Source: Pedobacter sp. SYSU D00535 (GTDB taxonomy: Bacteria; Bacteroidota; Bacteroidia; Sphingobacteriales; Sphingobacteriaceae). From it: DNA of 64,000 nt. Each line of letters opens with the position of its first letter. The first letter of the stretch is position 1. Location: assembly GCF_017355855.1 (NCBI RefSeq), contig NZ_JAFEWD010000001.1, positions 248,001 to 312,000 on the forward strand. Reading direction: 5' to 3'. The translations under genes were made by a program, and so were the position numbers. Under the pieces are notes generated by a model that did no database searches, had not been told where the DNA came from, and saw only the letters and a list, made by a program, of their open reading frames with translations. Shown piece after piece: positions 1 through 64,000 of this stretch.

Positions 1-2427
1 CATAAATCGTATCTCCGGAATCCGGGTCAGAAGTAACTTGCGGGCTTTGTAGTAGGTATGTGCGCTAACATACAACTTATTAGTGCTGTAGATATAATAA
101 TCGAGGAGACGAAACGAATCCGCGGGCTTCAGACTAGTAAGTATGGTTCGGTTTCCGTCGAAGTGCTGATAGTCCATAAAAAAAGTGCTTTTGCTAGACA
201 GGAAACTACCTCCAGCCACTTCAAATTGCACTGCGCTCCCGGCGCCTACACTGAAGGAATGATTCAGTCCGACCTTGAGGTGATCATAATCAACCTCGCT
301 GTTTAGAACGTCAGCAATTCCTTTCCTGAAACCCAGAAAAAGCTCAGGAGAACCTTCCAGCTCCGCTCGCTTCTTGCCGTTCACTACCCGGTATTTTTGA
401 ATGGGACGATAGCTTAAGTCGAAAGCTAAAGTCAGCGCACCGTGTTGCGGGAAGGAAGTATTTGAGCGCTCGATGTTCAGCGGGGCGTTGGGCGTAAAGG
501 CCCTCTTGTCGCGGTAAAAGAGGCTGTAATTTGCGGTGTTAAAGAGTTCATTTCGTCGTGCCCATTCCAGAGAGGTGTTCAGCTGAAAGAATGGGGAGGG
601 CTTGTACTGAAATGCGGCATTGACGTAATTTTTTTCGAAGATCTTCATGAAATTGCGGCGATAAAGCAGTGTACTGGCTGTGTTTACCCAGGGATGGATG
701 GGATTTTCAGGATTAAACTGCTGAACGAAGCTGCCGCCTTCAACACTCCACCTGTGGCTGGTTCCTCTAAGAAAACTCAGGGCAGCCTTTCCGTATAATG
801 ACTCACTTGAAGTTCCATAACGAACCGCGGGCTCCAATAGAACAGATCGGACACTATCGAGCTGGACTTTCAAATCTCCGCTGAGGTTAAAATTAAAGCC
901 TTCGACTGTGTTATAATAGAATTGAGTAATGCTTGGATTAATAGAAACGGTACTACTTTTTGAAAGGCGATAGCGATCGCCGAAAAGCAAATCTTTGGGA
1001 CCGAACTTTGCTTTTTTTGCGCGGGCAGCCAAAGTGGAGTCCTTAAGCTGTTTTACTGCTTCAACTTTTGCTAAAGAGTCGTCCCTTTTATATCCCTGTT
1101 GTTCTTTCAAGGTAAGAGGCAGCGGCCTAATGCTATCCCAATAAGCTGAATCTCGCTTAGCAGCTTCCTTATCTATAGAAAAACTGTGGTCGCTGAGCAC
1201 TTCCGGTTTCTTGTTATTCTGCGTAAGCTGCTCTTTTTCGTACTCTTCAAGTGCTTTCAGATATTCTTTCCGGGTGAGTGGCTCGTCAGAGTTCAGGATA
1301 TCCAGACTGTTTTTTTTTCCAGGTTCCTTTACTGTCAGCTCTACCGGCACCTCCTCCACTTTCTCGTCAATCAGCGCTGTCCTGGTAAGGAGATCCGGGT
1401 TCAGTTCCACTTTAAAATTATTGCAGGAAACCAGGTACCGGTACTCGCCCGCAAACCCCAATGCTTTGCCCGAAAATACATACTGGTGGGTAACAGGCAT
1501 CCAGAGGGCCTTTGCCACCTCCGAGTAGTTTTGTTTCATGTGTATCGGAAAACCCATCAGGTAGGCGGAAAGATCAAGGCTATGAATTGCCCAATAATCA
1601 TCGATGATATAAATTGTCCCCTGAAACACGTTATCTCCTTTCGACCGTGGAGTAACGCGGATTTTAAAGATAGAAAGCTCTCCCTCGTTAAAGCTTCCCA
1701 AGTATTCAAATTTATAGTAAGCGAAGGCCGAGCCGGCGAGAGGGGAAACGAAAGCCGCTACACGGTCGCTATAAAAGCTTTGGTTAATAAACGTGGCGGG
1801 CGATGCAGTTGGAGCTTGATTGCTTCCGATTGTTCGGACCGAAATAACTTTTTCCTCTACTTTATTAGGTCTCGTGAATTTTATCCTGCTTACTGATTCA
1901 GTCGTATAAGCCTCGTCCAGCTTTACACCTTCCTTTTTTATTTTATTCTTCAGAAAAAAAGGCACCTTATCCAATTCGCCCGTCCCCCTGATATAGGCCG
2001 TCATCTCATAACTGTTATACTGCAAAAGATGAAATTTGCGTTTCGCGATTGCCTTACGCATAATCGTATAAGCGAAGTCTTCCTTTCGTTTTCCTACGGC
2101 TACTTCCTGCAGCTGGACGGTTTGTGGTCGGAGGATGATATTCCGTTCAATCCATTCCTGTCTGACTTCAATCTGGAAGCGCTCCGCTTTAAATCCTACA
2201 TAGCTAACGGTAATTGTATAACGCCCTGGTGCTAACTTTAAAGTGTAGTCGCCATTACTATTGCTGGAAGAGCCGGAGTTTAGCTCCGTGATAAAAATTG
2301 AGGCGTTAGGCAAACCTTGTCCCGAGGCTTCTTTTATACTTCCACGCATACCCTGGGAGTAGGTGGAAGTAGCGATGAGTAAAGTTGCAAAGGCAGGAAG
2401 TAAGGCTCTTAATAAAAACGGACGCAT
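1..2427 (-). CDS. DUF5686 / carboxypeptidase-regulatory-like outer membrane protein, C-terminus cut by window edge
   Basis: The reading frame runs leftward without a stop from an ATG at 2427 to the window edge, giving 809 codons of an incomplete protein. A signal peptide is visible at residues 1 to about 25, followed by a CarboxypepD_reg-like beta-sandwich domain at about 27-110 (segments GSIKEASGQGLPNASIFI and YTITVSYVGFKAERFQIEV). The rest matches the DUF5686 family of large Bacteroidota outer-membrane proteins, whose C-terminal half is predicted to be a beta barrel. Aromatic-rich alternating stretches such as NYVNAAFQYKPSPFFQLNTS support this. The function of the family is not established. 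The start is chosen because the hydrophobic signal follows directly. No partner gene is adjacent on the same strand; 423 bases separate it from the divergent CNNM/CBS gene. Confidence 0.85.
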   Translation of the reverse strand, partial: MRPFLLRALLPAFATLLIATSTYSQGMRGSIKEASGQGLPNASIFITELNSGSSSNSNGDYTLKLAPGRYTITVSYVGFKAERFQIEVRQEWIERNIILRPQTVQLQEVAVGKRKEDFAYTIMRKAIAKRKFHLLQYNSYEMTAYIRGTGELDKVPFFLKNKIKKEGVKLDEAYTTESVSRIKFTRPNKVEEKVISVRTIGSNQAPTASPATFINQSFYSDRVAAFVSPLAGSAFAYYKFEYLGSFNEGELSIFKIRVTPRSKGDNVFQGTIYIIDDYWAIHSLDLSAYLMGFPIHMKQNYSEVAKALWMPVTHQYVFSGKALGFAGEYRYLVSCNNFKVELNPDLLTRTALIDEKVEEVPVELTVKEPGKKNSLDILNSDEPLTRKEYLKALEEYEKEQLTQNNKKPEVLSDHSFSIDKEAAKRDSAYWDSIRPLPLTLKEQQGYKRDDSLAKVEAVKQLKDSTLAARAKKAKFGPKDLLFGDRYRLSKSSTVSINPSITQFYYNTVEGFNFNLSGDLKVQLDSVRSVLLEPAVRYGTSSESLYGKAALSFLRGTSHRWSVEGGSFVQQFNPENPIHPWVNTASTLLYRRNFMKIFEKNYVNAAFQYKPSPFFQLNTSLEWARRNELFNTANYSLFYRDKRAFTPNAPLNIERSNTSFPQHGALTLAFDLSYRPIQKYRVVNGKKRAELEGSPELFLGFRKGIADVLNSEVDYDHLKVGLNHSFSVGAGSAVQFEVAGGSFLSSKSTFFMDYQHFDGNRTILTSLKPADSFRLLDYYIYSTNKLYVSAHTYYKARKLLLTRIPEIRFM

Positions 2428-2850
2428 AGCTTTAGCGAGACAATTGTACAAAATAGCTCTTTTTTTAGGTTTAGGACGATTTGTTGGAGCAGATGGTGTC
2501 AAAACAAAGAGGGTCTTTTACTTCTCCTGAAGCGACAAGCCAAACATGTTCACCTGTTCCACACTACTTTAGGAAAAGCATCAAATATATAGGTTTAGCG
2601 CGTTTTTTGTTGCAACGTTTCATCACGGCTTCCGGTCTCGTGATTCCTTCATCTCTCACCCTACTTCCCGAACAAGCAGATTTAAGAATGACCACATAAA
2701 TAAGCTTATCACTTGTCGACATGTTATCCCTCTAATTCAAAGAGTGTTAGCTTGCGTTATCGCGTTATTTTTTGCCTCCGAAACTGTCTGATTATGTAAC
2801 AAGCAGATATAGACAGCACTTATCCCTGATATTTGAGTTAATTTTGGCCT
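2428..2850. other. Intergenic region between divergent genes
   Basis: This stretch separates the leftward DUF5686 gene from the rightward CNNM/CBS gene. I see no convincing coding sequence; a 72-codon open frame at 2481-2699 has no recognisable domain or signal. The only clear site is a TAATTTTG box at 2839-2846 just before the right-hand gene. Confidence 0.5.
2839..2846 (+). promoter_or_regulatory. Bacteroidota -7 box very close to start codon
   Basis: TAATTTTG matches the TAnnTTTG consensus for the primary Bacteroidota sigma factor. It ends only four bases before the ATG at 2851, so transcription would begin at or next to the start codon, giving a leaderless or nearly leaderless mRNA. No clear TTG is seen about 20 bases upstream, so the call is tentative. 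Confidence 0.4.
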
Positions 2851-4125
2851 ATGGAAATATTGATAATCCTATTTCTTATTTTACTTAACGGGGTTTTCTC
2901 AATGAGCGAGATAGCTTTGGTTTCTTCCCGTAAATTCAAACTGGAAAACTCGGCAAAGAAAGGTAATAAGAATGCACAGAAAGCGCTTGAACTCGCTGAT
3001 AACCCAAATACGTTCCTTTCTACTGTCCAGATAGGCATCACACTAATCGGTATACTAACGGGGGTGTATAGCGGGGAAAAACTAACAAACGACCTGAGCA
3101 GGCTGATCGCAGGAAATGCTCTTTTAGCTCCGTATTCAGAATCGGTTGCTGTTTTTCTGGTCGTACTGATCCTGACCTATTTTTCCATTGTGTTCGGTGA
3201 GCTGATTCCAAAAAGAATTGGTCTTACCTTTCCCGAAACCATTGCCTCACTTGTAGCAAGACCGATGAATGCTGTCTCTATTGCTACCAAACCCTTTATT
3301 TGGCTGCTGGGTGCTACTAATGACTTCTTTTTACGACTGTTTGGGATCAATGAAAAAAAGGATGGTATCGTAAGTGAAGAGGAAATCAAGTCGATTATCG
3401 CAGAAAGTACAAGCGTTGGCGAGATTCAGGAGATTGAGCAGGACATTGTGAAACGCGTATTTGCACTTGGCGACCGCAGGGCAGGAGAGCTGATGACACA
3501 CCGCTCGGACTTAGTTTGCATTGACATCAATGAAGACCTCGAACAGATCAGAAAGAAAACACAGGAATATCCCCATGCCGTATACCCGGTGATTGACAAG
3601 ACGCCCGATAAGCTCCTAGGAACGATAACCGTACACAAAATCTTTACTCAGAACGCTTCAGCTGAAGATTTTGAAGTAAGAAAGCTGATGGATAAGGCTT
3701 TCTACGTGCAGGAAAACCTGGCGGCTTATAAGGTGCTCGAAAAGTTTAAAGAGCATAAGATCCATCTCGTAGTAGTAGTAGATGAATATGGTTCCATCGA
3801 AGGAGTTCTGTCTGTTACTGATGTCGTCGATGCGCTTATCGGCGAAGTCTCTATGGGAACAACAGAAGATTTCAGCATTATTCAGCGTGATGAAAATTCA
3901 TGGCTGGTCGATGGGCAGTTGCCGTATTATGAGCTTGTCGACTATCTACAACTGGAAGATGTGGAGGAGCCGGAGGGATTCACGACGCTGGCGGGGTTAT
4001 TTTTATCTAAGGTAAACCATTATCCCATAACGGGCGAAAGGATCCAATGGATGGATTTTGAACTCGAAATTGTGGATATGGACGAAAGAAGGATCGATAA
4101 GGTATTGATCTCGAGAATTACTTAG
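2851..4125 (+). CDS. Hemolysin-family CNNM/CBS transporter (CorC/HlyC type)
   Basis: This 424-residue inner-membrane protein has the standard architecture of the family: a CNNM (DUF21) transmembrane domain at about 1-190 with the conserved FGELIPKR at residues 115-122, a CBS-domain pair at about 205-325, and a CorC_HlyC C-terminal domain at about 340-420 (ends IDKVLISRIT). Members are linked to magnesium/cobalt efflux or ion homeostasis; the name hemolysin is historical. The length is normal for the family. The ATG at 2851 begins directly with a hydrophobic helix, and it follows a TAnnTTTG box closely. It appears to be a single-gene unit, since the next gene is on the opposite strand. Confidence 0.93.
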   Translation: MEILIILFLILLNGVFSMSEIALVSSRKFKLENSAKKGNKNAQKALELADNPNTFLSTVQIGITLIGILTGVYSGEKLTNDLSRLIAGNALLAPYSESVAVFLVVLILTYFSIVFGELIPKRIGLTFPETIASLVARPMNAVSIATKPFIWLLGATNDFFLRLFGINEKKDGIVSEEEIKSIIAESTSVGEIQEIEQDIVKRVFALGDRRAGELMTHRSDLVCIDINEDLEQIRKKTQEYPHAVYPVIDKTPDKLLGTITVHKIFTQNASAEDFEVRKLMDKAFYVQENLAAYKVLEKFKEHKIHLVVVVDEYGSIEGVLSVTDVVDALIGEVSMGTTEDFSIIQRDENSWLVDGQLPYYELVDYLQLEDVEEPEGFTTLAGLFLSKVNHYPITGERIQWMDFELEIVDMDERRIDKVLISRIT

Positions 4126-4319
4126 AGCTTCCGCAGAATAATGTATTCATAATTGACCTTGCTTAATCGTTCGACTTGGCTTCCTTCACCAGCAGCAAGA
4201 CATGCGGATGTTAAGTGTCGGCGATGCAAGTCCCCGGGCGATAGCTTTTTTTATCTTACAGTCGACAGGAGATGTTCTGTTCCCTTAGGGACGGATAGGC
4301 AATCGCACGCGTCAATTCC

Positions 4320-5114
4320 TTATGCTAGCGTTTTTCCGACAGTAAAATGCTGCTTTTTCTGGCCCCGTAGCACGTTGATCACTTTCGCCGGTGTTTTCCA
4401 TTCAAAAAGATGCACCAGCCATGCTGTAAATTTTAAGAAGCCGCTTTGTCCTACAATGCTTTCCCCTAAGCGTAGTATCGTCTTATCCCGCTCTTCGATC
4501 ACCTGCGGACGCTCGCTCGCGGCTTTTTCGTACAGTTCCTCGGCGAAACACCAGGCACCGTCCCGGGCATTGTCAATGCTGAACTGGATCAGGACAGAGT
4601 TATTATTGCCGGCGTGTAGTCCCAGTAACGAGAGCAGGGGAGAAACGCGGCCCAAATCGCTCAATACCTGATAGGTGAGCGAAGATATGATGGTGTTGAT
4701 CATATCGAAGTCGTTATGAATGTCCTCCAGTGGGGTGTCGCCAGTCTCTTCTACCGTAGCTATCCCCAGATCCAGATTAATATGGGCACTCATGCCCAGC
4801 AACAGGTGTTGTAAGATCAGGGGCGACCGTTTTTCGGCCGTTTCGAATGCCAGCTTCCAGGAAGCGCTTGGTTCTTGACCGCTTTTCCATTGATGATAGG
4901 CCTCCAGATAACGATTCGCAAAAAGTACATCCAACCGTTCCATGCGCTGCCCGTCTTCAAATTGCTTCCGTTGAATGCCCTGTTTCACGCTTTCCGTAAC
5001 TTTCAGGTACAGAGCGGCGAAATAACCATTCCTGCTGTTGGTTCGGATGCTTTCACTGATAATTTGTTCCAGGGCTGTTATTACTTCATCAATAGTAGTC
5101 GACAGTTCAGGCAT
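4320..5114 (-). CDS. DUF5995 family protein
   Basis: This 264-residue protein has no signal peptide or membrane segment, so it is probably cytoplasmic. It resembles the DUF5995 family, marked here by the segment GMSAHINLDLG at residues 107-117 and an alpha-helical makeup throughout. The conserved His and Asp in that segment could be catalytic or metal-binding, but no function is established. The gene is convergent with the CNNM/CBS gene (194 bases apart) and divergent from the AraC-type regulator at 5324. That neighbour might regulate it, but no operator was recognised. Confidence 0.8.
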   Translation of the reverse strand: MPELSTTIDEVITALEQIISESIRTNSRNGYFAALYLKVTESVKQGIQRKQFEDGQRMERLDVLFANRYLEAYHQWKSGQEPSASWKLAFETAEKRSPLILQHLLLGMSAHINLDLGIATVEETGDTPLEDIHNDFDMINTIISSLTYQVLSDLGRVSPLLSLLGLHAGNNNSVLIQFSIDNARDGAWCFAEELYEKAASERPQVIEERDKTILRLGESIVGQSGFLKFTAWLVHLFEWKTPAKVINVLRGQKKQHFTVGKTLA

Positions 5115-5323
5115 GGTTGTACATTTGGTTGTGTGAAGATATGAAATCCCTGCCGATCTTACCCTATAGGCAACGCTGGCAACTATCCTCCTCGAGCAGG
5201 TGCGATGACACGCTATTAGTCTGGATAGTTGCCGGGAGTAATTCAGGAAGAACAGATCGATTTTTCAATGTAACAAAACCCAAAATCTGCTATCTTTCTA
5301 GAAATACCTAAAGATGGTTAACA

Positions 5324-6100
5324 ATGCAACCTGAAATCGTACCGGTTCCTGCGGACTTGTCCAGCTATGTGAATAACATCTTGGTGCTTAGAAGCGCTGG
5401 CAGCGCTAAAACCGTTCTTCCCTTTTATGCCGATGGGTACCCTGGGATCATCTATCAGCAGTCGAGCAAGGGCATCATCAGGCTACCGGATAATAAACCG
5501 CTTTCGCGATTTTTTGCCTATGGCCAAACGATACAGCCAATCGAGCTGGTAATTGAAGGGGATTTCCTGATCGTCATTTTTCAGCTTTTTCCGTTGACCT
5601 TGTTAAACCTGTTCGGCCTTAATCCCCAAAACCTGAACGATGATTGTTCCGACCTGCGTCGTATTGTGGAAACGGAGGGGCAAACTATCTTTGATAAGCT
5701 CCAACTTTTTGCTGAGCCCGCTGAACTCATCGCAATTCTGTCGAACTTCCTCAGAAACTCAATTAAGAACAATCCCCGACAGCTGGACCAGCGGATACGC
5801 AAATCGGTAGAACTGATCATCGCCGAAAAAGGAACGATACCTATGAAAAAAGTGCTGGAAGCAGCGAATTGTTCCGAACGCACCTTTCAGCGCCAGTTCA
5901 AAAATCAGATTGGTGTTAACCCAAAACAATTTGCCAGGATGATCCAGTTCCAGCACTCGTACATGGAGCTTATAGAAAGGGAACGAGCGACCCCGGAACT
6001 AATATTCGAAAATGGCTTTAGCGATCAATCGCATTTTATTAAAACCATCAGGAGATTTACCGGAGAAACACCGTCCTATCATAGAAAGAAAGACATTTGA
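5324..6100 (+). CDS. AraC family transcriptional regulator
   Basis: The 258-residue protein has an N-terminal beta-rich domain (about 1-115, DUF6597-like, starting QPEIVPVPADLSSYVNNILV) and a C-terminal AraC double helix-turn-helix at about 155-255. The latter carries the typical segments KKVLEAANCSERTFQRQFK and ENGFSDQSHFIKTIRRFTG. It should be a cytoplasmic DNA-binding regulator. The N-terminal domain is of the kind found in many Bacteroidota regulators with unknown effectors. It lies 70 bases before the NAD(P)-binding protein gene and may control it; a TAGCTTTG box at 6144-6151 gives that gene its own likely promoter. Confidence 0.92.
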   Translation: MQPEIVPVPADLSSYVNNILVLRSAGSAKTVLPFYADGYPGIIYQQSSKGIIRLPDNKPLSRFFAYGQTIQPIELVIEGDFLIVIFQLFPLTLLNLFGLNPQNLNDDCSDLRRIVETEGQTIFDKLQLFAEPAELIAILSNFLRNSIKNNPRQLDQRIRKSVELIIAEKGTIPMKKVLEAANCSERTFQRQFKNQIGVNPKQFARMIQFQHSYMELIERERATPELIFENGFSDQSHFIKTIRRFTGETPSYHRKKDI

Positions 6101-6143
6101 TACGATTGACGGTTTTTTACAATTCGGGCAACCGCGGCCCAAC

Positions 6144-6151
6144 TAGCTTTG
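6144..6151 (+). promoter_or_regulatory. Likely -7 box of the NAD(P)-binding protein gene
   Basis: TAGCTTTG fits TAnnTTTG and lies 20 bases before the ATG at 6171. No good TTG element was found at the expected upstream distance, so the site is supported by the -7 box only. Confidence 0.4.
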
Positions 6152-6170
6152 AATAGTTAAATACAATACT

Positions 6171-6794
6171 ATGAAAGTTGTCATATTTGGATCAACAGGA
6201 TCAATCGGCTGCCACCTGACACAACAGGCCTTAGACCAAGGGCACACGGTTACAGCATTCGCACGCAGTCCCGAAAAATTAGAAAGCTTAAAAGCGCCAA
6301 ATCTACACTTGTTTACAGGCGACGTGTTAGAGCCGGATGCTGTAAGCGCGGCAATTGAAGGACAAGATGTTGTGCTCTGCGCCTTGGGAGCAGGAAGAAG
6401 GGGAAAAGTTCGTGCCCGAGGTACAGAGCACATTATTAAGGCGATGGAAAGACATGGTGTTAAAAGGCTGATCTGCCAGACAACGCTGGGTTGCGGAGAG
6501 AGCTGGGGAAACCTGAATTTCTTTTGGAAAAGGATTATGTTCGGCTGGTTTATCAAAGAGGCTTTCCAGGATCACGAATTGCAGGAGAAACATATAAAAC
6601 AGAGCAATCTGGAATGGACTATCATTCGGCCAGCTGCCTTTACCAATGCATTCAAGAGAGACTACAAGCACGGCTTCTCCACTCTTGAGCCTTCCCTAAG
6701 TTTAAAAATTGGCAGGGCCGATGTCGCAGATTTCATGCTTCAGCAAATTCAGCAGACAGAATACCTTAGAAAAACACCTGCATTAAGCTATTGA
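6171..6794 (+). CDS. NAD(P)-binding protein, NmrA/atypical SDR type
   Basis: The 207-residue protein opens with a Rossmann beta-alpha-beta unit containing GSTGSIG at residues 7-13, followed by alternating strands and helices typical of the NAD(P)H-binding (NmrA-like, atypical short-chain dehydrogenase) family. The segment TIIRPAAFTNAFKRD near residue 145 corresponds to the conserved RP motif of these proteins. There is no canonical YxxxK catalytic pair, as is usual in this branch. The substrate is unknown; relatives act as redox sensors or ketone/quinone reductases. It follows the AraC gene on the same strand and may be its target. Confidence 0.85.
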   Translation: MKVVIFGSTGSIGCHLTQQALDQGHTVTAFARSPEKLESLKAPNLHLFTGDVLEPDAVSAAIEGQDVVLCALGAGRRGKVRARGTEHIIKAMERHGVKRLICQTTLGCGESWGNLNFFWKRIMFGWFIKEAFQDHELQEKHIKQSNLEWTIIRPAAFTNAFKRDYKHGFSTLEPSLSLKIGRADVADFMLQQIQQTEYLRKTPALSY

Positions 6795-7029
6795 TAGACT
6801 CCTTGCAGGAACATGGGCGATAATGTTAGGGGTGCGTGTTATGAGGATTTTCTCCGGTAAGACGCCCCCCTCTAATGAAGTGTTATCAAGGAATTACTTT
6901 TCTCGACACATGTCGGTGCTTAGCAGACGCTACAATCATGCCCATCGGGCAAACAGGAAGTTTTACAAGTGTAGGACACCCACCTCATATCTGACACCTA
7001 GTGGCGAAGCCCCCGGCCTCTAAGGTATC

Positions 7030-7608
7030 TCAATCATCAACACCCTTGCCCTGCAATATATTTCCGAGGTATTTTTCCACCCGAGCCTGCCGGGTTTTTG
7101 ATTGTTTAGCGGAAGAAAAGTACAGGAGGTAACCACGCTGCCTTCCCGGCGTAAGTTTTTCGAAAGCTACTCTCACTTCCGGCGCTTCGTCCAGTACACG
7201 TTGAAACTCGTCTGGGATTGGGTACTCCTTTGTTGTTTTCATTTCGACCTTAAGCCCGGCTTTTTCGACTTCAATTGCTTCAAAGATATAGGCCCGTAGG
7301 GCAGGAGCCCGTTCTGAAAGTTCAGACATGTTTCTAAAGCGCATCTGTCGAGCTGCCTGCACGTTCTCGGTTTGTTGCACAAGCAGCTGTTCGTCGTCTT
7401 TCAACAAGGCTCCCTTGTGAAAAAGGACGGCACAATAGTCGTTAAAACCGTGGATCAATACCACGTTGCGGTCCTGACAGGTGTAACAAGGGACGCCCCA
7501 CTTTAACTCCTCGTTTAAGCCGCAATCAAGTATTAGGTTTCTAAGAGTAGCGTACTCGTTCTGCCACTTACCTGGTTTATCAAAAAACCAATCTACTTTT
7601 GGGTTCAT
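7030..7608 (-). CDS. YdeI/OmpD-associated family protein (DUF1801-OmdA)
   Basis: The 192-residue protein has a DUF1801-like N-terminal part (residues about 15-110, with LILDCGLNEELKWGVPCY and VVLIHGFNDYCAVLFHKGALL) and a C-terminal OmdA-type segment (YLLYFSSAKQSKTRQARVEKYL). This two-part arrangement is typical of the YdeI family, whose members are small cytoplasmic proteins of unclear role, sometimes linked to antimicrobial peptide resistance. It is the last gene of a leftward operon with DoxX, AHSA1 and ArsR genes; the gap to the DoxX gene is only 10 bases. Confidence 0.88.
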   Translation of the reverse strand: MNPKVDWFFDKPGKWQNEYATLRNLILDCGLNEELKWGVPCYTCQDRNVVLIHGFNDYCAVLFHKGALLKDDEQLLVQQTENVQAARQMRFRNMSELSERAPALRAYIFEAIEVEKAGLKVEMKTTKEYPIPDEFQRVLDEAPEVRVAFEKLTPGRQRGYLLYFSSAKQSKTRQARVEKYLGNILQGKGVDD

Positions 7609-7618
7609 AAGCTTTTGT

Positions 7619-7996
7619 TTATGCCAACACCACTTTTCGGTCAGCAGGCCGGAAATACCAGGAAATGATCGTTAGCACCAGTAATAACAGGGGTCCAAAA
7701 AAGTCTGTCGCGGGACTACCTGCTATCAGGTGCGACAATATAGCGCCCGACATGAGGAAAAAGAAACCAGCGTAGGCCCATTCTTTCAGTAAAGGAAGTT
7801 TCGGACTCAGTATCGCTATCACTCCAAGAATTTTCCAAACACCGATGATGAGCAGAAAATAGGAGGGATATCCCATCACCTGCATCCGGTCTACTTCTTC
7901 CTCCATTTGGATGATTTGAACAATACCCGTTGAAACCATACCAAGGGACAGCCAGACAGTGGCTATCCAAAAGACTATTTTTTTAGTTTTTGTCAT
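7619..7996 (-). CDS. DoxX family membrane protein
   Basis: The 125-residue protein is almost wholly hydrophobic, with four predicted transmembrane helices (about 8-28, 45-65, 73-92 and 98-115). This size and topology match the DoxX-like family (DoxX_2) of small inner-membrane proteins, which are often associated with thiol or redox stress. It lies between the AHSA1 and YdeI genes in one operon, separated from AHSA1 by a single base, which implies translational coupling. Its biochemical role is unknown. Confidence 0.88.
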   Translation of the reverse strand: MTKTKKIVFWIATVWLSLGMVSTGIVQIIQMEEEVDRMQVMGYPSYFLLIIGVWKILGVIAILSPKLPLLKEWAYAGFFFLMSGAILSHLIAGSPATDFFGPLLLLVLTIISWYFRPADRKVVLA

Positions 7997-7997
7997 G

Positions 7998-8468
7998 TTA
8001 TGCCAGCTTTAGTTTACCAACGACTTCCTGCAGCGTATTATGGGCCCAATTTATTCCCTGCGCGAAAGGCATTTTTAGTATCTCGGCTCTTTCCTCAACA
8101 GAGCGGTACACAACGTGCATCTGCAGGCGACTGGTATTTTCGCTTACTGCTTCAAACTCCATAAACTCCAGCCATGGTTGAAAAGGAGTATTTTCCATTT
8201 CGTAGGTCCGGGTGATTCTCTTATTCTGGCTAAACTCGTGTATCACGCCATGAAATCCGTGTTTGTTTCCTTTTGGATCTGTAGTTTCAAACTCGAGGCT
8301 GCCATGTCTCTTATTTTCCAGTTTAAGCACTTTTGTTCCCATCCATTGCTCTATAAGTACAGGTTCCTCATAGGCTTTAAAAAGTAGATCGAGGGGCAGA
8401 TCGAAATCGCGGGTGATCGTCAAATCTTGTTTGCCTTCTTCGGCGTGGATTTTAGTTTTTAGTTCCAT
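7998..8468 (-). CDS. AHSA1/SRPBCC domain protein
   Basis: The 156-residue protein has the START-like fold pattern of the AHSA1 family: an initial strand (LTITRDFDLPLDLLFKAYEEP), the WMGTKVLKLE segment, and a long C-terminal helix (FAQGINWAHNTLQEVVGKL). These proteins form a hydrophobic pocket and are thought to bind small ligands or chaperones, but the ligand is not predictable here. In many soil bacteria such genes sit next to an ArsR-type regulator, as here; the spacing to the arsR-like gene is six bases. Confidence 0.9.
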   Translation of the reverse strand: MELKTKIHAEEGKQDLTITRDFDLPLDLLFKAYEEPVLIEQWMGTKVLKLENKRHGSLEFETTDPKGNKHGFHGVIHEFSQNKRITRTYEMENTPFQPWLEFMEFEAVSENTSRLQMHVVYRSVEERAEILKMPFAQGINWAHNTLQEVVGKLKLA

Positions 8469-8474
8469 GATGTT

Positions 8475-8801
8475 CTATTTAGTTGAATGGTAGTTTTTCA
8501 TGAGAGCTTCCAGCTTATTGAAGCGATCGTCCCACAGTTTGCGGAAGGGTTCGATAAAGTCGGCGATCTCTTTCATTTTGTTGGGGTTTAAGTGATAATA
8601 AACCTCGCGGCCGCTTTGCTCTTGCTGCAGCAATTCACATTCAGTTAATATCTGTAAGTGCTTTGAAACTGTGGGTCGGGCAGTGTCAAAATTAGAAGCG
8701 ATCGCTCCCGCGGTCATGGATTGGGTAGCAACCAATACAAGGATTGCTCTTCTGGTTGGGTCTGCTATCGCCTGAAACACGTCACGTCTCAAATTCATCA
8801 T
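8475..8801 (-). CDS. ArsR family transcriptional regulator
   Basis: The 108-residue protein is a winged helix-turn-helix regulator: [15 protein letters not shown] begins the domain, [13 protein letters not shown] is the recognition helix, and [11 protein letters not shown] the wing. The typical metal-binding ELCVCDL motif of arsenic sensors is absent, so it belongs to the non-metal ArsR group usually paired with AHSA1 genes. It is the first gene of the leftward operon. Two copies of TGTAGCTATTTrACTAC lie at its start and upstream, flanking a TATATTTG promoter box, indicating negative autoregulation. ATG codons at 8801 and 8798 are both possible starts. Confidence 0.92.
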
Positions 8802-8844
8802 GTAGCTATTTGACTACAAATATAAATGTAGCTATTTAACTACG
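8801..8844 (-). promoter_or_regulatory. ArsR promoter with twin operators
   Basis: Operator 1 (8801-8818) has inverted arms TGTAG and CTACA. Operator 2 (8827-8844) is the same sequence apart from two bases, starting 26 bases away. Between them, CAAATATA at 8817-8824 is the reverse complement of TATATTTG, a perfect -7 box for leftward transcription, with TTG (8845-8847 reversed) 20 bases upstream. Operator 1 covers the expected start of transcription and the start codon; operator 2 covers the region just below the -33 element. This is a classic repressor arrangement. Confidence 0.75.
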
Positions 8845-8970
8845 CAATTATTTTTTATTTTTTGTTCTCGTCGACGAGGTGACTTGCTTAGTGCAAAATG
8901 TAACGAGCAGTGAGAGAGTACGTTTTTCTCTTTTCTTTGGGAAAAAGGGGCGGGTTTATACAGGAAATAA

Positions 8971-9009
8971 AAAAACCGGTGTCGGATCGTGAATCCTGCA
9001 CCGGTTTTT
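8971..9009 (-). terminator. Rho-independent terminator of the PL11 gene
   Basis: Arms 8971-8981 and 8999-9009 form an 11-bp perfect stem (AAAAACCGGTG with its complement). On the minus strand the stem is followed by a run of T residues. It lies 32 bases after the end of the leftward lyase gene. Confidence 0.8.
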
Positions 9010-9040
9010 CTCAAGCTGGTTGTGCTCAACGGCGACAATC

Positions 9041-10918
9041 TTATTTCCTGCCCGACTTACTTCCATTAGGTAGCACAATCTTTGGTCGGGGAGCGGCTTT
9101 CATATCCTCACCCAGGTAAAAGCTCAGATGCGGCGGCTGGTTATAAGCCACGTTCTGCCAGGCTATACTAAGACGGTACTGCGGGTCGTGCATAAGCGTA
9201 TATAGTCGGTGATCAGTTGGAATAACGGTAGTATATATACGCAACTCATTAGGGCCGGCACTCATAACAAACTCCTCCCGCCAATCACCAAAAAGATCAG
9301 CTGAAAGATTTGGGTTTCCTCTGCCATTTCCACGTTGGGTATTGGCGCTAAAAATAGTCCCTGCATTATATTTATTGATCCTGCCGCCGCCCATGGTCTC
9401 ACGGGTAAAGTCGCCGTCCCACCAAATTAACCAGGAGCCGGTGGGTACCGGACCGATTTTTTCGCCTTTTATAGAATGTAAGCCGCCTGATCCGGACCAC
9501 CACATTTCTGCACCCGGGCTGCGTGGATCTATATTTTCAGCTACACCTGCACCTACATCTGTATCGATAGAGCCAGTAAAGTAGACTTCGCCTGTCCGGG
9601 CTGCATAAATTGTCACCCCGGGGCCAGCACCTTTTACATAGCCTGAGTCACCCTTGGAGTGATCCTCAATTTCATGCGGGCCGAATACCTCTAAACCAGG
9701 ACGGCTTGGGTCAAGGTCTCCCACGTGAAGGGCATCTCCGTGGCGGAAGCCTGTAGAGAACAATCCTTTTCCATTATCATCTACTACCATCGAGCCATAC
9801 ACAATTTCGTCTTTGCCGTCGTCGTCTACATCAGTAACACTGAGATTATGGTTTCCCTGCCCAGAAAAAGGATTCTTACCGTCTTTGCTATCGAACACCC
9901 ACCGGGAAGTCAATTTTCCATTTCTGTAATCCCAAGCAGCAAGTACCGTGCGTCCGTAATATCCGCGGCACATCACCACGCTGGGCAACTTCCCATCCAG
10001 GTAGGCCGCACAGGCCAGGAACCGGTCTACACGGTTGCCGGTGTTATCGTTACCGCCATTTCCGCCAGGACCACCCCAGCCTTCGGTTGGGTAGCGAGAG
10101 GGGATGTAGTCGGTAGTGGCAAGAGCCGCTCCGGTCAGACCATCAAAGACGGTAAAAAACTCCGGGCCGTCCAGCACCTTGCCAAGTGTATTCGGTTTCT
10201 TACTGCGGTAGTCTTTCGTCGAATCGCCGATCACTTTTCCTTTCCCATCAACGGTGCCGTCGGCCGTCTTCATAGCCACTTCGGCCCGACCATCGCCATC
10301 CATATCAATCACAATAAATTGGGTATAGTGTTCGCCTTCGCGGATGTTGCGCCCCAGATTAATGGTCCATAACAAGGTTCCGTCCAGCTTATATGCCTGT
10401 ATCACCGGCTGATCTGTTAGTCCGTTAAAGGAATTGTCCAATCCTTTCCCTACCTGGTGAAGCACCAGTTCGTACTGACCATCGCCATCAAGGTCTCCGG
10501 CAGATGCATCATGGGGCCGGTAGCCTGTTGGGGTTTTAATTGGGATGCTGAGGAACTGGCCTACTGCCGCATTTGCCGGAATAACAAAGGGTTTACTTCC
10601 CGCTGTTTCTTTTCCATTAACAAGAGCCTTAACCGTGTACGCTATGTTTTGGGTTAAATCCGCCCTCGTGTCAATGAAGTTAGTTCCACCGGTAATAGGC
10701 TTCGTATTTAGCTTTACCGCCGTACCACCGCCTGTACTTCGGTAAAGATTGAAGGCAAGGTTTTCGGGCTCGGTAGCTAATAAACGCCAACTGACGAACA
10801 CCGAGTCGGAAGCGTGTCGTACAGCTACCACTCCGCGGTCGAGGTTTTCCATTACTCGCTGAGCATAAGCCGAACTAACCAAGAAAAAGAAGACAAGGTA
10901 AAGTATTGGTTGTTTCAT
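9041..10918 (-). CDS. Rhamnogalacturonan lyase, polysaccharide lyase family 11
   Basis: The 625-residue secreted enzyme has a signal peptide (1-20, ending SSAYAQ), a small beta-sandwich domain (about 22-115) and an eight-bladed beta-propeller. The propeller has several calcium-type loops, seen as DLDGDGQYELVL and DMDGDGRAEVAMKTADG and again at SVTDVDDDGKDEIVYG. This is the architecture of PL11 lyases, which cut the rhamnose-galacturonate backbone of rhamnogalacturonan I by beta-elimination. The length is usual for the family. It precedes the sugar-uptake operon on the same strand but has its own terminator and 171 bases of separation. Secretion implies action in the periplasm or at the cell surface. 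Confidence 0.95.
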   Translation of the reverse strand: MKQPILYLVFFFLVSSAYAQRVMENLDRGVVAVRHASDSVFVSWRLLATEPENLAFNLYRSTGGGTAVKLNTKPITGGTNFIDTRADLTQNIAYTVKALVNGKETAGSKPFVIPANAAVGQFLSIPIKTPTGYRPHDASAGDLDGDGQYELVLHQVGKGLDNSFNGLTDQPVIQAYKLDGTLLWTINLGRNIREGEHYTQFIVIDMDGDGRAEVAMKTADGTVDGKGKVIGDSTKDYRSKKPNTLGKVLDGPEFFTVFDGLTGAALATTDYIPSRYPTEGWGGPGGNGGNDNTGNRVDRFLACAAYLDGKLPSVVMCRGYYGRTVLAAWDYRNGKLTSRWVFDSKDGKNPFSGQGNHNLSVTDVDDDGKDEIVYGSMVVDDNGKGLFSTGFRHGDALHVGDLDPSRPGLEVFGPHEIEDHSKGDSGYVKGAGPGVTIYAARTGEVYFTGSIDTDVGAGVAENIDPRSPGAEMWWSGSGGLHSIKGEKIGPVPTGSWLIWWDGDFTRETMGGGRINKYNAGTIFSANTQRGNGRGNPNLSADLFGDWREEFVMSAGPNELRIYTTVIPTDHRLYTLMHDPQYRLSIAWQNVAYNQPPHLSFYLGEDMKAAPRPKIVLPNGSKSGRK

Positions 10919-11037
10919 TCCCTAAGCTAAGAAGTTTGGATATTGAGTTGGCCTTTACATCTGTAACATTATTGTAGAAAGGGCTGGGCGAGTAGTTTAG
11001 GCAGAAGAGATAGAACTCGTTTCAGATAGTCCTTAAA

Positions 11038-11071
11038 GAAGTGCAACCTGTAACGTACGGGCTTGCACTCC
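11038..11071 (-). terminator. Probable terminator of the sugar ABC/transketolase operon
   Basis: Arms 11038-11046 and 11063-11071 pair over nine positions with one mismatch. On the minus strand the hairpin is followed by a weak T-rich stretch. It lies 19 bases beyond the last gene of the operon, where a terminator is expected. Confidence 0.5.
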
Positions 11072-11089
11072 TGAATTCTCCTATCGCGA

Positions 11090-12580
11090 TTAAACTTTTA
11101 CTTCCATAAAAGTCTTCCATTCCTGGTAGAACTTTTGCACATCGGCTATAGATTTATCAGCCTGAGTAGTAGACTTGCGGGCGTGTAATTCCTTAAGCTC
11201 GTCAATGGACTGATAAACTCCCCCCGAGAGACCAGCGAGATAGGCAGCACCAAGGGCAGAAACATCCGGCATGGTTCCTACCAGTAAGTTAGTATTCAAT
11301 AAGGACGCCAGGAAGTTCAGTACGAATTTGTTGGAAGTCATGCCGCCGTTCAACATCAACTTTTCCATTGGGATCCCGGTTTCGGTCTCCATCACTGTCA
11401 CAATGTCCATAATCTGATAAGCCACCGTCTCCAAAGCTGCCCTGACCAGGTGATTCCGGTTGCAGTCGAACGTAAGACCCTCTATTGATGCTTTTCGGCT
11501 CATATCCCAGTAGGGGGCTCCGAGCCCGCTAAAAGCAGGAACAATATAGACGCCATTATTATCTTCCACGGACGTCGCCATCTTTTCCGTTTCCGTGCTT
11601 TCTGCAAACAGGCCTAGCTGGTTCCTGAACCACTCCACCACCGATCCGCAAGAAACAATTACTCCTTCCATGGCGTAGTCAATGCGTTCTGCGGTACTCC
11701 AGCAAACGGTTGTCACCATGCCACTTTGTGAACTTGTGGGCTTGTCGCCGATGTTCATCATCACGGAACACCCCGTTCCCAACGTAGCCTTTGCCGTTCC
11801 CGGATCGAAGCAGCCCTCCCCAAAAGTAGCCGCATGGGAATCGCCGATCATCGCGGTAATTGGAAGGGGATCATCAAAAAGCCCATCAAAAGTGGAGGCT
11901 CCAAAATTGCTGGCAGAAGGTTTTAGTTCAGGGAGTCTGATGGTATTTAAACCAAAAGCCTCCAACAGTTCGCGGTCCCAGCTTAACTCGGCTAGGTTGA
12001 AAAACAAGGTTCTGGACGCGTTGGTATAATCCGTCCGATATTGAGCTCCCGCCGTTAATTTAAACAACAGCCAGCTGTCTATAGTGCCAAACATGGCTTC
12101 ACCGGAGGCAATTGCTGCTTGCACATTCGGCACATGTTTATTCAGCCAAATCAGTTTAGAACCGGAAAAATAAGGGTCGATAAGGAGCCCAGTCTTCGAC
12201 TTTATCTCCTCCTCCAGGCCTCTTTCTTTCAGCTCCTTGCAAACGTCGATAGATCTCTTGCATTGCCAAACTACCGCATTGTATAGCGGTCTTCCATCTT
12301 TATCCCATACAACAAAGGTTTCTCTTTGATTAGAGATTCCACAGCAAGCAATTTCCTTCCTGGAAAGGCCTTTATCTTCAAACGCTTGCAAACATTTTTT
12401 CACAGAGGTTAGCACATTTTGATAAATATCCTCAGGATCCTGCTCCACCTGCGCTCCTTCAAGGTAGGAGGTGTGCAGTGCTTCGTTTGCTTTCGCGACT
12501 ACCTGACCATCTGCATCAAAAATAATTGTCTTAGTGCTGCTGGTTCCCTGGTCAATTGCAAGGATATAAGATTTGCTCAT
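11090..12580 (-). CDS. FGGY-family carbohydrate kinase, candidate apulose kinase (glycerol-kinase-like)
   Basis: This 496-residue enzyme resembles glycerol kinase overall: DQGTSSTK at 10-17 (phosphate loop), NQRET at 84-88, PYFSG around Tyr137, TNASRT at 186-191, and SGLGAPYWD in the C-terminal half. It should phosphorylate a polyol or ketose using ATP in the cytoplasm. The glycerol-binding segment is changed: glycerol kinases carry GDQQAA, and here residues 246-251 read GDSHAA. Asp247 is kept but the Gln is replaced by Ser. With the transporter, isomerase and transketolase genes upstream, a ketose such as apulose is a better candidate substrate than glycerol; this is inference. The ATG at 12580 is preferred because it starts one base after the permease stop. 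An in-frame ATG at 12610 would overlap that gene. Confidence 0.88.
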   Translation of the reverse strand: MSKSYILAIDQGTSSTKTIIFDADGQVVAKANEALHTSYLEGAQVEQDPEDIYQNVLTSVKKCLQAFEDKGLSRKEIACCGISNQRETFVVWDKDGRPLYNAVVWQCKRSIDVCKELKERGLEEEIKSKTGLLIDPYFSGSKLIWLNKHVPNVQAAIASGEAMFGTIDSWLLFKLTAGAQYRTDYTNASRTLFFNLAELSWDRELLEAFGLNTIRLPELKPSASNFGASTFDGLFDDPLPITAMIGDSHAATFGEGCFDPGTAKATLGTGCSVMMNIGDKPTSSQSGMVTTVCWSTAERIDYAMEGVIVSCGSVVEWFRNQLGLFAESTETEKMATSVEDNNGVYIVPAFSGLGAPYWDMSRKASIEGLTFDCNRNHLVRAALETVAYQIMDIVTVMETETGIPMEKLMLNGGMTSNKFVLNFLASLLNTNLLVGTMPDVSALGAAYLAGLSGGVYQSIDELKELHARKSTTQADKSIADVQKFYQEWKTFMEVKV

Positions 12581-12581
12581 T

Positions 12582-13556
12582 TTATTCTGCTTTAGAATTT
12601 GCCTTATCAATAATTACAGCTAACAGGATAACGAATCCTTTTACCACTTGCTGCCAGAAGGGAGATACGTCCAGCAATACCAGTCCATTGTTCAATACGC
12701 CGATGATAACAGCGCCCAGTACCGTTCCCATAATGGTCCCGCGACCGCCGGAAAGGGAGGTCCCGCCAATCACGACGGCTGCGATGGCATCCAACTCATA
12801 GCTGATACCAGCATTCGGTTGCGCAGAGTCGAGTCTCGAGGTGACCATAATCCCGCCAAGGGCAGCTAATACCCCTGAAATGGTATAGACAATAACTTTT
12901 ACCTTGCCAATATTAATACCGGATAGGCGAGATGCATTTTCGTTTCCACCAATTGCATAAATGTATCGGCCGAGAGAGGTTTTATTCGTAATGACGAGCG
13001 CTACCGCAATGATCACAGCAGCGATCCAGACTAAAACCGGAATCCCTAAAAACCAGCCTGTTCCAATATAACCGAAACTTGGTCCCAGACTGGAGATTGG
13101 GTAGCCTTTAGTCCACAACATAGTCAAGCCACGGGCAATTGTCAGCATAGCAAGGGTGGCCACAAAGGGCGGAACCTTGAATTTGGTGATGACCGCCCCG
13201 TTAAAAAATCCGAGGAAGCCACCTGTAAGTAAACCAGCGACAATTGTCCCCAGGAGGGTAAAGCCAATAAAAAGATCATTTCCTGGTAGTTCTATACCAT
13301 TCTTCAACAGGCCTGCTGCCACTGCTCCGCTAAGGGCAAGCACAGAACCCACCGAAAGGTCGATGCCAGCAGTAAGGACGACCAGTGTCATTCCTACGGA
13401 AATACAAACATTTACAGAGATTTGCCGAAGCACATTCCAGCCATTATCGACCGTGAGAAACTTATCGGATAAAATGCTCAGCGCCAGGCAGAGCACAAAA
13501 AGGGCGATGGAGGACTGGAATCTACTAAGGGTTGCACGGTATTTTGAAATACTCAT
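12582..13556 (-). CDS. RbsC-type sugar ABC transporter permease
   Basis: The 324-residue inner-membrane protein has about nine to ten hydrophobic segments and the BPD_transp_2 (branched-chain amino acid/ribose permease) pattern. Recognisable pieces are GMTLVVLTAGIDLSVGSVLAL near residues 57-77, and GISYELDAIAAVVIGGTSLSGG, the conserved EAA-like loop that contacts the ATPase. It forms the membrane channel of the importer encoded with the RbsA- and RbsB-like neighbours. The start lies nine bases after the ATPase stop, consistent with co-translation. Confidence 0.93.
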   Translation of the reverse strand: MSISKYRATLSRFQSSIALFVLCLALSILSDKFLTVDNGWNVLRQISVNVCISVGMTLVVLTAGIDLSVGSVLALSGAVAAGLLKNGIELPGNDLFIGFTLLGTIVAGLLTGGFLGFFNGAVITKFKVPPFVATLAMLTIARGLTMLWTKGYPISSLGPSFGYIGTGWFLGIPVLVWIAAVIIAVALVITNKTSLGRYIYAIGGNENASRLSGINIGKVKVIVYTISGVLAALGGIMVTSRLDSAQPNAGISYELDAIAAVVIGGTSLSGGRGTIMGTVLGAVIIGVLNNGLVLLDVSPFWQQVVKGFVILLAVIIDKANSKAE

Positions 13557-13565
13557 TGGAATTCT

Positions 13566-15071
13566 TTATATGGTTTTTGGAATGGCCGCCTTTAAAATAT
13601 TGTCTTCATTTGCTTCTTCAGCGCTGAACTCTGCTGTTATCTTTCCTTCCGACATCACCAGGATGCGATCGGACACAGCAAGGATTTCGGGAAGTTCCGA
13701 TGATACGACGATAATGCCCAGCCCGCTTTGCGAAAGTTCCAGGATCAACTTGTAGATCTCGTTTTTGGCATTCGCGTCGATACCCCTTGTCGGTTCATCA
13801 AGCATAAGCACCTTAGGATTAGTAGCCAGACAACGAGCTAAAACGACCTTCTGCTGATTTCCGCCGCTCAGGTTTTTTACCTGTTGGTTGGGAGAGGGTG
13901 TTTTGATGCGAAGCGATTGCGTGTACTCTTCTGCCAGTTTCGTTTCTCTGTTTCTGTTGAGGAATCCCGATTGAAGAATCCGCCGTATAGTGCTCAGGCT
14001 GATATTCGTCTTGACATCCAAGCCCAGTACCAATCCGTCTTTCTTGCGATCTTCCGGAACCAGTACGATACCAGACTTGATGGCTTCCTGCGGCGACCTC
14101 AACTTGACAACTTCACCGTTGACAAGTATGTTACCGGAACATCCGGCAGGATGAATGCCGAGGATACATTCGAGCAATTCTGTTCTGCCCGCGCCCATCA
14201 ATCCAAAGATCCCCAGTATCTCGCCTTGTCGCAAGCTAAAAGATACCTTATCAAGCGCCTTCTGCCGTCCCCCGTTGTTCAGCTCCAGGCAAAGGTTTTG
14301 CACTTGAAGGATCTCCCTTTCGCCAAACTTGCGTTGTTCGCGATCCAGCGCTTTAATCTCTCTCCCGACCATCTTTTTGATGATAGCATCGTGATTGACT
14401 CCTTCCATGCTACCACTTTCAGTCACCTGTCCATCGCGAAGCACTACATATCGATCAGCTATTCGGAATAGTTCGTCGAGTTTATGTGAGATGTAGACGA
14501 TTGTTTTACCATCGTTACGCAGGTTTTCGATGATGCTGAACAAGACCTCTACTTCGTGATCGCTGATGGCAGAAGTAGGCTCATCCATAATGATAACCTG
14601 CGAATCGGTTAACAGCGCCTTCGCGATTTCGACCACCTGCTGTTGACCCACCTTTAAGTCGCGTATCAGGGTGTCAGGACTCACCTCCAACTTCAAGCGA
14701 TTCAGCAGCTCTTGTGTCTTCTGCCGCATACTTTTCTTATCGAGCATGTCCCAGCCATTCGTGATTTCCCGGCCGAGAAAAATATTTTCGGTGATACTGA
14801 GGTCAGGGATGAGGTTCAACTCCTGGTGGATGATGGCAATTCCCTTTTCCTGAGCTTCTTTTGGATTGGAGAAGCGAACCTCTTTTCCGTCCAGCAAGAT
14901 CCGGCCCTCGTACTCCGGGTAAACGCCGGAAAGGATTTTCATTAGGGTGGATTTGCCGGCTCCGTTTTCTCCGATGATGGCCGTTACTTTAGCTGGTGGC
15001 AATTCCATGCTCACTTCGTTGAGGGCGACTACCCCCGCAAAACGTTTTCCGATTTTTTCTGCTACTAACAA
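13566..15071 (-). CDS. RbsA-type sugar ABC transporter ATP-binding protein (double ATPase)
   Basis: The 501-residue protein has two fused ABC ATPase domains, as in ribose and galactose importers. The first has the Walker A GENGAGKST at 34-42 and the Walker B VIIMDEPTSAI. The second has the degenerate Walker A GLMGAGRTEL near 290, the signature LSGGNQQKV near 403-411, and VLMLDEPTRGID. A degenerate second nucleotide site is normal for RbsA-type proteins. It energises uptake through the adjacent permease. Genes on both sides are within 12 bases, so all are likely on one transcript. Confidence 0.95.
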   Translation of the reverse strand: MLVAEKIGKRFAGVVALNEVSMELPPAKVTAIIGENGAGKSTLMKILSGVYPEYEGRILLDGKEVRFSNPKEAQEKGIAIIHQELNLIPDLSITENIFLGREITNGWDMLDKKSMRQKTQELLNRLKLEVSPDTLIRDLKVGQQQVVEIAKALLTDSQVIIMDEPTSAISDHEVEVLFSIIENLRNDGKTIVYISHKLDELFRIADRYVVLRDGQVTESGSMEGVNHDAIIKKMVGREIKALDREQRKFGEREILQVQNLCLELNNGGRQKALDKVSFSLRQGEILGIFGLMGAGRTELLECILGIHPAGCSGNILVNGEVVKLRSPQEAIKSGIVLVPEDRKKDGLVLGLDVKTNISLSTIRRILQSGFLNRNRETKLAEEYTQSLRIKTPSPNQQVKNLSGGNQQKVVLARCLATNPKVLMLDEPTRGIDANAKNEIYKLILELSQSGLGIIVVSSELPEILAVSDRILVMSEGKITAEFSAEEANEDNILKAAIPKTI

Positions 15072-15082
15072 AATGTTCGGTT

Positions 15083-15709
15083 TTAATGGTTGACGATGTT
15101 AAGGATCAGTGGGATAATTTCCAGACTGTCGGGCACGGCTTTCGCTTGATTTAACTGAACAGAGCCGATAAAGGACACTTTGCTACCTAGCTTCGCGTCT
15201 GATTTAAAGCGCGGTAATACTTCAGCCTTGATCAATTTGTTTAGCTCCTCAGAGACAGTGTTCATCTCCATGGTCGTAGTAAATTCGTCTACGGAAATCA
15301 GTCCGGATCCGTCTCTTGCAGCATTGCCCAGAATGTACTGCGTAGCCAAGAGGACCTTCGGTGCAACGCCTGCTACTTGCAGGTAAGCATTGTCTTCATC
15401 CAGCTTCAGGATCTCACCTTCGCCCTTCACCATGAAATAGCGGATGTTGCCATCGTTCTGCGCGTTGGAGTAGGAGTAGGCCTTCCGAGGGTTGCTCTTC
15501 AACAACTGGGTGAGCTCCGCCAGCGATATAGCCTTCTCTTTATTCGCGGGTAGTGTCTTGTTCAAGAACTTTTTAGCATAGGCCAGCGCATCAAACTCGC
15601 TCGTTTCGGTTGCCTTTTTAACTTCGCTCAGCTTTTTAACATAGATGGAATTATAACCGACCAGTAGAAAGGCTGCGGTGAACAGTGCGTATTTTACTCC
15701 TTTGTGCAT
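15083..15709 (-). CDS. DUF2291 family protein associated with the sugar ABC transporter
   Basis: The 208-residue protein has an N-terminal hydrophobic segment (about 7-23) that probably anchors it in the inner membrane with the rest in the periplasm. The body resembles DUF2291 (segments SLAELTQLLKSNPRKAYSY and VKGEGEILKLDEDNAYLQV). DUF2291 genes recur inside RbsABC-type operons in other bacteria, but the function is unknown. A role in docking the binding protein or in maturation of the transporter is plausible but unproven. It lies between the binding-protein and ATPase genes, with three and eleven bases of spacing. Confidence 0.85.
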   Translation of the reverse strand: MHKGVKYALFTAAFLLVGYNSIYVKKLSEVKKATETSEFDALAYAKKFLNKTLPANKEKAISLAELTQLLKSNPRKAYSYSNAQNDGNIRYFMVKGEGEILKLDEDNAYLQVAGVAPKVLLATQYILGNAARDGSGLISVDEFTTTMEMNTVSEELNKLIKAEVLPRFKSDAKLGSKVSFIGSVQLNQAKAVPDSLEIIPLILNIVNH

Positions 15710-15712
15710 GGC

Positions 15713-16651
15713 TTATTCTTTTTTACCGTAAGCAATGTATTTATCGATGTTTTCGCTGGTTACTACTTCTACCGGGATAGGAAGCTTTTTAGGGAAGTCA
15801 GTCTTGCCTTTGAAATATTCATCCGCATAAGTGGCAGCCAGCTCAGCGATTGTTTTAGGGAACTGCATTGCGGTGGCGGTCAGTTTTCCTTCCTTGATAG
15901 AATTGATAGCATCCTCGGCCCCATCAAAGCCCATTACCTTGACTTTCTCCGCTTTTCCTGCCGCTACAAGTGCCTGATAGGCACCCATCGCCATTGCATC
16001 ATTGCCACAGAAAACGCCATCAATATCGGGATGAGCCTGAAGAATGGATTCCATCACCTCCATGGCCTTATTGCGATCAAAATCAGCACTTTGTTGAGCT
16101 ACCATCTTCAGATCGGGGTAATTATCCACCACGCTATGGAAGCCTTTTGAGCGGTTCCAGGTATTATTGTCGGACACAATGCCCAGCAGCTCCACATACT
16201 TGCCTTTTTTATTGAGGGACTGTACAAACAGTTTCCCTAATTCGATGCAGGCTGAATAGCTGTCTGAAAGAATTTGTGAGGTAGCGGCATCCTTCGAATT
16301 CACCTCCCGGTCCATGCAAAAAACCGCGACGCCAGCCTCTTTTGCTTTCATTACGTTGGAAACCGATCCTGCAGCATCTGTTGGGTTAAACAGGATAGCG
16401 TTATAGCCGGAAGCAATGGCGTTTTCAAAGTGGTCGCTTTCCAAAGCTGTATTATTTTGGGAATCGAAAATCTTCGACTCATAGCCCAGTTCTTTTGCCT
16501 TTTTTGCAGCAGTCTCGGCCAGAAAGACGAACCAGGGATTGTTGAGCGTAGAAACAACAATGGCAATCTTTTTGGAATCCTTTCCGCCGTTTGAAGAGGA
16601 GCAGCCCGACAGTATAGCCAGTATCAGCACGGCAATGGTTAATCGTTTCAT
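15713..16651 (-). CDS. RbsB-like sugar-binding lipoprotein
   Basis: The 312-residue protein starts with a lipoprotein signal (LAILSGC, lipid-modified Cys17) and then shows the type-1 periplasmic-binding fold. Positions that bind ribose in Escherichia coli RbsB appear conserved: the Asn-Asn-Pro-Trp-Phe start, NPTDAAG, DREVN, NRSKGFH, GNDAMAMGA, GFDGAEDA and QFPKTI. The pocket therefore probably accepts a pentose-sized sugar, which suits ribose, another pentose or the branched pentose apiose. As a lipoprotein it would be tethered in the periplasm next to the permease. It is central to identifying the substrate of the whole operon. Confidence 0.93.
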   Translation of the reverse strand: MKRLTIAVLILAILSGCSSSNGGKDSKKIAIVVSTLNNPWFVFLAETAAKKAKELGYESKIFDSQNNTALESDHFENAIASGYNAILFNPTDAAGSVSNVMKAKEAGVAVFCMDREVNSKDAATSQILSDSYSACIELGKLFVQSLNKKGKYVELLGIVSDNNTWNRSKGFHSVVDNYPDLKMVAQQSADFDRNKAMEVMESILQAHPDIDGVFCGNDAMAMGAYQALVAAGKAEKVKVMGFDGAEDAINSIKEGKLTATAMQFPKTIAELAATYADEYFKGKTDFPKKLPIPVEVVTSENIDKYIAYGKKE

Positions 16652-16699
16652 AAAAGGTTAAATTGGTAATGCTCAGTGTTTTTCAGGAATGAGGAAGAC

Positions 16700-17674
16700 C
16701 TATCTTTCCTTCCTCAATAGGTTTATTGCAATTGTTGCTAGTCCATCTTTCGATATTCCATAATGGTTAAAAATCTCTGTTTGTGAACCCGTTACAGTGT
16801 ATTCATCCGGGATCCCTACTATTTTGAAGCGTTTGTTGTATCCATGTTCCAGCAGGTAGGAAGCGCAAGCTTCACCCAGACCGCCGTACACACTATGTTC
16901 TTCCACCGTGATGATCGCTTCCGTTTCTTCTGCAATCTGCTGCAAAAGCTGAGTGTCAAGCGGTTTGATGGTATGCATGCTTATCACTGTCGCTTCAATA
17001 TTGTATTCATCTTTCAATTTTTCAGCTGCTTCCAGCGCCGGCTGAACCGTTTCTCCCGTAGCGATAAAAGCAAGATCTTTTCCCTTCAAGATAATCCTTC
17101 CTTTGCCGAATTCGAAAGTGTTATTTGGATCTTCTGTAAGCAGCGGCATATTCTTTTTACCGAAACGGAGGTACATCGGCTGCTTGCTTGCAGCCGCCTG
17201 TTTGATCGCTTCTTCGGTTTCAAAATTATCTGCGGGGGCAACCACGACGAGATTATTAATGGCCCGTAGCGCAGCGAAATCGTGAAGTGAATGATGTGTG
17301 GAACCTAAAGCTCCATAACTAACACCGGCACTTATTCCAATGAGCTTCACCGGGTTATCAGAGTAAGCGACGTCGTTTTTAATCTGCTCTAAGGCTCTGG
17401 CTGTCAAAAAACAGGCTGGCGACACGGCAAAGGTTTTCTTGCCAGCTGATGCCAGTCCCGCTGCTACGCCTACCAGATTCTGCTCGGCAATGCCGATCTC
17501 TACAATCTGCTTTGGATACTTCTTACCAAAGGGGACGAGCTTGCCTGAACCTCTGGAATCGCTGGTTACCGCGATGATATCTCTGTCCTGCTCGGCGAGC
17601 TCCTGAAGAGTAGCTGAAAATACTTCCAGATTTGCTTTCGCTCCTGTTTTGCTTTCTACAACCGGACTTCCCAT
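16700..17674 (-). CDS. Split transketolase, C-terminal subunit (pyrimidine-binding and regulatory domains)
   Basis: The 324-residue protein matches the second half of transketolase: GIAEQN at 61-66 with the cofactor-activating Glu64, the THHSLHDFAALRAI segment, the RFGKK loop, and a C-terminal domain from about 190. With the neighbouring N-terminal subunit it should form one thiamine-diphosphate enzyme moving two-carbon ketol units. It shares the two-gene form of AptA/AptB, the apulose-4-phosphate transketolase known from D-apiose catabolism, but also of other split transketolases, so the substrate is open. A further metabolic transketolase is presumably encoded elsewhere; its location cannot be judged from this window. 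Confidence 0.92.
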   Translation of the reverse strand: MGSPVVESKTGAKANLEVFSATLQELAEQDRDIIAVTSDSRGSGKLVPFGKKYPKQIVEIGIAEQNLVGVAAGLASAGKKTFAVSPACFLTARALEQIKNDVAYSDNPVKLIGISAGVSYGALGSTHHSLHDFAALRAINNLVVVAPADNFETEEAIKQAAASKQPMYLRFGKKNMPLLTEDPNNTFEFGKGRIILKGKDLAFIATGETVQPALEAAEKLKDEYNIEATVISMHTIKPLDTQLLQQIAEETEAIITVEEHSVYGGLGEACASYLLEHGYNKRFKIVGIPDEYTVTGSQTEIFNHYGISKDGLATIAINLLRKER

Positions 17675-17686
17675 ATGCTGATGTTA

Positions 17687-18505
17687 TTAAATTATTGCCT
17701 GATTTAGTTCTTCTATTGCAAGCTGGTATTGCTCCTGACTGGGTACGCCATGGTGCCAGCTTAATTGGTTTTCCATAAAGCTAATACCTTTACCTTTCAC
17801 CGTATGAGCGATGATGACGCTGGGCTTGCCTTTTTCAAGTGGCAAACTAGCAAAGCTATCTTTCAGCGCCTGCAGGTCGTGCCCGTCTACGTGTTTTACA
17901 GCCCAGCCAAAGCTTGCAAACTTCTCGTCGATAGGGTCTGTATTGCACACATCGGACGTGGGCCCCGTTATTTGCAGGCTGTTCTTGTCAATAATGGCGC
18001 AAAGGTTATCCAGCCCATAATGGGCGGCAGTCAATGCAGCCTCCCAGTTAGATCCTTCTGGTAATTCTCCATCCCCGAGAAGGGTAAAGACCCGATAGTC
18101 TTTTTCATCCATTTTAGCAGCCAGGGCAGTCCCGACACTGATCGGCAGACCATGTCCCAATGCACCCGTGTTTTGCTCTACTCCATGGACCTTACGGGTA
18201 GGATGGCCTATATAATGCGATTTGTAGCGACAAAGGGTGTTCAGATCTTCTTCCGGGAAAAATCCCTTGTCCGCCAACACCACAAAAAGCGCTTCTACAC
18301 AATGTCCTTTACTTTGGATGTAGCGATCGCGGTCGGGAGAAGTAAAATTTTGCGGACTTACATTTAGCACCTGATTGTAAAGTACATTCAAGATGTCAAT
18401 GCAGGACAAGCTCCCACCGGTGTGACCTGCATTAGCCCCAACGATGTATTTAAGAATACGCTGGCGATATTGGTTAGACTTCTGAGCCAGTTCTTTTTCT
18501 GTCAT
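17687..18505 (-). CDS. Split transketolase, N-terminal subunit (thiamine diphosphate-binding domain)
   Basis: The 272-residue protein is the first half of transketolase. It contains NAGHTGGS at 25-32, SKGHCVEALF, TGALGHGLP, the ThDP/metal motif GDGELPEGSNWEAA at 144-157, and DKNSLQI. All residues expected for cofactor binding appear present, so the subunit looks functional. It starts the transketolase pair, with 12 bases to the C-terminal subunit gene. Being split and embedded in a sugar operon suggests a dedicated pathway enzyme rather than the central pentose phosphate one. Confidence 0.92.
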   Translation of the reverse strand: MTEKELAQKSNQYRQRILKYIVGANAGHTGGSLSCIDILNVLYNQVLNVSPQNFTSPDRDRYIQSKGHCVEALFVVLADKGFFPEEDLNTLCRYKSHYIGHPTRKVHGVEQNTGALGHGLPISVGTALAAKMDEKDYRVFTLLGDGELPEGSNWEAALTAAHYGLDNLCAIIDKNSLQITGPTSDVCNTDPIDEKFASFGWAVKHVDGHDLQALKDSFASLPLEKGKPSVIIAHTVKGKGISFMENQLSWHHGVPSQEQYQLAIEELNQAII

Positions 18506-18580
18506 AACAACTGTTTTATAGGATGAAAACTATATAATCTCTCCCTGAGATAGATCTCCTGTCTGCTGCCGACGGGAATT

Positions 18581-19993
18581 TTACTTGTTATGGTTATACA
18601 CTTCCCATCCCATGTAGTTACCCAAGGCTTCTTCGAGAATTCCGGCTGTTTTAGAAGCATTCATCACCACGTGGTGTTCGAACCCGTTGCGGCAAACGTA
18701 TTGCATCAAACCCTGCAGGTTCGGGATTTGAGCAACAGCTCTGTTGCCGAAAGTATTCAAGGGATCGTCCGTTAGTACCCCTTCGCCGATGTAAGCTTTA
18801 ATAATACCTTTAGGGTCATCTGTGCTAATACGACCATAAGTGAGGGCCGAAGCAGGCGTACGACCGTCCAAAGCGCCGTAGGTATTTTCTACACCGACGC
18901 TAGTTCCAAGAATAGGAGCGTTGCTGATCTCAATGTCTGGCAGGAATGACTTAGCCCAGTTACCACAATGAAAAAGTACGCATTTGGTATCATCGTCTGC
19001 ATAGTTGTTGTTCCAGTCCACCAGGGCGCTGGGAGAACCTGAAGCCAATTGCATTGCATACATGCTTAGCGTTCCGGTAACATCTACTTCGCAAGCGCTT
19101 GGAAGCATATTTTCGCTCATGATACTCATGCTCGTACATACATTACAGCCGTAATTCTGCTGCAGCGAAGTCCAACACTGAATGGCAGTGGCATCCAAGT
19201 AGTGCTCCTCCATAAACTGGTTCAGCACGACATCCAGTTTGGCGATCTGAATCAAAGCATCGTCGGGTGTCTTGCCCCTGGATGCGTACGATAATATTTT
19301 TTCGAGGTGATTTTTAACAGGGAGATCGTCCTTTGTTAGCTTGTTGGCTCTTCCAAGGACTTCTGAAAGGTCGACAGTTGTAACGGAAATACCGTTGCGC
19401 TGCAAGATCTTCTCGCTGTAGCGGACAGTATTAAAGCCTCCCGGACGAGCGCCGACAGCACCGATCCTGACTTTTCTTAGTCCCCTAACCACGCGGCAAA
19501 CGGCAACGAAATTGAGAAGCTCCTGCTCAAAAGCAGGGTCTTTCGGGTGAATAACATGTTTATCGGTAAGGGTGTACTTAATCCCGTATTGATAGAGGTT
19601 GTTGCACACAGAAATTTTCCCGCACCAGGAGTCGCGACGACGCGCAACGTCCAGCTGATTCAAGTCGTCAGGGTAGGCCTGTACAAGCACCGGAACGTTG
19701 AGTCCGGAAAGCTTGAGTGTTTCGGCAACACCCCGTTCATCTCCAAAGTTGGGAAGTATCACCAGCACCCCCATTATTTCTTCGGCATGTTTTTTAAAGA
19801 GCGAAGCGCATTTGTGAGCATCTCTAAATGTTTCTACACCTCCCAGTTTTGTTTCAAACTCATCCAGCATGATGTAGTTAAGGTTCAGCTTTTCGAACTG
19901 GGCGATGATGTCCAGGCGTGCTTCTGATACTAGCTTGTCGGGGAAGAAGTCGCGGTTTCCAATAATAACTCCTATGCTAACCTTTTCTTTCAT
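18581..19993 (-). CDS. L-fucose/L-arabinose isomerase-like protein, candidate aldose isomerase
   Basis: The 470-residue cytoplasmic protein belongs to the fucose/arabinose isomerase fold class. It has a N-terminal part with Rossmann-like units (MGVLVILPNFGDERG; VRIGAVGARPGGFNTVRYSE) and a C-terminal part with SENMLPSACEVDVTGTLSMYAM, typical of the metal-binding active site region. A His near the C-terminus (FEHHVVMNASKT) could complete the site. These enzymes convert aldoses to ketoses with a divalent metal. It is the first enzyme gene after the regulator, so it should supply the ketose for the FGGY kinase. D-apiose, D-arabinose or L-fucose-type aldoses are all possible; the genome context favours a pentose. 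Confidence 0.85.
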   Translation of the reverse strand: MKEKVSIGVIIGNRDFFPDKLVSEARLDIIAQFEKLNLNYIMLDEFETKLGGVETFRDAHKCASLFKKHAEEIMGVLVILPNFGDERGVAETLKLSGLNVPVLVQAYPDDLNQLDVARRRDSWCGKISVCNNLYQYGIKYTLTDKHVIHPKDPAFEQELLNFVAVCRVVRGLRKVRIGAVGARPGGFNTVRYSEKILQRNGISVTTVDLSEVLGRANKLTKDDLPVKNHLEKILSYASRGKTPDDALIQIAKLDVVLNQFMEEHYLDATAIQCWTSLQQNYGCNVCTSMSIMSENMLPSACEVDVTGTLSMYAMQLASGSPSALVDWNNNYADDDTKCVLFHCGNWAKSFLPDIEISNAPILGTSVGVENTYGALDGRTPASALTYGRISTDDPKGIIKAYIGEGVLTDDPLNTFGNRAVAQIPNLQGLMQYVCRNGFEHHVVMNASKTAGILEEALGNYMGWEVYNHNK

Positions 19994-20021
19994 TATAATT
20001 TCGATTTATTTTTCAATTGGC

Positions 20022-20786
20022 CTATTGTGCCAGTATTAATTCAATTTCATTGTCCTGGAACACCTGTTTATCCCGGTCACTCATATCTGAGTCGGTGATC
20101 ACATAGTTAATGAGAGACAGAGCTCCAAGACTGGCAAACGAACTCTTTCCTATTTTCGTGGAATCAGCTACCAGGTAAGTCGTTTCCGCAGCGGCGATCA
20201 TCGCTTTTTTTACCACAATGTCGCTGATACTAGGGTAGGTAAGCCCTGCCTTCAATGATAATCCGGCGGTAGCAAGAAACAGCTTCTGTACATTGATTCC
20301 GGTAAAAAAATCAGCAGCCTTTTGGCCCGTAAGCGAAAGGGTAGGAGGTTTAAACTCTCCACCAGTCACGATCAGCTCAATTCCCGGCTCGGTGCCGAGC
20401 ATCATTGCAATGTTTAATGCATTAGTGATCACCGTAAGGTTTTTAAAACCCTTCAGCTTTTTGGCTATCTCCGTAGTCGTCGACCCGGAGTCAAGTATTA
20501 TGCTGTCTCCGCTTTCGATAAATTCGAGACATTTAGCCGCTATACGTTCTTTCTTATCCAGATTATCTTGCTGACTAAGAGAGAAGTTTCTCACCTGATC
20601 GGCGATATCCTTGAGATAAGCGCCTCCATGTTCGCGCACCAGTAGTCCATCCTTCTCCATCTTTTCCAGGTCTTGGCGGATGGTTACTTCTGTAACTTTA
20701 AACAGTTTGGCCAGATTGATCACCTTCGCCGAGCCATCCTCCCTCAGAAGTTCTATTATTTTATCTCTTCGCTGGTTTGCTAGCAT
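20022..20786 (-). CDS. DeoR/GlpR family transcriptional repressor of the sugar operon
   Basis: The 254-residue protein has a DeoR-type helix-turn-helix at about 5-58 (ANQRRDKIIELLRE, VTEVTIRQDLEKMEKDGLL) and a DeoRC sugar-phosphate sensor domain with DSGSTTTEIAKKL and FLATAGLSLKAGLTYP. Such repressors are released from DNA by a phosphorylated sugar intermediate, which fits a kinase-containing operon. It is the first gene of the leftward operon, 28 bases before the isomerase gene. Repeated TTTCG elements spaced ten bases apart lie between it and ribBA and are its likely operators. Confidence 0.92.
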   Translation of the reverse strand: MLANQRRDKIIELLREDGSAKVINLAKLFKVTEVTIRQDLEKMEKDGLLVREHGGAYLKDIADQVRNFSLSQQDNLDKKERIAAKCLEFIESGDSIILDSGSTTTEIAKKLKGFKNLTVITNALNIAMMLGTEPGIELIVTGGEFKPPTLSLTGQKAADFFTGINVQKLFLATAGLSLKAGLTYPSISDIVVKKAMIAAAETTYLVADSTKIGKSSFASLGALSLINYVITDSDMSDRDKQVFQDNEIELILAQ

Positions 20787-20822
20787 ATCGTTAAAAAAGA
20801 AAGAAGGAATATAATTGGTTAG

Positions 20823-20852
20823 TTTCGTTTTCTTTCGATTTTCTCAAATATA
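20823..20852 (-). promoter_or_regulatory. Promoter of the sugar operon with overlapping operator I
   Basis: CAAATATA at 20845-20852 is TATATTTG on the minus strand, a perfect -7 box, with a TTG (20874-20876 reversed) about 21 bases upstream. Just downstream, covering the expected transcription start, is a block at 20823-20843 made of TTTCG, TTTTC, TTTCG and TTTTC. The two TTTCG units start exactly ten bases apart, one helical turn. The 14-base core 20824-20837 recurs inverted at 20974-20987. Confidence 0.7.
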
Positions 20853-20973
20853 GAAATTCAGATGAAAATAAAACAAGAAAGTGAAAGTAAATTTTTCCTT
20901 ACGTTATGACGTTGCTACCACTAATAAACGTTAATAGGCCCGAAATGGAAACTAGCCATGATGATAAAAGAAA

Positions 20974-20987
20974 CGAAAGAAAACGAA
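20974..20987 (+). promoter_or_regulatory. Operator II, inverted copy of operator I
   Basis: CGAAAGAAAACGAA is the exact reverse complement of 20824-20837 and again has two CGAA units ten bases apart. It lies 150 bases from operator I and 17 bases upstream of a TATTTTTG box that may serve ribBA. The pair could support repressor looping or joint control of both divergent promoters. Confidence 0.6.
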
Positions 20988-21003
20988 GGATCTGACTTTC
21001 CTT

Positions 21004-21011
21004 TATTTTTG
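21004..21011 (+). promoter_or_regulatory. Likely -7 box of ribBA
   Basis: TATTTTTG fits TAnnTTTG and predicts a leader of about 55-60 bases before the ATG at 21072. No clear TTG is seen at -33. The leader is too short to hold an FMN riboswitch. Confidence 0.45.
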
Positions 21012-21071
21012 CTTCCCTGAAATCGAAATTCTCAAGTCACTGTCGCTGAATAAATTTATACATTTGCTCGT

Positions 21072-22238
21072 ATGGCAGAGATCTTAAACACCATTCCTGA
21101 GGCAATAGCGGACATTCAAGAAGGAAAGCTGGTTATTATCGTGGATGATGACGACCGTGAAAATGAAGGAGATTTTATGGTTGCGGCCCGTTTTGCAACA
21201 CCAGAGGTAATCAACTTTATGGCTATTCATGGAAGAGGACTGATTTGCGTTCCACTTACGGAACAGCGCTGCGACGAGCTGGAACTGGGCCTGATGGTGG
21301 GTACTAATACCGCCACTCATGAAACCAATTTCACCATCTCTGTAGATCTGATCGGGAAAGGCTGCACAACCGGTATCTCCGTTTCCGACCGTTCGAAAAC
21401 TATACAAGCACTGATCGATCCAGAAACAAAACCTGCCGAACTAGGACGTCCCGGGCATATTTTCCCTCTACGATCCAAGGACGGTGGAGTGCTGCGAAGA
21501 GCCGGACATACAGAGGCAGCTACCGACCTGGCAGCGATGGCGGGTCTGGAACCTGCAGGCGTTATTGTGGAGATCATGAAGGACGATGGAGAGATGGCCC
21601 GGCTCCCGGATCTGCTGAAAATATCGAAAGAATTAAATATCAAAATTATATCGATCAAAGACCTTATCGAGTATCGCCTTCAGCACGAAACGCTGATAAA
21701 AAGGGAAGTTTCGGTTACAATGCCAACTACCTGGGGCAACTTTGATCTGGTAGCCTATACCCAGGTAGACAGCGGTGTTCATCACATTGCATTAGTGAAG
21801 GGAGAATGGGGGCCGGATGAACCGGTTCTGGTCAGAGTTCATCGCTCCTGTATTGCCGGCGATATTTTCGGTTCGTGTTTGTGCAACTGCAATAAGTCGC
21901 TTCACCGTTCGATGGAAATTATTGAAAAGGAAGGTCGCGGCGTTGTCGTTTATATGAACCAGGAAGGCACGGGAAATGCATTAATTAACAAGCTATCCCG
22001 ATACATCGGACTTGAGAACGGAGCGACATTAAAACAAGGTGATGGAAAGCAACCCACCGATCAGCGGGATTACGGCGTCGGCGCGCAGATCTTGCGCAGC
22101 TTAGGTATTTCGAAAATGCGCCTGTTAAGTGATAATCCTAAAAAACGAGCCGGTCTGCAGGGTTACGGCATTGAAGTGGTAGCGGTGGAGCCTATCGGAG
22201 TAGGAGCTAACACTTCTCGTGAACCATCCGGTACATAA
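21072..22238 (+). CDS. ribBA: RibBA: 3,4-dihydroxy-2-butanone 4-phosphate synthase / GTP cyclohydrolase II
   Basis: The 388-residue protein fuses two riboflavin-biosynthesis enzymes. The N-terminal DHBP synthase domain (1-205) is well conserved: DDDDRENEGDF at 25-35, TGISVSDR at 100-107, GHIFPLR, and RRAGHTEAATDLA. The C-terminal GTP cyclohydrolase II domain (about 208-388) keeps the three zinc cysteines (260, 271, 273), Tyr311 and Arg332. However, several GTP-contacting positions differ from E. coli RibA: Gln70 is Ser276, Arg94 is Thr300, and Thr149 is Ser353. The usual RCDCG and EGRxIGL motifs are lost. The second activity is therefore uncertain. It is divergent from the sugar operon. Confidence 0.92.
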   Translation: MAEILNTIPEAIADIQEGKLVIIVDDDDRENEGDFMVAARFATPEVINFMAIHGRGLICVPLTEQRCDELELGLMVGTNTATHETNFTISVDLIGKGCTTGISVSDRSKTIQALIDPETKPAELGRPGHIFPLRSKDGGVLRRAGHTEAATDLAAMAGLEPAGVIVEIMKDDGEMARLPDLLKISKELNIKIISIKDLIEYRLQHETLIKREVSVTMPTTWGNFDLVAYTQVDSGVHHIALVKGEWGPDEPVLVRVHRSCIAGDIFGSCLCNCNKSLHRSMEIIEKEGRGVVVYMNQEGTGNALINKLSRYIGLENGATLKQGDGKQPTDQRDYGVGAQILRSLGISKMRLLSDNPKKRAGLQGYGIEVVAVEPIGVGANTSREPSGT

Positions 22239-22383
22239 TCCGAAATAGGAGAGTGGGTGCCTGAGACTAGCTTCAAATCATTTGATGGCAGTTTTGGAAA
22301 TTAGGCTCAAAACCGTACAAACCATGTCTTCCTGTGTAATCTAGATAGTAAGCAGAGCAGAACCTTCCAAAAAATCAGATAAA

Positions 22384-22412
22384 AAAAGGCGCAATTATTA
22401 GTTGCGCCTTTT
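22384..22412. terminator. Bidirectional terminator between ribBA and susD
   Basis: An 11-bp perfect stem (arms 22384-22394 and 22402-22412) with a seven-base loop is flanked by A-rich and T-rich ends, so it can act on both the rightward ribBA transcript and the leftward susCD transcript. Confidence 0.75.
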
Positions 22413-22445
22413 AACTATCCAGGGAGATTGTTCTTCTATTAAGTA

Positions 22446-24500
22446 TTAATATCCATTAGATCCAAACTCATCCTGATTGTTAATTTGATTCAGGAAGGTG
22501 AATGGAATAGGACGATTGTAGTGTTTAGCAGGTGAAAAGTTTGCAAAAGCTTTTCTGTTATGCGCTTGTAAGCGGGTTTCGAATGCCTTATTACGTTTTA
22601 GCAAAGCCCAGCGGTTAAACTCGCCGCAAAGTTCACGTGCATACTCGTCAAAAACATCGTTCATCGTAGCTGTAGTCAGCTGCATTCCGGTACCTGTATT
22701 GAAGTCTCCGGGATTGCGGCAAGCTCGTTTGCGCAGTTCATTCAAGTACTGAGCCGCGGCTGCCCCGCCTCCATTGGTATGAAGGGTAGCTTCTGCAGCA
22801 ATTAGATACACCTCCGCCATACGCATAATCATGATATTGCCCAATTTTTGCTGGAAGTTGCCCCCCAGCCATGCGCCGTCGAAGTTATGATTAAACTTCA
22901 TCATAGCAGGGAAGAGAGTGGCAAGACTTGCTGGCGTCAAGCCGTTATTTGGGTTGTTTGCTTTATAAGTGCTGCCGCTTGGATCAGACATATCGAACAG
23001 ATCATCAATGTTAACAGTTACATACGCCCTTGCTTTTTTATCGTCCACGCTCAGCGGCTCTTTACTTAAATAGGCGAAGAATCGGTTTTCGTCAGGAGCC
23101 AGGGGATAAGGATGCACGTTAGCATTCGGCACCTCCTGCAAGGCGGTGATTGCGCCTGTAGTAACCCCTTTTGGCCATACCTTCGGAATGTACTGCCAGG
23201 TAGCATTACGGGAAGCATTGCGTGCATTTACGTCTATGTATGGATAAATTTTCTTTCCAACATGTGATGGATCAATACCATATTTAGTACACATGGCAGC
23301 AGTGAGCGTTACAGTGGCAGCACTATAAGTTACGTTCGCTGGAGCAGGAATGCTGGTCCCAAGACTCGCTCTCGCTTGCTCTCCTGAGTAGTTGGTAAAG
23401 GCAGTAGCGAAAGTATTCTCCCAGCGCTTATCATAGGTTGCATTAAAGCAATTGATCAAGTATTTCGTTGGGGCAACGAACTGCTGGTTCAAACGTCCGT
23501 AGTAGGCATTGGAAGTATTTGAGTTAACACTTCTCCTAAAAATATCTGAAGTTCCAAATGCATCATCAAACTTCGGATAATAATGCAGGTAGAGGTTAGG
23601 TCTGGAGTTCCCTGTAAAAACATCATACGAAGGATTATAGGGATCAACTCCATAAGCCGTGAACAGCGCTTCTGAGTTATTCCGGTTATTTGCAGCTGCA
23701 AAGACCTTTGCAAAGTCATCATATAACATAGCTCCATACTGGCCTCTGTTATTGATAAGTTCGTCTGCCACTTCTTTCGCACGCACCCAGTAAGACTTGC
23801 CTCCTTCAGACAGACCTTCTCCTCCTCCCTGCGCATACACGCGGGCAAGAAGTCCAAGCGCCGCCTTTTTCGTCACCCGCTGGCCGTTGTTTTCGTAAGG
23901 TGTCACCGGCAGATCTTGAACCGCAGCAGTTAAGTCCGTAATAATCTGAGCATAAATTTCAGGAATCGTACTGCGTTTTGGACTTAAACTTTTAACGGGA
24001 TCATCTGTCAGGATCAGCGGAACATTACCAAACTGAGTTACCAATACAGAATAATAGTAGGCCCTTAAAAAACGCGCTTCAGCTACGAGGGTTTTAATAT
24101 CATTAGCGTTGCCGTCTTTAAGTGTAGTTGAAAGTTGAATCGTCTTGTTGCAGTCCTTTATCGAACCCCAGGCAAAATCCCAGGTATTCCTTACCACTCC
24201 TGAATTTGTCGTGAACTCCTCGTAAGCCATCAGGTCGCGATACTGATTATGGTTGTTGTAGGGGAATGTCCAAAGGTCAGTGCCAAGTTCGGAAACCATC
24301 CCGTAAGGCATACCTATCAATGAGCCCCAAAGTCCAGTGTAGCAGTTAGCTTGATAAGCTTTCCAACCATTAAAGTCTGTTAGTACATTTTCTTCTGATA
24401 AAGAAGCAGGGTTATATTCGTCAAGTTTGCAGGAGGGGACGCCCAAAGCAACTACCAAGCCGACTCCGCACAATACTCTCTTTATATTTTGAATTTTCAT
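22446..24500 (-). CDS. SusD/RagB family glycan-binding outer membrane lipoprotein
   Basis: The 684-residue protein has a lipoprotein signal (ALGVPSC, Cys24) and the SusD/RagB fold. An N-terminal TPR-like region contains VAEARFLRAYYYSVLVTQFGNVPLI at about 142-166 (the typical RAYYY motif), and the C-terminal region contains MRMAEVYLIAAEA and AAQYLNELRKRA. SusD proteins cap the partner SusC porin and capture oligosaccharides at the cell surface. The gene is downstream of susC on the same strand with 90 bases between them. Its length is in the upper range for the family. The substrate cannot be told from sequence. Confidence 0.95.
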   Translation of the reverse strand: MKIQNIKRVLCGVGLVVALGVPSCKLDEYNPASLSEENVLTDFNGWKAYQANCYTGLWGSLIGMPYGMVSELGTDLWTFPYNNHNQYRDLMAYEEFTTNSGVVRNTWDFAWGSIKDCNKTIQLSTTLKDGNANDIKTLVAEARFLRAYYYSVLVTQFGNVPLILTDDPVKSLSPKRSTIPEIYAQIITDLTAAVQDLPVTPYENNGQRVTKKAALGLLARVYAQGGGEGLSEGGKSYWVRAKEVADELINNRGQYGAMLYDDFAKVFAAANNRNNSEALFTAYGVDPYNPSYDVFTGNSRPNLYLHYYPKFDDAFGTSDIFRRSVNSNTSNAYYGRLNQQFVAPTKYLINCFNATYDKRWENTFATAFTNYSGEQARASLGTSIPAPANVTYSAATVTLTAAMCTKYGIDPSHVGKKIYPYIDVNARNASRNATWQYIPKVWPKGVTTGAITALQEVPNANVHPYPLAPDENRFFAYLSKEPLSVDDKKARAYVTVNIDDLFDMSDPSGSTYKANNPNNGLTPASLATLFPAMMKFNHNFDGAWLGGNFQQKLGNIMIMRMAEVYLIAAEATLHTNGGGAAAAQYLNELRKRACRNPGDFNTGTGMQLTTATMNDVFDEYARELCGEFNRWALLKRNKAFETRLQAHNRKAFANFSPAKHYNRPIPFTFLNQINNQDEFGSNGY

Positions 24501-24590
24501 GTCTGTATTTTTTATTGATTCTGGTCCTTGAACTTCCTTTACCGATCTGCCGATCAGCTACTAGTTCTTGTGCCTTTTTAAAAATGCTAG

Positions 24591-27500
24591 CTAGAGCGTT
24601 ACGTTTAATCCTACCACTACTTGTTTCGTTAGCGGGTAATCCAGTTCTCCATTCATCTCCGGATCATACTGTTTTAGCAGGTGACTTTTTGCGACAACCA
24701 GAGGATTTGTAACAGTGCCGTATAGGCGCAATCTCTGCATTGCGATCTTCTTTGTTAGGTTTTTGGAGAAACTGTATCCGAGTGTTATATTTTTGATCTT
24801 GAAGAAAGAACCATCTACATAATTAAGTCCAGAAAAGCCTATCATAGTTGAACTGGTGGCCTCGTGATGCATCATTGGGAAATCATTTGACGGATTTTCA
24901 GGGGTCCAGTAGTTAAAATGTTCGGGGATTGTTCTGGATGGACTTGCATTGATCGCAAATGAGTTCGGCTGATACCATCCCATCATGTTGTAGTTGATCA
25001 TTTGTCCCCACCTGAAATAGGTAAAAATGCCCAGGTCAAAGCCTTTGTATTTAAAGTTGTTTTGGAAGCCAAGTGACCAGTCAGGAGTGTTATGTCCCAA
25101 GATCTGAAAATCATTATTGTTATAAGTGTATTTTACATTAGCTGCCGTCAAGTTCGGATTGAATTGTTGTGCGTCAGCAAGGTTATTATAGTAGTAAGTT
25201 CTAGTGCCATCCGCGGCCTCTTTCATATATACGCCGGTTGCAAGCCTTGTCATTCCGGGAACATTCACCTTCAGATCGCCCGGACGTTTGTTAAATACTG
25301 CTGCATCTGCTTCCTCACCGATTTGCCAAACGCCGTCAAGCTTGTAATTGCGGAATGAACTTACTGGATTTCCAATAGAAAGCACGTAATTGCCGTTGGC
25401 GATATTATTGGCCTGACCATTGGTTATTTTCAGGATCTTTTCGTTGTTGCGAGCGAAAGCAGCTGATGAAGTCCACTCAAAGTTCCGGCTAACAATATTG
25501 CGGGTATTCAGTGTGAGCTCGATACCTTTATTTCTGGTTTGTGCCACGTTAATGTTGGTCTGATAATATACCCCCGGTCTGTAAGTTCCGTAGATTGCAG
25601 GAGAATTAACACTATGGATAACTCCATCCGTATTTGTAATATAGTAGTCCAGCGCAAGATCTATCCGGTTTTTAAACACGGAAGCATCTAAACCAAAGTT
25701 AGTTGCAGTAGATTTTTCCCATCCCAGATCTGCGTTGGTAATAAACGGCGAGTTGCGATAGATAGGATGCGTTACTCCACCCAGCGACATATTATTCTGC
25801 TCCATGATAGAAACAGAGCTGTAAGGATCAATTTTAGCAGTTCCGGTAATACCCCAGCTAGCCCGAAGCTTCAGATTATCCAACCATTCTTTGGTACTGA
25901 CCATAAAATTTTCGTCAGAGATCCTCCATGCAGCTGAGGCGGCAGGGAAGTTGTCCCATCTATTCTTAGAATACAAAACAGACGAGCCATCCCTGCGCAC
26001 CAAGGCAGAGAAAAGGTACTTGCCCTTATAGGAGTAATTCAAACGACCCATCAACCCGAAAGTTTTTGACATAGTATAGGACGAAATGGATGTGGTATTT
26101 TGATCACCTGTAAACTTGTACCATTTGAAATTATTGGACGTAATATTTGTCTGATTCATTTCAGTATTGGTATTCTGATTGTCAAACCAGGAAGTAACAC
26201 CTGTAAGTGTAAAATCGTGATCGTTTGCTACTTTGAAATTATAGGTTAAGACATTCTCCCACTGTAGCCCCAAGTAGCGATTCTGATTCACGCGTGCCCT
26301 GGCAATACCGGCATTTGAATAGGTGTAGCTTACGGAACCAATACCATCAAAGCGATAAGTATTCGAATAATTAAGGTGCGCTCCAGCTCGTGATAAAAAT
26401 GTTAGCCCTTTTGCCGGTCTCAGTTCTATGTATGGGTTGAGAAAAAGCTTCGTGTTATTTTCGACGTTACCATAAACGCCTGGCTGATAGTCTAGAAGAA
26501 GGTTGTAAACATTGTTTCCCAGCTCAGTATTCAGCGTACCATCCTCTTTGTAAGGTCTAACAAGAGGGTCTGTTACGATGGCGTTTTCCAGCTTGTCTTG
26601 GGCTCTATCCCTATCCACATAGGATGCCTGAAGATTACCTCCGATAGATACCCATTTTCTAATTTTATGGTCCATTCGCATGCTTGTAGAATAGAGCTTA
26701 TACTGATCCCCGCGGTACTGACCATTTTCATCGGTCACATTGAAAGAGATATAGCCTCTTGTTACATCGGTTCCGCCTGAAACAGCCAAACTATAATTCT
26801 GAGTGCCCGCACTTTTCTGTAAAAATTCATCCGCCCAGTCTACGAACTGGCCTTGCTGGAAAATTTGATATCTAGCTGCCCCAAAGATAGTCTCATCATC
26901 CGCCGGTGACTGCCAAATGGCTCCGGTTGTTGTCCATTTATTGGCTGTAGCATCCCACCGGTATCGGTACGCATCACGTTTTGCTTGCAGATAGGAGTCT
27001 CCAGTCCGAGTCTTAGGGGTTACTGAAAAACCGTTATATCCGTAATACGAGTTGAAGTCAATACTTAGTTTTCCTGCTTTTCCGCTTTTTGTCGTAATAA
27101 TGATTACCCCATTCGCTCCCGCCGAACCGTAAACTGCGGTCGAAGAAGCGTCTTTCAATACCTCGATCGATTCAATATCATTTGGGTTCAATGTGGCGTA
27201 GTCGCCTGGCAAACCGTTGATGATAAATAGGGGATTGCCGTTGGCGGTGAATGATCTGGTTCCTCGTAGCTGAATATTTACGCCCTCGCCAGCTTGCCCT
27301 GATGAACGGGTAATATCGAGACCTGCTACGCGCCCCTGCAGGGATTCCATTGGGTTAGGACCTGGACGTGCTGTGATTTCCTCAGGCTTTACTGATGATA
27401 CCGATCCTGTAAGATCACGCCTTTTGGTAGTACCATATCCAACCACGACCACTTCCTCCAAAGACCGGTCGTTCGGTCGAAGTGTCACGTTCAAAGCAGT

Positions 27501-27878
27501 ACCTTGACTTCCTACTTTTACTTCCGTTTCCGTGTAACCGATAAAACTAACTACGAGTACATCACCCGTTTCAGCGTTTATAGTAAACGAACCGTTAACG
27601 TCGGTAACGACTCCATTCCTGGTGCCCTTTACTTTTACCGTTGCTCCGGGAAGTGGTTCATTATTCTCGTCCCTTACGATTCCTTTGACTGGAAAGGCTT
27701 TGTTGGTGATTTTTTTTGTTTCATGAGCAGTTTGGTTGGCCGATACTGGTAACGAGCCTGCTAACAAAGAAGCTGATAGCAGATTCGTAATCAATAGCAT
27801 TTTTTTAAATGTTTCCCCACCTGGCAGTTGGAGGCGCTTGTACCCCACATGGCGCGCTCTCAATAATGTGTAATCCAT
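24591..27878 (-). CDS. SusC/RagA family TonB-linked outer membrane transporter
   Basis: This protein of about 1095 residues shows the full SusC layout: a signal segment ending near SLPVSAN, a CarboxypepD_reg-like domain (VKGIVRDENNEPLPGATVKVKG pattern, spanning about 60-140), a TonB plug with the VVVGYGT motif and the SusC-typical ITTKSGK, and a long 22-strand barrel ending in the aromatic C-terminus VVVGLNVTL. It imports oligosaccharides, energised by TonB, together with the SusD lipoprotein next to it. ATG at 27878 is preferred because it places the signal segment closer to the start; ATG at 27932 would add 18 residues. No sigma/anti-sigma pair or enzyme gene is in the same operon. Confidence 0.94.
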   Translation of the reverse strand: MDYTLLRARHVGYKRLQLPGGETFKKMLLITNLLSASLLAGSLPVSANQTAHETKKITNKAFPVKGIVRDENNEPLPGATVKVKGTRNGVVTDVNGSFTINAETGDVLVVSFIGYTETEVKVGSQGTALNVTLRPNDRSLEEVVVVGYGTTKRRDLTGSVSSVKPEEITARPGPNPMESLQGRVAGLDITRSSGQAGEGVNIQLRGTRSFTANGNPLFIINGLPGDYATLNPNDIESIEVLKDASSTAVYGSAGANGVIIITTKSGKAGKLSIDFNSYYGYNGFSVTPKTRTGDSYLQAKRDAYRYRWDATANKWTTTGAIWQSPADDETIFGAARYQIFQQGQFVDWADEFLQKSAGTQNYSLAVSGGTDVTRGYISFNVTDENGQYRGDQYKLYSTSMRMDHKIRKWVSIGGNLQASYVDRDRAQDKLENAIVTDPLVRPYKEDGTLNTELGNNVYNLLLDYQPGVYGNVENNTKLFLNPYIELRPAKGLTFLSRAGAHLNYSNTYRFDGIGSVSYTYSNAGIARARVNQNRYLGLQWENVLTYNFKVANDHDFTLTGVTSWFDNQNTNTEMNQTNITSNNFKWYKFTGDQNTTSISSYTMSKTFGLMGRLNYSYKGKYLFSALVRRDGSSVLYSKNRWDNFPAASAAWRISDENFMVSTKEWLDNLKLRASWGITGTAKIDPYSSVSIMEQNNMSLGGVTHPIYRNSPFITNADLGWEKSTATNFGLDASVFKNRIDLALDYYITNTDGVIHSVNSPAIYGTYRPGVYYQTNINVAQTRNKGIELTLNTRNIVSRNFEWTSSAAFARNNEKILKITNGQANNIANGNYVLSIGNPVSSFRNYKLDGVWQIGEEADAAVFNKRPGDLKVNVPGMTRLATGVYMKEAADGTRTYYYNNLADAQQFNPNLTAANVKYTYNNNDFQILGHNTPDWSLGFQNNFKYKGFDLGIFTYFRWGQMINYNMMGWYQPNSFAINASPSRTIPEHFNYWTPENPSNDFPMMHHEATSSTMIGFSGLNYVDGSFFKIKNITLGYSFSKNLTKKIAMQRLRLYGTVTNPLVVAKSHLLKQYDPEMNGELDYPLTKQVVVGLNVTL

Positions 27879-27932
27879 AAAATTGCTTATAATTAGTTGA
27901 AAAGATTCGTTGTTGACCTTTCTTGTGGTCAT

Positions 27933-28582
27933 GGCAGGATCAAGGACTCGCCTATATGATCGCTGTCGTTTCTTAGACTTAATTGGTTATTATTTATATC
28001 CTTTGTAACTCCTGGATGATCATGAAGTACGAAGATTCCAGGGGGCTTTTTTTGCGCTTGAAGCTAATCAGTTGTCAAGGACCCATGTCCTCACTTCGAG
28101 TTGCGATAGCTGCGAGGTAAAAAGATAGTAGAGATTGTTCCATACTCATTCAAGTTTATTAGTTAATTAATTAAGTTAGTTTAAAGAAAGCTTTCTTACC
28201 ATTCCTTGTATTTACAAGAATGAAAAAAAGGGCTTTGCGGAATTGAAATGCCAGATGAAACAACGTATCCGAATTCTGTCTTCCGATGTATTTGTTATAA
28301 TTGGTTATGTAATTGTAATCACAAGTTAGGATATTATTCTCCAGCACAATTCTATTTTCATATCATTTTTATGTATAATATTATCATCTTATACCGACCG
28401 CAGGTAGTGCAGGAGCAGTGACTATAGGATAAAAAGTGGGAGGGTCTTAAACAAGTCTTGTTGAATCAAATTATGGCATAGTCCAGCACCTGAGAAGAGT
28501 GCTGGGTGCTGTGGCTGGAGCTAATAGGTAGTTGGGGTGATCAATGCTTCCCTTGACCACCTCAGAAAGACCGCCGCCAAAT
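27933..28582. other. 650-base intergenic region upstream of susC
   Basis: This is the longest gene-free stretch of the window and lies between two leftward genes. A hairpin (arms 28009-28016 and 28037-28044) followed by seven T residues at 28047-28053 points rightward, although no rightward gene precedes it. The segment 28150-28210 is very AT-rich and may hold the susC promoter, but no perfect TAnnTTTG box was found in that orientation. No coding sequence was recognised. Confidence 0.5.
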
Positions 28583-30190
28583 CTACTCCAGTTCATGCCG
28601 ACCGTCACTTTGTACTTTCTTTCCATCCCCAACTTTCCGAATGCGCAGCGCCATATACGGCTTGGCTGGCAGCTTGATGGCCGACTTATTCTTGTCCATA
28701 AACTTGTATCTGTTGCCCGGCACAGGCACCACTTCAAACACCTTGTTGAGAGGGGTAATAGTCATGTTCCAGGTATCGATGACGTCTACTTTAAATTTTA
28801 CCCCTGCTGCTAGTTCTCTTCTGGGAAGAACAAAATCCCACTTGTTCAACTTATCCTTGCCAAAGTAGACCAGGTAATATTCCCCTGCTTTACCCGCCAT
28901 GTTGTTTTCGTAGAAGTGGTCGATTGGTTCTAATCCGGTTGTAGGACCGGTCTCCACAATCTTTCTTAAAAAAGCTATACGGTCAGGGCTCGATCCAATC
29001 AACCGCCCTCCAATAGAAATCCATGGGCTGCTTTTATACGACTCCCCGTGTGTGGCATAGCCACCACCAATGAGGGCGTTCCAGAACCGGAAGGTCAACT
29101 CTTCTCCGGACAATTGTCCCCAACGACTCTCGACGTCCCCCTCGTAATTGATCTCGTCATTCACAATAGGTTTTTTGTAGATATCTCTTAAAATGGCCGT
29201 CGGATAGGGAGCTTTTACCACGTTGTAATACTGGTAACTTACGTGGCTCACCCAAGGCTTTGTGTAATCGTATATCCGGTCGGCATTGTGTATTGAGCGC
29301 AAATGATGATAAGGGTCTTTTTCCTGCACCAATTGAAACAACTCGTCCCAGTCTTTATCGTCCATATTCTTGATAAAGCTGTTTTCGTTAGCCAGACTCC
29401 ACCAGATATTTCGGAAAGCAGCATAACGTGCCACCATGTACCGTGCGAAACGTCTGTTTACCTCTTGCCCGGCCATATCGAAGCCCCATTTGCCTTTATC
29501 ATAAGGGCGAAAGAGGATAAGGTCTGCTTCAATGCCCAGTTCTCTTAATTGACGCACTGACTCGTCAAGGTTTTTGAAGTATTCGGGGTTAAAACGCGAG
29601 AAATCCCAGTTGTTGCGACTCGTCCCCTCAAATGGGAAGACGGTTATTTTAAGTGGGCCCTCTACATATCTTTCCTTGTAGGGAGGAACCGCTAAAAAGC
29701 GAGCCTTATTAAAAGGACTAGACCTGAGTGTTTCAATGGTCTGGTTCTTTGTTCGCGCATCCTGAAAAGGCCACTCGTAGATAGTGGTACCAAAGGGATA
29801 AAATGGAGTACCGTCTTCGTACTGAAAGTGATAATCTGCGCGTACCCGCACCGGACCGTGATTTTTCTCCGAAGGCTTTGAGCACTCGAAACTACCTTTG
29901 TTGCTATCAAGTTCTTTTTTGTTACTGCTCGTGACATATGTCCAGGTACCTTCTCTATCGGGCATGAACCTGATTTTGTAAACTCCGTTACCGTCGTAAT
30001 AGCCTTCTTGCTCATATACTTTATCTCCGTTACTAAACTGAGCACTGAAAGTAGTACCAATGAACGGATTGCCAGACGACGGTCCGTCTAAAGTCAGTTC
30101 AAACACGTCCCATTTCTCAACTTTATTTTGCGAAAAGACGCTACCTGATAGTAACAAGAGGGATAAAACAGAAAGTAAAAAGGGCTTCAT
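28583..30190 (-). CDS. DUF5060/DUF4038-type glycoside hydrolase (clan GH-A-like, secreted)
   Basis: The 535-residue protein has a signal peptide (1-20, LLLLSGSVFSQ), an N-terminal DUF5060 beta-sandwich (about 22-115, with KWDVFELTLDGP and NPFIGTTFSAQF), a TIM-barrel of the DUF4038 type (about 118-420) and a C-terminal beta domain resembling DUF5605. Candidate catalytic residues are Glu269 in WWSLANENS and Glu346 in IVNDEINYEGD, at the usual strand 4 and strand 7 places of clan GH-A. DUF4038 is also the core of the GH140 apiosidases that act on rhamnogalacturonan II, so a pectin side-chain activity is possible; the family is not assigned. The ATG at 30190 is chosen because it starts the signal peptide. 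Confidence 0.85.
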   Translation of the reverse strand: MKPFLLSVLSLLLLSGSVFSQNKVEKWDVFELTLDGPSSGNPFIGTTFSAQFSNGDKVYEQEGYYDGNGVYKIRFMPDREGTWTYVTSSNKKELDSNKGSFECSKPSEKNHGPVRVRADYHFQYEDGTPFYPFGTTIYEWPFQDARTKNQTIETLRSSPFNKARFLAVPPYKERYVEGPLKITVFPFEGTSRNNWDFSRFNPEYFKNLDESVRQLRELGIEADLILFRPYDKGKWGFDMAGQEVNRRFARYMVARYAAFRNIWWSLANENSFIKNMDDKDWDELFQLVQEKDPYHHLRSIHNADRIYDYTKPWVSHVSYQYYNVVKAPYPTAILRDIYKKPIVNDEINYEGDVESRWGQLSGEELTFRFWNALIGGGYATHGESYKSSPWISIGGRLIGSSPDRIAFLRKIVETGPTTGLEPIDHFYENNMAGKAGEYYLVYFGKDKLNKWDFVLPRRELAAGVKFKVDVIDTWNMTITPLNKVFEVVPVPGNRYKFMDKNKSAIKLPAKPYMALRIRKVGDGKKVQSDGRHELE

Positions 30191-30511
30191 TGGTCCAGTT
30201 TTTAAAAAATACATTTGAAGATACAACGACCAGCAATATTACAATAAGTAAGAGCTTCCTGATTATTGCAACACATTCGTTACCCAGCTCTCTGGTCAGC
30301 TAGCAGGGGAGCGGGGTTACCAAAAGCCGACCCTGTTGCTTCCATATAAATATCCTGACCTCTTGAAAGCGAATCCAATGTAAACAATGCATTTTTTGGT
30401 TATGAAGATTATGAGCATTGTGGTGCTTAGGGCCAAGCTTTTGAAAATAAACCAGATTTAATATTGCCAGTCACAGAAATTGTTCTATCTTTATAGCATA
30501 AATTTATTATA
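30191..30511. other. Intergenic region between divergent genes
   Basis: This 321-base gap separates the leftward DUF5060-type hydrolase from the rightward cold shock gene. It should contain both promoters. An approximate TATCTTTA box lies at about 30492-30499 upstream of the cold shock gene. No coding sequence or strong hairpin was seen. Confidence 0.4.
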
Positions 30512-30703
30512 ATGCAAAAAGGAACAGTAAAATTTTTTAATGAAACTAAAGGTTTCGGATTTATCACACCAGCTGATGGTAGTAGTGAAATCTTTGTTCA
30601 TTCTTCCGGCCTAACTGACAACATTCGTGAGAATGACAGTGTTCAGTACGAGGTGGAACAAGGCCGTAAAGGTCTTAACGCGGTAAATGTGACAGTAGCT
30701 TAA
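30512..30703 (+). CDS. Cold shock domain protein (CspA family)
   Basis: The 63-residue protein is a single OB-fold cold shock domain with both RNA-binding motifs: KGFGFI at 13-18 (RNP1) and IFVHSS at 27-32 (RNP2), preceded by GTVKFFNETK. It binds single-stranded RNA or DNA and probably acts as an RNA chaperone in the cytoplasm. The length is standard. It forms a single-gene transcript with a strong terminator 21 bases after the stop. Confidence 0.96.
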   Translation: MQKGTVKFFNETKGFGFITPADGSSEIFVHSSGLTDNIRENDSVQYEVEQGRKGLNAVNVTVA

Positions 30704-30724
30704 AATACTATATTTTAATCTTGA

Positions 30725-30756
30725 AGCATCCTCCCTATCAGGAGGATGCTTTTTTT
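30725..30756 (+). terminator. Rho-independent terminator of the cold shock gene
   Basis: A perfect 10-bp stem (arms 30725-30734 and 30741-30750) with a six-base loop is followed by a run of T to 30756. This is the cleanest intrinsic terminator in the window. Confidence 0.9.
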
Positions 30757-30826
30757 ATGCAAAAATTCTGCGGAAGTACTAATCCACGTTTTTAAAAATA
30801 ATCCCTCTCTTTCATTTAAACTCGCT

Positions 30827-30834
30827 TATTTTTG
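30827..30834 (+). promoter_or_regulatory. Likely -7 box of the lipase-like lipoprotein gene
   Basis: TATTTTTG fits TAnnTTTG and is 18 bases before the ATG at 30853, giving a leader of roughly 15 bases. The -33 element was not identified. Confidence 0.4.
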
Positions 30835-30852
30835 TGATCTATCTTTAGTCCT

Positions 30853-32049
30853 ATGAAAATGAAACTCAAATCCTTAAGCTTCTTATTGCTGATTATCACG
30901 GTCACTTCCGCATGTAGAAAAGACAGACCGGATCTTCAGGAGGAAACCCCCGTTTTAATCTCAGCAACTCCAGCCGGTTCCTACACTCGTACACAGTTAC
31001 AGACGTTTGCAACAGTAGCGGGCTTTGGAAACTTTTCTGCGGCGATCCAGTACGACGTAGACTTTTTCAGGATTGCTTACCGAACTACTTATAAAGGAAG
31101 CGAGGTGCAGGCTTCCGGTCTTTTGGCCATCCCTAAAGGAACACCGAAGGCGCCTTCGTTACTAAGTGCTCAGCACGGGACCATGTTCCTTGATGCCGAT
31201 GCCCCATCTAACTTTCCACTCACTTTTTCTGGCTTTGAGCTGTTTGCCACTGCGGGTTTTATCACAGCTATTCCAGATTACCTGGGTTATGGAGTTTCTA
31301 AAGATATTGTACATCCCTATTATGACGCGGAACATTCGGCTTCCACGGTAATAGATATGCTAAAAGCAGTAAAAGACTACCTTGAAAAGGAAAACATTCA
31401 ATATAGTAGTCGTCTTTTTCTGGCTGGCTACTCAGAAGGAGGCTACGTAACCATGGCTGCTCAGCAGGAAATTGAAACCAATTCGTCGCACAACCTGACG
31501 CTTAGCGGCGTTGCGGCTGGGGCGGGAGGCTATGATGTGACTGGAATGCTGAGCAGTATTGCCAGTAGAGCTAACTATAGCGAACCGTCCTTTTTAGCCT
31601 TATTATTGCAGTCGTATAATACGACTTATAACTGGAACCATCCCTTAACTCAGTTTTTTCAGGAACCCTATGCTTCAAGGATTCCCGACTTACTCAACGG
31701 GGCCAGGAGCAGAGAACAAATTAACAGTCAGTTAAGCACGGCAACAGCGCAGCTATTCAACCCAACTTTTTATGCAGCACTTAGTAATTCGGCAGGAGAG
31801 ACGGTCCTAAAGCAGGCAATAGCAGCGAACAGTTTTCCAAACTGGGTTCCCAAAACGCCGACGCGTTTGTACCATGGTACAGCTGATGAGGCGGTGTTTT
31901 TTCAAACCTCTCAGTCAACGTTCAATCGCTTCAGCGCTGCGGGGGCAACTAACGTACAGCTCATTTCTATACCCGGTGGTACTCACCAAAGCAGTATCCA
32001 ACCAATGATGTTAGACGCGCTCATCTGGATCCGATCTCTGGACCAGTAA
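30853..32049 (+). CDS. Alpha/beta hydrolase lipoprotein (secretory lipase-like)
   Basis: The 398-residue protein has a lipoprotein signal (ITVTSAC, Cys21) and an alpha/beta-hydrolase fold. The nucleophile elbow is GYSEGG at 192-197 (Ser194). The acid is likely the Asp in GTADEAVFF and the base the His in GGTHQSS near the C-terminus. The segment AIPDYLGYG resembles secretory lipases and related esterases. It should act in the periplasm or at the cell surface on ester substrates; the natural substrate is unknown. It is a single-gene unit convergent with the SDR gene. Confidence 0.88.
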   Translation: MKMKLKSLSFLLLIITVTSACRKDRPDLQEETPVLISATPAGSYTRTQLQTFATVAGFGNFSAAIQYDVDFFRIAYRTTYKGSEVQASGLLAIPKGTPKAPSLLSAQHGTMFLDADAPSNFPLTFSGFELFATAGFITAIPDYLGYGVSKDIVHPYYDAEHSASTVIDMLKAVKDYLEKENIQYSSRLFLAGYSEGGYVTMAAQQEIETNSSHNLTLSGVAAGAGGYDVTGMLSSIASRANYSEPSFLALLLQSYNTTYNWNHPLTQFFQEPYASRIPDLLNGARSREQINSQLSTATAQLFNPTFYAALSNSAGETVLKQAIAANSFPNWVPKTPTRLYHGTADEAVFFQTSQSTFNRFSAAGATNVQLISIPGGTHQSSIQPMMLDALIWIRSLDQ

Positions 32050-32062
32050 AACAAGCATTTTT

Positions 32063-32099
32063 ACTAAAGGTGATCGCAATTAAATGGGTCACCTTTAGT
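32063..32099. terminator. Hairpin between convergent genes
   Basis: A perfect 11-bp inverted repeat (arms 32063-32073 and 32089-32099, sequence ACTAAAGGTGA and complement) lies between convergent stop codons. It lacks a proper T run on either strand, so a terminator role is inferred from position only. Confidence 0.4.
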
Positions 32100-32149
32100 T
32101 CGTCGTTTCTTGGCTTCTGACTAATTGAATGAAAATAAATGAGTACTAT

Positions 32150-32950
32150 TTATCCGTTGTCAACGAAGCCAGGGTAAAGGGTCATACCACCGTCTACATA
32201 AATAGTAGTTCCAGTGATATAGTCACTTTCCTCTGAAGCAAGCCACACCGCCACCTTTGCAATATCTTCCGGTTGACCAATACGCTTGTACGGAATTAGC
32301 TTGAGAAGCTCCTTCTTTTTCTCTTCATCTTTCCAGACGTCATCATTAATATCTGTGGCAATGGCACCAGGCGAAATGCCATTGATACGGATTTTCTTTG
32401 GCGCCATTTCCAAAGCAAGCGACTTCATCAACATTAAAATCCCCCCCTTTGACGAAGCGTAATTCACATGGCCAGCCCAGGGAATGATATCGTGAACTGA
32501 ACTTATAAAAATGATATTTCCAATGGACTTATCAGACGACTCGTTTTGCTTTTCTTCAAAATGTCGGATGGCCTCACGTGCACAAAGGAACTGTCCCGTT
32601 AAGTTGGTGTCGATCACTTTTCGCCATTGATCAAGTGTCATGTGCGAGAAATCGCTGTCTTTTTGGATACCAGCGTTGTTTATCAATACATCCAATCCTC
32701 CAAATGTTGTTATCGTTTTATCAAACATGGAAATTACTTCCTCTTCTTTCGATACATCAGCCTGATAGACAAGGCCCTTTCCTCCGGCTTGCTCGATTTG
32801 CTTTAACGTATGGGTTGCTCCCTCTTCGTCGCTGTGATAATTTACAATAACGTTGGCTCCCTTTTTTCCGAAAGCGATGGCGATACCCTGGCCAATTCCT
32901 GAGCTCGCGCCGGTTACTACTACTGTTTGTGTGGTGTTTTCTGTCGACAT
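32150..32950 (-). CDS. Short-chain dehydrogenase/reductase (glucose 1-dehydrogenase-like)
   Basis: The 266-residue protein is a classical SDR: the cofactor motif TGASSGIG at 13-20, NNAGI after the fourth strand, the catalytic Ser in IIFISSVHD, the YxxxK pair in NYASSKGG, and a C-terminal TGTTIYVDGGMTL. It reduces or oxidises a small alcohol or sugar with NAD(P). It resembles the glucose 1-dehydrogenase-like group common in Bacteroidota stress regulons. The ATG at 32950 is preferred over an upstream ATG at 32989 because the family starts just before the first strand. It is divergent from the flavoprotein gene at 33101. Confidence 0.9.
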   Translation of the reverse strand: MSTENTTQTVVVTGASSGIGQGIAIAFGKKGANVIVNYHSDEEGATHTLKQIEQAGGKGLVYQADVSKEEEVISMFDKTITTFGGLDVLINNAGIQKDSDFSHMTLDQWRKVIDTNLTGQFLCAREAIRHFEEKQNESSDKSIGNIIFISSVHDIIPWAGHVNYASSKGGILMLMKSLALEMAPKKIRINGISPGAIATDINDDVWKDEEKKKELLKLIPYKRIGQPEDIAKVAVWLASEESDYITGTTIYVDGGMTLYPGFVDNG

Positions 32951-33100
32951 AAGCAGAGATAAAAAATGTTCAGGGTTAACAAGCAGCAAATGAATTTGAT
33001 TTAAAAGTGTTTGAGGTAGATGTAAAGGTGCCTGGAAAGAAATACTTTTAACTTTGAAAATTCTGTCGAATGCATTGATATCTTAAAAATTATTTACCCT

Positions 33101-34009
33101 ATGGAGATTAATACTGAGTTCGAGGTCATCATAATAGGAGGAAGCTACTCCGGCCTTTCAGCAGCAATGGCTCTTGGACGTTCTATCAGAAAGGTTTTAG
33201 TGATTGATAGCGGAAAACCTTGTAATATTCAAACGCCCGATTCCCACAACTTTCTAACTCAGGATGGGAAAAGGCCAGTAGAAATTTCCGAAATAGCAAG
33301 ACAACAAGTCCTGGCCTATGAAACGGTAACGCTACGCAAGGGCAGGGTAACCAATGGAACAAAAACAAAGCAGGGTTTCGAGGTGGGCACGGATGTAGGA
33401 GAAAGCTTCAAGGCCAAAAAGCTCCTATTTGCGACTGGAGTAAAAGACGTCATGCCGAAGATAGAAGGTTTCGCTGAATGCTGGGGAATTTCCGTGATTC
33501 ATTGTCCGTATTGCCACGGTTATGAGGTTAAAAATGAAAAGACAGGAATGCTTGCGAATGGAGATTTAGCCTACGACCTTGCAAAATTACTCACTAACTG
33601 GACCGGCGATCTTACGCTTTTCACCAATGGAGTTTCTTCGTTGAAGCCCGAACAAAAAAATCAACTGCAGGAACGAAGTATCGCCATCGTCGAGAAGGAA
33701 ATAAAGGAGATTGCTCATACTGACGGTCAGCTCCGCCACGTGGCTTGCAACGACGGCTCCATATTTCCTTTGACCGCATTGTATGCGCGGATACCATTTG
33801 AACAGCACAGTAACGTTCCGCAAGCCTTAGGTGTTGAGTTGACTGAGCTTGGACATCTTAAAGTAGATCCTTTTCAAAAGACTAACATTCCCGGAATATA
33901 CGCCTGTGGCGATAGCGCTTCCATGATGCGATCAGTAGCCAACGCGGTTGCCAGCGGAAATCTGGCTGGCGCAATGGTAAACAAAGAACTGATTGATGAA
34001 GCTTTTTAA
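33101..34009 (+). CDS. Thioredoxin-reductase-like FAD flavoprotein
   Basis: The 302-residue protein has an FAD-binding start (IIGGSYSGLSAA), a redox-active CPYC pair at 135-138 in HCPYCHGYE, and the C-terminal FAD motif GIYACGDSASMMRSVANAVASG. It thus resembles thioredoxin reductase. The second dinucleotide motif is degenerate: where NADPH-binding GGGDSA would be expected, the sequence reads MLANGDLAYDL. Such proteins without a normal NADPH site are seen among oxygen-dependent or ferredoxin-linked homologues. A TAACTTTG box at 33049-33056 may be its promoter. The partner is unknown. Confidence 0.88.
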   Translation: MEINTEFEVIIIGGSYSGLSAAMALGRSIRKVLVIDSGKPCNIQTPDSHNFLTQDGKRPVEISEIARQQVLAYETVTLRKGRVTNGTKTKQGFEVGTDVGESFKAKKLLFATGVKDVMPKIEGFAECWGISVIHCPYCHGYEVKNEKTGMLANGDLAYDLAKLLTNWTGDLTLFTNGVSSLKPEQKNQLQERSIAIVEKEIKEIAHTDGQLRHVACNDGSIFPLTALYARIPFEQHSNVPQALGVELTELGHLKVDPFQKTNIPGIYACGDSASMMRSVANAVASGNLAGAMVNKELIDEAF

Positions 34010-34107
34010 GATTCCGGGAGCAGGGATGTATTTTAAATAATTTTTAAGTGCATCTCGAAAATCCAAAATAAATCCATTTTTATCATTGCATACTTAAATC
34101 TAAAGCC

Positions 34108-35166
34108 ATGAAACCTTCCTTATTTTTTATCGCAATTTTCACATCGGCCCTTAGTTATGCTCAAACCTTGGACGAACTTTGGAAAAAATACGGAGCAGGA
34201 GAGTATAGCTACGTTTTACAACACGCGCTCAAAATGGAGAGCAGTCAGCCAAACAGCCTCGACCTTAAGTTGCTAATCGGCCGGGCGTACACGGCCAATG
34301 CAGAACCATCAAAAGCGCTCCCTTATCTGCATGAGGTGTTCGAAAAAGATAAAGGCCATAGAAAAGCATGGGCCGCAGGTTACCTTGGATCTGTATATTA
34401 CCTGCTGTCAGAAACCGCTCGGTCAAGAAAGTACCTCTCAGCCGCAGTCGATCTCAATGCGACGGAAACTGCCACGCGGTACGCAAAAAACAGGGCGACT
34501 TTGTTTGGGTATACTGAGGCGTTCAATCAATTCCGCCTGGTGGAATCAGAACACATTGTCTTTCATTTTCACCCTCAGTACAGTGGGGATATCGAGGCAT
34601 TTGTAAAAGAACGGGAGCAAAGCTTCTTGAAAATCAATTCCTTTTTCCGAAGCAAAATGCCCAAAAAGGTCGATTTTTTTGTTTGGGATACCAAGGAACA
34701 TCTTAAGTTAACGACGGGTTCTCCCGGTGGCTTTGCGCGACCAGAGTACTGCATCACGCATTCAGATCCCGATCAGACACCGGGCCATGAGTTGACACAT
34801 ATAATTTCGCATTACACTAATGCCATTGCAAATAAGTCGATTCTGATTAATGAAGGCACTGCTGTTTATTTTGATCAAATGCCCGGAAGCCGCTTATCCA
34901 AAGCGAAGGCCGTATTAAAGGGTAAAGTTGCGGATATTAGTATTATTAGAAACTGGAATGCAAGGACGCTCGAAGAACCCGTTCTCTATGCGGTGGCTGG
35001 TGCTTTCGTAGAGTTTTTAATTGAAAAGGAAGGCAAGGAAAAGTTTCTCACGTTTTTTAAGAATCAGACCCTAGAGAATGCACGTACTGTCTATAACGGA
35101 AAATTTGACACGCTGGTAGCTGAGTTTGAAAGTAGGTTAGAACCGATTCCCCTCCAGCTAGAATAA
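34108..35166 (+). CDS. Secreted peptidase MA-like metalloprotease with TPR-like region
   Basis: The 352-residue protein has a signal peptide (1-18, SALSYAQ), a helical repeat region (about 20-130) resembling TPRs, and a zinc metallopeptidase domain. The domain shows HELTH at 227-231 (HExxH) and a third zinc ligand probably at Glu249 in LINEGTA. This is the gluzincin pattern of peptidase_MA-like domains. It would act in the periplasm or outside; the substrate is unknown. It lies 98 bases after the flavoprotein gene on the same strand. Confidence 0.82.
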   Translation: MKPSLFFIAIFTSALSYAQTLDELWKKYGAGEYSYVLQHALKMESSQPNSLDLKLLIGRAYTANAEPSKALPYLHEVFEKDKGHRKAWAAGYLGSVYYLLSETARSRKYLSAAVDLNATETATRYAKNRATLFGYTEAFNQFRLVESEHIVFHFHPQYSGDIEAFVKEREQSFLKINSFFRSKMPKKVDFFVWDTKEHLKLTTGSPGGFARPEYCITHSDPDQTPGHELTHIISHYTNAIANKSILINEGTAVYFDQMPGSRLSKAKAVLKGKVADISIIRNWNARTLEEPVLYAVAGAFVEFLIEKEGKEKFLTFFKNQTLENARTVYNGKFDTLVAEFESRLEPIPLQLE

Positions 35167-35191
35167 TCTTTCAAAAACCCTCTGTTGCAAA

Positions 35192-35422
35192 ATTGCCAAG
35201 TTCGAAGAGGAGCACATAAAACGGGTACTTGAACAAGATCCCACCAGCCAGTACTACCGCATACTGATTATAATTGACGGTCAACTATCCGATAGAAAAA
35301 GGATGGAGACCCTCGAGCCGGCAGCAGCTAAGGATATTCAGGTAGTGAAGTCTCGGGAAGAACTTGAACAGTATTCTAAGGTAAGGTTGAATGGAATTAT
35401 AGTTATCTCCACAAAAGAATAA
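35192..35422 (+). pseudogene. Remnant of a TonB-plug-like or BlaR1-type C-terminal segment
   Basis: In frame with a stop at 35420-35422, the sequence encodes about 76 residues containing YYRILIIIDGQLSD, then ETLEPAAAKDIQVVKSREELEQY, then LNGIIVISTKE. This resembles the plug-type module (xxxxDG, then a variable stretch, then NGVIxITTK) found in TonB receptors and at the end of M56/BlaR1-like proteins. No ATG is in frame upstream before the previous gene, apart from an internal Met, so it looks like a truncated fragment. Confidence 0.4.
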
Positions 35423-35496
35423 TACATAAGACCGCGGTCTCCTTGCTTCACAAGTAATAAACCTTTTTTATTAACTTAGATATAAAAGTCTGAAAC

Positions 35497-35781
35497 ATGA
35501 GTAGGGACAAGACCTTCCGGATCGCTTTTACGTCAGCCGTTGCTTTTCTTCTCCTCGGAGCCTCCTTGAAAATCATGCATGTGGGCGGAGCAAACCTCTT
35601 TTTTGTTCTTGGAATGCTGTTGTCACTTGTATGGACAGTCATCGCACTATTCGAAGTGAACCAATCCCGCTGGCTAACAAGTACCGAAAAACTGCTATGG
35701 ACCATCGGTTTCATTTTATTTAATACGCTTACCGGCCTATACTACTATTTTTTCCGGCGAAGTCAGGTTGTAAGAAAGTAG
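35497..35781 (+). CDS. Small membrane protein, GldL-like
   Basis: The 94-residue protein has three predicted hydrophobic helices (about 8-26, 30-48 and 65-85). The motif GASLKIMHVGGANLFFVLGM resembles the N-terminal membrane part of GldL and related Bacteroidota proteins (usually GALFKIMHWPGA). It lacks the large C-terminal region of true GldL, so it is probably a stand-alone relative rather than part of a gliding motor. A basic C-terminus (RRSQVVRK) suggests a cytoplasmic end. No function can be given. Confidence 0.65.
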   Translation: MSRDKTFRIAFTSAVAFLLLGASLKIMHVGGANLFFVLGMLLSLVWTVIALFEVNQSRWLTSTEKLLWTIGFILFNTLTGLYYYFFRRSQVVRK

Positions 35782-35872
35782 TTCCGGACACAGCTTGTTC
35801 TACGATTGATTGAGATGGTAAAATAGCACGTCAGAAACAGTACAAAAAAGAATCGGTAATCGCTTCCAGTAA

Positions 35873-36487
35873 ATGAGTATAATATATCTAACAGAACTAA
35901 TGGGAACGCTGTTCTTTGCGATGTCAGGAGCCCTGGCAGCAGCAGAACACAACGAAGAGCACGACTGGTTTGGGGCGGGATTCATTGGATTTATTACAGC
36001 TATCGGCGGTGGAAGTCTTCGGGATATTTTGCTGGGCAGTTATCCTCTCGTCTGGATTGGAGATCTCATGTTTCTCTACGTTATCCTGATCGGGATTGTC
36101 CTTGCGGGCGTATTTTATAATTTACTTCTTAAACTTCGTAAAACCTTTCTGCTCTTTGACACCCTTGGAATCTCCCTTTTTACTGTTCTGGGAACCGAAA
36201 AGGCTTTACGATTCGGAATTAGTGCTGAAGTAGCTGCGATGATGGGAATGTTCACCGCAGTAATGGGAGGTGTTATTCGCGACACGCTGATCAACGAAAT
36301 TCCCGTCATCTTCCGAAAAGAGATCTATGCCAGTGCCTGTCTGCTTGGTGCTGCCGTTTACCTGCTGTTAAGCAAACTCCAGGTGGAGAGGGATATCTGT
36401 TTTCTTATCGCTGTCTTAGTAATTGTACTCGTCCGGATTCTAGTAGTTAAATACCATATCAGTCTTCCCAAATTTAAAAGAAAATAG
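35873..36487 (+). CDS. Trimeric intracellular cation channel family protein (UPF0126)
   Basis: The 204-residue protein consists of two homologous halves with about seven transmembrane helices. The paired motifs GGGSLRDILLG (near residue 44) and GGVIRDTLINEIP (near 130) mark the repeat and are typical of the TRIC/YadS/YicG family. It is an inner-membrane protein; bacterial members form cation channels in vitro, with unclear cellular role. The size is standard. It appears to be a single-gene unit. Confidence 0.92.
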   Translation: MSIIYLTELMGTLFFAMSGALAAAEHNEEHDWFGAGFIGFITAIGGGSLRDILLGSYPLVWIGDLMFLYVILIGIVLAGVFYNLLLKLRKTFLLFDTLGISLFTVLGTEKALRFGISAEVAAMMGMFTAVMGGVIRDTLINEIPVIFRKEIYASACLLGAAVYLLLSKLQVERDICFLIAVLVIVLVRILVVKYHISLPKFKRK

Positions 36488-36776
36488 CCTTACCTAGGAA
36501 GATAGAATTAAATACACTTTTCCTAAACCTTAAGTTGAATCATCAGAATTAGAGGACGGCTATGCAAGGGTTGCATGATGGCTGCAGGGCAAAGTGCCTA
36601 ATACGGACGGCTAAGCAGATTACCTACCCCTTATCCCCAGCGGCGGGCTCAAGAAGACGAGCGGACCCAATTCGGAAAAGACAAGTGAAACCGCCCGCGA
36701 TGAAGTCGAACGGGTCTTTTAGCTTTGTATAATCGCTCTCTTTTCGCAACTTAGCGATCGTAAACACTTATCACGA

Positions 36777-37541
36777 ATGCGTATCGGACCAGCATTAAAA
36801 ATTCTGTCAGTATTCCTGCTGTCGAATTTCTTCACATCCTGCACACATTATTACTATGCACCAAACTCCAACAACACACCCTTATTCCGAGAAAAAAACG
36901 AATTAAGTTTAAGGGTTCACTCAATAACGGGTTCCAGACACACGGGAGGAGAAGTTCAAGCAGCCTATGCTGTGGGAAAGCACACTGCGGTCATGTTCAA
37001 CTATTTTAGAGGCACTAACGAACGGCAAAATGACTACGATAAAGACGAGGGAAAGGGATCCTTCGCAGAAGTGGGAGGCGGTGTGTTTTTTCCGCTTCAA
37101 GATCCCAACTTGGTTTTTGAGAGCTACGGCGGTTTTGGAAGAGGTAAAGTTACAAATATCTATGGCACATCTAGTTCTGAAGTTTCCTACAGCCGCTTCT
37201 TCTTACAGCCCAATATCGGGCACAGGAGTAAACACTTAGACTTTGGCTTGTCTTCAAGATTTGCTCTGGCTAATATGAAGTTAAATGATATCCAGAATGC
37301 GGCCGAAATTGAAGATGACGAACAGAAAGCGTTGGAAATAGTAGCGACTCATAAGCATTTGATTTTGTGGGAACCAGGGTTTATGTGTCAAGTGGGTTGG
37401 GAGCCCCTGAAACTGAGGGCGTTTTTATATAGATCTTACAACCTAACCCGCTCCAGTTACCCCCAAGACGATTTTATTTTGGGTATCGGACTTAATTTGC
37501 GCTTTAACACTGCGAAGCTAGGGAAGGGGAGTAGAAAATAG
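36777..37541 (+). CDS. Outer-membrane lipoprotein, predicted small beta-barrel
   Basis: The 254-residue protein starts with a lipoprotein signal (SNFFTSC, Cys22). The mature part has alternating aromatic and glycine-rich strands (AEVGGGVFFPL, LVFESYGGFGRGK, PNIGHRSKHLDFGLSSRF) and ends in a typical outer-membrane terminus (LGIGLNLRF followed by a short basic tail). It may be a small beta-barrel or barrel-like surface protein; the function is unknown. It is flanked by non-coding DNA with a dispersed-repeat-like element downstream. Confidence 0.65.
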   Translation: MRIGPALKILSVFLLSNFFTSCTHYYYAPNSNNTPLFREKNELSLRVHSITGSRHTGGEVQAAYAVGKHTAVMFNYFRGTNERQNDYDKDEGKGSFAEVGGGVFFPLQDPNLVFESYGGFGRGKVTNIYGTSSSEVSYSRFFLQPNIGHRSKHLDFGLSSRFALANMKLNDIQNAAEIEDDEQKALEIVATHKHLILWEPGFMCQVGWEPLKLRAFLYRSYNLTRSSYPQDDFILGIGLNLRFNTAKLGKGSRK

Positions 37542-37587
37542 TTTTAGGAGCATAGCAATGGTGAGCAGTGATTGCACCGTTCTTTTT

Positions 37588-37671
37588 TAGCCCCGATTGA
37601 AGCGGATAGCCCGGAGCAGGGTGGTGCGCTTGATCTGAGCGGGCGAGGACTACTAGCGGAAAGCGGGACTG
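37588..37671. repeat. Bacteroidota REP-like dispersed element
   Basis: This GC-rich block between convergent genes contains AGCCCCGATTGAAGCGG near its left end (37589-37605) and AGCGGAAAGCGGGACTG near its right end. These are motifs I associate with a widespread intergenic repeat of Bacteroidota. Complementary ends (CCCCG with CGGGA, and TAGCCCGG with GCGGGC) allow nested stems. Only one copy is in the window, so its repeat nature rests on memory of the motif, not on copies seen here. Confidence 0.5.
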
Positions 37672-37745
37672 CAGCTGTTTGAAAAGCAAGGCCGACTGCT
37701 TCAAATTTCGACTATTAACCCGCTTTAATTGCCTTTTGAAAAAAA

Positions 37746-37774
37746 CCTCCTGATCGTTATACAGGACCAGGAGG
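37746..37774 (-). terminator. Terminator of the GH28 gene
   Basis: Arms 37746-37755 and 37765-37774 pair with one mismatch, and the minus strand continues into seven T residues. It lies 12 bases past the end of the leftward GH28 gene. Confidence 0.75.
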
Positions 37775-37785
37775 CTTTTTGACGG

Positions 37786-39144
37786 TTATTTTACGTGTGA
37801 AGGCACCTTTACCTCCTGTCCGATTATCACGTTGTTGAACACAATATTCTCTGCATTGCTCAAACTCACGCCAGTCGCAGCGGTGTCGATGGTGACATTA
37901 GAGAAGTGAATGTCTTTTACCTTTTTGGAGGGATAGCCCTGAATTACTACCCCCGCATTCGTTGCTTTTCGAAATTTCACATTGTCCACAAATACATTGC
38001 GGATGTCAGTTTCAAAACCTTTTCCTTCGCCATGATAGTAGGATGTAATGAAAAAGGCATCCTCTACATCTGTAAAGGTTACATTATTTACATAGATGTC
38101 ACGGATAAAGCCGCCCCGGTCGGGGTTAGATTTTAGATAAATGCCCCTTTTGCAATAACCAGAAGCTTTACAGTTTTCTACAAATACGTTCTGCACGCCG
38201 GCCGACATTTCGCTACCAATAACGACGCCATGCAAGCCCTTGAAGCGGCAATTACGGATGATGATATTTTCTGACGAAATGGCCGTCCTTCGACCTTCAT
38301 GATCGCGACCAGCTTTGATCGCTACATTATCGTCGCCGTTATTGAAATTGATATCCTCGATCAGGATATTTTTGGAATATTCAGGGTCGAAGCCGTCGTT
38401 ATTCTTGTTAAAAGCTTCAAACTTCATTTTACGAGCTGTGATATTTTCTGACTTCAGGAAATGCACGCACCAGAAAGGCGAGTTTTTGATAGTAACACCC
38501 TCCATCAAAATGTTTTTACACTCGAAAAATTGAATCAGCTGAGGTCGCAGGTAGTGACCTTTACCAAACTTCCGGTCTTTGATAGGGGTGTTTTCGTGGT
38601 TCATCTTACGACTAAGCAACTGATCTGCTTTTTGGTTCTCCGTCCACTTGCTAAATGAATCTGCAGCGTTTCCATCGATTACTCCTTCACCAATGATGGC
38701 TACGTTTTCGAGCTGGTAGCCATAAATAAATGGACTGTAATTGTAAAGGAAAGTTCCTTCCCAGCTAGTAAGCACCGCAGGCAGGTAATCGTCTGGGTTC
38801 GTCCCGAAAACCAGTTTAGATCCCTTTTGCAATTCAATACATAAATTACTGATAAGGTGGATAGGACCATTCACAAGGTAAGTTCCCGCGGGCACGACAA
38901 TCCGTCCTCCGTTTTGTTGTTTGGCAGCCTGAATAGCTTTGTCGAAAGCAGGCTTACTATCGGTGACAGAATCGCCTACTGCACCAAATTTGGTCAACAG
39001 TATTACATTATCCGATATTTTCGGAGGAACGATGTTTTTCAAAATTTGATCCCGTTTCTCAGTACGGGAGAGCGCTTTCTCGGGAGAGCGATTACAGGAA
39101 ATGCAATAAACAGAGATAAAAAATAGAAATAAGTAATTTTTCAT
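37786..39144 (-). CDS. GH28 polygalacturonase-type lipoprotein
   Basis: The 452-residue protein has a lipoprotein signal (SVYCISC, Cys17) and a right-handed parallel beta-helix. GH28 active-site motifs are present in order: NNDGFDP at 248-254, GDDNVAIKAG with the Asp pair at 271-272, LHGVVIGSE with His305, and RGIYLKS with Lys338. It should hydrolyse alpha-1,4 galacturonic linkages of pectin or rhamnogalacturonan at the cell surface or in the periplasm. ATG at 39144 is chosen because it leads straight into the lipoprotein signal. A terminator follows; no operon partner is adjacent. Confidence 0.93.
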   Translation of the reverse strand: MKNYLFLFFISVYCISCNRSPEKALSRTEKRDQILKNIVPPKISDNVILLTKFGAVGDSVTDSKPAFDKAIQAAKQQNGGRIVVPAGTYLVNGPIHLISNLCIELQKGSKLVFGTNPDDYLPAVLTSWEGTFLYNYSPFIYGYQLENVAIIGEGVIDGNAADSFSKWTENQKADQLLSRKMNHENTPIKDRKFGKGHYLRPQLIQFFECKNILMEGVTIKNSPFWCVHFLKSENITARKMKFEAFNKNNDGFDPEYSKNILIEDINFNNGDDNVAIKAGRDHEGRRTAISSENIIIRNCRFKGLHGVVIGSEMSAGVQNVFVENCKASGYCKRGIYLKSNPDRGGFIRDIYVNNVTFTDVEDAFFITSYYHGEGKGFETDIRNVFVDNVKFRKATNAGVVIQGYPSKKVKDIHFSNVTIDTAATGVSLSNAENIVFNNVIIGQEVKVPSHVK

Positions 39145-39403
39145 ACAGACCCACTGATACAATAAACGACTTCGATTTTAATTGGCGGAGCAATATAGGA
39201 ATGATTTCTTTGTCGGCAAAGCAGGATAAACACCTTTCTCTTACTTGGCTGCTAGATTCGGGATGATACTGCGACCTATGCCTAAGATCCTTTTTCCCAT
39301 ATTCGAAAACAATTCCACAGCTCAACTCTTGTACTAGTAGCCACGTTTATCTCCTTGGGGAACATCGAGGTTTCTGACGGTCATTCATTTAACTATTCTT
39401 ATT

Positions 39404-39541
39404 ATGAGCAAGATCAACGAAAAGAAGGCAAAAAAGACCACGACATCCGACAAACAAGTTTCGAGCTACCAAAGCGAAAAGGGAAAACAACAAACAAAGG
39501 CAACAGAACCCGGTCTGCCTAAACAGGCTAAAAAGAAATAA
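39404..39541 (+). CDS. Small lysine-rich protein (45 residues)
   Basis: An ATG at 39404 opens a 45-codon frame ending TAA at 39539-39541. The product starts MSKINEKKAKK and ends PKQAKKK, with no hydrophobic segment. About a third of residues are lysine, with Ser, Thr and Gln making up most of the rest, so it should be unfolded and strongly basic. It could be a nucleic-acid-binding peptide or simply a spurious frame in A-rich DNA. The clean start, polar composition and presence of a tandem stop (TAATAG) favour a real gene. I do not recognise the family. Confidence 0.45.
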   Translation: MSKINEKKAKKTTTSDKQVSSYQSEKGKQQTKATEPGLPKQAKKK

Positions 39542-39720
39542 TAGCGGGTGTTGAACTTTGCAGCACCAGCGGGACTACCTTAAAATCTTCGGAAACGACC
39601 CGCCGTACTAACAGCTGATAAATGATAAAACAGCCGTCGCGGACCAATATGTAAACGATTTTTTATACGAACAATAAAATCAGGCACCCCGTATAAATAG
39701 TGGTTTTGTGTTTTTTTGTG

Positions 39721-41631
39721 ATGAGAAATAACCCTATCGCTGGCGCTCCCAGTAGTTGTAAGATTTCAGAAGCTAAAGCAGTAAATTCAACTGCTAGTTT
39801 CAACTGGGAAATGACGGAGCTTCTGAAGCATATTAACGTTGGCTTCTTCTCGAGAGACATTTTAGCAGGTAAGTACATCAGCCTCACCGAAGGCTGTGCT
39901 AATATTTACGGCTATCCTTTGCAGAGTTTTACCGAAAATGCAATGCTTTGGTTAGAAGTAGTTCATCCAGACGACAAATTGCTTGTAGAAAAGCAAGATA
40001 TCGTTTTAACACAAGGCAACAAGAGTGAGTGCGAGTACAGAATAATACACGGTGATGGTAGTATCAGGTGGATCGAAGTGAAGGCTATACCCGTGTTAAA
40101 AGAAGGGCAACTCGTTAGGGTAGATGGTATCGTCTCTGACATTTCTGATCGGAAAAAAGCCGAAGAACAGGTAATCAAAGCAAGAAGTCTCGTCGACATT
40201 GTGATGCGCACCTTACCCGGAATCTTCTATCTCTATAACAGCGAGGGAAAGTTCAAGTACTGGAATTCCAACATTGAAGAAGTGACTGGATATACAGCAA
40301 AGGAGATAGAACTTCTACACCCTTCCGAATTGTTCGAAGGAGAAGAAAGGGAATTGCTTCTGGAAAAAATCGCCAGTGTTTTCGAGAAGGGGCAGGATGA
40401 TATGGAGGCATTTTTAATCACGAAAGAAAAAAGACGAATACCTTACTATTTTACCGGACGCCGAGTACTAGTAGACGGTGAAATGTGCCTCGTTGGACTA
40501 GGAATTGATCTTACTGAAAAAAAGATGATCGAGGAGGTGTCCCAAAAGAATGAGGAAATGCTTTCTCACATCCTTAACTCTATACCACAATCTATTTTTT
40601 GGAAAGACAAAAACTCTGTCTTTTTGGGTTGTAACGCAGTATTTGCCAAAAACGCTGGTCTTAGTAATACTGCCTCTGTAGTTGGTAAAACAGACTTTGA
40701 TTTTCCCTGGTCAGCTGAAGATTCTCAGAAATATCAGAAAGATGATCGCGAGATAATGGCTTCAAAACAAGCGCGAATACACTACGTTGAAACCCTTAGC
40801 CGCCCAGGGGAGGAAACTCAGTGGGTGGACACTACTAAGATTCCTTTAAAAAACAAAAATAATGAGGTGTATGGCGTTCTCGGTATATTCGATGATATTA
40901 CCGAGCGAAAACAGGAGGAGGAGCGCCAGAAACAATTGACGGCGGATCTGATTCAAAAGAACATCGAACTGAGGCAGTTTTCGTACATCATATCCCATAA
41001 TTTGAGAGCTCCTGTTTCTAAATTACTGGGGCTGGGTTCCTTACTCGACACCAGCGAGCATACAGACTCTGTAACCAAAGAATTACTAGGTTATATTAAT
41101 GACGAAGTTCACGGTTTAGACATCATAGTCAAAGACCTTAACACCATTCTGTCTTTGCAGGACTCGGGGCACAAAGTCTATGAAACTCTAAAATTTGAAG
41201 AAAAGTTGAAACGCGTGATGGGCTTTCTCGAACCCCAGATATCTGAAACAAAAGCGGAGATTACCTATAACTTCAGTCAAGCTCCAGAAATCAGGACTAT
41301 ACGATCTTATTTACATAGCATCTTGTCGAATTTGCTTTCTAATGCTATAAAATATCGAAGCAGAGATCGTTCGACCCGTATTCATTTGATGACAAAGCTG
41401 GTTGATGGAAAAATATGTCTGTCAATTAAAGATAATGGACTGGGAATAGATCTTGACAAGTTCGGACACAAACTTTTTGGTTTATACAATCGGTTTCATG
41501 CTGAATCAGCTGGCGGGAAGGGTATAGGATTGAACCTCGTGAAGGCTCAGGTTGATGCTTTGGGAGGGAGAATTGAGGTTGAGAGTATGGTAGGCGTTGG
41601 TACCACATTCAAATTATATTTTCCCGTATAG
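39721..41631 (+). CDS. PAS-domain sensor histidine kinase
   Basis: The 636-residue protein has no membrane segment. It contains three PAS domains with PAC motifs at about 30-150, 155-275 and 285-405 (for example VDGIVSDISDRKKAEEQ and VLGIFDDITERKQEEER). A HisKA-like domain follows with the phosphoacceptor His in ISHNLRAPVSK. The HATPase domain has the N box LSNLLSNAIKYRS, DNGLGID and GKGIGLNLVK. It is a cytoplasmic sensor kinase; the ligand and partner response regulator are not in the window. ATG at 39721 is preferred; an upstream GTG-type start at 39700 would add seven residues. Confidence 0.93.
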   Translation: MRNNPIAGAPSSCKISEAKAVNSTASFNWEMTELLKHINVGFFSRDILAGKYISLTEGCANIYGYPLQSFTENAMLWLEVVHPDDKLLVEKQDIVLTQGNKSECEYRIIHGDGSIRWIEVKAIPVLKEGQLVRVDGIVSDISDRKKAEEQVIKARSLVDIVMRTLPGIFYLYNSEGKFKYWNSNIEEVTGYTAKEIELLHPSELFEGEERELLLEKIASVFEKGQDDMEAFLITKEKRRIPYYFTGRRVLVDGEMCLVGLGIDLTEKKMIEEVSQKNEEMLSHILNSIPQSIFWKDKNSVFLGCNAVFAKNAGLSNTASVVGKTDFDFPWSAEDSQKYQKDDREIMASKQARIHYVETLSRPGEETQWVDTTKIPLKNKNNEVYGVLGIFDDITERKQEEERQKQLTADLIQKNIELRQFSYIISHNLRAPVSKLLGLGSLLDTSEHTDSVTKELLGYINDEVHGLDIIVKDLNTILSLQDSGHKVYETLKFEEKLKRVMGFLEPQISETKAEITYNFSQAPEIRTIRSYLHSILSNLLSNAIKYRSRDRSTRIHLMTKLVDGKICLSIKDNGLGIDLDKFGHKLFGLYNRFHAESAGGKGIGLNLVKAQVDALGGRIEVESMVGVGTTFKLYFPV

Positions 41632-41765
41632 CAACATTACTATCAGCGTTCGATTCCGCCTCTCTGGACTAGCAAGAGTTTTCGCACTTTGACTAGCTTC
41701 CTACGAACTGACCTTTAGTATAATATTTAGAAATAAGGCATTCATCAAAGCAGTAACTTCGCGTG

Positions 41766-43472
41766 ATGGAATTGATGACGACCGATACAACAGCTATACA
41801 TAGTTTTAAACAGGATATTTCTGGTGATTCTTTGCCTGAAAGATTCACTTATCCATTCTGTTACGAAGCCCATCCAGTTGCGAAGTTAGCGGCGTTGGAG
41901 GTGCAGGAGTTCTTAAGCCAGTATTACGACAACGAGCATAACTTTGGTCTTGATCCGGATCACGCGGGAATAGTGATTGGGAAGATGTTTGGGGTGTTGG
42001 TCGTCAAAAATAATGAAAATCAACTGGGATTTCTGGCTGCCTACTCTGGCAAACTAGCGGAAGGTAGGCAACATCCTTATTTCGTACCACCCGTTTACGA
42101 CGTGTTTCAGGAAGATGGAATATACCTGAAGGAGATGAGGAACCTGGTGACTTTAAACGACCAGATTGAGCGATTGGAACAAGATGAGCGCTTCCTAGCT
42201 GCAAAAGCCCTATTTTCAGAAACAGAGCAAGCAGCCAATTTGGAAATCGACGAACTGAAAAAACAACTCAGGATGTCGAAGAAAGACCGGAAGCAGCGCA
42301 GGACTGCGGCAAAGGATCGGCTACCAGCTGAGGAGTATGAGGAGTTGTTGGAACTATTGAAACAGGAAAGCTTAAAACAGCAGTATGACCTGCGGGTGAT
42401 TGCGCAACGTTGGCAAGAGCGTTTGGATGTCGTTGATCAGGAGATTAGACAACAACGACTGCTGATTGAAGCACTGAAGGAGGAACGAAAAAGCCGGTCA
42501 GGAAAATTGCAGCAGCTACTGTTTGAGAACTACCGATTTCTGAATGCTCGCAAAGAGTGGAAATCTTTGCTATCCATCTTCACTGACGACCTAGATCTGA
42601 TGCCCCCGGCAGGAGCGGGGGAGTGCGCAGCGCCAAAGCTTTTACAATATGCCTACTCGCACAATTTACAGCCCCTTGCAATGGCTGAATTCTGGTGGGG
42701 TGCGTCACCAAAGTCCGAGATTCGAAAGCACGGCGAGTTTTATCCTGCCTGTCGAAGCAAATGCGGGCCTATTTTGGGGTTCATGTTGGAAGGATTGGAG
42801 GTTGATAACAATCCTATGGAAGAGAATCCCGCCTTGGGGAAGGAACTGCAGATTGTATTTGAGGATGAGGACATCATCGTTGTCGACAAGCCTGCTGAAT
42901 TTCTTTCTGTACCTGGTAGATATGTAAAAGATTCGGTTCAGACCCGGATTCAGAACCGTTATCCGGGAGCAATCCTGGTGCATCGCCTGGATCAAAGTAC
43001 TTCAGGAATCATCCTAATCGCCAAGAACCACAACAGTTATGTCGACCTTCAAAAGCAGTTTTTAAGGCGGACAGTGTTAAAACGTTATTTGGCGATACTG
43101 GATGGAGTAGTCGCAGTACAAACCGGTATCATCAATCTCCCCCTAAGGGTAGACCTGGACAACCGGCCTCAGCAAATGGTGTGTTACGAATATGGTAAGC
43201 CTGCTCAAACAAGGTTCGAGGTAAAAAAAACAGCGTCAGGTTACACGTATATTCACTTCTTCCCAATAACCGGACGTACTCACCAGCTGAGGATGCATGC
43301 AGCCCATCCACTCGGCCTCAATAGACCTATCCTGGGGGACGATCTCTATGGAAAGAAATCAGATCGCCTGTTTCTCCATGCCGAATACCTAGAGTTTGAC
43401 CATCCTAAAACAAAGGAAAGGATTGCCTTTACCGTACCTGCAGCGTTTGAAGAGGACGAGAAATTCACGTGA
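41766..43472 (+). CDS. RluA family pseudouridine synthase with long N-terminal extension
   Basis: The 568-residue protein has a RluA-type catalytic domain at about 355-560, with ILVHRLDQSTSG bearing the catalytic Asp, KRYLAILDG, and FPITGRTHQLRMH. The first 350 residues form an unusual N-terminal region: a domain of unknown type (about 30-120), a long charged coiled coil (about 130-245, SETEQAANLEIDELKKQL), and a segment with cysteines near GECAAPK and CRSKCGPIL. This extension recurs in Bacteroidota homologues and may bind rRNA or tRNA. The enzyme should modify uridine in rRNA or tRNA; which site is uncertain. ATG at 41766 is used; an in-frame GTG precedes it. Confidence 0.88.
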   Translation: MELMTTDTTAIHSFKQDISGDSLPERFTYPFCYEAHPVAKLAALEVQEFLSQYYDNEHNFGLDPDHAGIVIGKMFGVLVVKNNENQLGFLAAYSGKLAEGRQHPYFVPPVYDVFQEDGIYLKEMRNLVTLNDQIERLEQDERFLAAKALFSETEQAANLEIDELKKQLRMSKKDRKQRRTAAKDRLPAEEYEELLELLKQESLKQQYDLRVIAQRWQERLDVVDQEIRQQRLLIEALKEERKSRSGKLQQLLFENYRFLNARKEWKSLLSIFTDDLDLMPPAGAGECAAPKLLQYAYSHNLQPLAMAEFWWGASPKSEIRKHGEFYPACRSKCGPILGFMLEGLEVDNNPMEENPALGKELQIVFEDEDIIVVDKPAEFLSVPGRYVKDSVQTRIQNRYPGAILVHRLDQSTSGIILIAKNHNSYVDLQKQFLRRTVLKRYLAILDGVVAVQTGIINLPLRVDLDNRPQQMVCYEYGKPAQTRFEVKKTASGYTYIHFFPITGRTHQLRMHAAHPLGLNRPILGDDLYGKKSDRLFLHAEYLEFDHPKTKERIAFTVPAAFEEDEKFT

Positions 43473-43606
43473 ATTCATCTTTTTTAGGACCAGCCCTTCA
43501 GCTCAAAGATTTCGTATGTCCCGCCAATTTAATATCTTGACCTCCCGAGACAGCAGTGCCTATAAAGACCGCCTGTTCTCCTAACCACGAGCTAAAACCT
43601 AAAATA

Positions 43607-44602
43607 ATGAAAAAGCTAAGTACGGCAATCCTCAATTTCATGCTGTTAGTATCCATAAGCCCTCTATTTGCCCAGCCTAAGGTCCGCCAGAATATCCCTC
43701 TTGATTCAATCCGTTTAAGTGATCCATTTATTTTTGCCGACAGCGTGAGTAGGACATATTATATGACGGGTACCGGCGGGATGCTATGGAAAAGCAAGGA
43801 TCTGAAGAGCTGGGAAGGACCGTACCAGATCGCCAAGACTGATCCGAATTCCTGGATGGGCCCCAAGCCGATGATCTGGGCTGCGGAGCTTCATAAGTAT
43901 AAAGGGAAATATTATTTTTTCGGAACATTCACTAATCGTAATGTTAAGATTGACTCGGTACGCGGAAATGTCGTAGAGCGGCGAGCCTGTCACATTCTGG
44001 TGAGCAATAAACCTGAAGGCCCCTATGTCCCTATGCAAGACTCCATCTACCTGCCTGCTAACATCGCCACACTTGACAACACTTTATGGATCGATAAAGA
44101 TAAGCAGCCGTATATGGTGTACTGTTACGAGTGGTTGCAAACGTGGGACGGGACCATCGAAAAGATAATGTTGAAACCGGATCTGAGTGGAACTATCGGA
44201 GCAGCAAAATTGCTTTTCAAGGCTAGTGCATCACCGTGGAGCAGGGACAAAGGCGAAGACGGAAAAGAAATCCCCAATAAGGTAACAGACGGCCCCTACT
44301 TATTCCGGACCTCCACCGGGCGTTTGGGTATGATCTGGACAAGCTGGATTCATGATGTTTATACGCAAGGAGTGGCTTACTCTACAAGCGGGACACTGGA
44401 CGGCCCCTGGATACAGGAAAAGGAGCCTATTACTCCTCCAAATTACGGTCATGGTATGTTGTTTAAAACCTTAGAAGGGAAGGACCTGATGGGTATCCAC
44501 AGTCACAAAGATGTGAATGGCCGCTACATCCGTGTTCCAAAGCTTTTCGAAGTGAGCTTGAAGGGGGATAAGCTGACAGTAGGAAAGTCGTACCAACCTT
44601 AG
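43607..44602 (+). CDS. GH43 family glycosyl hydrolase, secreted
   Basis: The 331-residue protein has a signal peptide (1-23, VSISPLFAQ) and a five-bladed beta-propeller of the GH43 type. The general base Asp is in RLSDPFIFAD, and the pKa-modulating Asp in ATLDNTLWID. The general acid, usually Glu in an EGP-like motif, appears as Asp in KVTDGPYLFR. It may act on arabinan or galactan side chains of pectin, or on xylan; the substrate is not clear. ATG at 43607 is chosen for the signal peptide. It is followed by a Crp/Fnr gene that starts 58 bases later. Confidence 0.88.
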   Translation: MKKLSTAILNFMLLVSISPLFAQPKVRQNIPLDSIRLSDPFIFADSVSRTYYMTGTGGMLWKSKDLKSWEGPYQIAKTDPNSWMGPKPMIWAAELHKYKGKYYFFGTFTNRNVKIDSVRGNVVERRACHILVSNKPEGPYVPMQDSIYLPANIATLDNTLWIDKDKQPYMVYCYEWLQTWDGTIEKIMLKPDLSGTIGAAKLLFKASASPWSRDKGEDGKEIPNKVTDGPYLFRTSTGRLGMIWTSWIHDVYTQGVAYSTSGTLDGPWIQEKEPITPPNYGHGMLFKTLEGKDLMGIHSHKDVNGRYIRVPKLFEVSLKGDKLTVGKSYQP

Positions 44603-44660
44603 TGGTCGATAACAGATTCCAGGTTGATAGTAGAGGTCTTATCCTAAAGAACTACTACCT

Positions 44661-45230
44661 ATGCAGGCATTTAAAGAATTATTAATGAAGGCTACATTGC
44701 TTGAAGAAGCAGAAGCAGTGCAGCTGCTAGCCATTTCGAAAGTACGCAGCTACAACCGGGGGGAACGTTTTGTTGTAGCGGGAGAAATTCCGCGACAAAT
44801 GGGTTTTGTTGTAAAAGGACTTTTTCGGTACGTGTACCTTGACAGGGATGGTAATGAGTTTACTAAAAACTTCCTGCCGGAAGGTAGTTTTCTTGCCTCT
44901 TACTCTGCAATGGCTCAGCAGCAAAGCTCCTGGTTCAGCATCGAGTCTTTGGAGGATTCAGAGATACTGCGTTTCGATTATGCTGCATGGAAAAGGCTAA
45001 GTAGCGAAAGTCTGAATTGGGAGAAATTTCTCAGAAAGACTATCGAGAAAGCATTTTTTATAAAGGAACGAAGAGAAAGGGACCTTCTGCTGCTAGATGC
45101 TGAAACACGGTACCTCGAATTCGTCCGGGAACACCCTTCGCTGGAAAAGAGAGTTAAACAACATATGGTAGCCTCATACCTGGGCATCAAGCCGGAATCC
45201 CTTAGCCGAATCAAAAAAAGGCTGCCTTAA
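44661..45230 (+). CDS. Crp/Fnr family transcriptional regulator
   Basis: The 189-residue protein has a cyclic-nucleotide-binding-like domain at about 15-125 (NRGERFVVAGEIPRQMGFVVKG) and a C-terminal winged helix with VASYLGIKPESLSRIKKRL. It lacks the Cys cluster of oxygen-sensing Fnr proteins, and the nucleotide-binding Arg is not evident, so the ligand is unknown. Such short Crp/Fnr proteins are common in Bacteroidota and often regulate an adjacent gene; the SDR gene follows 59 bases later on the same strand. Confidence 0.9.
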   Translation: MQAFKELLMKATLLEEAEAVQLLAISKVRSYNRGERFVVAGEIPRQMGFVVKGLFRYVYLDRDGNEFTKNFLPEGSFLASYSAMAQQQSSWFSIESLEDSEILRFDYAAWKRLSSESLNWEKFLRKTIEKAFFIKERRERDLLLLDAETRYLEFVREHPSLEKRVKQHMVASYLGIKPESLSRIKKRLP

Positions 45231-45289
45231 CCTGGGTCAATGTTTTGTTTGCCAGCCTTCTATAGTTTCGTATCATAAAAAAATTGATT

Positions 45290-46030
45290 ATGAAACTTAC
45301 AGGTAATACCGTGTTAATCACGGGTGGTTCTTCAGGCTATGGACTGGAGCTGGCAAAGCAGTTGACTGCCCAAAATAATAGAGTACTAATCTGCGGTCGA
45401 GATTCAGGTAAGCTTGCAGCGGCCAAAGAGCTGATTCCAGCACTCAGTGTTTTTCAATGTGATGTTTCAATTCCCGAAGACTGTCATAAACTTCAGCACT
45501 GGATATCGTTAGAACATCCAACTTTAAACATCCTCGTAAACAATGCAGCCGTTGTTCATTATAGTGAATTCCTGACTGATGAGGAAACAATAGAAAAAGC
45601 AAAAGCGGAATTCGAAACGAACCTCCTTGCACCCATCCGACTAACTAAACTGCTTCTTCCGATACTTCTGCAAAACCAGACTGCCAATCTGATAAATATT
45701 ACTACAGGCTTAGTTTATATCCCAAGGACACGCTATACCTATTACAATGCATCTAAGGCGGCTTTGCATTCCTTCACACAGGTATTGCGAGCTCAACTAG
45801 CAGGGCAAGCGATTCAGGTGAGAGAGATAATGTTACCTGCCGTTGATACCCCCTGGCATAAAGGAAATCCTCCAAAAATCGCTATAAGCGCTGCAGAGGC
45901 CGTACTCTTTTCGCTTCAGGCGTTGGAAACGGACCGTGAAGAGATGCGAATAGGCAAGGTGAAGCTGCTATACGTCCTTTCGCGCTTGTTCCCAAAACTC
46001 GCTTTTAACAAACTGAATAGCTTGGATTAA
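45290..46030 (+). CDS. Short-chain dehydrogenase (DltE-like)
   Basis: The 247-residue protein has the SDR cofactor motif TGGSSGYG near residues 10-17, NNAAVVHYSEF after the fourth strand, and the catalytic YYNASKAAL. It resembles DltE-type oxidoreductases. It should use NAD(P) to reduce or oxidise an unknown substrate in the cytoplasm. The start is the ATG at 45290; an in-frame TTG lies two codons upstream. It follows the Crp/Fnr gene and may be its target. Confidence 0.9.
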   Translation: MKLTGNTVLITGGSSGYGLELAKQLTAQNNRVLICGRDSGKLAAAKELIPALSVFQCDVSIPEDCHKLQHWISLEHPTLNILVNNAAVVHYSEFLTDEETIEKAKAEFETNLLAPIRLTKLLLPILLQNQTANLINITTGLVYIPRTRYTYYNASKAALHSFTQVLRAQLAGQAIQVREIMLPAVDTPWHKGNPPKIAISAAEAVLFSLQALETDREEMRIGKVKLLYVLSRLFPKLAFNKLNSLD

Positions 46031-46220
46031 AACGGCGACTGCCGGACAACATCTTTTTGGATTTTTTTTTGCAAGCGAAAGTGACTTATAGAAGAATTAA
46101 TTCCCGCTGGTAGCGGAGATGAAGTTAATGCTTTAGCCACTACCAGATAAAATTTTCCGTTGTATATTCGAGGCTGGTCTTCGGATCAACAGTATAAACA
46201 CTAATCAACGCTATTAACCA

Positions 46221-47279
46221 ATGACTGGAATTAAGCTACTAAAGCTGACCCTTGCGATTGTATTCGTCCTGAGCGGAGCCGCTGCAAGCGCACAAAAATT
46301 GAAGAAAAATCAATTCGACAATCCTTTGGCTCTGCAACGGGCAGACCCTCATGTTTGGAAAGAGCCAGATGGAATTTACTATTTTATTGCTACCGTCCCT
46401 GAATACGATCGTATCGAAATTCGCAGCTCAAAAACGATTAATGGAATTAAAGACGCACAACCAGTTGTAGTTTGGCGAAAGCATGAAAAAGGCGCAATGG
46501 GAAACCACATCTGGGCACCAGAGCTGCATCGGATAGATGGCAAGTGGTATATCTATTTTGCAGCGGGATCAGCAGAGGACAAATGGAAAATTCGGAAATA
46601 CGCCTTATCCAATCCTTCAGCCAATCCTACTCAGGGAGAATGGAAAGAAGAAGGCGAGATTAAAAGTGTACCAAACGTTTTTACCCTGGATGCGACAGTC
46701 TTTGAACACAAGGGACAACGATATATGGTGTGGGTAGATCGAGCTTCGAATAAAGTAGTCAATACTGGTTTGTATATAGCTAAAATGACGAGTCCAACCA
46801 CCTTGGACGAAAAGCAAGTTGTTATTTCGCAGCCTGAATATCCATGGGAAATCAAAGGACATCGCGTGAACGAGGCTCCTGCAGTGCTGATTCGTAACGG
46901 CAAGGTGTTTATGACGTTCTCCGCGAGCGCGACGGATGCAAACTATTGCCTCGGCTTGCTTTGGGCAAAGGAAGATGCGGACCTTCTCAATCCCGCCTCC
47001 TGGCATAAGTTACCGGAACCCGTATTTTTTAGCAACGAAGCACTGAACCGTTTTGGTCCCGGACACAACAGCTTTACCGTTGCTGAGGATGGTAAAACCG
47101 ACGTCATGATTTACCATGCCAGAGATTATAAGGACATCAAAGGAGAACCTCTTTACGATCCCAATCGCCATACAAGAGCAAGGGTACTAAGATGGACCAA
47201 AGACGGCATGCCTGATTTTGGGCAGGAGCTCAGCGATAATGACACTGCTCTAAAAAAAGCTAGCAAAAAAAAGAAATAG
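46221..47279 (+). CDS. GH43 family glycosyl hydrolase, secreted
   Basis: The 352-residue protein has a signal peptide (1-25, GAAASAQ) and a GH43 propeller with all three acidic residues visible: the base in RADPHVW, the middle Asp in TLDATVFEH, and the acid Glu in RVNEAPAVLI. The segment FGPGHNSFT is typical of arabinofuranosidase-type members. A basic tail (KKASKKKK) ends the protein. It probably removes arabinose or xylose from plant polysaccharide side chains in the periplasm. No close partner gene is adjacent. Confidence 0.9.
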   Translation: MTGIKLLKLTLAIVFVLSGAAASAQKLKKNQFDNPLALQRADPHVWKEPDGIYYFIATVPEYDRIEIRSSKTINGIKDAQPVVVWRKHEKGAMGNHIWAPELHRIDGKWYIYFAAGSAEDKWKIRKYALSNPSANPTQGEWKEEGEIKSVPNVFTLDATVFEHKGQRYMVWVDRASNKVVNTGLYIAKMTSPTTLDEKQVVISQPEYPWEIKGHRVNEAPAVLIRNGKVFMTFSASATDANYCLGLLWAKEDADLLNPASWHKLPEPVFFSNEALNRFGPGHNSFTVAEDGKTDVMIYHARDYKDIKGEPLYDPNRHTRARVLRWTKDGMPDFGQELSDNDTALKKASKKKK

Positions 47280-47579
47280 TACCGACTACAATTTTCAACT
47301 CAAAACATAGTCCATTGCAAGGGGCTGCGTTTTTTTATGCGTCTTTTTGGAATCAGCTTAACTATGCCCCCACAGACGTAACAAGTCTATTACAGGAAAA
47401 ACTGTTCTAGCTTTTCGAGTTACAAGTTGCTGGCTACCAGTAATTATTTAAGTAGCAAATACAGTCAACTGCTAAAACAAGGCTCTTATGCTTTGGTTAA
47501 AGTACTAAATTCGCTTCACGCGCCGGACCTGCCATAGGAAAACCAGCGCCCGGGACAGTTACAACACTAAATTTTGAAG
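47280..47579. other. Intergenic region before gdhA
   Basis: This 300-base stretch lies between the GH43 gene and gdhA on the same strand. A T-rich run at about 47331-47337 after a GC-rich stretch may terminate the GH43 transcript, but the stem is weak. CTAAATTTTG at about 47568-47576 is an imperfect -7 box before gdhA. No gene was seen. Confidence 0.4.
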
Positions 47580-48920
47580 ATGGATATACTTATTAAAGAG
47601 TTCATGGCAAAGATTGAAAGCCGGAACGCTCACGAGCCGGAGTTTCTACAGGCTGTTCAAGAGGTGGCCGAGTCGATCATTCCTTTTATAGAAGCAAACC
47701 CGAAATATAAAAAACATAAAATCCTGGAACGCATAGCAGAACCAGAGCGGGTTATCAGCTTTCGTGTTCCATGGATGAATGACGCTGGAGAAATAGAAAT
47801 TAACAGGGGCTATCGGGTGCAGATGAATAGCGCTATTGGACCATACAAAGGCGGTCTTCGCTTTCATCCTTCTGTCAATCAAAGTATCCTGAAATTCCTC
47901 GCATTTGAACAAGTGTTTAAAAATAGTCTTACGGGCTTGCCGATGGGTGGGGGTAAAGGCGGTTCAGATTTCGACCCAAAAGGAAAATCAGACAACGAAG
48001 TGATGAAGTTTTGCCAAAGCTTCATGACAGAACTATATCGTCACATTCACGCGGATATTGATATTCCAGCAGGGGACATAGGAGTGGGAGCCAGGGAAAT
48101 AGGTTTTCTTTTCGGACAATATAAACGCATCCAGGGAGAATTTACAGGTGTACTTACGGGTAAAGCAGCTGAATACGGTGGCAGCCTTATTCGGCCGGAA
48201 GCAACAGGTTATGGGGTGGTCTATTTCGCGGAAGAAATGCTAAAAACGAGAGGAGAATCAATTAGTGGTAAAACAGTAGTGGTTTCAGGCTCGGGCAATG
48301 TCGCGCAATATGCTGTAGAAAAATGTATCCAGGTAGGGGCAAAGGTGGTGACCATGTCTGATTCCAGTGGATTTATCCACGACCCTGCCGGTATTGATAC
48401 TGCGAAACTCGCCTACATTATGGAATTAAAAAATGTTAGAAGAGGGCGAATCGAAGAATACGCGAAGAAGTATGGATGTGATTATTTTGAAGGAGAAAAG
48501 CCCTGGAAAATCAAATGCGACATTGCCCTTCCTAACGCAACTCAGAACGAACTGGATGCACCTGACGCCTTGCTTTTGGTGCAGAACGGCTGTTTCTGTA
48601 TAGCTGAAGGTGCTAATATGCCCTGTACACTGGAAGCCGTTCGCATCTTTGACGCAGCCCGGGTGTTGTATGCTCCGGGAAAAGCTTCGAATGCCGGAGG
48701 AGTAGCAGTGTCTGGTTTGGAGATGTCTCAGAACTCACTACGTATATCGTGGACCAGGGATGAGGTTGATTCCCGGCTCAGACAGATTATGCACCAGATC
48801 CACGAGGCTTGTGTTAGAAATGGTAGAGTCGATGGCGACTTTGTAGATTATACCCGTGGTGCTAACATTAGTGGTTTTATTAAGGTGGCAGAAGCCATGA
48901 TTGCTCAGGGAATTGTGTAA
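47580..48920 (+). CDS. gdhA: NADP-specific glutamate dehydrogenase
   Basis: The 446-residue protein is a hexameric-type glutamate dehydrogenase that makes glutamate from 2-oxoglutarate and ammonia. Key motifs are YKGGLRFHPSV, the glycine-rich LPMGGGKGGSDFDP with catalytic Lys nearby, and the nucleotide fold SGSGNVAQYA. The length matches the bacterial NADP-type enzyme. ATG at 47580 is preferred over an upstream in-frame TTG. An unrelated hydrolase gene starts two bases after the stop, implying co-transcription. Confidence 0.97.
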   Translation: MDILIKEFMAKIESRNAHEPEFLQAVQEVAESIIPFIEANPKYKKHKILERIAEPERVISFRVPWMNDAGEIEINRGYRVQMNSAIGPYKGGLRFHPSVNQSILKFLAFEQVFKNSLTGLPMGGGKGGSDFDPKGKSDNEVMKFCQSFMTELYRHIHADIDIPAGDIGVGAREIGFLFGQYKRIQGEFTGVLTGKAAEYGGSLIRPEATGYGVVYFAEEMLKTRGESISGKTVVVSGSGNVAQYAVEKCIQVGAKVVTMSDSSGFIHDPAGIDTAKLAYIMELKNVRRGRIEEYAKKYGCDYFEGEKPWKIKCDIALPNATQNELDAPDALLLVQNGCFCIAEGANMPCTLEAVRIFDAARVLYAPGKASNAGGVAVSGLEMSQNSLRISWTRDEVDSRLRQIMHQIHEACVRNGRVDGDFVDYTRGANISGFIKVAEAMIAQGIV

Positions 48921-48922
48921 CG

Positions 48923-50284
48923 ATGTCCAGATTTCTTTCAATTCTATTGGTGCTGCTGGCCAGCACCACTGTCGGCAGCGCGAATAGTGGTAAATGGTTA
49001 AGTAAGACCACTAACCAAGAAATTACGTACACTGCTAAAGAAGCTCGCCGACCTTCAAAAGACTTTGTCGGTAATTATGCTACCATTGTTTATCTAACGA
49101 ACCTGGGCTTCACTAAGGTTGGCAGGAACAGTAATGTTGATGACATCCGCTGGCTCGGCGAACAGGGATATAGGGTGATTGTACTTGATTACTCAGGACA
49201 TGCGGATGCAGTCTCGCCAAAAATCAATGCCGACATCGTGGCCATCAACGATTCAATAGCTGCTGGAGAATTCTGCGGGTACCGCAACTGTTCGAAAAAC
49301 CTGTCGTATGTACTGTTTGAAGGTTATCGGATTGCCAGGAATGTCGGCTTTTTTAAAGATGACCCGAAAGTATACAATACACCGGAGCAATACATTGAAG
49401 GAGACACCTTAAAGATGGATATAGTATATCCGGCCAATCCTTCAGTTTCTGTGCCTATCATCCTATCCTTTTCCTATAGTAATAGCTACGCTACGTATGA
49501 TTCCGAAAAAAAAACGCTGACCGATGCGAATAAAGCGCAGCGGCTAAACCTTCAATATACGCTTGCCGGATTTAATGACTCATTTCTTGAGGGAGCACCC
49601 GCAAGCGGAATGGCCTGGGCAATTGCAGACCATCCCAAATATTGTCCCTGGGGAAAAGGTAAGCCTATTAACGGGCCTAACGATACCTACAAATCCTTTC
49701 AAACCAACCCCGACGCTGTTAGAAAAGTAAAGTCGGCTGTTAGAACATTGCGAAAAGTCGGGACTTCTCTAGGATTGTCGGATCGGATCGGGATTTTCGG
49801 ATTCTCCAGAGGATCGACAGCAGGGGCGCTCGCCATTGGGGATAAAGTCGTTCCGGAATTTGAGAATGCCGGCTTTTATCTGGAGGCTTCTGATGAGGTA
49901 CAGGCGGCGGCTCTTGGTCCCGGTGTTTTTGATTTCACTAAGATCTACACCACCAAAGGCGATGGCGACACCAATTTAGAGGTGCGGTGCCCGTGGGCAT
50001 GGGGACCCTTGGAGGAAAATCAGGCAAAATGGGAATCGATGGGAGCAAGTCATCTCATAGAATCATCCGCGACAGCGCCGGTGCTCCTTTTCTACAATAC
50101 AGATGACGAATTGTACTATCAGGATCAGTTGGCCCACTTAAAAAAGAAACTGGACAGTAAAAAGATTCCCAACCAAACCCTAAAAGATTACGGACGCGGC
50201 CATTCACTCCCTGAATCTACAGAGTCATTGAACGCACTTTATAGCTTTTTCAGGAATCATCTGCTAGGGACTAAGTCGAATTAA
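48923..50284 (+). CDS. Secreted alpha/beta hydrolase, substrate unknown
   Basis: The 453-residue protein has a signal peptide (1-19 or so, LLASTTVGSA) and an alpha/beta-hydrolase domain in its C-terminal half. The nucleophile is Ser in GIFGFSRGSTAG; likely acid and base are the Asp in YNTDDELYY and the His in YGRGHSLPE. An N-terminal domain of about 200 residues (segment WLGEQGYRVIVLDYSGHADA) precedes it and resembles the fold of secreted esterases of soil bacteria. It might be a carbohydrate esterase. Its start, two bases after the gdhA stop, is an unexpected pairing. Confidence 0.78.
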   Translation: MSRFLSILLVLLASTTVGSANSGKWLSKTTNQEITYTAKEARRPSKDFVGNYATIVYLTNLGFTKVGRNSNVDDIRWLGEQGYRVIVLDYSGHADAVSPKINADIVAINDSIAAGEFCGYRNCSKNLSYVLFEGYRIARNVGFFKDDPKVYNTPEQYIEGDTLKMDIVYPANPSVSVPIILSFSYSNSYATYDSEKKTLTDANKAQRLNLQYTLAGFNDSFLEGAPASGMAWAIADHPKYCPWGKGKPINGPNDTYKSFQTNPDAVRKVKSAVRTLRKVGTSLGLSDRIGIFGFSRGSTAGALAIGDKVVPEFENAGFYLEASDEVQAAALGPGVFDFTKIYTTKGDGDTNLEVRCPWAWGPLEENQAKWESMGASHLIESSATAPVLLFYNTDDELYYQDQLAHLKKKLDSKKIPNQTLKDYGRGHSLPESTESLNALYSFFRNHLLGTKSN

Positions 50285-50364
50285 GGCGCATAATTAGCTT
50301 AAGAGCGACTATATCGCGATGCTAAAAGCGCCGCCTCCTTCAATTTTTTTTTTGAGATTGATAG

Positions 50365-50398
50365 CCAGAAACCTCAATTCCAGGGATTTCTGGTTTTT
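50365..50398 (+). terminator. Terminator after the gdhA-hydrolase unit
   Basis: Arms CCAGAAA (50365-50371) and TTTCTGG (50387-50393) are perfectly complementary and are followed by five T residues. It lies 80 bases after the hydrolase stop and before the tRNA promoter. Confidence 0.6.
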
Positions 50399-50430
50399 CT
50401 AAAATTAGCGACGAATATTACATCTTTTTT

Positions 50431-50438
50431 TATATTTG
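50431..50438 (+). promoter_or_regulatory. Promoter -7 box of tRNA-Leu
   Basis: TATATTTG is a perfect TAnnTTTG box, 43 bases before the first base of the tRNA. A short 5' leader would be removed by RNase P. Confidence 0.65.
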
Positions 50439-50481
50439 CGTCCCTGCAAAGCGAAAAACGATCGAGTAATAGCTTACAGAT

Positions 50482-50565
50482 GCCCGGATGGCGAAATTGG
50501 TAAACGTTGCGGTCTCAGAAGCCGTTGAGAATTGTCTCTTGAGAGTTCGAGTCTCTCTCCGGGCA
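50482..50565 (+). tRNA. tRNA-Leu (anticodon CAG)
   Basis: The 84-base sequence folds as a class II tRNA. The acceptor stem GCCCGGA pairs with TCCGGGC, the discriminator is A, and the T arm is GAGAG-TTCGAGT-CTCTC. The anticodon loop CTCAGAA gives anticodon CAG, closed by a stem with G-T wobbles. A long variable arm (GAGAATTGTCTC) confirms the leucine type. The CCA end is not encoded. Confidence 0.93.
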
Positions 50566-50926
50566 CATCCATAAAATCGAAGTCTTCTTCTCTGAAGCTT
50601 TAGTATCAGTTCAATCGCATGATTTTAGGTATAGACGGGCGGCTCGACAGCTGCTGCTGCTTTTTTTGCAGTTTCCGGATACACTTAAATGCTGCATACT
50701 CCCAAAATTCATCTTTTCTTCATGAAGCATGTCTAATATTGCAGAAATTGTGATAAGGTTTAGGTTAACCTGCAACTCCCATAGCTGCAGGTTTTTTTGT
50801 GCCTCTCGTCCATTTCTTGCCTCTTTTATTTAAATTGTTGACGCGTTATTGGTAGTAAATGAACTTCCCATCAATGGTTCGATCGGATTTGAACCTGAAG
50901 ACAAGCCTGGTATCTTTAAAAAAAGC
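50566..50926. other. Intergenic region between tRNA-Leu and CE15 gene
   Basis: This 361-base region contains a 44-codon cysteine-rich open frame at 50619-50753 (CCCFFC near its middle) that ends 13 bases before a clear terminator. The frame could be chance, but the terminator implies a transcript through this region, perhaps an extended tRNA precursor or a small RNA. No other gene was recognised. Confidence 0.4.
50767..50799 (+). terminator. Rho-independent terminator downstream of tRNA-Leu
   Basis: Arms AACCTGCA (50767-50774) and TGCAGGTT (50786-50793) are perfect complements and lead into a T run. It is 200 bases past the tRNA, so the transcript it ends is longer than the tRNA itself. Confidence 0.75.
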
Positions 50927-52228
50927 ATGAAGACCTATATTAAATTACTAATACTCCCTCTTGCGGGCTGTCTTTTTCAGCCTTCAAGTTCATCCGCACA
51001 GAAAGAAAAACTTAGCCGTGTTGTTGCAGGCCATCGGGTGAACTATGAGGAGGACTCGGTAGGAACATACATCCTGCCTGAAGTATTGCGGCTGCAGAAT
51101 GGCAAAAAGGTAAAAAGCGTAAAAGCCTGGAATGAGCAAAGGCGGCCGGAACTTATACGCCTGTTTGAAGACCATCAATTTGGAAAGATGCCAGCAGCAC
51201 CGCAGAGTCTCCAATACAAGATCTTTGATCCAGGTACAACTGCGCTTGGTGGAAACGCTCTCCGCAAACAAGTGCGGGTGTATCTCCATCGGGATACATC
51301 CAGCCATAAGATGGACTTGCTGATGTACCTCCCTGCCAATACTCAGAAACCATCGCCGCTACTACTAATGATCAACTTCGTTCCCAACAGTACGATGGTT
51401 AATGATCCCGGAATCAGGCTAGGCACTATGTGGGATCGTCAGGGTAAACAGGTTGCGGCGCCTGCTCCTAGAGCCCAGGGCGGGGTGGATATCGAACAGT
51501 TTCTGCGGGAAGGGATCGGCGTAGCCATGGTCTATTACGGTGACATAGAACCAGATTTTAAAGGGGGACTTCCTTATGGGATCCGAAGCAAGTATCTGAG
51601 AGCAGGCGCAACAAGTGTTGGAGACGACGAATGGGGAACTATCTCTGCCTGGGCCTGGGGTTTGAGCCGTGCCATGGATTACTTCGAGCAGGACCAGCAG
51701 GTTGACCCAAAACGAATAGCCTTACAAGGCACTTCCCGACTGGGAAAAACAGTCTTATGGGCAGGTGCACGGGATGAACGGTTTAAAGCAGTAATAGCGA
51801 GCTGCTCGGGAGAAGGAGGGGCGGCTTTGAGCCGGAGGAATTATGGCGAAAGTATCATCCACATGACGGATACCTCCAGGTACTACTACCAGTTCGCTCC
51901 TAAGCGTCACAGCTACGGTAAAGATCCAAATCTTTCTCCGGTAGATGCTCACATGCTGGTAGCGCTGATGGCTCCACGGGCATTGTTGCTGCAAACGGGT
52001 GACACCGACTACTGGTCTGATCCCAAAGGCGAGTTTTTTGCTGCACTTGCTGCCGAGCCGGTGTATCGTCTTTTTCGAAAACAGGGACCAGGAAGAAGTG
52101 AAATGCCAGTGGCAGGAGAAAAAACACTATTATTAAATACGCTGGGATATTTCATGCACGAGGGCGGACATGGCCCAATCCCCAGCGATTGGCCGCTTTA
52201 TTTGGAGTACCTGAAAAGGCACTTGTAG
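50927..52228 (+). CDS. CE15 glucuronoyl esterase-like hydrolase
   Basis: The 433-residue exported protein (possible lipobox LPLAGC) is a family CE15-type alpha/beta hydrolase. The Ser nucleophile lies in GTSRLGKTVLWAGA, the charged segment CSGEGGAALSRRNYGE follows, and the His is in HEGGHGPIP near the C-terminus. These match glucuronoyl esterases, which cleave ester links between glucuronic acid side chains and lignin or methyl groups; some members act on pectin-type uronate esters. ATG at 50927 is chosen because it directly starts the signal. The convergent enolase-superfamily gene next to it fits acid-sugar metabolism. Confidence 0.88.
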   Translation: MKTYIKLLILPLAGCLFQPSSSSAQKEKLSRVVAGHRVNYEEDSVGTYILPEVLRLQNGKKVKSVKAWNEQRRPELIRLFEDHQFGKMPAAPQSLQYKIFDPGTTALGGNALRKQVRVYLHRDTSSHKMDLLMYLPANTQKPSPLLLMINFVPNSTMVNDPGIRLGTMWDRQGKQVAAPAPRAQGGVDIEQFLREGIGVAMVYYGDIEPDFKGGLPYGIRSKYLRAGATSVGDDEWGTISAWAWGLSRAMDYFEQDQQVDPKRIALQGTSRLGKTVLWAGARDERFKAVIASCSGEGGAALSRRNYGESIIHMTDTSRYYYQFAPKRHSYGKDPNLSPVDAHMLVALMAPRALLLQTGDTDYWSDPKGEFFAALAAEPVYRLFRKQGPGRSEMPVAGEKTLLLNTLGYFMHEGGHGPIPSDWPLYLEYLKRHL

Positions 52229-52277
52229 TGGAGGAATAGCGCTCTACCAAAATTGCAGCGCGCTATTACTTGATCTA

Positions 52278-53363
52278 CTACTTTATTTCGGTCAAAAATT
52301 CGTCGATGAAACTGAATCCCCAGCCTGGCCCTTCATGAGGATAAGCAAAACCATCCTTTACAAGCATGGGATTATCGATAAGCGGGTCGATCCAATCGAA
52401 CGACTCAACACCTACACCATTCGGAATTGAACATACCAATGGAACATCATAATCCTTATAATAGTGTGGAAGAACAGGGATATGAAAGCTGTTAGCTAAA
52501 GCCGCACTTTCCCGCCAGGCCTCGACACTGCCAATCCGTAAAAGATCAGGCTGCCAGATATCGAGCGCATTTCGTTTCAGAAGTTCTACTAAAGGAAGCG
52601 TACTGTATTCCCGCTCGCCCATCGCCAGGGAAATGCCGGTTTGCTGCTTCAGGGTTTTGTATCCTTCGAAATCCTGATGATGAAGCGGCTCCTCAAACCA
52701 GAAAATCTCTAATTCTCTTGCCGCCCGAGCTAGTTGAATAGCAGCTGGAAGGGTCATCCCCTGGTTGGCGTCCATCATAATATTGATATCATTCCCTACA
52801 GCACTTCGCACAGCTTTTAGTCGCTCCAAATCGGTTTTCCAGTTAGGAGATCCCACTTTGATTTTCACAGCTTTGAATCCCCGTCCGGCGTAGTCAGATA
52901 CCTCCTGAACCAGCTCGTCGATACTGTAGGATATCCAGCCTCCACTTCCGTAGATGCTGCATTTATCCTGATAAGTGCCCAGCAATTTCCCAACCGGCTG
53001 ATTCAGATACTTGCCCCACGCATCCCACATCGCTACGTTAATGGCAGCTTTTACCCACTGGTTGATGCCCTCGTTGCCGAAGTACTCAGAAAGGCTGTCG
53101 AGTTTTTTCAACACCTTTCCCGTCTCATGCACCTCGTACCCCTTTATCTCCGGAAGAAGATCTTTAAAAGCGCCGCGGATAGCCTGGGGCGAATACTGAA
53201 ATGAAAGCAGGTATGACTCGCCAATAATGCCGTTCTCCAGCTGTAGCCTCAGCACAATAAATGATATCTCATGAAGCGTGTGGGTGGCATCTGCGATAGG
53301 TTTTTTAAGTTTAGCTGTAGCTTTATATAAACGGAAGTTATTAATAGTAGTGGATGAACTCAT
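52278..53363 (-). CDS. Mandelate racemase/muconate lactonizing enzyme family protein (acid-sugar dehydratase-like)
   Basis: The 361-residue cytoplasmic protein is an enolase-superfamily member. It has the capping N-terminal domain (about 1-115) and a barrel with the base motif KIKVG, metal ligands in MMDANQ, WFEEPL and GEREY, an Asp in WQPD, and a His in LPHYYKD. The KxK plus His/Asp pattern is that of the mandelate racemase subgroup, which includes acid-sugar dehydratases. A substrate such as galactonate, rhamnonate or galactarate is plausible in a pectin context; none can be assigned. ATG at 53363 is preferred to an upstream ATG at 53399. Confidence 0.88.
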   Translation of the reverse strand: MSSSTTINNFRLYKATAKLKKPIADATHTLHEISFIVLRLQLENGIIGESYLLSFQYSPQAIRGAFKDLLPEIKGYEVHETGKVLKKLDSLSEYFGNEGINQWVKAAINVAMWDAWGKYLNQPVGKLLGTYQDKCSIYGSGGWISYSIDELVQEVSDYAGRGFKAVKIKVGSPNWKTDLERLKAVRSAVGNDINIMMDANQGMTLPAAIQLARAARELEIFWFEEPLHHQDFEGYKTLKQQTGISLAMGEREYSTLPLVELLKRNALDIWQPDLLRIGSVEAWRESAALANSFHIPVLPHYYKDYDVPLVCSIPNGVGVESFDWIDPLIDNPMLVKDGFAYPHEGPGWGFSFIDEFLTEIK

Positions 53364-53579
53364 GGATCCAAAAGTAACGGATGATCCTAATTTTCTCAAG
53401 CCTTTTTCGGATATACTTAATTAACGGCACGAACAGAACAAAAACGCTCATTATCAATACAGTCCACACAAATCACCCTCATCCTAACAGCACATTAGCT
53501 TGTAACAATCCTGTCGCGGCCCACTCTTTCATTTTTACATTAGAAAATCTGACAGGAAAAACGGTAATTTTGGATCAAC

Positions 53580-54908
53580 ATGAAAAAGTATCTATTTATA
53601 CTAGCCTGCAGTTTGGCAGCATGTGCCACACCGTTAAAGAAAAATAAACCTCAGGATCTTTATTCTCAGAAGATGGTGGAAACCCGGGCAATGAGAAGTT
53701 TTTACACCAATAGATCTGAACAAGAATTGGCGAAAGCGCACTGGGATTACGTGCCTGGTCTGGTAGCTTACAGCGTGTTGGAGGCCTGGGAGCAGTATCC
53801 TGAAAAAGTGGAGTATTACAACCTGGTAAAGGCTTACGCCGATTATTGCTTGAAGGGACAGGACACTGTCAGGGTTGGCGAAAGTAATATTGACGACCTG
53901 GCAGCAGGAAAAATCCTTTTTACCCTTTATGAGACAGAATTAAAAAAAGGGAACAAAGCGGATGCAGAACGCTACAAGAATTGTGCAACCTTCCTGCGGA
54001 ACAAGCTCAAGTACAAGCACAGCCGCATAGACGCTTCCAAGCCGGGAGCAGGAGGATTTTTCCACAAGGCGCAATATCCAAATCAGATGTGGCTGGATGG
54101 CCTGTATATGGGCCCAGCACTCTATGCTGGCTGGCAAGCCAATTTTGGCAAGGAGGCTGGAGCAGATGATAACCGTCAGTCTTGGGATGACATTGCGCAT
54201 CAATTCATCACGATTAATAAGTTCACATATGATCCGCAGAAAAAATTAAACTACCACGCCTGGAGCGCAACGCCAGAGGATGAAAACTCCTTCTGGGCAA
54301 GCAAAACAGGGCCACATAAGGGAGTTTCACCGGAATTTTGGGGCAGAGGAATGGGCTGGTACTTTGCAGCGCTGGTAGACGTGCTTGAAGTGATGCCGAA
54401 AGATCACTCGCAATATCCTGCGCTAACAGCCATTGTAAATCAGGTAGCGGAAGGACTGGCAATGTATCAGGACAAAAAGAGCGGAAGCTGGTATCAGCTA
54501 CTGCAATATGATGCGTCGAAAAAAGCTGATGGCAAAGGAGATGCGATCGATGGAGAAGTATATAACCAATGCGACAAGGCAAACTACCTTGAATCTTCCG
54601 CCTCGTCTATGTTCACCTATGCCTATCTGAAGGGCATTCGGTTAGGTGTACTAAGTAAAAGCAAGTACATGCCGCTGGCGGAAAAGGCATACCAGGGCTT
54701 ATTAACTAATTTTATCCGTCAAGAAAGTAATGGACAGTTGAGCATCCTCCAGTCTTGTGCTTCTGCCGGCCTGGGACCTGCAAAAGACAAGTCGAGAACT
54801 GGTACAGTGAACTACTATCTATGTGGAAAGGACGTTACTGTGACTCAAAATGAAGGAAAGGCAATAGGTCCATTTATTCTGGCAAGCTTGGAATACGAAC
54901 GCCGTTAA
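53580..54908 (+). CDS. GH105 unsaturated rhamnogalacturonyl hydrolase lipoprotein
   Basis: The 442-residue protein has a lipoprotein signal (CSLAAC, Cys15) and the alpha/alpha-barrel of the GH88/GH105 group. The catalytic Asp lies in NQMWLDGLYMG, and GRGMGWYFAALVDVLE is the second conserved helix pair. GH105 enzymes remove the unsaturated uronic acid left by rhamnogalacturonan lyases, so it is the logical partner of the PL11 enzyme elsewhere in the window. It should act in the periplasm. The family length is usual. It starts a single-gene unit with a downstream terminator. Confidence 0.94.
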   Translation: MKKYLFILACSLAACATPLKKNKPQDLYSQKMVETRAMRSFYTNRSEQELAKAHWDYVPGLVAYSVLEAWEQYPEKVEYYNLVKAYADYCLKGQDTVRVGESNIDDLAAGKILFTLYETELKKGNKADAERYKNCATFLRNKLKYKHSRIDASKPGAGGFFHKAQYPNQMWLDGLYMGPALYAGWQANFGKEAGADDNRQSWDDIAHQFITINKFTYDPQKKLNYHAWSATPEDENSFWASKTGPHKGVSPEFWGRGMGWYFAALVDVLEVMPKDHSQYPALTAIVNQVAEGLAMYQDKKSGSWYQLLQYDASKKADGKGDAIDGEVYNQCDKANYLESSASSMFTYAYLKGIRLGVLSKSKYMPLAEKAYQGLLTNFIRQESNGQLSILQSCASAGLGPAKDKSRTGTVNYYLCGKDVTVTQNEGKAIGPFILASLEYERR

Positions 54909-54934
54909 TAACGAGATTTCCCTATAAGAAATGT

Positions 54935-54966
54935 AAGGTCGTGGCTTTCTGCTACGGCCTTTTTTT
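54935..54966 (+). terminator. Terminator of the GH105 gene
   Basis: Arms 54935-54945 and 54951-54961 form an 11-bp stem that includes two G-T wobbles and a five-base loop, followed by a T run to 54966. It is 26 bases after the stop. Confidence 0.8.
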
Positions 54967-55048
54967 ATTTTGCAGCTTATGGGTCAACGTTTTGAAAAAT
55001 TATTTAACACTTCTTACTGTTGTCAATCGTTAACAGAAGCAGGGCAGC

Positions 55049-56278
55049 ATGCCTTTGAAAATGAAACAAATATTAAGAGCACACCCACTACTGTTCATCA
55101 ACGTCTTCTTATTTGTCCTAGCTATTTTAGTGCTGCCCAATATCTTTAATGCAAGGGAAGAACGAGCTTTTTCTGATGAGACGCGCCTGCAAGAAGCTAA
55201 AGAAGAAGCACGGCGAAGGCCAGGTGCCGATTCGATGGATGTTATACCGGGATCGTTCTACAAACGCAACGCGCTCGTTCAAGCTATTTTAGGATCCGCC
55301 TACCGAAATGTGTGGCAGCAGCCCGTGCGCTTGCCAGTGCTTCGTTTAAATAGCGCTCAGGGTGGACTTACTCCTATAGAGTTTAGTGGAGGAATGCAAA
55401 CAATAGGCGTTAGAGCCAGGGACACACTGGGGCGAATTTGGGCTATACGTTCTATTAACAAGGACCAGTCAGCCGCCTTGCCTGAATTCTTGCGATTTAC
55501 CATCCTCCGCCCCATGTTCCGTGATCAGGCGGCCTCTCTAAACCCGTATGGGGTGCTTGTTGCGATGAACTTATCGCAGAAACTGGGAGTTTCGGATAGC
55601 GAAGCAAGGCTCTACTACTTTCCTTATGATACAAGCTCGGGGAAATATAACGACCGGATGGCAGGAAGAGCAGTAATGTTAACACGTTACCAAAACAGCA
55701 GGAGAGCGTTAGCTGATGCGGACACAATCAAAATGCTCGATACAGAGGAAATGCTGAAGCTCGCGAAAACGCGGTGGGTCCCACTTGATACGCAACTTTA
55801 TCTTCGGTGGAGATTATTCGACATTCTCATATCCGACTGGGATCGGCATGAGGGCAACTGGAAGTGGGCCTTACTAAAAAGGGCAGGGAAGGAGTTTATT
55901 ATCCCCCTTCCTGTGGACCGAGACATGGCTTTCTACAAGTTTGGCGACGGGCTGCTGAATTGGGTTTCTTCGGCCTTTGTTAAAAAACTCCAATCTTTCA
56001 CGCCCAATTATGAAAGTATAGAGGGACTGGTCGCTCAATCAAAAACGCTGGATCTTGCTATCCTGCGCAAGCAGAAAAAAGAGAGATTTCTCCGCGAAGC
56101 GAAATTTATCCAGCAGACGCTGGACAAGGCGGCTATTTCAAGCGCCTTCCGGCAATATCCTCCTAATGTATACAAGCTGATCGGGGCCGAACATGAAGAA
56201 ATTTTTGAGGTTAGATTGAAAAATTTAGACGAAGCAGCGAGCGAATTCTTTAGCTTGTTACAAAAAGAAGCAGAGTAG
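55049..56278 (+). CDS. Exported protein with kinase-fold-like DxDRHxxNW motif
   Basis: The 409-residue protein has one N-terminal membrane segment (about 12-31), so the bulk is probably periplasmic. No named family is certain. The core carries DWDRHEGNW at 263-271 and PVDRDMAFY at 288-296, with WAIRSINKD at 131-139. This order resembles the catalytic loop, the metal-binding DFG-like motif and the ATP-binding Lys strand of atypical kinases (HipA/PI4K/Fam20C-type). Similar motifs occur in Bacteroidota fusion proteins with phosphoesterase and surface-antigen domains, from memory. A secreted kinase-like enzyme is a hypothesis. ATG at 55061 is an alternative start. Confidence 0.7.
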   Translation: MPLKMKQILRAHPLLFINVFLFVLAILVLPNIFNAREERAFSDETRLQEAKEEARRRPGADSMDVIPGSFYKRNALVQAILGSAYRNVWQQPVRLPVLRLNSAQGGLTPIEFSGGMQTIGVRARDTLGRIWAIRSINKDQSAALPEFLRFTILRPMFRDQAASLNPYGVLVAMNLSQKLGVSDSEARLYYFPYDTSSGKYNDRMAGRAVMLTRYQNSRRALADADTIKMLDTEEMLKLAKTRWVPLDTQLYLRWRLFDILISDWDRHEGNWKWALLKRAGKEFIIPLPVDRDMAFYKFGDGLLNWVSSAFVKKLQSFTPNYESIEGLVAQSKTLDLAILRKQKKERFLREAKFIQQTLDKAAISSAFRQYPPNVYKLIGAEHEEIFEVRLKNLDEAASEFFSLLQKEAE

Positions 56279-56294
56279 AGCCACTTCATGGAAA

Positions 56295-56334
56295 AAAGAA
56301 GGCTGGTGCATGCAACAGTACAACAGCCTTCTTT
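56295..56334. terminator. Bidirectional terminator between convergent genes
   Basis: Arms AAAGAAGGCTG (56295-56305) and CAGCCTTCTTT (56324-56334) form an 11-bp perfect stem flanked by A-rich and T-rich runs, between the stop codons of the kinase-like gene and the GH35 gene. Confidence 0.75.
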
Positions 56335-56338
56335 CTTA

Positions 56339-58672
56339 CTATAATTTAAATGGGGTAGCTTTAAGAAATATGCGATAGCCTTTCACCATTCCCGCAGTTT
56401 TCTTGTCCGACCTCGGTAAATATCTAAAGCCTTTAAGGACTGTAGACTCTCCCAGGTCGAGCACGAATTGATGAGGGTGCGCTGGTTTTGCCCCAGACGA
56501 TTGACTTTGCCAGAACGTTGACTCCTGTTGGTCGAAGACTTTATCCGCCGAGCTATTGCTTGCGGTAGTCTCCTCGCTGTCCGCATAAACTACTTTCCAT
56601 TTTAGAGCTGAAATTGGTTTGCCATCAAGTCCGATAAGTTCCATTTCTGCCACCGTAGTAAGCGGATCGTTGCTCCCCTGAGCACTGAGTGCTTCGAAAC
56701 AGAAGTAGCGTCCGGTCGCGGTTTGTTCGAAAACCACGTCTTTCCAGCCATCACCTGACGGAAATTCACCTGTGGCTACAGCCGTTTCCTTTGAAAGATC
56801 GAGGTTCTGGCCTGCTTTACGATGGGCAAGCGAGGCATCGGGATTGATCTTGTCGAGAATAGGTTGCTTCAATCCCTTAACGGTTCTGCCCAACGGCTCC
56901 TCCAAATCCAGAATTACTAACTCATTATTGCCCTTCTTGAGCCATACTCCCGGAACAAACAGGGTCTGCTGAGGACCAATCTTCCAGAACCTGCCCAGGT
57001 TATGTCCGTTAAGCCAAACCATGCCTTTTCCCCAGGTGCTTACGTCCAGAAAGGTATCGCCTGTTTCCTGCAACTGGAAAGTGCCGCGGTACCACGCAGG
57101 GCCGTTGGCAGCCTTCGTCGTAAATCTGGCCTTTTTTTGAAAAGAGTAGTCAACCGGAAAATTATATACCTCCCAGTTCTTCAGTTCAATATTCCGATCT
57201 CCATCTACAATTTCAACCTTTTCGGTAATCCCCTTTCGGTCTATGATTGCCTTTCCGTAGTTTACTCTTCCGGTGGCTTCTACCAGAATATCCAACCTCG
57301 TCGGCTCTTTCAAAATCGGGATTTCCACCGTATTATCTCCTCTTCTTCGGTCTAATTTTCCGATGGCTTTCCCATACAGAAAAACAGTGGCCCAATCGTG
57401 AAGCTCTGTTATCACGATCTTCCGTTTCGCTGCAGAAGGCTGGATAGTTGTCCGGTACAAGATCCGTCCCCAACCCTGATCAAAATCCTCCATGGGTTGA
57501 ATCCGCTCCACCTTTTTTGGTGCCGGAAGATTTTCAAACAAAGCGGCCGCCTCTTTCAGCTCAAAAGTGGGAATCCCAATCACCGCTTTCTCAGCCGGTA
57601 CCTCAGATAAAACCTCACCTTCGTTCAGGTAATTTTTTAATAGATTCCGCACAGCCCAAAACTTCTCAGTGATATTTCCCTGCTCACCAATGGGAGCATT
57701 GTAATCGTAAGAGGTAGCCATTGCGGAATAGGGTGGAGCATTGGCGCCGCCCCATTGTCCGAATGATGTTCCTCCATGCGCCATGTATAAACTAAATGAG
57801 ATTCTGCGGTCCATCATATCTTTTAAGCTGCCGATAAAACTGTTTACCGAGCGTGTCTCGTGCGGTTTACCCCAGTGGTCAAACCAGCCGGTCCAATATT
57901 CGCTGCACATTAAAGGCGAGGTAGGGTAAATCTCCTGAAACGATTTAAACTGGTTGTCGATATTAGAACCCGCACCAAAGTTGAGTGTAGTAGCTACCCC
58001 GTCAAGTTTGTATTTGTTGAAGTTGGACGACCAATCGCAGCGGAACAACTGCACCTTGTCGAATCCAGCTTCTATTACAGCGTCGCGAACCGTCTCCATA
58101 TAGGCTTGGTCACTTCCAAAGGATGCATATTCATTTTCAACCTGAACCATGATAATGTTGCCACCGTTCTGGATCTGATAGGGGGCTAGTTGTTTTCCAG
58201 CAGCAGCAAGAAATTTTTTAGTACGGTCCACAAAGTAGGGGTCGGCGAGTGACCTAACCTGTACATCTTTCTTCTTGAGTAACCACCATGGTAAGCCTCC
58301 CATGTCCCATTCAGCACAAACATAGGGCCCTGGTCGAACGATACAGTACATGCCATTCTTTTGAACCAGCCGAACAAATTCCGCTACGTCATTTTGACCA
58401 GAAAAGTCATAAACATCAGGCTGTTGCTCGTGTAAGTTCCAAAACAGATAGATACAGATGGTATTCATACCCATCGCTTTACTAAGTTGGATGCGGTGCT
58501 CCCAATATTCCCTCGGGATCCGGGGATAGTGAAGCTCGGCTGCGCGAATCAAATAGGGCTTGCCATTTAACAAAAACTCTTTATTGCCAAGGCCAAAGTT
58601 CTGCCCCCGTTGCTGGGAGAAGATCGGCGATAATTGAAGGAGGATTAGGACCAGGAGAATTGCCTTTTTCAT
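56339..58672 (-). CDS. GH35 beta-galactosidase, secreted
   Basis: The 777-residue protein has a signal peptide (1-20, LSPIFSQ), a GH35 TIM barrel with GGLPWWLLKK, the acid/base Glu in QVENEYASFG and the nucleophile Glu in SEYWTGWFDHWG, then beta-sandwich domains with WLNGHNLGRFW. The C-terminal region resembles a discoidin-type F5/8 carbohydrate-binding domain (VLDLGESTVLKGFRYLP). It should remove terminal beta-galactose from pectic galactan or xyloglucan side chains in the periplasm. A clear promoter lies upstream. It is a single-gene unit. Confidence 0.95.
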   Translation of the reverse strand: MKKAILLVLILLQLSPIFSQQRGQNFGLGNKEFLLNGKPYLIRAAELHYPRIPREYWEHRIQLSKAMGMNTICIYLFWNLHEQQPDVYDFSGQNDVAEFVRLVQKNGMYCIVRPGPYVCAEWDMGGLPWWLLKKKDVQVRSLADPYFVDRTKKFLAAAGKQLAPYQIQNGGNIIMVQVENEYASFGSDQAYMETVRDAVIEAGFDKVQLFRCDWSSNFNKYKLDGVATTLNFGAGSNIDNQFKSFQEIYPTSPLMCSEYWTGWFDHWGKPHETRSVNSFIGSLKDMMDRRISFSLYMAHGGTSFGQWGGANAPPYSAMATSYDYNAPIGEQGNITEKFWAVRNLLKNYLNEGEVLSEVPAEKAVIGIPTFELKEAAALFENLPAPKKVERIQPMEDFDQGWGRILYRTTIQPSAAKRKIVITELHDWATVFLYGKAIGKLDRRRGDNTVEIPILKEPTRLDILVEATGRVNYGKAIIDRKGITEKVEIVDGDRNIELKNWEVYNFPVDYSFQKKARFTTKAANGPAWYRGTFQLQETGDTFLDVSTWGKGMVWLNGHNLGRFWKIGPQQTLFVPGVWLKKGNNELVILDLEEPLGRTVKGLKQPILDKINPDASLAHRKAGQNLDLSKETAVATGEFPSGDGWKDVVFEQTATGRYFCFEALSAQGSNDPLTTVAEMELIGLDGKPISALKWKVVYADSEETTASNSSADKVFDQQESTFWQSQSSGAKPAHPHQFVLDLGESTVLKGFRYLPRSDKKTAGMVKGYRIFLKATPFKL

Positions 58673-58700
58673 TATTATAATTGGTGGTATTATTGAAGGT

Positions 58701-58730
58701 CAAATATACAACTGCAAGCAGAAGTATCAA
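58701..58730 (-). promoter_or_regulatory. Promoter of the GH35 gene
   Basis: CAAATATA at 58701-58708 is TATATTTG on the minus strand, and CAA at 58728-58730 supplies TTG 19 bases upstream. The predicted leader is about 25 bases. The same -7/-33 layout is seen at the arsR and deoR promoters. Confidence 0.65.
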
Positions 58731-58943
58731 TATTAGCCAGGCGACTCTAACCAAATAAGCCGTTAAACCACATTTCTGATGACGAGCCGACACAAAAATC
58801 CAAGATTTAGGACGGCTGGATATTTTGTCATCCTACGTCAAAACTTATGAGAATAGGCATAATAAATACAAGCTCCGGCTGAAAGTTTAGGGATGTAATA
58901 GTTGCATGACAAATTCAGCTTACAGTTCTATCGCAAATAAATA

Positions 58944-58963
58944 AGGCACCTCAAAAGGTGCCT
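58944..58963 (-). terminator. Terminator of the lipocalin-like gene
   Basis: Arms AGGCACC (58944-58950) and GGTGCCT (58957-58963) form a seven-bp stem with AT-rich flanks that extend it; the minus strand continues into a T-rich stretch. It lies 34 bases beyond the stop. Confidence 0.65.
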
Positions 58964-58997
58964 ATTTATGTATTGCCTAAATATTATGCCGTTCCGC

Positions 58998-59426
58998 CTA
59001 TTTTTCGAGGAGGTACTGGTTTTCTTCTTTTTCTACCTGACCAGGTGCGATAGTGATCTCATCTACTTCTGAAAAAGTAAGTTTCGAGGAAGTAAGTTCC
59101 TGAATAGTGAAGGTTTCCTGACGATCAGCAGCTTCGGTTACCACCAGTTTGTCACCGTCAACGCTGTATCTATACGTTTCCGGATCCGAACCGTCCTCAT
59201 TCCACTCTAAAGTACCGTTACTTTTAAACTCTACATAAGCACCAGAAGGATAGGTGTACTCGTCGGTGCCAAGCAATTGGTTGTTTAGATACTCTTTTTC
59301 CACTTCTTTCTTCAGTTTCCACTTACCAAGGATTTTGGTGGCGTTGTCGTCCTCATCTTTTTTACAAGAGGCTAGCGCTACCGTGAGCGTAAGAAGGATT
59401 ACTAAAAGGGAGTTAGATTTTTTCAT
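58998..59426 (-). CDS. Lipocalin-like lipoprotein
   Basis: The 142-residue protein has a lipoprotein signal (TVALASC, Cys20) and an acidic linker, then KILGKWKLKKEVEKEY and VEFKSNGTLEWNEDG. This pattern is typical of the small lipocalin-like (DUF4923/DUF5004-type) lipoproteins abundant in Bacteroidota. The fold is expected to be an eight-stranded barrel; the ligand is unknown. It sits as a single-gene unit 98 bases from the next lipoprotein gene on the same strand. Confidence 0.82.
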   Translation of the reverse strand: MKKSNSLLVILLTLTVALASCKKDEDDNATKILGKWKLKKEVEKEYLNNQLLGTDEYTYPSGAYVEFKSNGTLEWNEDGSDPETYRYSVDGDKLVVTEAADRQETFTIQELTSSKLTFSEVDEITIAPGQVEKEENQYLLEK

Positions 59427-59524
59427 TGTGTTTTATGGTCGTTAGTTAAAAAGCTGCAATTCTAGGGCTAATTCGAAATCCACGCAATACCTAAAAATGG
59501 GTATTGATACTTTAGCGATTTTAC

Positions 59525-60565
59525 TTACTTTAAAAAAAGCTGCAATGGAACGATCGGCTTATTATCAGCGGTTTTAAGTACGCCATACTCCACGCCGTTC
59601 TTCCACAGTTTGTAAGTTTGATTTGGTTCGAACTCTAGACCAGCGATATAAATGTCATCCTTGTATTTAAGTAGTTGCATGGCCCGTGATTGTTTCGTGC
59701 TCAAAGACACCTTCTGATTGTTCTTTACATAAAAAGCATAGTAGCTCCCTGAGTTATCCTTCGGTTCCCATCCGGTGACATGCACGTTTGTACCTTCTGC
59801 AAGCAAATCGTAAAGCACTACATTGGTGGGAACATTAAGTTCGGTGATGCTCTTATTACCGCCGTCCTGATCTAGCTTAAGAACTGCGGCATGGAGAGTT
59901 CCATTCCTGTTGATGTAGCCAAGGATATAAAACATAGAATTGCTTGCAGAAAACTTAATAGGCTGGAAATTCTCATTAGGGCTTGTGTTAAGCACTATCA
60001 CCGTTACAGACGACCCGGTTCTTGAATAGATGATCGATTGCTGATTGGGGGAATTCAAATATCCAAGCAGATAATAGGTGTTCCCCAGTTTCAGGAAGTC
60101 TTTAAATTCATACCTGTTCTGCGCGTTGCCGGCAACAGTAAAAACAGTGGTATTTCCTTCCATTATACTGTAATCGAATATCCCCGCAGGGTCCTGTGCT
60201 GGTTTTCTGACCAATGCTCCCACCGTATTATTATAGTACTTATAAGCAACACTTGTAGTAATTCCTCCTGTTTGAAACAAGTCGGTTTTACTGTTATTTT
60301 TCCAGTAGCTACCGTTCTGGGCAAGATAGATGTCGCTGCCCTCAGCATGTCCAAAAAGGATGAGGTCATTGCTCAGGTTTAGTTTAGGATAGCTTTTTAC
60401 TTCATTTTTACTCCAGACAAAGTGGTTATCGTAGGTAGCCTGGTTGGTCTGCGTATAGCCCAACACTTGCACCTGTTGCTCATTCTCTGGCTTAGGCTGG
60501 TTTTTCTTGCAAGAAACAATTGTTGCGGATGCAAGAGCAATTAAAAGGATACGTTTAGTTAACAT
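59525..60565 (-). CDS. Hypothetical lipoprotein, beta-propeller-like
   Basis: The 346-residue protein has a lipoprotein signal (ATIVSC, Cys19). The mature part contains repeated strand-turn units of about 40 residues (for example NTYYLLGYLNSPNQQS, SMFYILGYINRNGTLH, TNVHVTGWEPKDNSGSY and DDIYIAGLEFEPNQTY). This suggests a beta-propeller. No enzyme motif is seen. ATG at 60565 is preferred because it starts the signal; an upstream ATG at 60586 would add seven residues. I do not recognise a family. Confidence 0.7.
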   Translation of the reverse strand: MLTKRILLIALASATIVSCKKNQPKPENEQQVQVLGYTQTNQATYDNHFVWSKNEVKSYPKLNLSNDLILFGHAEGSDIYLAQNGSYWKNNSKTDLFQTGGITTSVAYKYYNNTVGALVRKPAQDPAGIFDYSIMEGNTTVFTVAGNAQNRYEFKDFLKLGNTYYLLGYLNSPNQQSIIYSRTGSSVTVIVLNTSPNENFQPIKFSASNSMFYILGYINRNGTLHAAVLKLDQDGGNKSITELNVPTNVVLYDLLAEGTNVHVTGWEPKDNSGSYYAFYVKNNQKVSLSTKQSRAMQLLKYKDDIYIAGLEFEPNQTYKLWKNGVEYGVLKTADNKPIVPLQLFLK

Positions 60566-60793
60566 TTGAATTTTATTTTCTGACATTACGAGACACTTTT
60601 AAAAATAGCTACAGCAGACCTGTGAATTAGGTAGCCACAGCTCCGGCCCCCCCGAGAGGAGTACCTCTGGAAGTTTTGCCCCCGGATTAGCAATTTCGAA
60701 AAAGTGGAAACAATAAAAATTTCGGCCGGTTTGTCTCTTGAAACTGCTATAACTAGTAGAAAATCATCGATTTACATTAAATTAACGTCAACA

Positions 60794-61288
60794 ATGAAAA
60801 AAGGTCAATTATTGGTAGTGGGAGCGGCCCTGGCTGGTCTGTGTGTAACAAATGCAGTGGCGCAAACAAAAAAGCAAATGATCGAAACCCTGACTGCCAG
60901 GGCAGACAGCCTCGAACGTATGCTGGCCACAAGAACAAAAGCTTTTCATGAATGTGAGGTTAAATTTGCGAAACTGGAAGGTGTCTCTGAAACTCGCGAA
61001 GCGGCAGCAAAAAAGGCAGAAAGTAAGGCTGACAGTTTACTCGGACTACTAAACACCAAGGAAACAATTATTGCCGACCTCAATAAACAGTTGACTGATT
61101 TGAACACTGAAGCGGACAGCCTGAGGACCGAAGCTAAGACGCTTGCCGATCAGAATCAATCACTAACTTCCAAATTGGCTGGTCTGAACCAGACCGAAGA
61201 AAAAGCTCCTGCTGCTGAAAGTAAAAGGCAGACTATCCCTGCAGTAAAAAAGGAGGAACTGAAATTACAGGCTGAAAGCACGGAATGA
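60794..61288 (+). CDS. Exported coiled-coil protein
   Basis: The 164-residue protein has a signal peptide (1-24, CVTNAVAQ) followed by heptad-patterned helices (about 27-145, with MIETLTARADSLERMLATR and TEADSLRTEAKTLADQNQSL). The C-terminal tail is Lys/Glu-rich. It is probably a periplasmic coiled coil of unknown function. ATG at 60794 is chosen because it starts a textbook signal peptide; the longer frame from 60704 has no signal at its start. Confidence 0.65.
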   Translation: MKKGQLLVVGAALAGLCVTNAVAQTKKQMIETLTARADSLERMLATRTKAFHECEVKFAKLEGVSETREAAAKKAESKADSLLGLLNTKETIIADLNKQLTDLNTEADSLRTEAKTLADQNQSLTSKLAGLNQTEEKAPAAESKRQTIPAVKKEELKLQAESTE

Positions 61289-61396
61289 GAAGCTGGTTCA
61301 TCTCAGTTTACTATAGGCCTCTTTCGACAGCTTTAAGTTCAAATTTCCTTTCCTATCAGTGCTAGTCGCTATATTTATTCTATTAATTTTAATGGT

Positions 61397-62197
61397 ATGA
61401 AAATAGCGATAGCATCTCCACCTATCCCAAAATCTCTGGAGGATGGCTTGTTAAACCTGGCGCAACTGGTTGAGGTCGCGTCAAAGGAAAAAGCTGAGAT
61501 CATTTGTTTTCCTGAATCCTACCTACCCGGATATCCCGGCATGCCTTGCAGCGAAGAAGACCGGAACCCTGCCAAGTTGCAGGCTGCCCTCAAACAGGCC
61601 TGTCTTATTGCTGCTAAAAACCAGATAGCGCTTGTGCTACCCATGGATTGGTATCATGAACAGAAGTTTCTGAACGTGGCATTTGTCATTGATGAGGACG
61701 GCCGGGTGTTAGGGTATCAGGCCAAAAACCAGCTCGATCCCTCGGAAGACAACATCTGGGAAGCAGGGACAGCGCGCCATATCTTCGAAATCAAGGGGCT
61801 TAAGTTTGGCATTGTGATCTGCCATGAAGGATTCAGGTACCCAGAAACCGTGAGGTGGGCAGCCCGACGGGGAGCTAAAATTGTCTTCCATCCCCACTTC
61901 GCGGGTAGCGATTCCGAGGGGCCAAGCTTGACAGAATGGGGAAACAAGAATAACCCCTATTATGAAAAAGCGATGATGATGAGGGCGCTTGAGAACACCA
62001 TATATTTCGCAAGCTCCAATTATGCGTCCCGGTTCCCTGAATCTGCCAGCGCTATTATTGCACCTGACGGGACCTGTGTTGTAAATGAAAGCTATGGTAG
62101 AGCAGGAGTAATTATTGCCGATATTAATCCCGACCTTGCCACCGGCCTTCTGGCCAGCAGGTTCAAAAGTTCCCTTTACACCCCTGATATACAATAG
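61397..62197 (+). CDS. Carbon-nitrogen hydrolase (nitrilase superfamily)
   Basis: The 266-residue cytoplasmic protein has the full catalytic triad of the nitrilase superfamily: Glu40 in CFPESYLPGYPG, Lys110 in GYQAKNQLD, and Cys142 in VICHEGFRYPE. It hydrolyses a nitrile or amide bond; members include amidases, N-carbamoyl-amine hydrolases and nitrilases. The substrate cannot be predicted. The length is standard. It is convergent with the next lipoprotein gene, with five bases between stops. Confidence 0.93.
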   Translation: MKIAIASPPIPKSLEDGLLNLAQLVEVASKEKAEIICFPESYLPGYPGMPCSEEDRNPAKLQAALKQACLIAAKNQIALVLPMDWYHEQKFLNVAFVIDEDGRVLGYQAKNQLDPSEDNIWEAGTARHIFEIKGLKFGIVICHEGFRYPETVRWAARRGAKIVFHPHFAGSDSEGPSLTEWGNKNNPYYEKAMMMRALENTIYFASSNYASRFPESASAIIAPDGTCVVNESYGRAGVIIADINPDLATGLLASRFKSSLYTPDIQ

Positions 62198-62202
62198 AAA
62201 AA

Positions 62203-62970
62203 CTATTGATAGATGAAGGTATAATTGCTCGCGCTGTTTGAGCTAGTCTCCGCACAGCTGACCGGAAATCCCAGGCTATTGTAACTGTATGATCGGCTAA
62301 TCTCCTGGTCGTTGGTACTACCCAACATATCCCGGGTCTCTGATAAAATCTCATTTTCCGAGAAGAGGATGGAAGAGATGCCGTCCGGATCGAGAATGTA
62401 TTTGATCGGCTTACTGCTCAGTGCCGACCTCTTTTCGCCGTAGACGTAACTTATAAAAGTAGGCACCGGTGAAAGATGAACGTGATTTTCAATCTTCTTG
62501 ACATTATTACCCTCATAATTTATAGTGGAACTGATCTGAGTCATCCCAAAATATTTCTTAACGATTCGCGTAACTCGTTGGTTCTCCACCGTGTATACCA
62601 GATCGAAAAAGAAATCAAATTCTCCGTTTGTAAACTGCTCTACTTTACCCGTCGAAGGCAGGTTGTTCTCATACCTGATGGTATAAACCTTCCGAACGCC
62701 TTCCTTCAATTCCTCCAGTTTCTCAATATTACCCTGCAAATCATAGCTTAGCCAAATACCTTCGGTATCACCTGCATTAGCTACTGATTCTAAACGGCCT
62801 TCGATGTCGTAACTAACTGTAAATCTATTGACAATGCCATTGCTCGTCCTGCTGATGCTTTTGAGTAGAGGAGCTGAATTAAGAGCTGCTTCAGTCTTGT
62901 CCTTCTTACATCCTGCTAGGATAATCAGGATAGCTGATAAAAGGGTGGCGAGGGAATTAAATGTCTTCAT
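62203..62970 (-). CDS. Hypothetical lipoprotein with YD-repeat-like strands
   Basis: The 255-residue protein has a lipoprotein signal (ILIILAGC, Cys21). Its mature part has repeated strand units with tyrosine and aspartate at turns (SYDIEGRLESV, SYDLQGNIEKL, INYEGNNVKKI, SYSYNSLGFPV). These resemble YD-type or DUF4595-like repeats in Bacteroidota lipoproteins. The function is unknown. ATG at 62970 is used since it begins the signal; the open frame extends upstream to 63039. Confidence 0.72.
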   Translation of the reverse strand: MKTFNSLATLLSAILIILAGCKKDKTEAALNSAPLLKSISRTSNGIVNRFTVSYDIEGRLESVANAGDTEGIWLSYDLQGNIEKLEELKEGVRKVYTIRYENNLPSTGKVEQFTNGEFDFFFDLVYTVENQRVTRIVKKYFGMTQISSTINYEGNNVKKIENHVHLSPVPTFISYVYGEKRSALSSKPIKYILDPDGISSILFSENEILSETRDMLGSTNDQEISRSYSYNSLGFPVSCAETSSNSASNYTFIYQ

Positions 62971-63042
62971 GCGTGCGTTTTCATGGGAGACGATAGTCAG
63001 TCCTAGTTTGTGACAGTTCGAAGCTGCTGGGTCACGCACAAA

Positions 63043-63070
63043 AAAGCCTCCGCTTGTTAACGGAGGCTTT
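63043..63070 (-). terminator. Terminator of the second GH28 gene
   Basis: Arms AAAGCCTCCG (63043-63052) and CGGAGGCTTT (63061-63070) form a perfect 10-bp stem with an eight-base loop. The minus strand continues into T residues. It is 10 bases beyond the GH28 stop. Confidence 0.8.
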
Positions 63071-63079
63071 CAAAATAAT

Positions 63080-64000
63080 TTATTTGGAGCTGGACAAGTT
63101 GTTAGCAGGGGGGACAGGTAAAGCCTTTCCATTGACTTTGACGTTTTTAAAACGCAAGCCTTGGACATTGCCCAGCTGAAAATCCGTCGTCTTTAGTTCA
63201 ACATCAACATCTTTCACCAGAATATCCCTGATCTCAGCTTGCGGATGTCCGGTGATCACTCCCATAGATGCGCCTTTTCCCCGCACGTTACTAATGGAGA
63301 TATTACGAACCAGGGCTTTAGGTGCGGGCTGACCCTTCAAATCAAAATACTGTGTCCAGGGAGACACCTTAAAAACATCTCCGCCGTTTTCCATCGTAAT
63401 ATTACTCATCTCGATGTTCTCATATTGCTGAGGGGTGTCGGGACGAAGCTTTAAACGCAACACCGTAGGGCCGCGGGTAATGCAATTCTTCACTTTAACA
63501 TCCCGCACCAGCGTAGCCTCACTGCCAAAGGTCACAATACCACCACCGGCTTCAAACAGGCAGTCGCTGATCAGTATCCGTTCTACCGCTGGACTGTCTT
63601 TATCCTGCATAGCAAAAGGACCTTTCGAACCTTTTAGTGCGATACAATCATCCCCAACAGAGAAAGAACAGCCTTTGATAACAATATCCTGGGAGCTGTC
63701 TACGTCGATCCCGTCCGAGCTTGGTCCCCGATTAGGCGTTTTTCCTGAAGGAGCTTCAAAACGGCAGTTTTCGACGGTGACTTTCTGACAACGGTACAGG
63801 TGCAGATTCCAAAAACCAGAATTCAGGAAGGTAATACCACTAATCTTTACATCCTTTGAGTTTTGTATGAAAGTAAGACGGGGACGTTCTACATCCAGAT
63901 TCTTGGTCCCCTTTACGGCTTCCCGTGTTTCATAAAAGAGCTTATAGAAAGGATGACCGCTGCCATCAAGTGTACCCGAGCCGCTGATTCGAAGGTGATC
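63080..64000 (-). CDS. GH28 polygalacturonase-type protein, N-terminus cut by window edge
   Basis: The frame is open from the right edge to a stop at 63080, giving the C-terminal 307 codons or so of a parallel beta-helix protein. GH28 motifs are present as SSDGIDVDSS, VGDDCIALKGSKG, AGGGIVTFGSEA and LRLKLRPD. Compared with the other GH28 of the window, the His of the GHG motif is missing (GGG here). It should act on galacturonan or rhamnogalacturonan outside the cytoplasm, but the signal peptide lies beyond the window. It probably has its own transcript, ended by the hairpin at 63043-63070. Confidence 0.9.
   Translation of the reverse strand, partial: DHLRISGSGTLDGSGHPFYKLFYETREAVKGTKNLDVERPRLTFIQNSKDVKISGITFLNSGFWNLHLYRCQKVTVENCRFEAPSGKTPNRGPSSDGIDVDSSQDIVIKGCSFSVGDDCIALKGSKGPFAMQDKDSPAVERILISDCLFEAGGGIVTFGSEATLVRDVKVKNCITRGPTVLRLKLRPDTPQQYENIEMSNITMENGGDVFKVSPWTQYFDLKGQPAPKALVRNISISNVRGKGASMGVITGHPQAEIRDILVKDVDVELKTTDFQLGNVQGLRFKNVKVNGKALPVPPANNLSSSK

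Follow-up and report, generated by a model that had tools for sequence, protein, structure and literature searches.

Does a bacterium of the Bacteroidota carry a kinase that works outside its cytoplasm? The question is raised by a 409-residue protein, here the window protein, encoded in a stretch of 64,000 nucleotides from Pedobacter sp. SYSU D00535, the whole of which we call the window. From the sequence alone, an earlier note had described a stand-alone exported protein that mirrors HipA and Fam20C in the motifs DWDRHEGNW and PVDRD, preceded by Lys138. The open reading frame, both motifs and the lysine are found at the positions in Table 1, in agreement with that note.

Table 1. Features of the gene, its product and related loci. 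Positions are those of the window except where a locus is named; residues are those of the window protein.
Feature	Position	Strand	Evidence
Terminator-like hairpin, 11 pairs and a T run, separating the window gene from the GH88 gene upstream	54935..54961	+	
Gene of the stand-alone kinase-fold protein (409 aa, ATG start)	55049..56278	+	ORF translation
Alternative start, Met5	55061	+	Comparison with the start of the G002 homologue
N-terminal membrane helix, residues 13-32	55085..55144	+	Hydropathy; helix 13-32 in AlphaFold model
Predicted kinase-fold domain, about residues 61-409	55229..56275	+	Profile matches and AlphaFold model
SGGMQT, residues 113-118, matching the GGGxQT turn of the family, which lies between two strands of the N-lobe	55385..55402	+	
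R134 to K138, both invariant	55448..55462	+	69/69 distinct sequences
D159, invariant acidic residue in the next helix (153-163)	55523..55525	+	69/69; AlphaFold model
DWDRHEGNW, residues 263-271, predicted catalytic loop	55835..55861	+	Conservation; register with CotH and HipA
PVDRD, residues 288-292, predicted metal-binding motif	55910..55924	+	69/69 each for D290 and D292; CotH register
Hymenobacter-type pairs	L037, L052, L074, L078, L088: KIN ORFs near 4600-6600	both	
Hymenobacter-type pairs	L198 3129-8148; L199 3436-6775	both	

The gene may in fact start at the Met5 codon, because the reading frame of a homologue from the same genus (genome G002; 52% identical and also stand-alone) begins, as listed, at the equivalent of that residue. 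The pair differs by pN 0.343 and pS 0.823, the latter saturated, which fits purifying selection. The window protein has zero cysteines and a single strong hydrophobic segment, bearing out the one N-terminal membrane segment of the earlier note: the 19-residue Kyte-Doolittle mean reaches 2.66 at residues 14-32, and its highest value past residue 50 is 0.76. Three basic residues (K4, K6 and R10) precede the helix, from which we infer an N-in/C-out orientation by the positive-inside rule. With this anchor, and with relatives that carry lipoprotein-like N termini (judged by eye) or outer-membrane barrels, the window protein likely resides outside the cytoplasm. The export claimed in the earlier note is therefore likely on these grounds.

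The window protein is strongly predicted to have a two-lobed kinase-like fold. Its AlphaFold model, built on an 80-sequence alignment, reached pLDDT 91.4 and pTM 0.89; a second model, of the kinase-like domain of the fused relative L044, was built without the window protein and reached pLDDT 94.1. In VIA, CotH (5jda; Z 15.1, r.m.s.d. 4.1, 251 residues aligned) and PI4K-IIbeta (9hhm; Z 14.5, r.m.s.d. 4.2, 248 aligned) were tied as nearest folds of the window model, with CtkA (3akk; Z 13.8, r.m.s.d. 4.4, 233 aligned) and HipA (4pu4; Z 11.8, r.m.s.d. 4.6, 218 aligned) after them. The corresponding Z scores of the L044 domain were 15.0 for PI4K-IIbeta (r.m.s.d. 4.5, 262 aligned), 14.9 for CotH (4.0, 253), 14.0 for CtkA (4.5, 240), 11.5 for HipA (4.5, 223) and 10.7 for Fam20C (5.0, 236), and for both models the first 14 ranks were held exclusively by CotH, PI4K-II and CtkA. 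Foldseek placed CtkA first for the window model (E 5.4e-6) and PI4K-IIalpha next (8.5e-5), followed by CotH (9.5e-4), Fam20C (1.1e-3) and HipA (1.2e-3); the TM-scores of the best match are low (0.36/0.47, r.m.s.d. >7). The fold call of the earlier note is well supported, whereas its choice of relatives shifts: HipA and Fam20C share the kinase-like fold at a greater distance than CotH, PI4K-II and CtkA.

Sequence libraries are silent on this domain, which we name KIN. At E <= 1 the window protein matches no Pfam family, the CotH, HipA_C, Fam20C and PI3/PI4-kinase models included; searches of NCBIfam and of PDB sequences likewise gave no match, and both PF08757 (CotH) and HipA_C have 0 matches in the window's genome. 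Neither library searched, Pfam or NCBIfam, holds a model for the domain. A Pfam scan of 80 KIN members yielded 16 weak, scattered families, the most frequent of them in 3 members. On the G002 homologue a LepB N-terminal-domain match (E 0.025; 14.7 bits, with the cut-off at 25) is only suggestive; in the available part of PMC9758233, LepB clusters with FAM20 and CotH.

Profile comparisons point in the same direction as the models at low probability. With hhalign, KIN scored 31.5 against the HipA_C profile (this phylum; p 0.0013, probability 18.1%), a value reached by 0/60 block-shuffles, and 27.0 against the CotH profile (p 0.0089, probability 4.5%), reached by 4/60; unrelated profiles, of the calcineurin-like phosphoesterase (MPE) and of the barrel, scored 13.9 and 13.6. 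The CotH profile comprised 28 of 30 loci and the HipA profile 14 of 17; L138 and L161 were left out, as were L119 and L147, which were empty, and L153, which has stops. Because four of the 60 shuffles equal or better the CotH score, which is not significant, we dropped membership in CotH by sequence and claim likeness of fold. These alignments place the predicted catalytic loop in register with the loops of both CotH and HipA; for the DRD motif this is true of CotH and not of HipA. A profile search of the PDB gave a sub-threshold CtkA match (E 0.57) that aligns the same catalytic loop; it ranked second, behind a match of the spore germination protein YaaH (E 0.24) to another region of the profile.

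The nearest known systems each differ from the window protein. Type II PI4-kinases, which presumably share a DRxxxNW-type loop with KIN, are eukaryotic lipid kinases and gave no sequence match in the PDB search. Fam20C acts outside the cytosol and has what we take to be a DRH-type loop like that of KIN, but it is an animal Golgi enzyme, a more distant fold match and without a Pfam match here. CtkA, the top Foldseek match, and HipA, whose profile score exceeds all 60 shuffles yet comes with low probability and no Pfam match, differ from the window protein in that it is membrane anchored; no HTH domain was found by Pfam among 20 neighbouring ORFs scanned. CotH shares the fold and, in register, the catalytic loop and DxD region. 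It is a spore-coat kinase, whereas KIN is a Gram-negative envelope family often fused to an MPE domain and a barrel, and neither its Pfam model nor its weak profile score ties it to the window protein. According to the available text of PMC7821199, the kinase-like fold of CotH is a distant relative of Fam20C, and a D228Q variant is described as inactive.

By sequence, the window protein belongs to a common kinase-fold family whose members are mostly fused, and it represents the stand-alone form. It carries the family motifs GGGxQT (as SGGMQT), RxxxK, DWDRH and DRD, matches the 80-row KIN profile, in which it is itself included, at E 4.2e-110, and as sole query reaches E 1.0e-57 with the best of its fused relatives. 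KIN occurs in 295/399 genomes of the window's taxonomic family and in 114/296 genomes of its phylum. Judging by record titles, further members belong to Gemmatimonadetes, Chlorobi and Ignavibacteria, and one to a Deltaproteobacteria bin. Short forms are rare. In 60 related genomes there are 35 KIN matches, spread over 22 genomes; 33 of them lie within ORFs of 840-1856 aa. The two exceptions, both short, are the copies of the window and of G002, and no others are short among the matches listed for the whole taxonomic family. Across the phylum, 14 of 141 matches sit in short ORFs (414-586 aa), two of these being split clusters, and one further short piece is cut off at a contig end. Separately, six matches (genomes G432, G433, G453, G483, G545 and G652; ORFs of 698-887 aa) cover no more than the C-terminal half of the profile, at 37-125 bits, and are possibly, on sequence, a diverged branch with a different N-lobe. 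What had been called a stand-alone protein is thus indeed single-domain, but it belongs to a family that is large and mostly fused.

The fused architecture is seen in the same genome. Its long paralogue L024 has, in one chain, a lipoprotein-like N terminus (by eye), PF00149 at 90-304, KIN and an Omp85 barrel at 995-1276, and its MPE motifs GD, GDN, GNHD and GHEH appear intact by eye. A census of 80 named loci, found through motif patterns, gave 44 MPE-KIN-barrel proteins, 26 KIN-barrel proteins and ten loci without a barrel; of these, eight are stand-alone, while L039 precedes a barrel encoded by its own ORF and L091 extends beyond the end of its contig. Additional MPE-matching ORFs accompany 10/80 loci. 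Six are separate same-strand MPE genes directly upstream, at 6/26 KIN-barrel loci (L033, L050, L058, L084, L085 and L096); at L071 and L103 the match is an adjoining MPE-KIN ORF cut off at the sequence end, and at L098 and L110 it consists of pieces of one MPE split between frames. Two more loci, L200 (841-4829) and L201 (2949-7094), have KIN, MPE and an Omp85-like barrel as adjoining separate genes, in that order. This repeated fusion or neighbourhood suggests that KIN and MPE have opposite activities on one class of substrate. Neither PF00149 nor the barrel is found by Pfam in the 409-residue window protein, and a Pfam scan of a selection of 20 neighbouring window ORFs gave no MPE match.

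The fused relatives thereby have the domain pair of a subfamily already named. Heinz and Lithgow (2014), in the available text of PMC4104836, define a 'Metallo' Omp85 subfamily by PF00149 plus an Omp85 barrel and read PF00149 as a metalloprotease domain; the word 'kinase' is absent from the main text. Our literature search, in which subscription journals were thinly covered and which was only partly aimed at this point, found no description of a kinase-like domain in MPE-Omp85 proteins, and none of the sought terms was found in PMC12578637 (Bacteroidota BAM) or PMC8262856 (HipA phylogeny).

How the stand-alone form arose was examined in a tree of 78 rows, made by a quick method with no bootstrap and using 35 of the 80 genome-contig loci (every third and the short ones). 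The window protein and the G002 homologue pair at support 100 and join stand-alone forms of Rufibacter, Hymenobacter and Sporocytophaga in a 15-row clade, mostly Hymenobacteraceae, with support 88 (not starred); L024 groups with other fused proteins of its taxonomic family. Five stand-alone forms of family f26 (same class; perhaps Flavobacteriaceae) group elsewhere, among fused proteins, so the stand-alone form probably arose more than once. The f26 proteins L192-L196 (426-433 aa) have a C-terminal CFxC motif; the window protein has none. All seven Hymenobacter-type loci examined, including L198 and L199, which group with Hymenobacter in the tree, hold adjoining stand-alone copies on opposite strands, at least one with DWDRH and one with DWSRR. 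In the DWSRR copies the predicted catalytic Asp is lost. The pairs resemble the kinase/pseudokinase pairing of Fam20C and Fam20A described in the available part of PMC7948968.

Does the window protein itself retain what a kinase would need? Conservation in our A3 alignment is biased because its loci came from DWDRH or PRDRDQ patterns, and residues were therefore recounted on 69 distinct sequences (of 73 matches) from loci that protein or profile searches had recovered, a set still biased towards best-scoring loci, part of them reached via the A3 profile, at a cut of E 1e-15 and 250 residues. R134, K138, D159, D258, D290 and D292 are present in 69/69, D265 in 66/69 and H267 in 67/69. Position 270 is Gln in 66/69 and Asn in 3/69, the window protein among the latter. 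Four of the residues expected by the earlier note to be conserved (Asp265, His267, Asp290 and Asp292) are so; Asn270 is not, although homologues keep the motifs as DxDRHxx[QN]W and DRD. Lys138, placed by that note on a basic strand, lies at or just past the end of the third N-lobe strand (130-135) of the window model; in the L044 domain model, strand 74-82 takes in R78 and K82, the equivalents of R134 and K138. Because relatives from protein or profile search keep the motifs and pN is below pS, the motif pattern is more than chance.

The window protein retains R134, K138, D159, D265, H267, N270, D290 and D292. Transferring to them the roles that we take the matching residues to have in HipA, CotH and PI4K-II, D265 is the likely catalytic base, position 270 and D290 are likely metal ligands and K138 or R134 the likely phosphate anchor; SGGMQT is possibly the nucleotide loop. 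These residues also bear on whether the protein is a catalytically dead kinase fold that binds a ligand or partner in the periplasm, as a pseudokinase or scaffold. Three points favour that reading: the near-invariant Glu at position 212 (55682-55684), present in 67/69 members, has given way to Thr in the window protein and to Ile in its G002 counterpart; the compartment is poor in ATP; and each of the seven Hymenobacter-type loci has its DWSRR copy. Pure scaffolding, however, would not need D265 and the DRD aspartates at the frequencies counted above, or the full set kept in the window protein, and we consider this reading unlikely.

We know of no ATP available in the Gram-negative periplasm, and the phosphate donor is the largest weakness of a periplasmic phosphotransferase. 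The same difficulty would be eased if the kinase fold performed other chemistry or drew on another donor, by AMP transfer or with a non-ATP extracytoplasmic phosphate donor. AMP transfer exists among kinase folds, SelO being an example, and the prevalence of Gln over Asn at position 270 would be in keeping with such a departure. The arrangement of DxDRHxx[NQ]W and DxD is nevertheless like that of ordinary phosphotransferases, which leaves this the least probable of the alternatives we considered.

Positions 22446-58672 of the window form a plant cell-wall degradation region, with SusD/TonB-dependent receptor, apiosidase-like, GH28, two GH43, glucuronyl-esterase-like, GH88 and GH35 genes. By Pfam, the neighbours of the window gene include GH43, a glucuronyl-esterase-like protein, an enolase-superfamily protein, GH88 and GH35; SusD with the TonB-dependent receptor, GH28 and the second GH43 lie further off. 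The surroundings suggest that the window protein might be a sugar or glycan kinase serving these genes, and in G002 an enolase-superfamily gene (84% identical to the window's), an SDR gene and KIN follow one another on one strand, KIN third. Fam20B, in the available part of PMC7948968, is a glycan kinase. The terminator-like hairpin, found by a consensus that matched 4 sites in the region against 2.3 expected from shuffles, stands between GH88 and the window gene and suggests that the two are transcribed separately; it weakens an operon with the sugar genes. Matches to the Bacteroidota -33/-7 promoter pattern numbered 2 in the window against 2.37 expected, none of them near the window gene. 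On its other side the G002 copy is flanked by a 171-aa ORF and then DUF2339 and DUF3999 genes, and genome G001, which shares the genus, has only long KIN ORFs although it carries two close homologues (84% and 83%) of the enolase-superfamily gene. The window gene is only weakly linked to the sugar genes around it, and in view of the hairpin and of the G001 homologues without a stand-alone KIN we regard a sugar-kinase role as a minor rival, decidedly unlikely.

Our preferred reading, to which we give a probability of about 0.6, is that the window protein is an inner-membrane-anchored, periplasm-facing kinase-fold phosphotransferase acting on an envelope substrate, the stand-alone form of KIN. 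The fold, conservation, family, architecture and anchor come from computation; its orientation, catalysis, donor and substrate and the pairing with MPE are what we infer. A nucleotide and a divalent metal would be bound in the cleft between N- and C-lobes through R134/K138, D290, D292 and N270, and D265 would serve in passing phosphate, or else a nucleotide moiety, on to a protein, glycan or lipid of the envelope. In the fused form, which is the common one, dephosphorylation of substrates of this kind would fall to the linked MPE. Low Foldseek TM-scores, low hhalign probabilities, the loss of Glu212 in the window lineage and the absence of an MPE match among the 20 neighbouring ORFs scanned weaken this reading.

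The larger finding concerns KIN as a whole: this kinase-fold family of envelope proteins is common, and the libraries searched contain no model of it. Extracytoplasmic phosphorylation is well established in animals and, to our knowledge, little described in Gram-negative bacteria. We suggest tentatively that Bacteroidota and some neighbouring phyla may have a widespread, unrecognized extracytoplasmic phosphorylation system, in which a periplasmic kinase domain, fused to or beside a phosphoesterase and an Omp85-type barrel, would modify and reset an envelope substrate; the stand-alone kinases and the active/degenerate pairs of Hymenobacter would then be derived branches. The window protein is a convenient member for testing because it is single-domain and cysteine-free. 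If KIN is active, the question of the phosphate donor is raised, and a periplasmic kinase would be present in many Bacteroidota, often attached both to a phosphatase of its own and to a barrel in the outer membrane.
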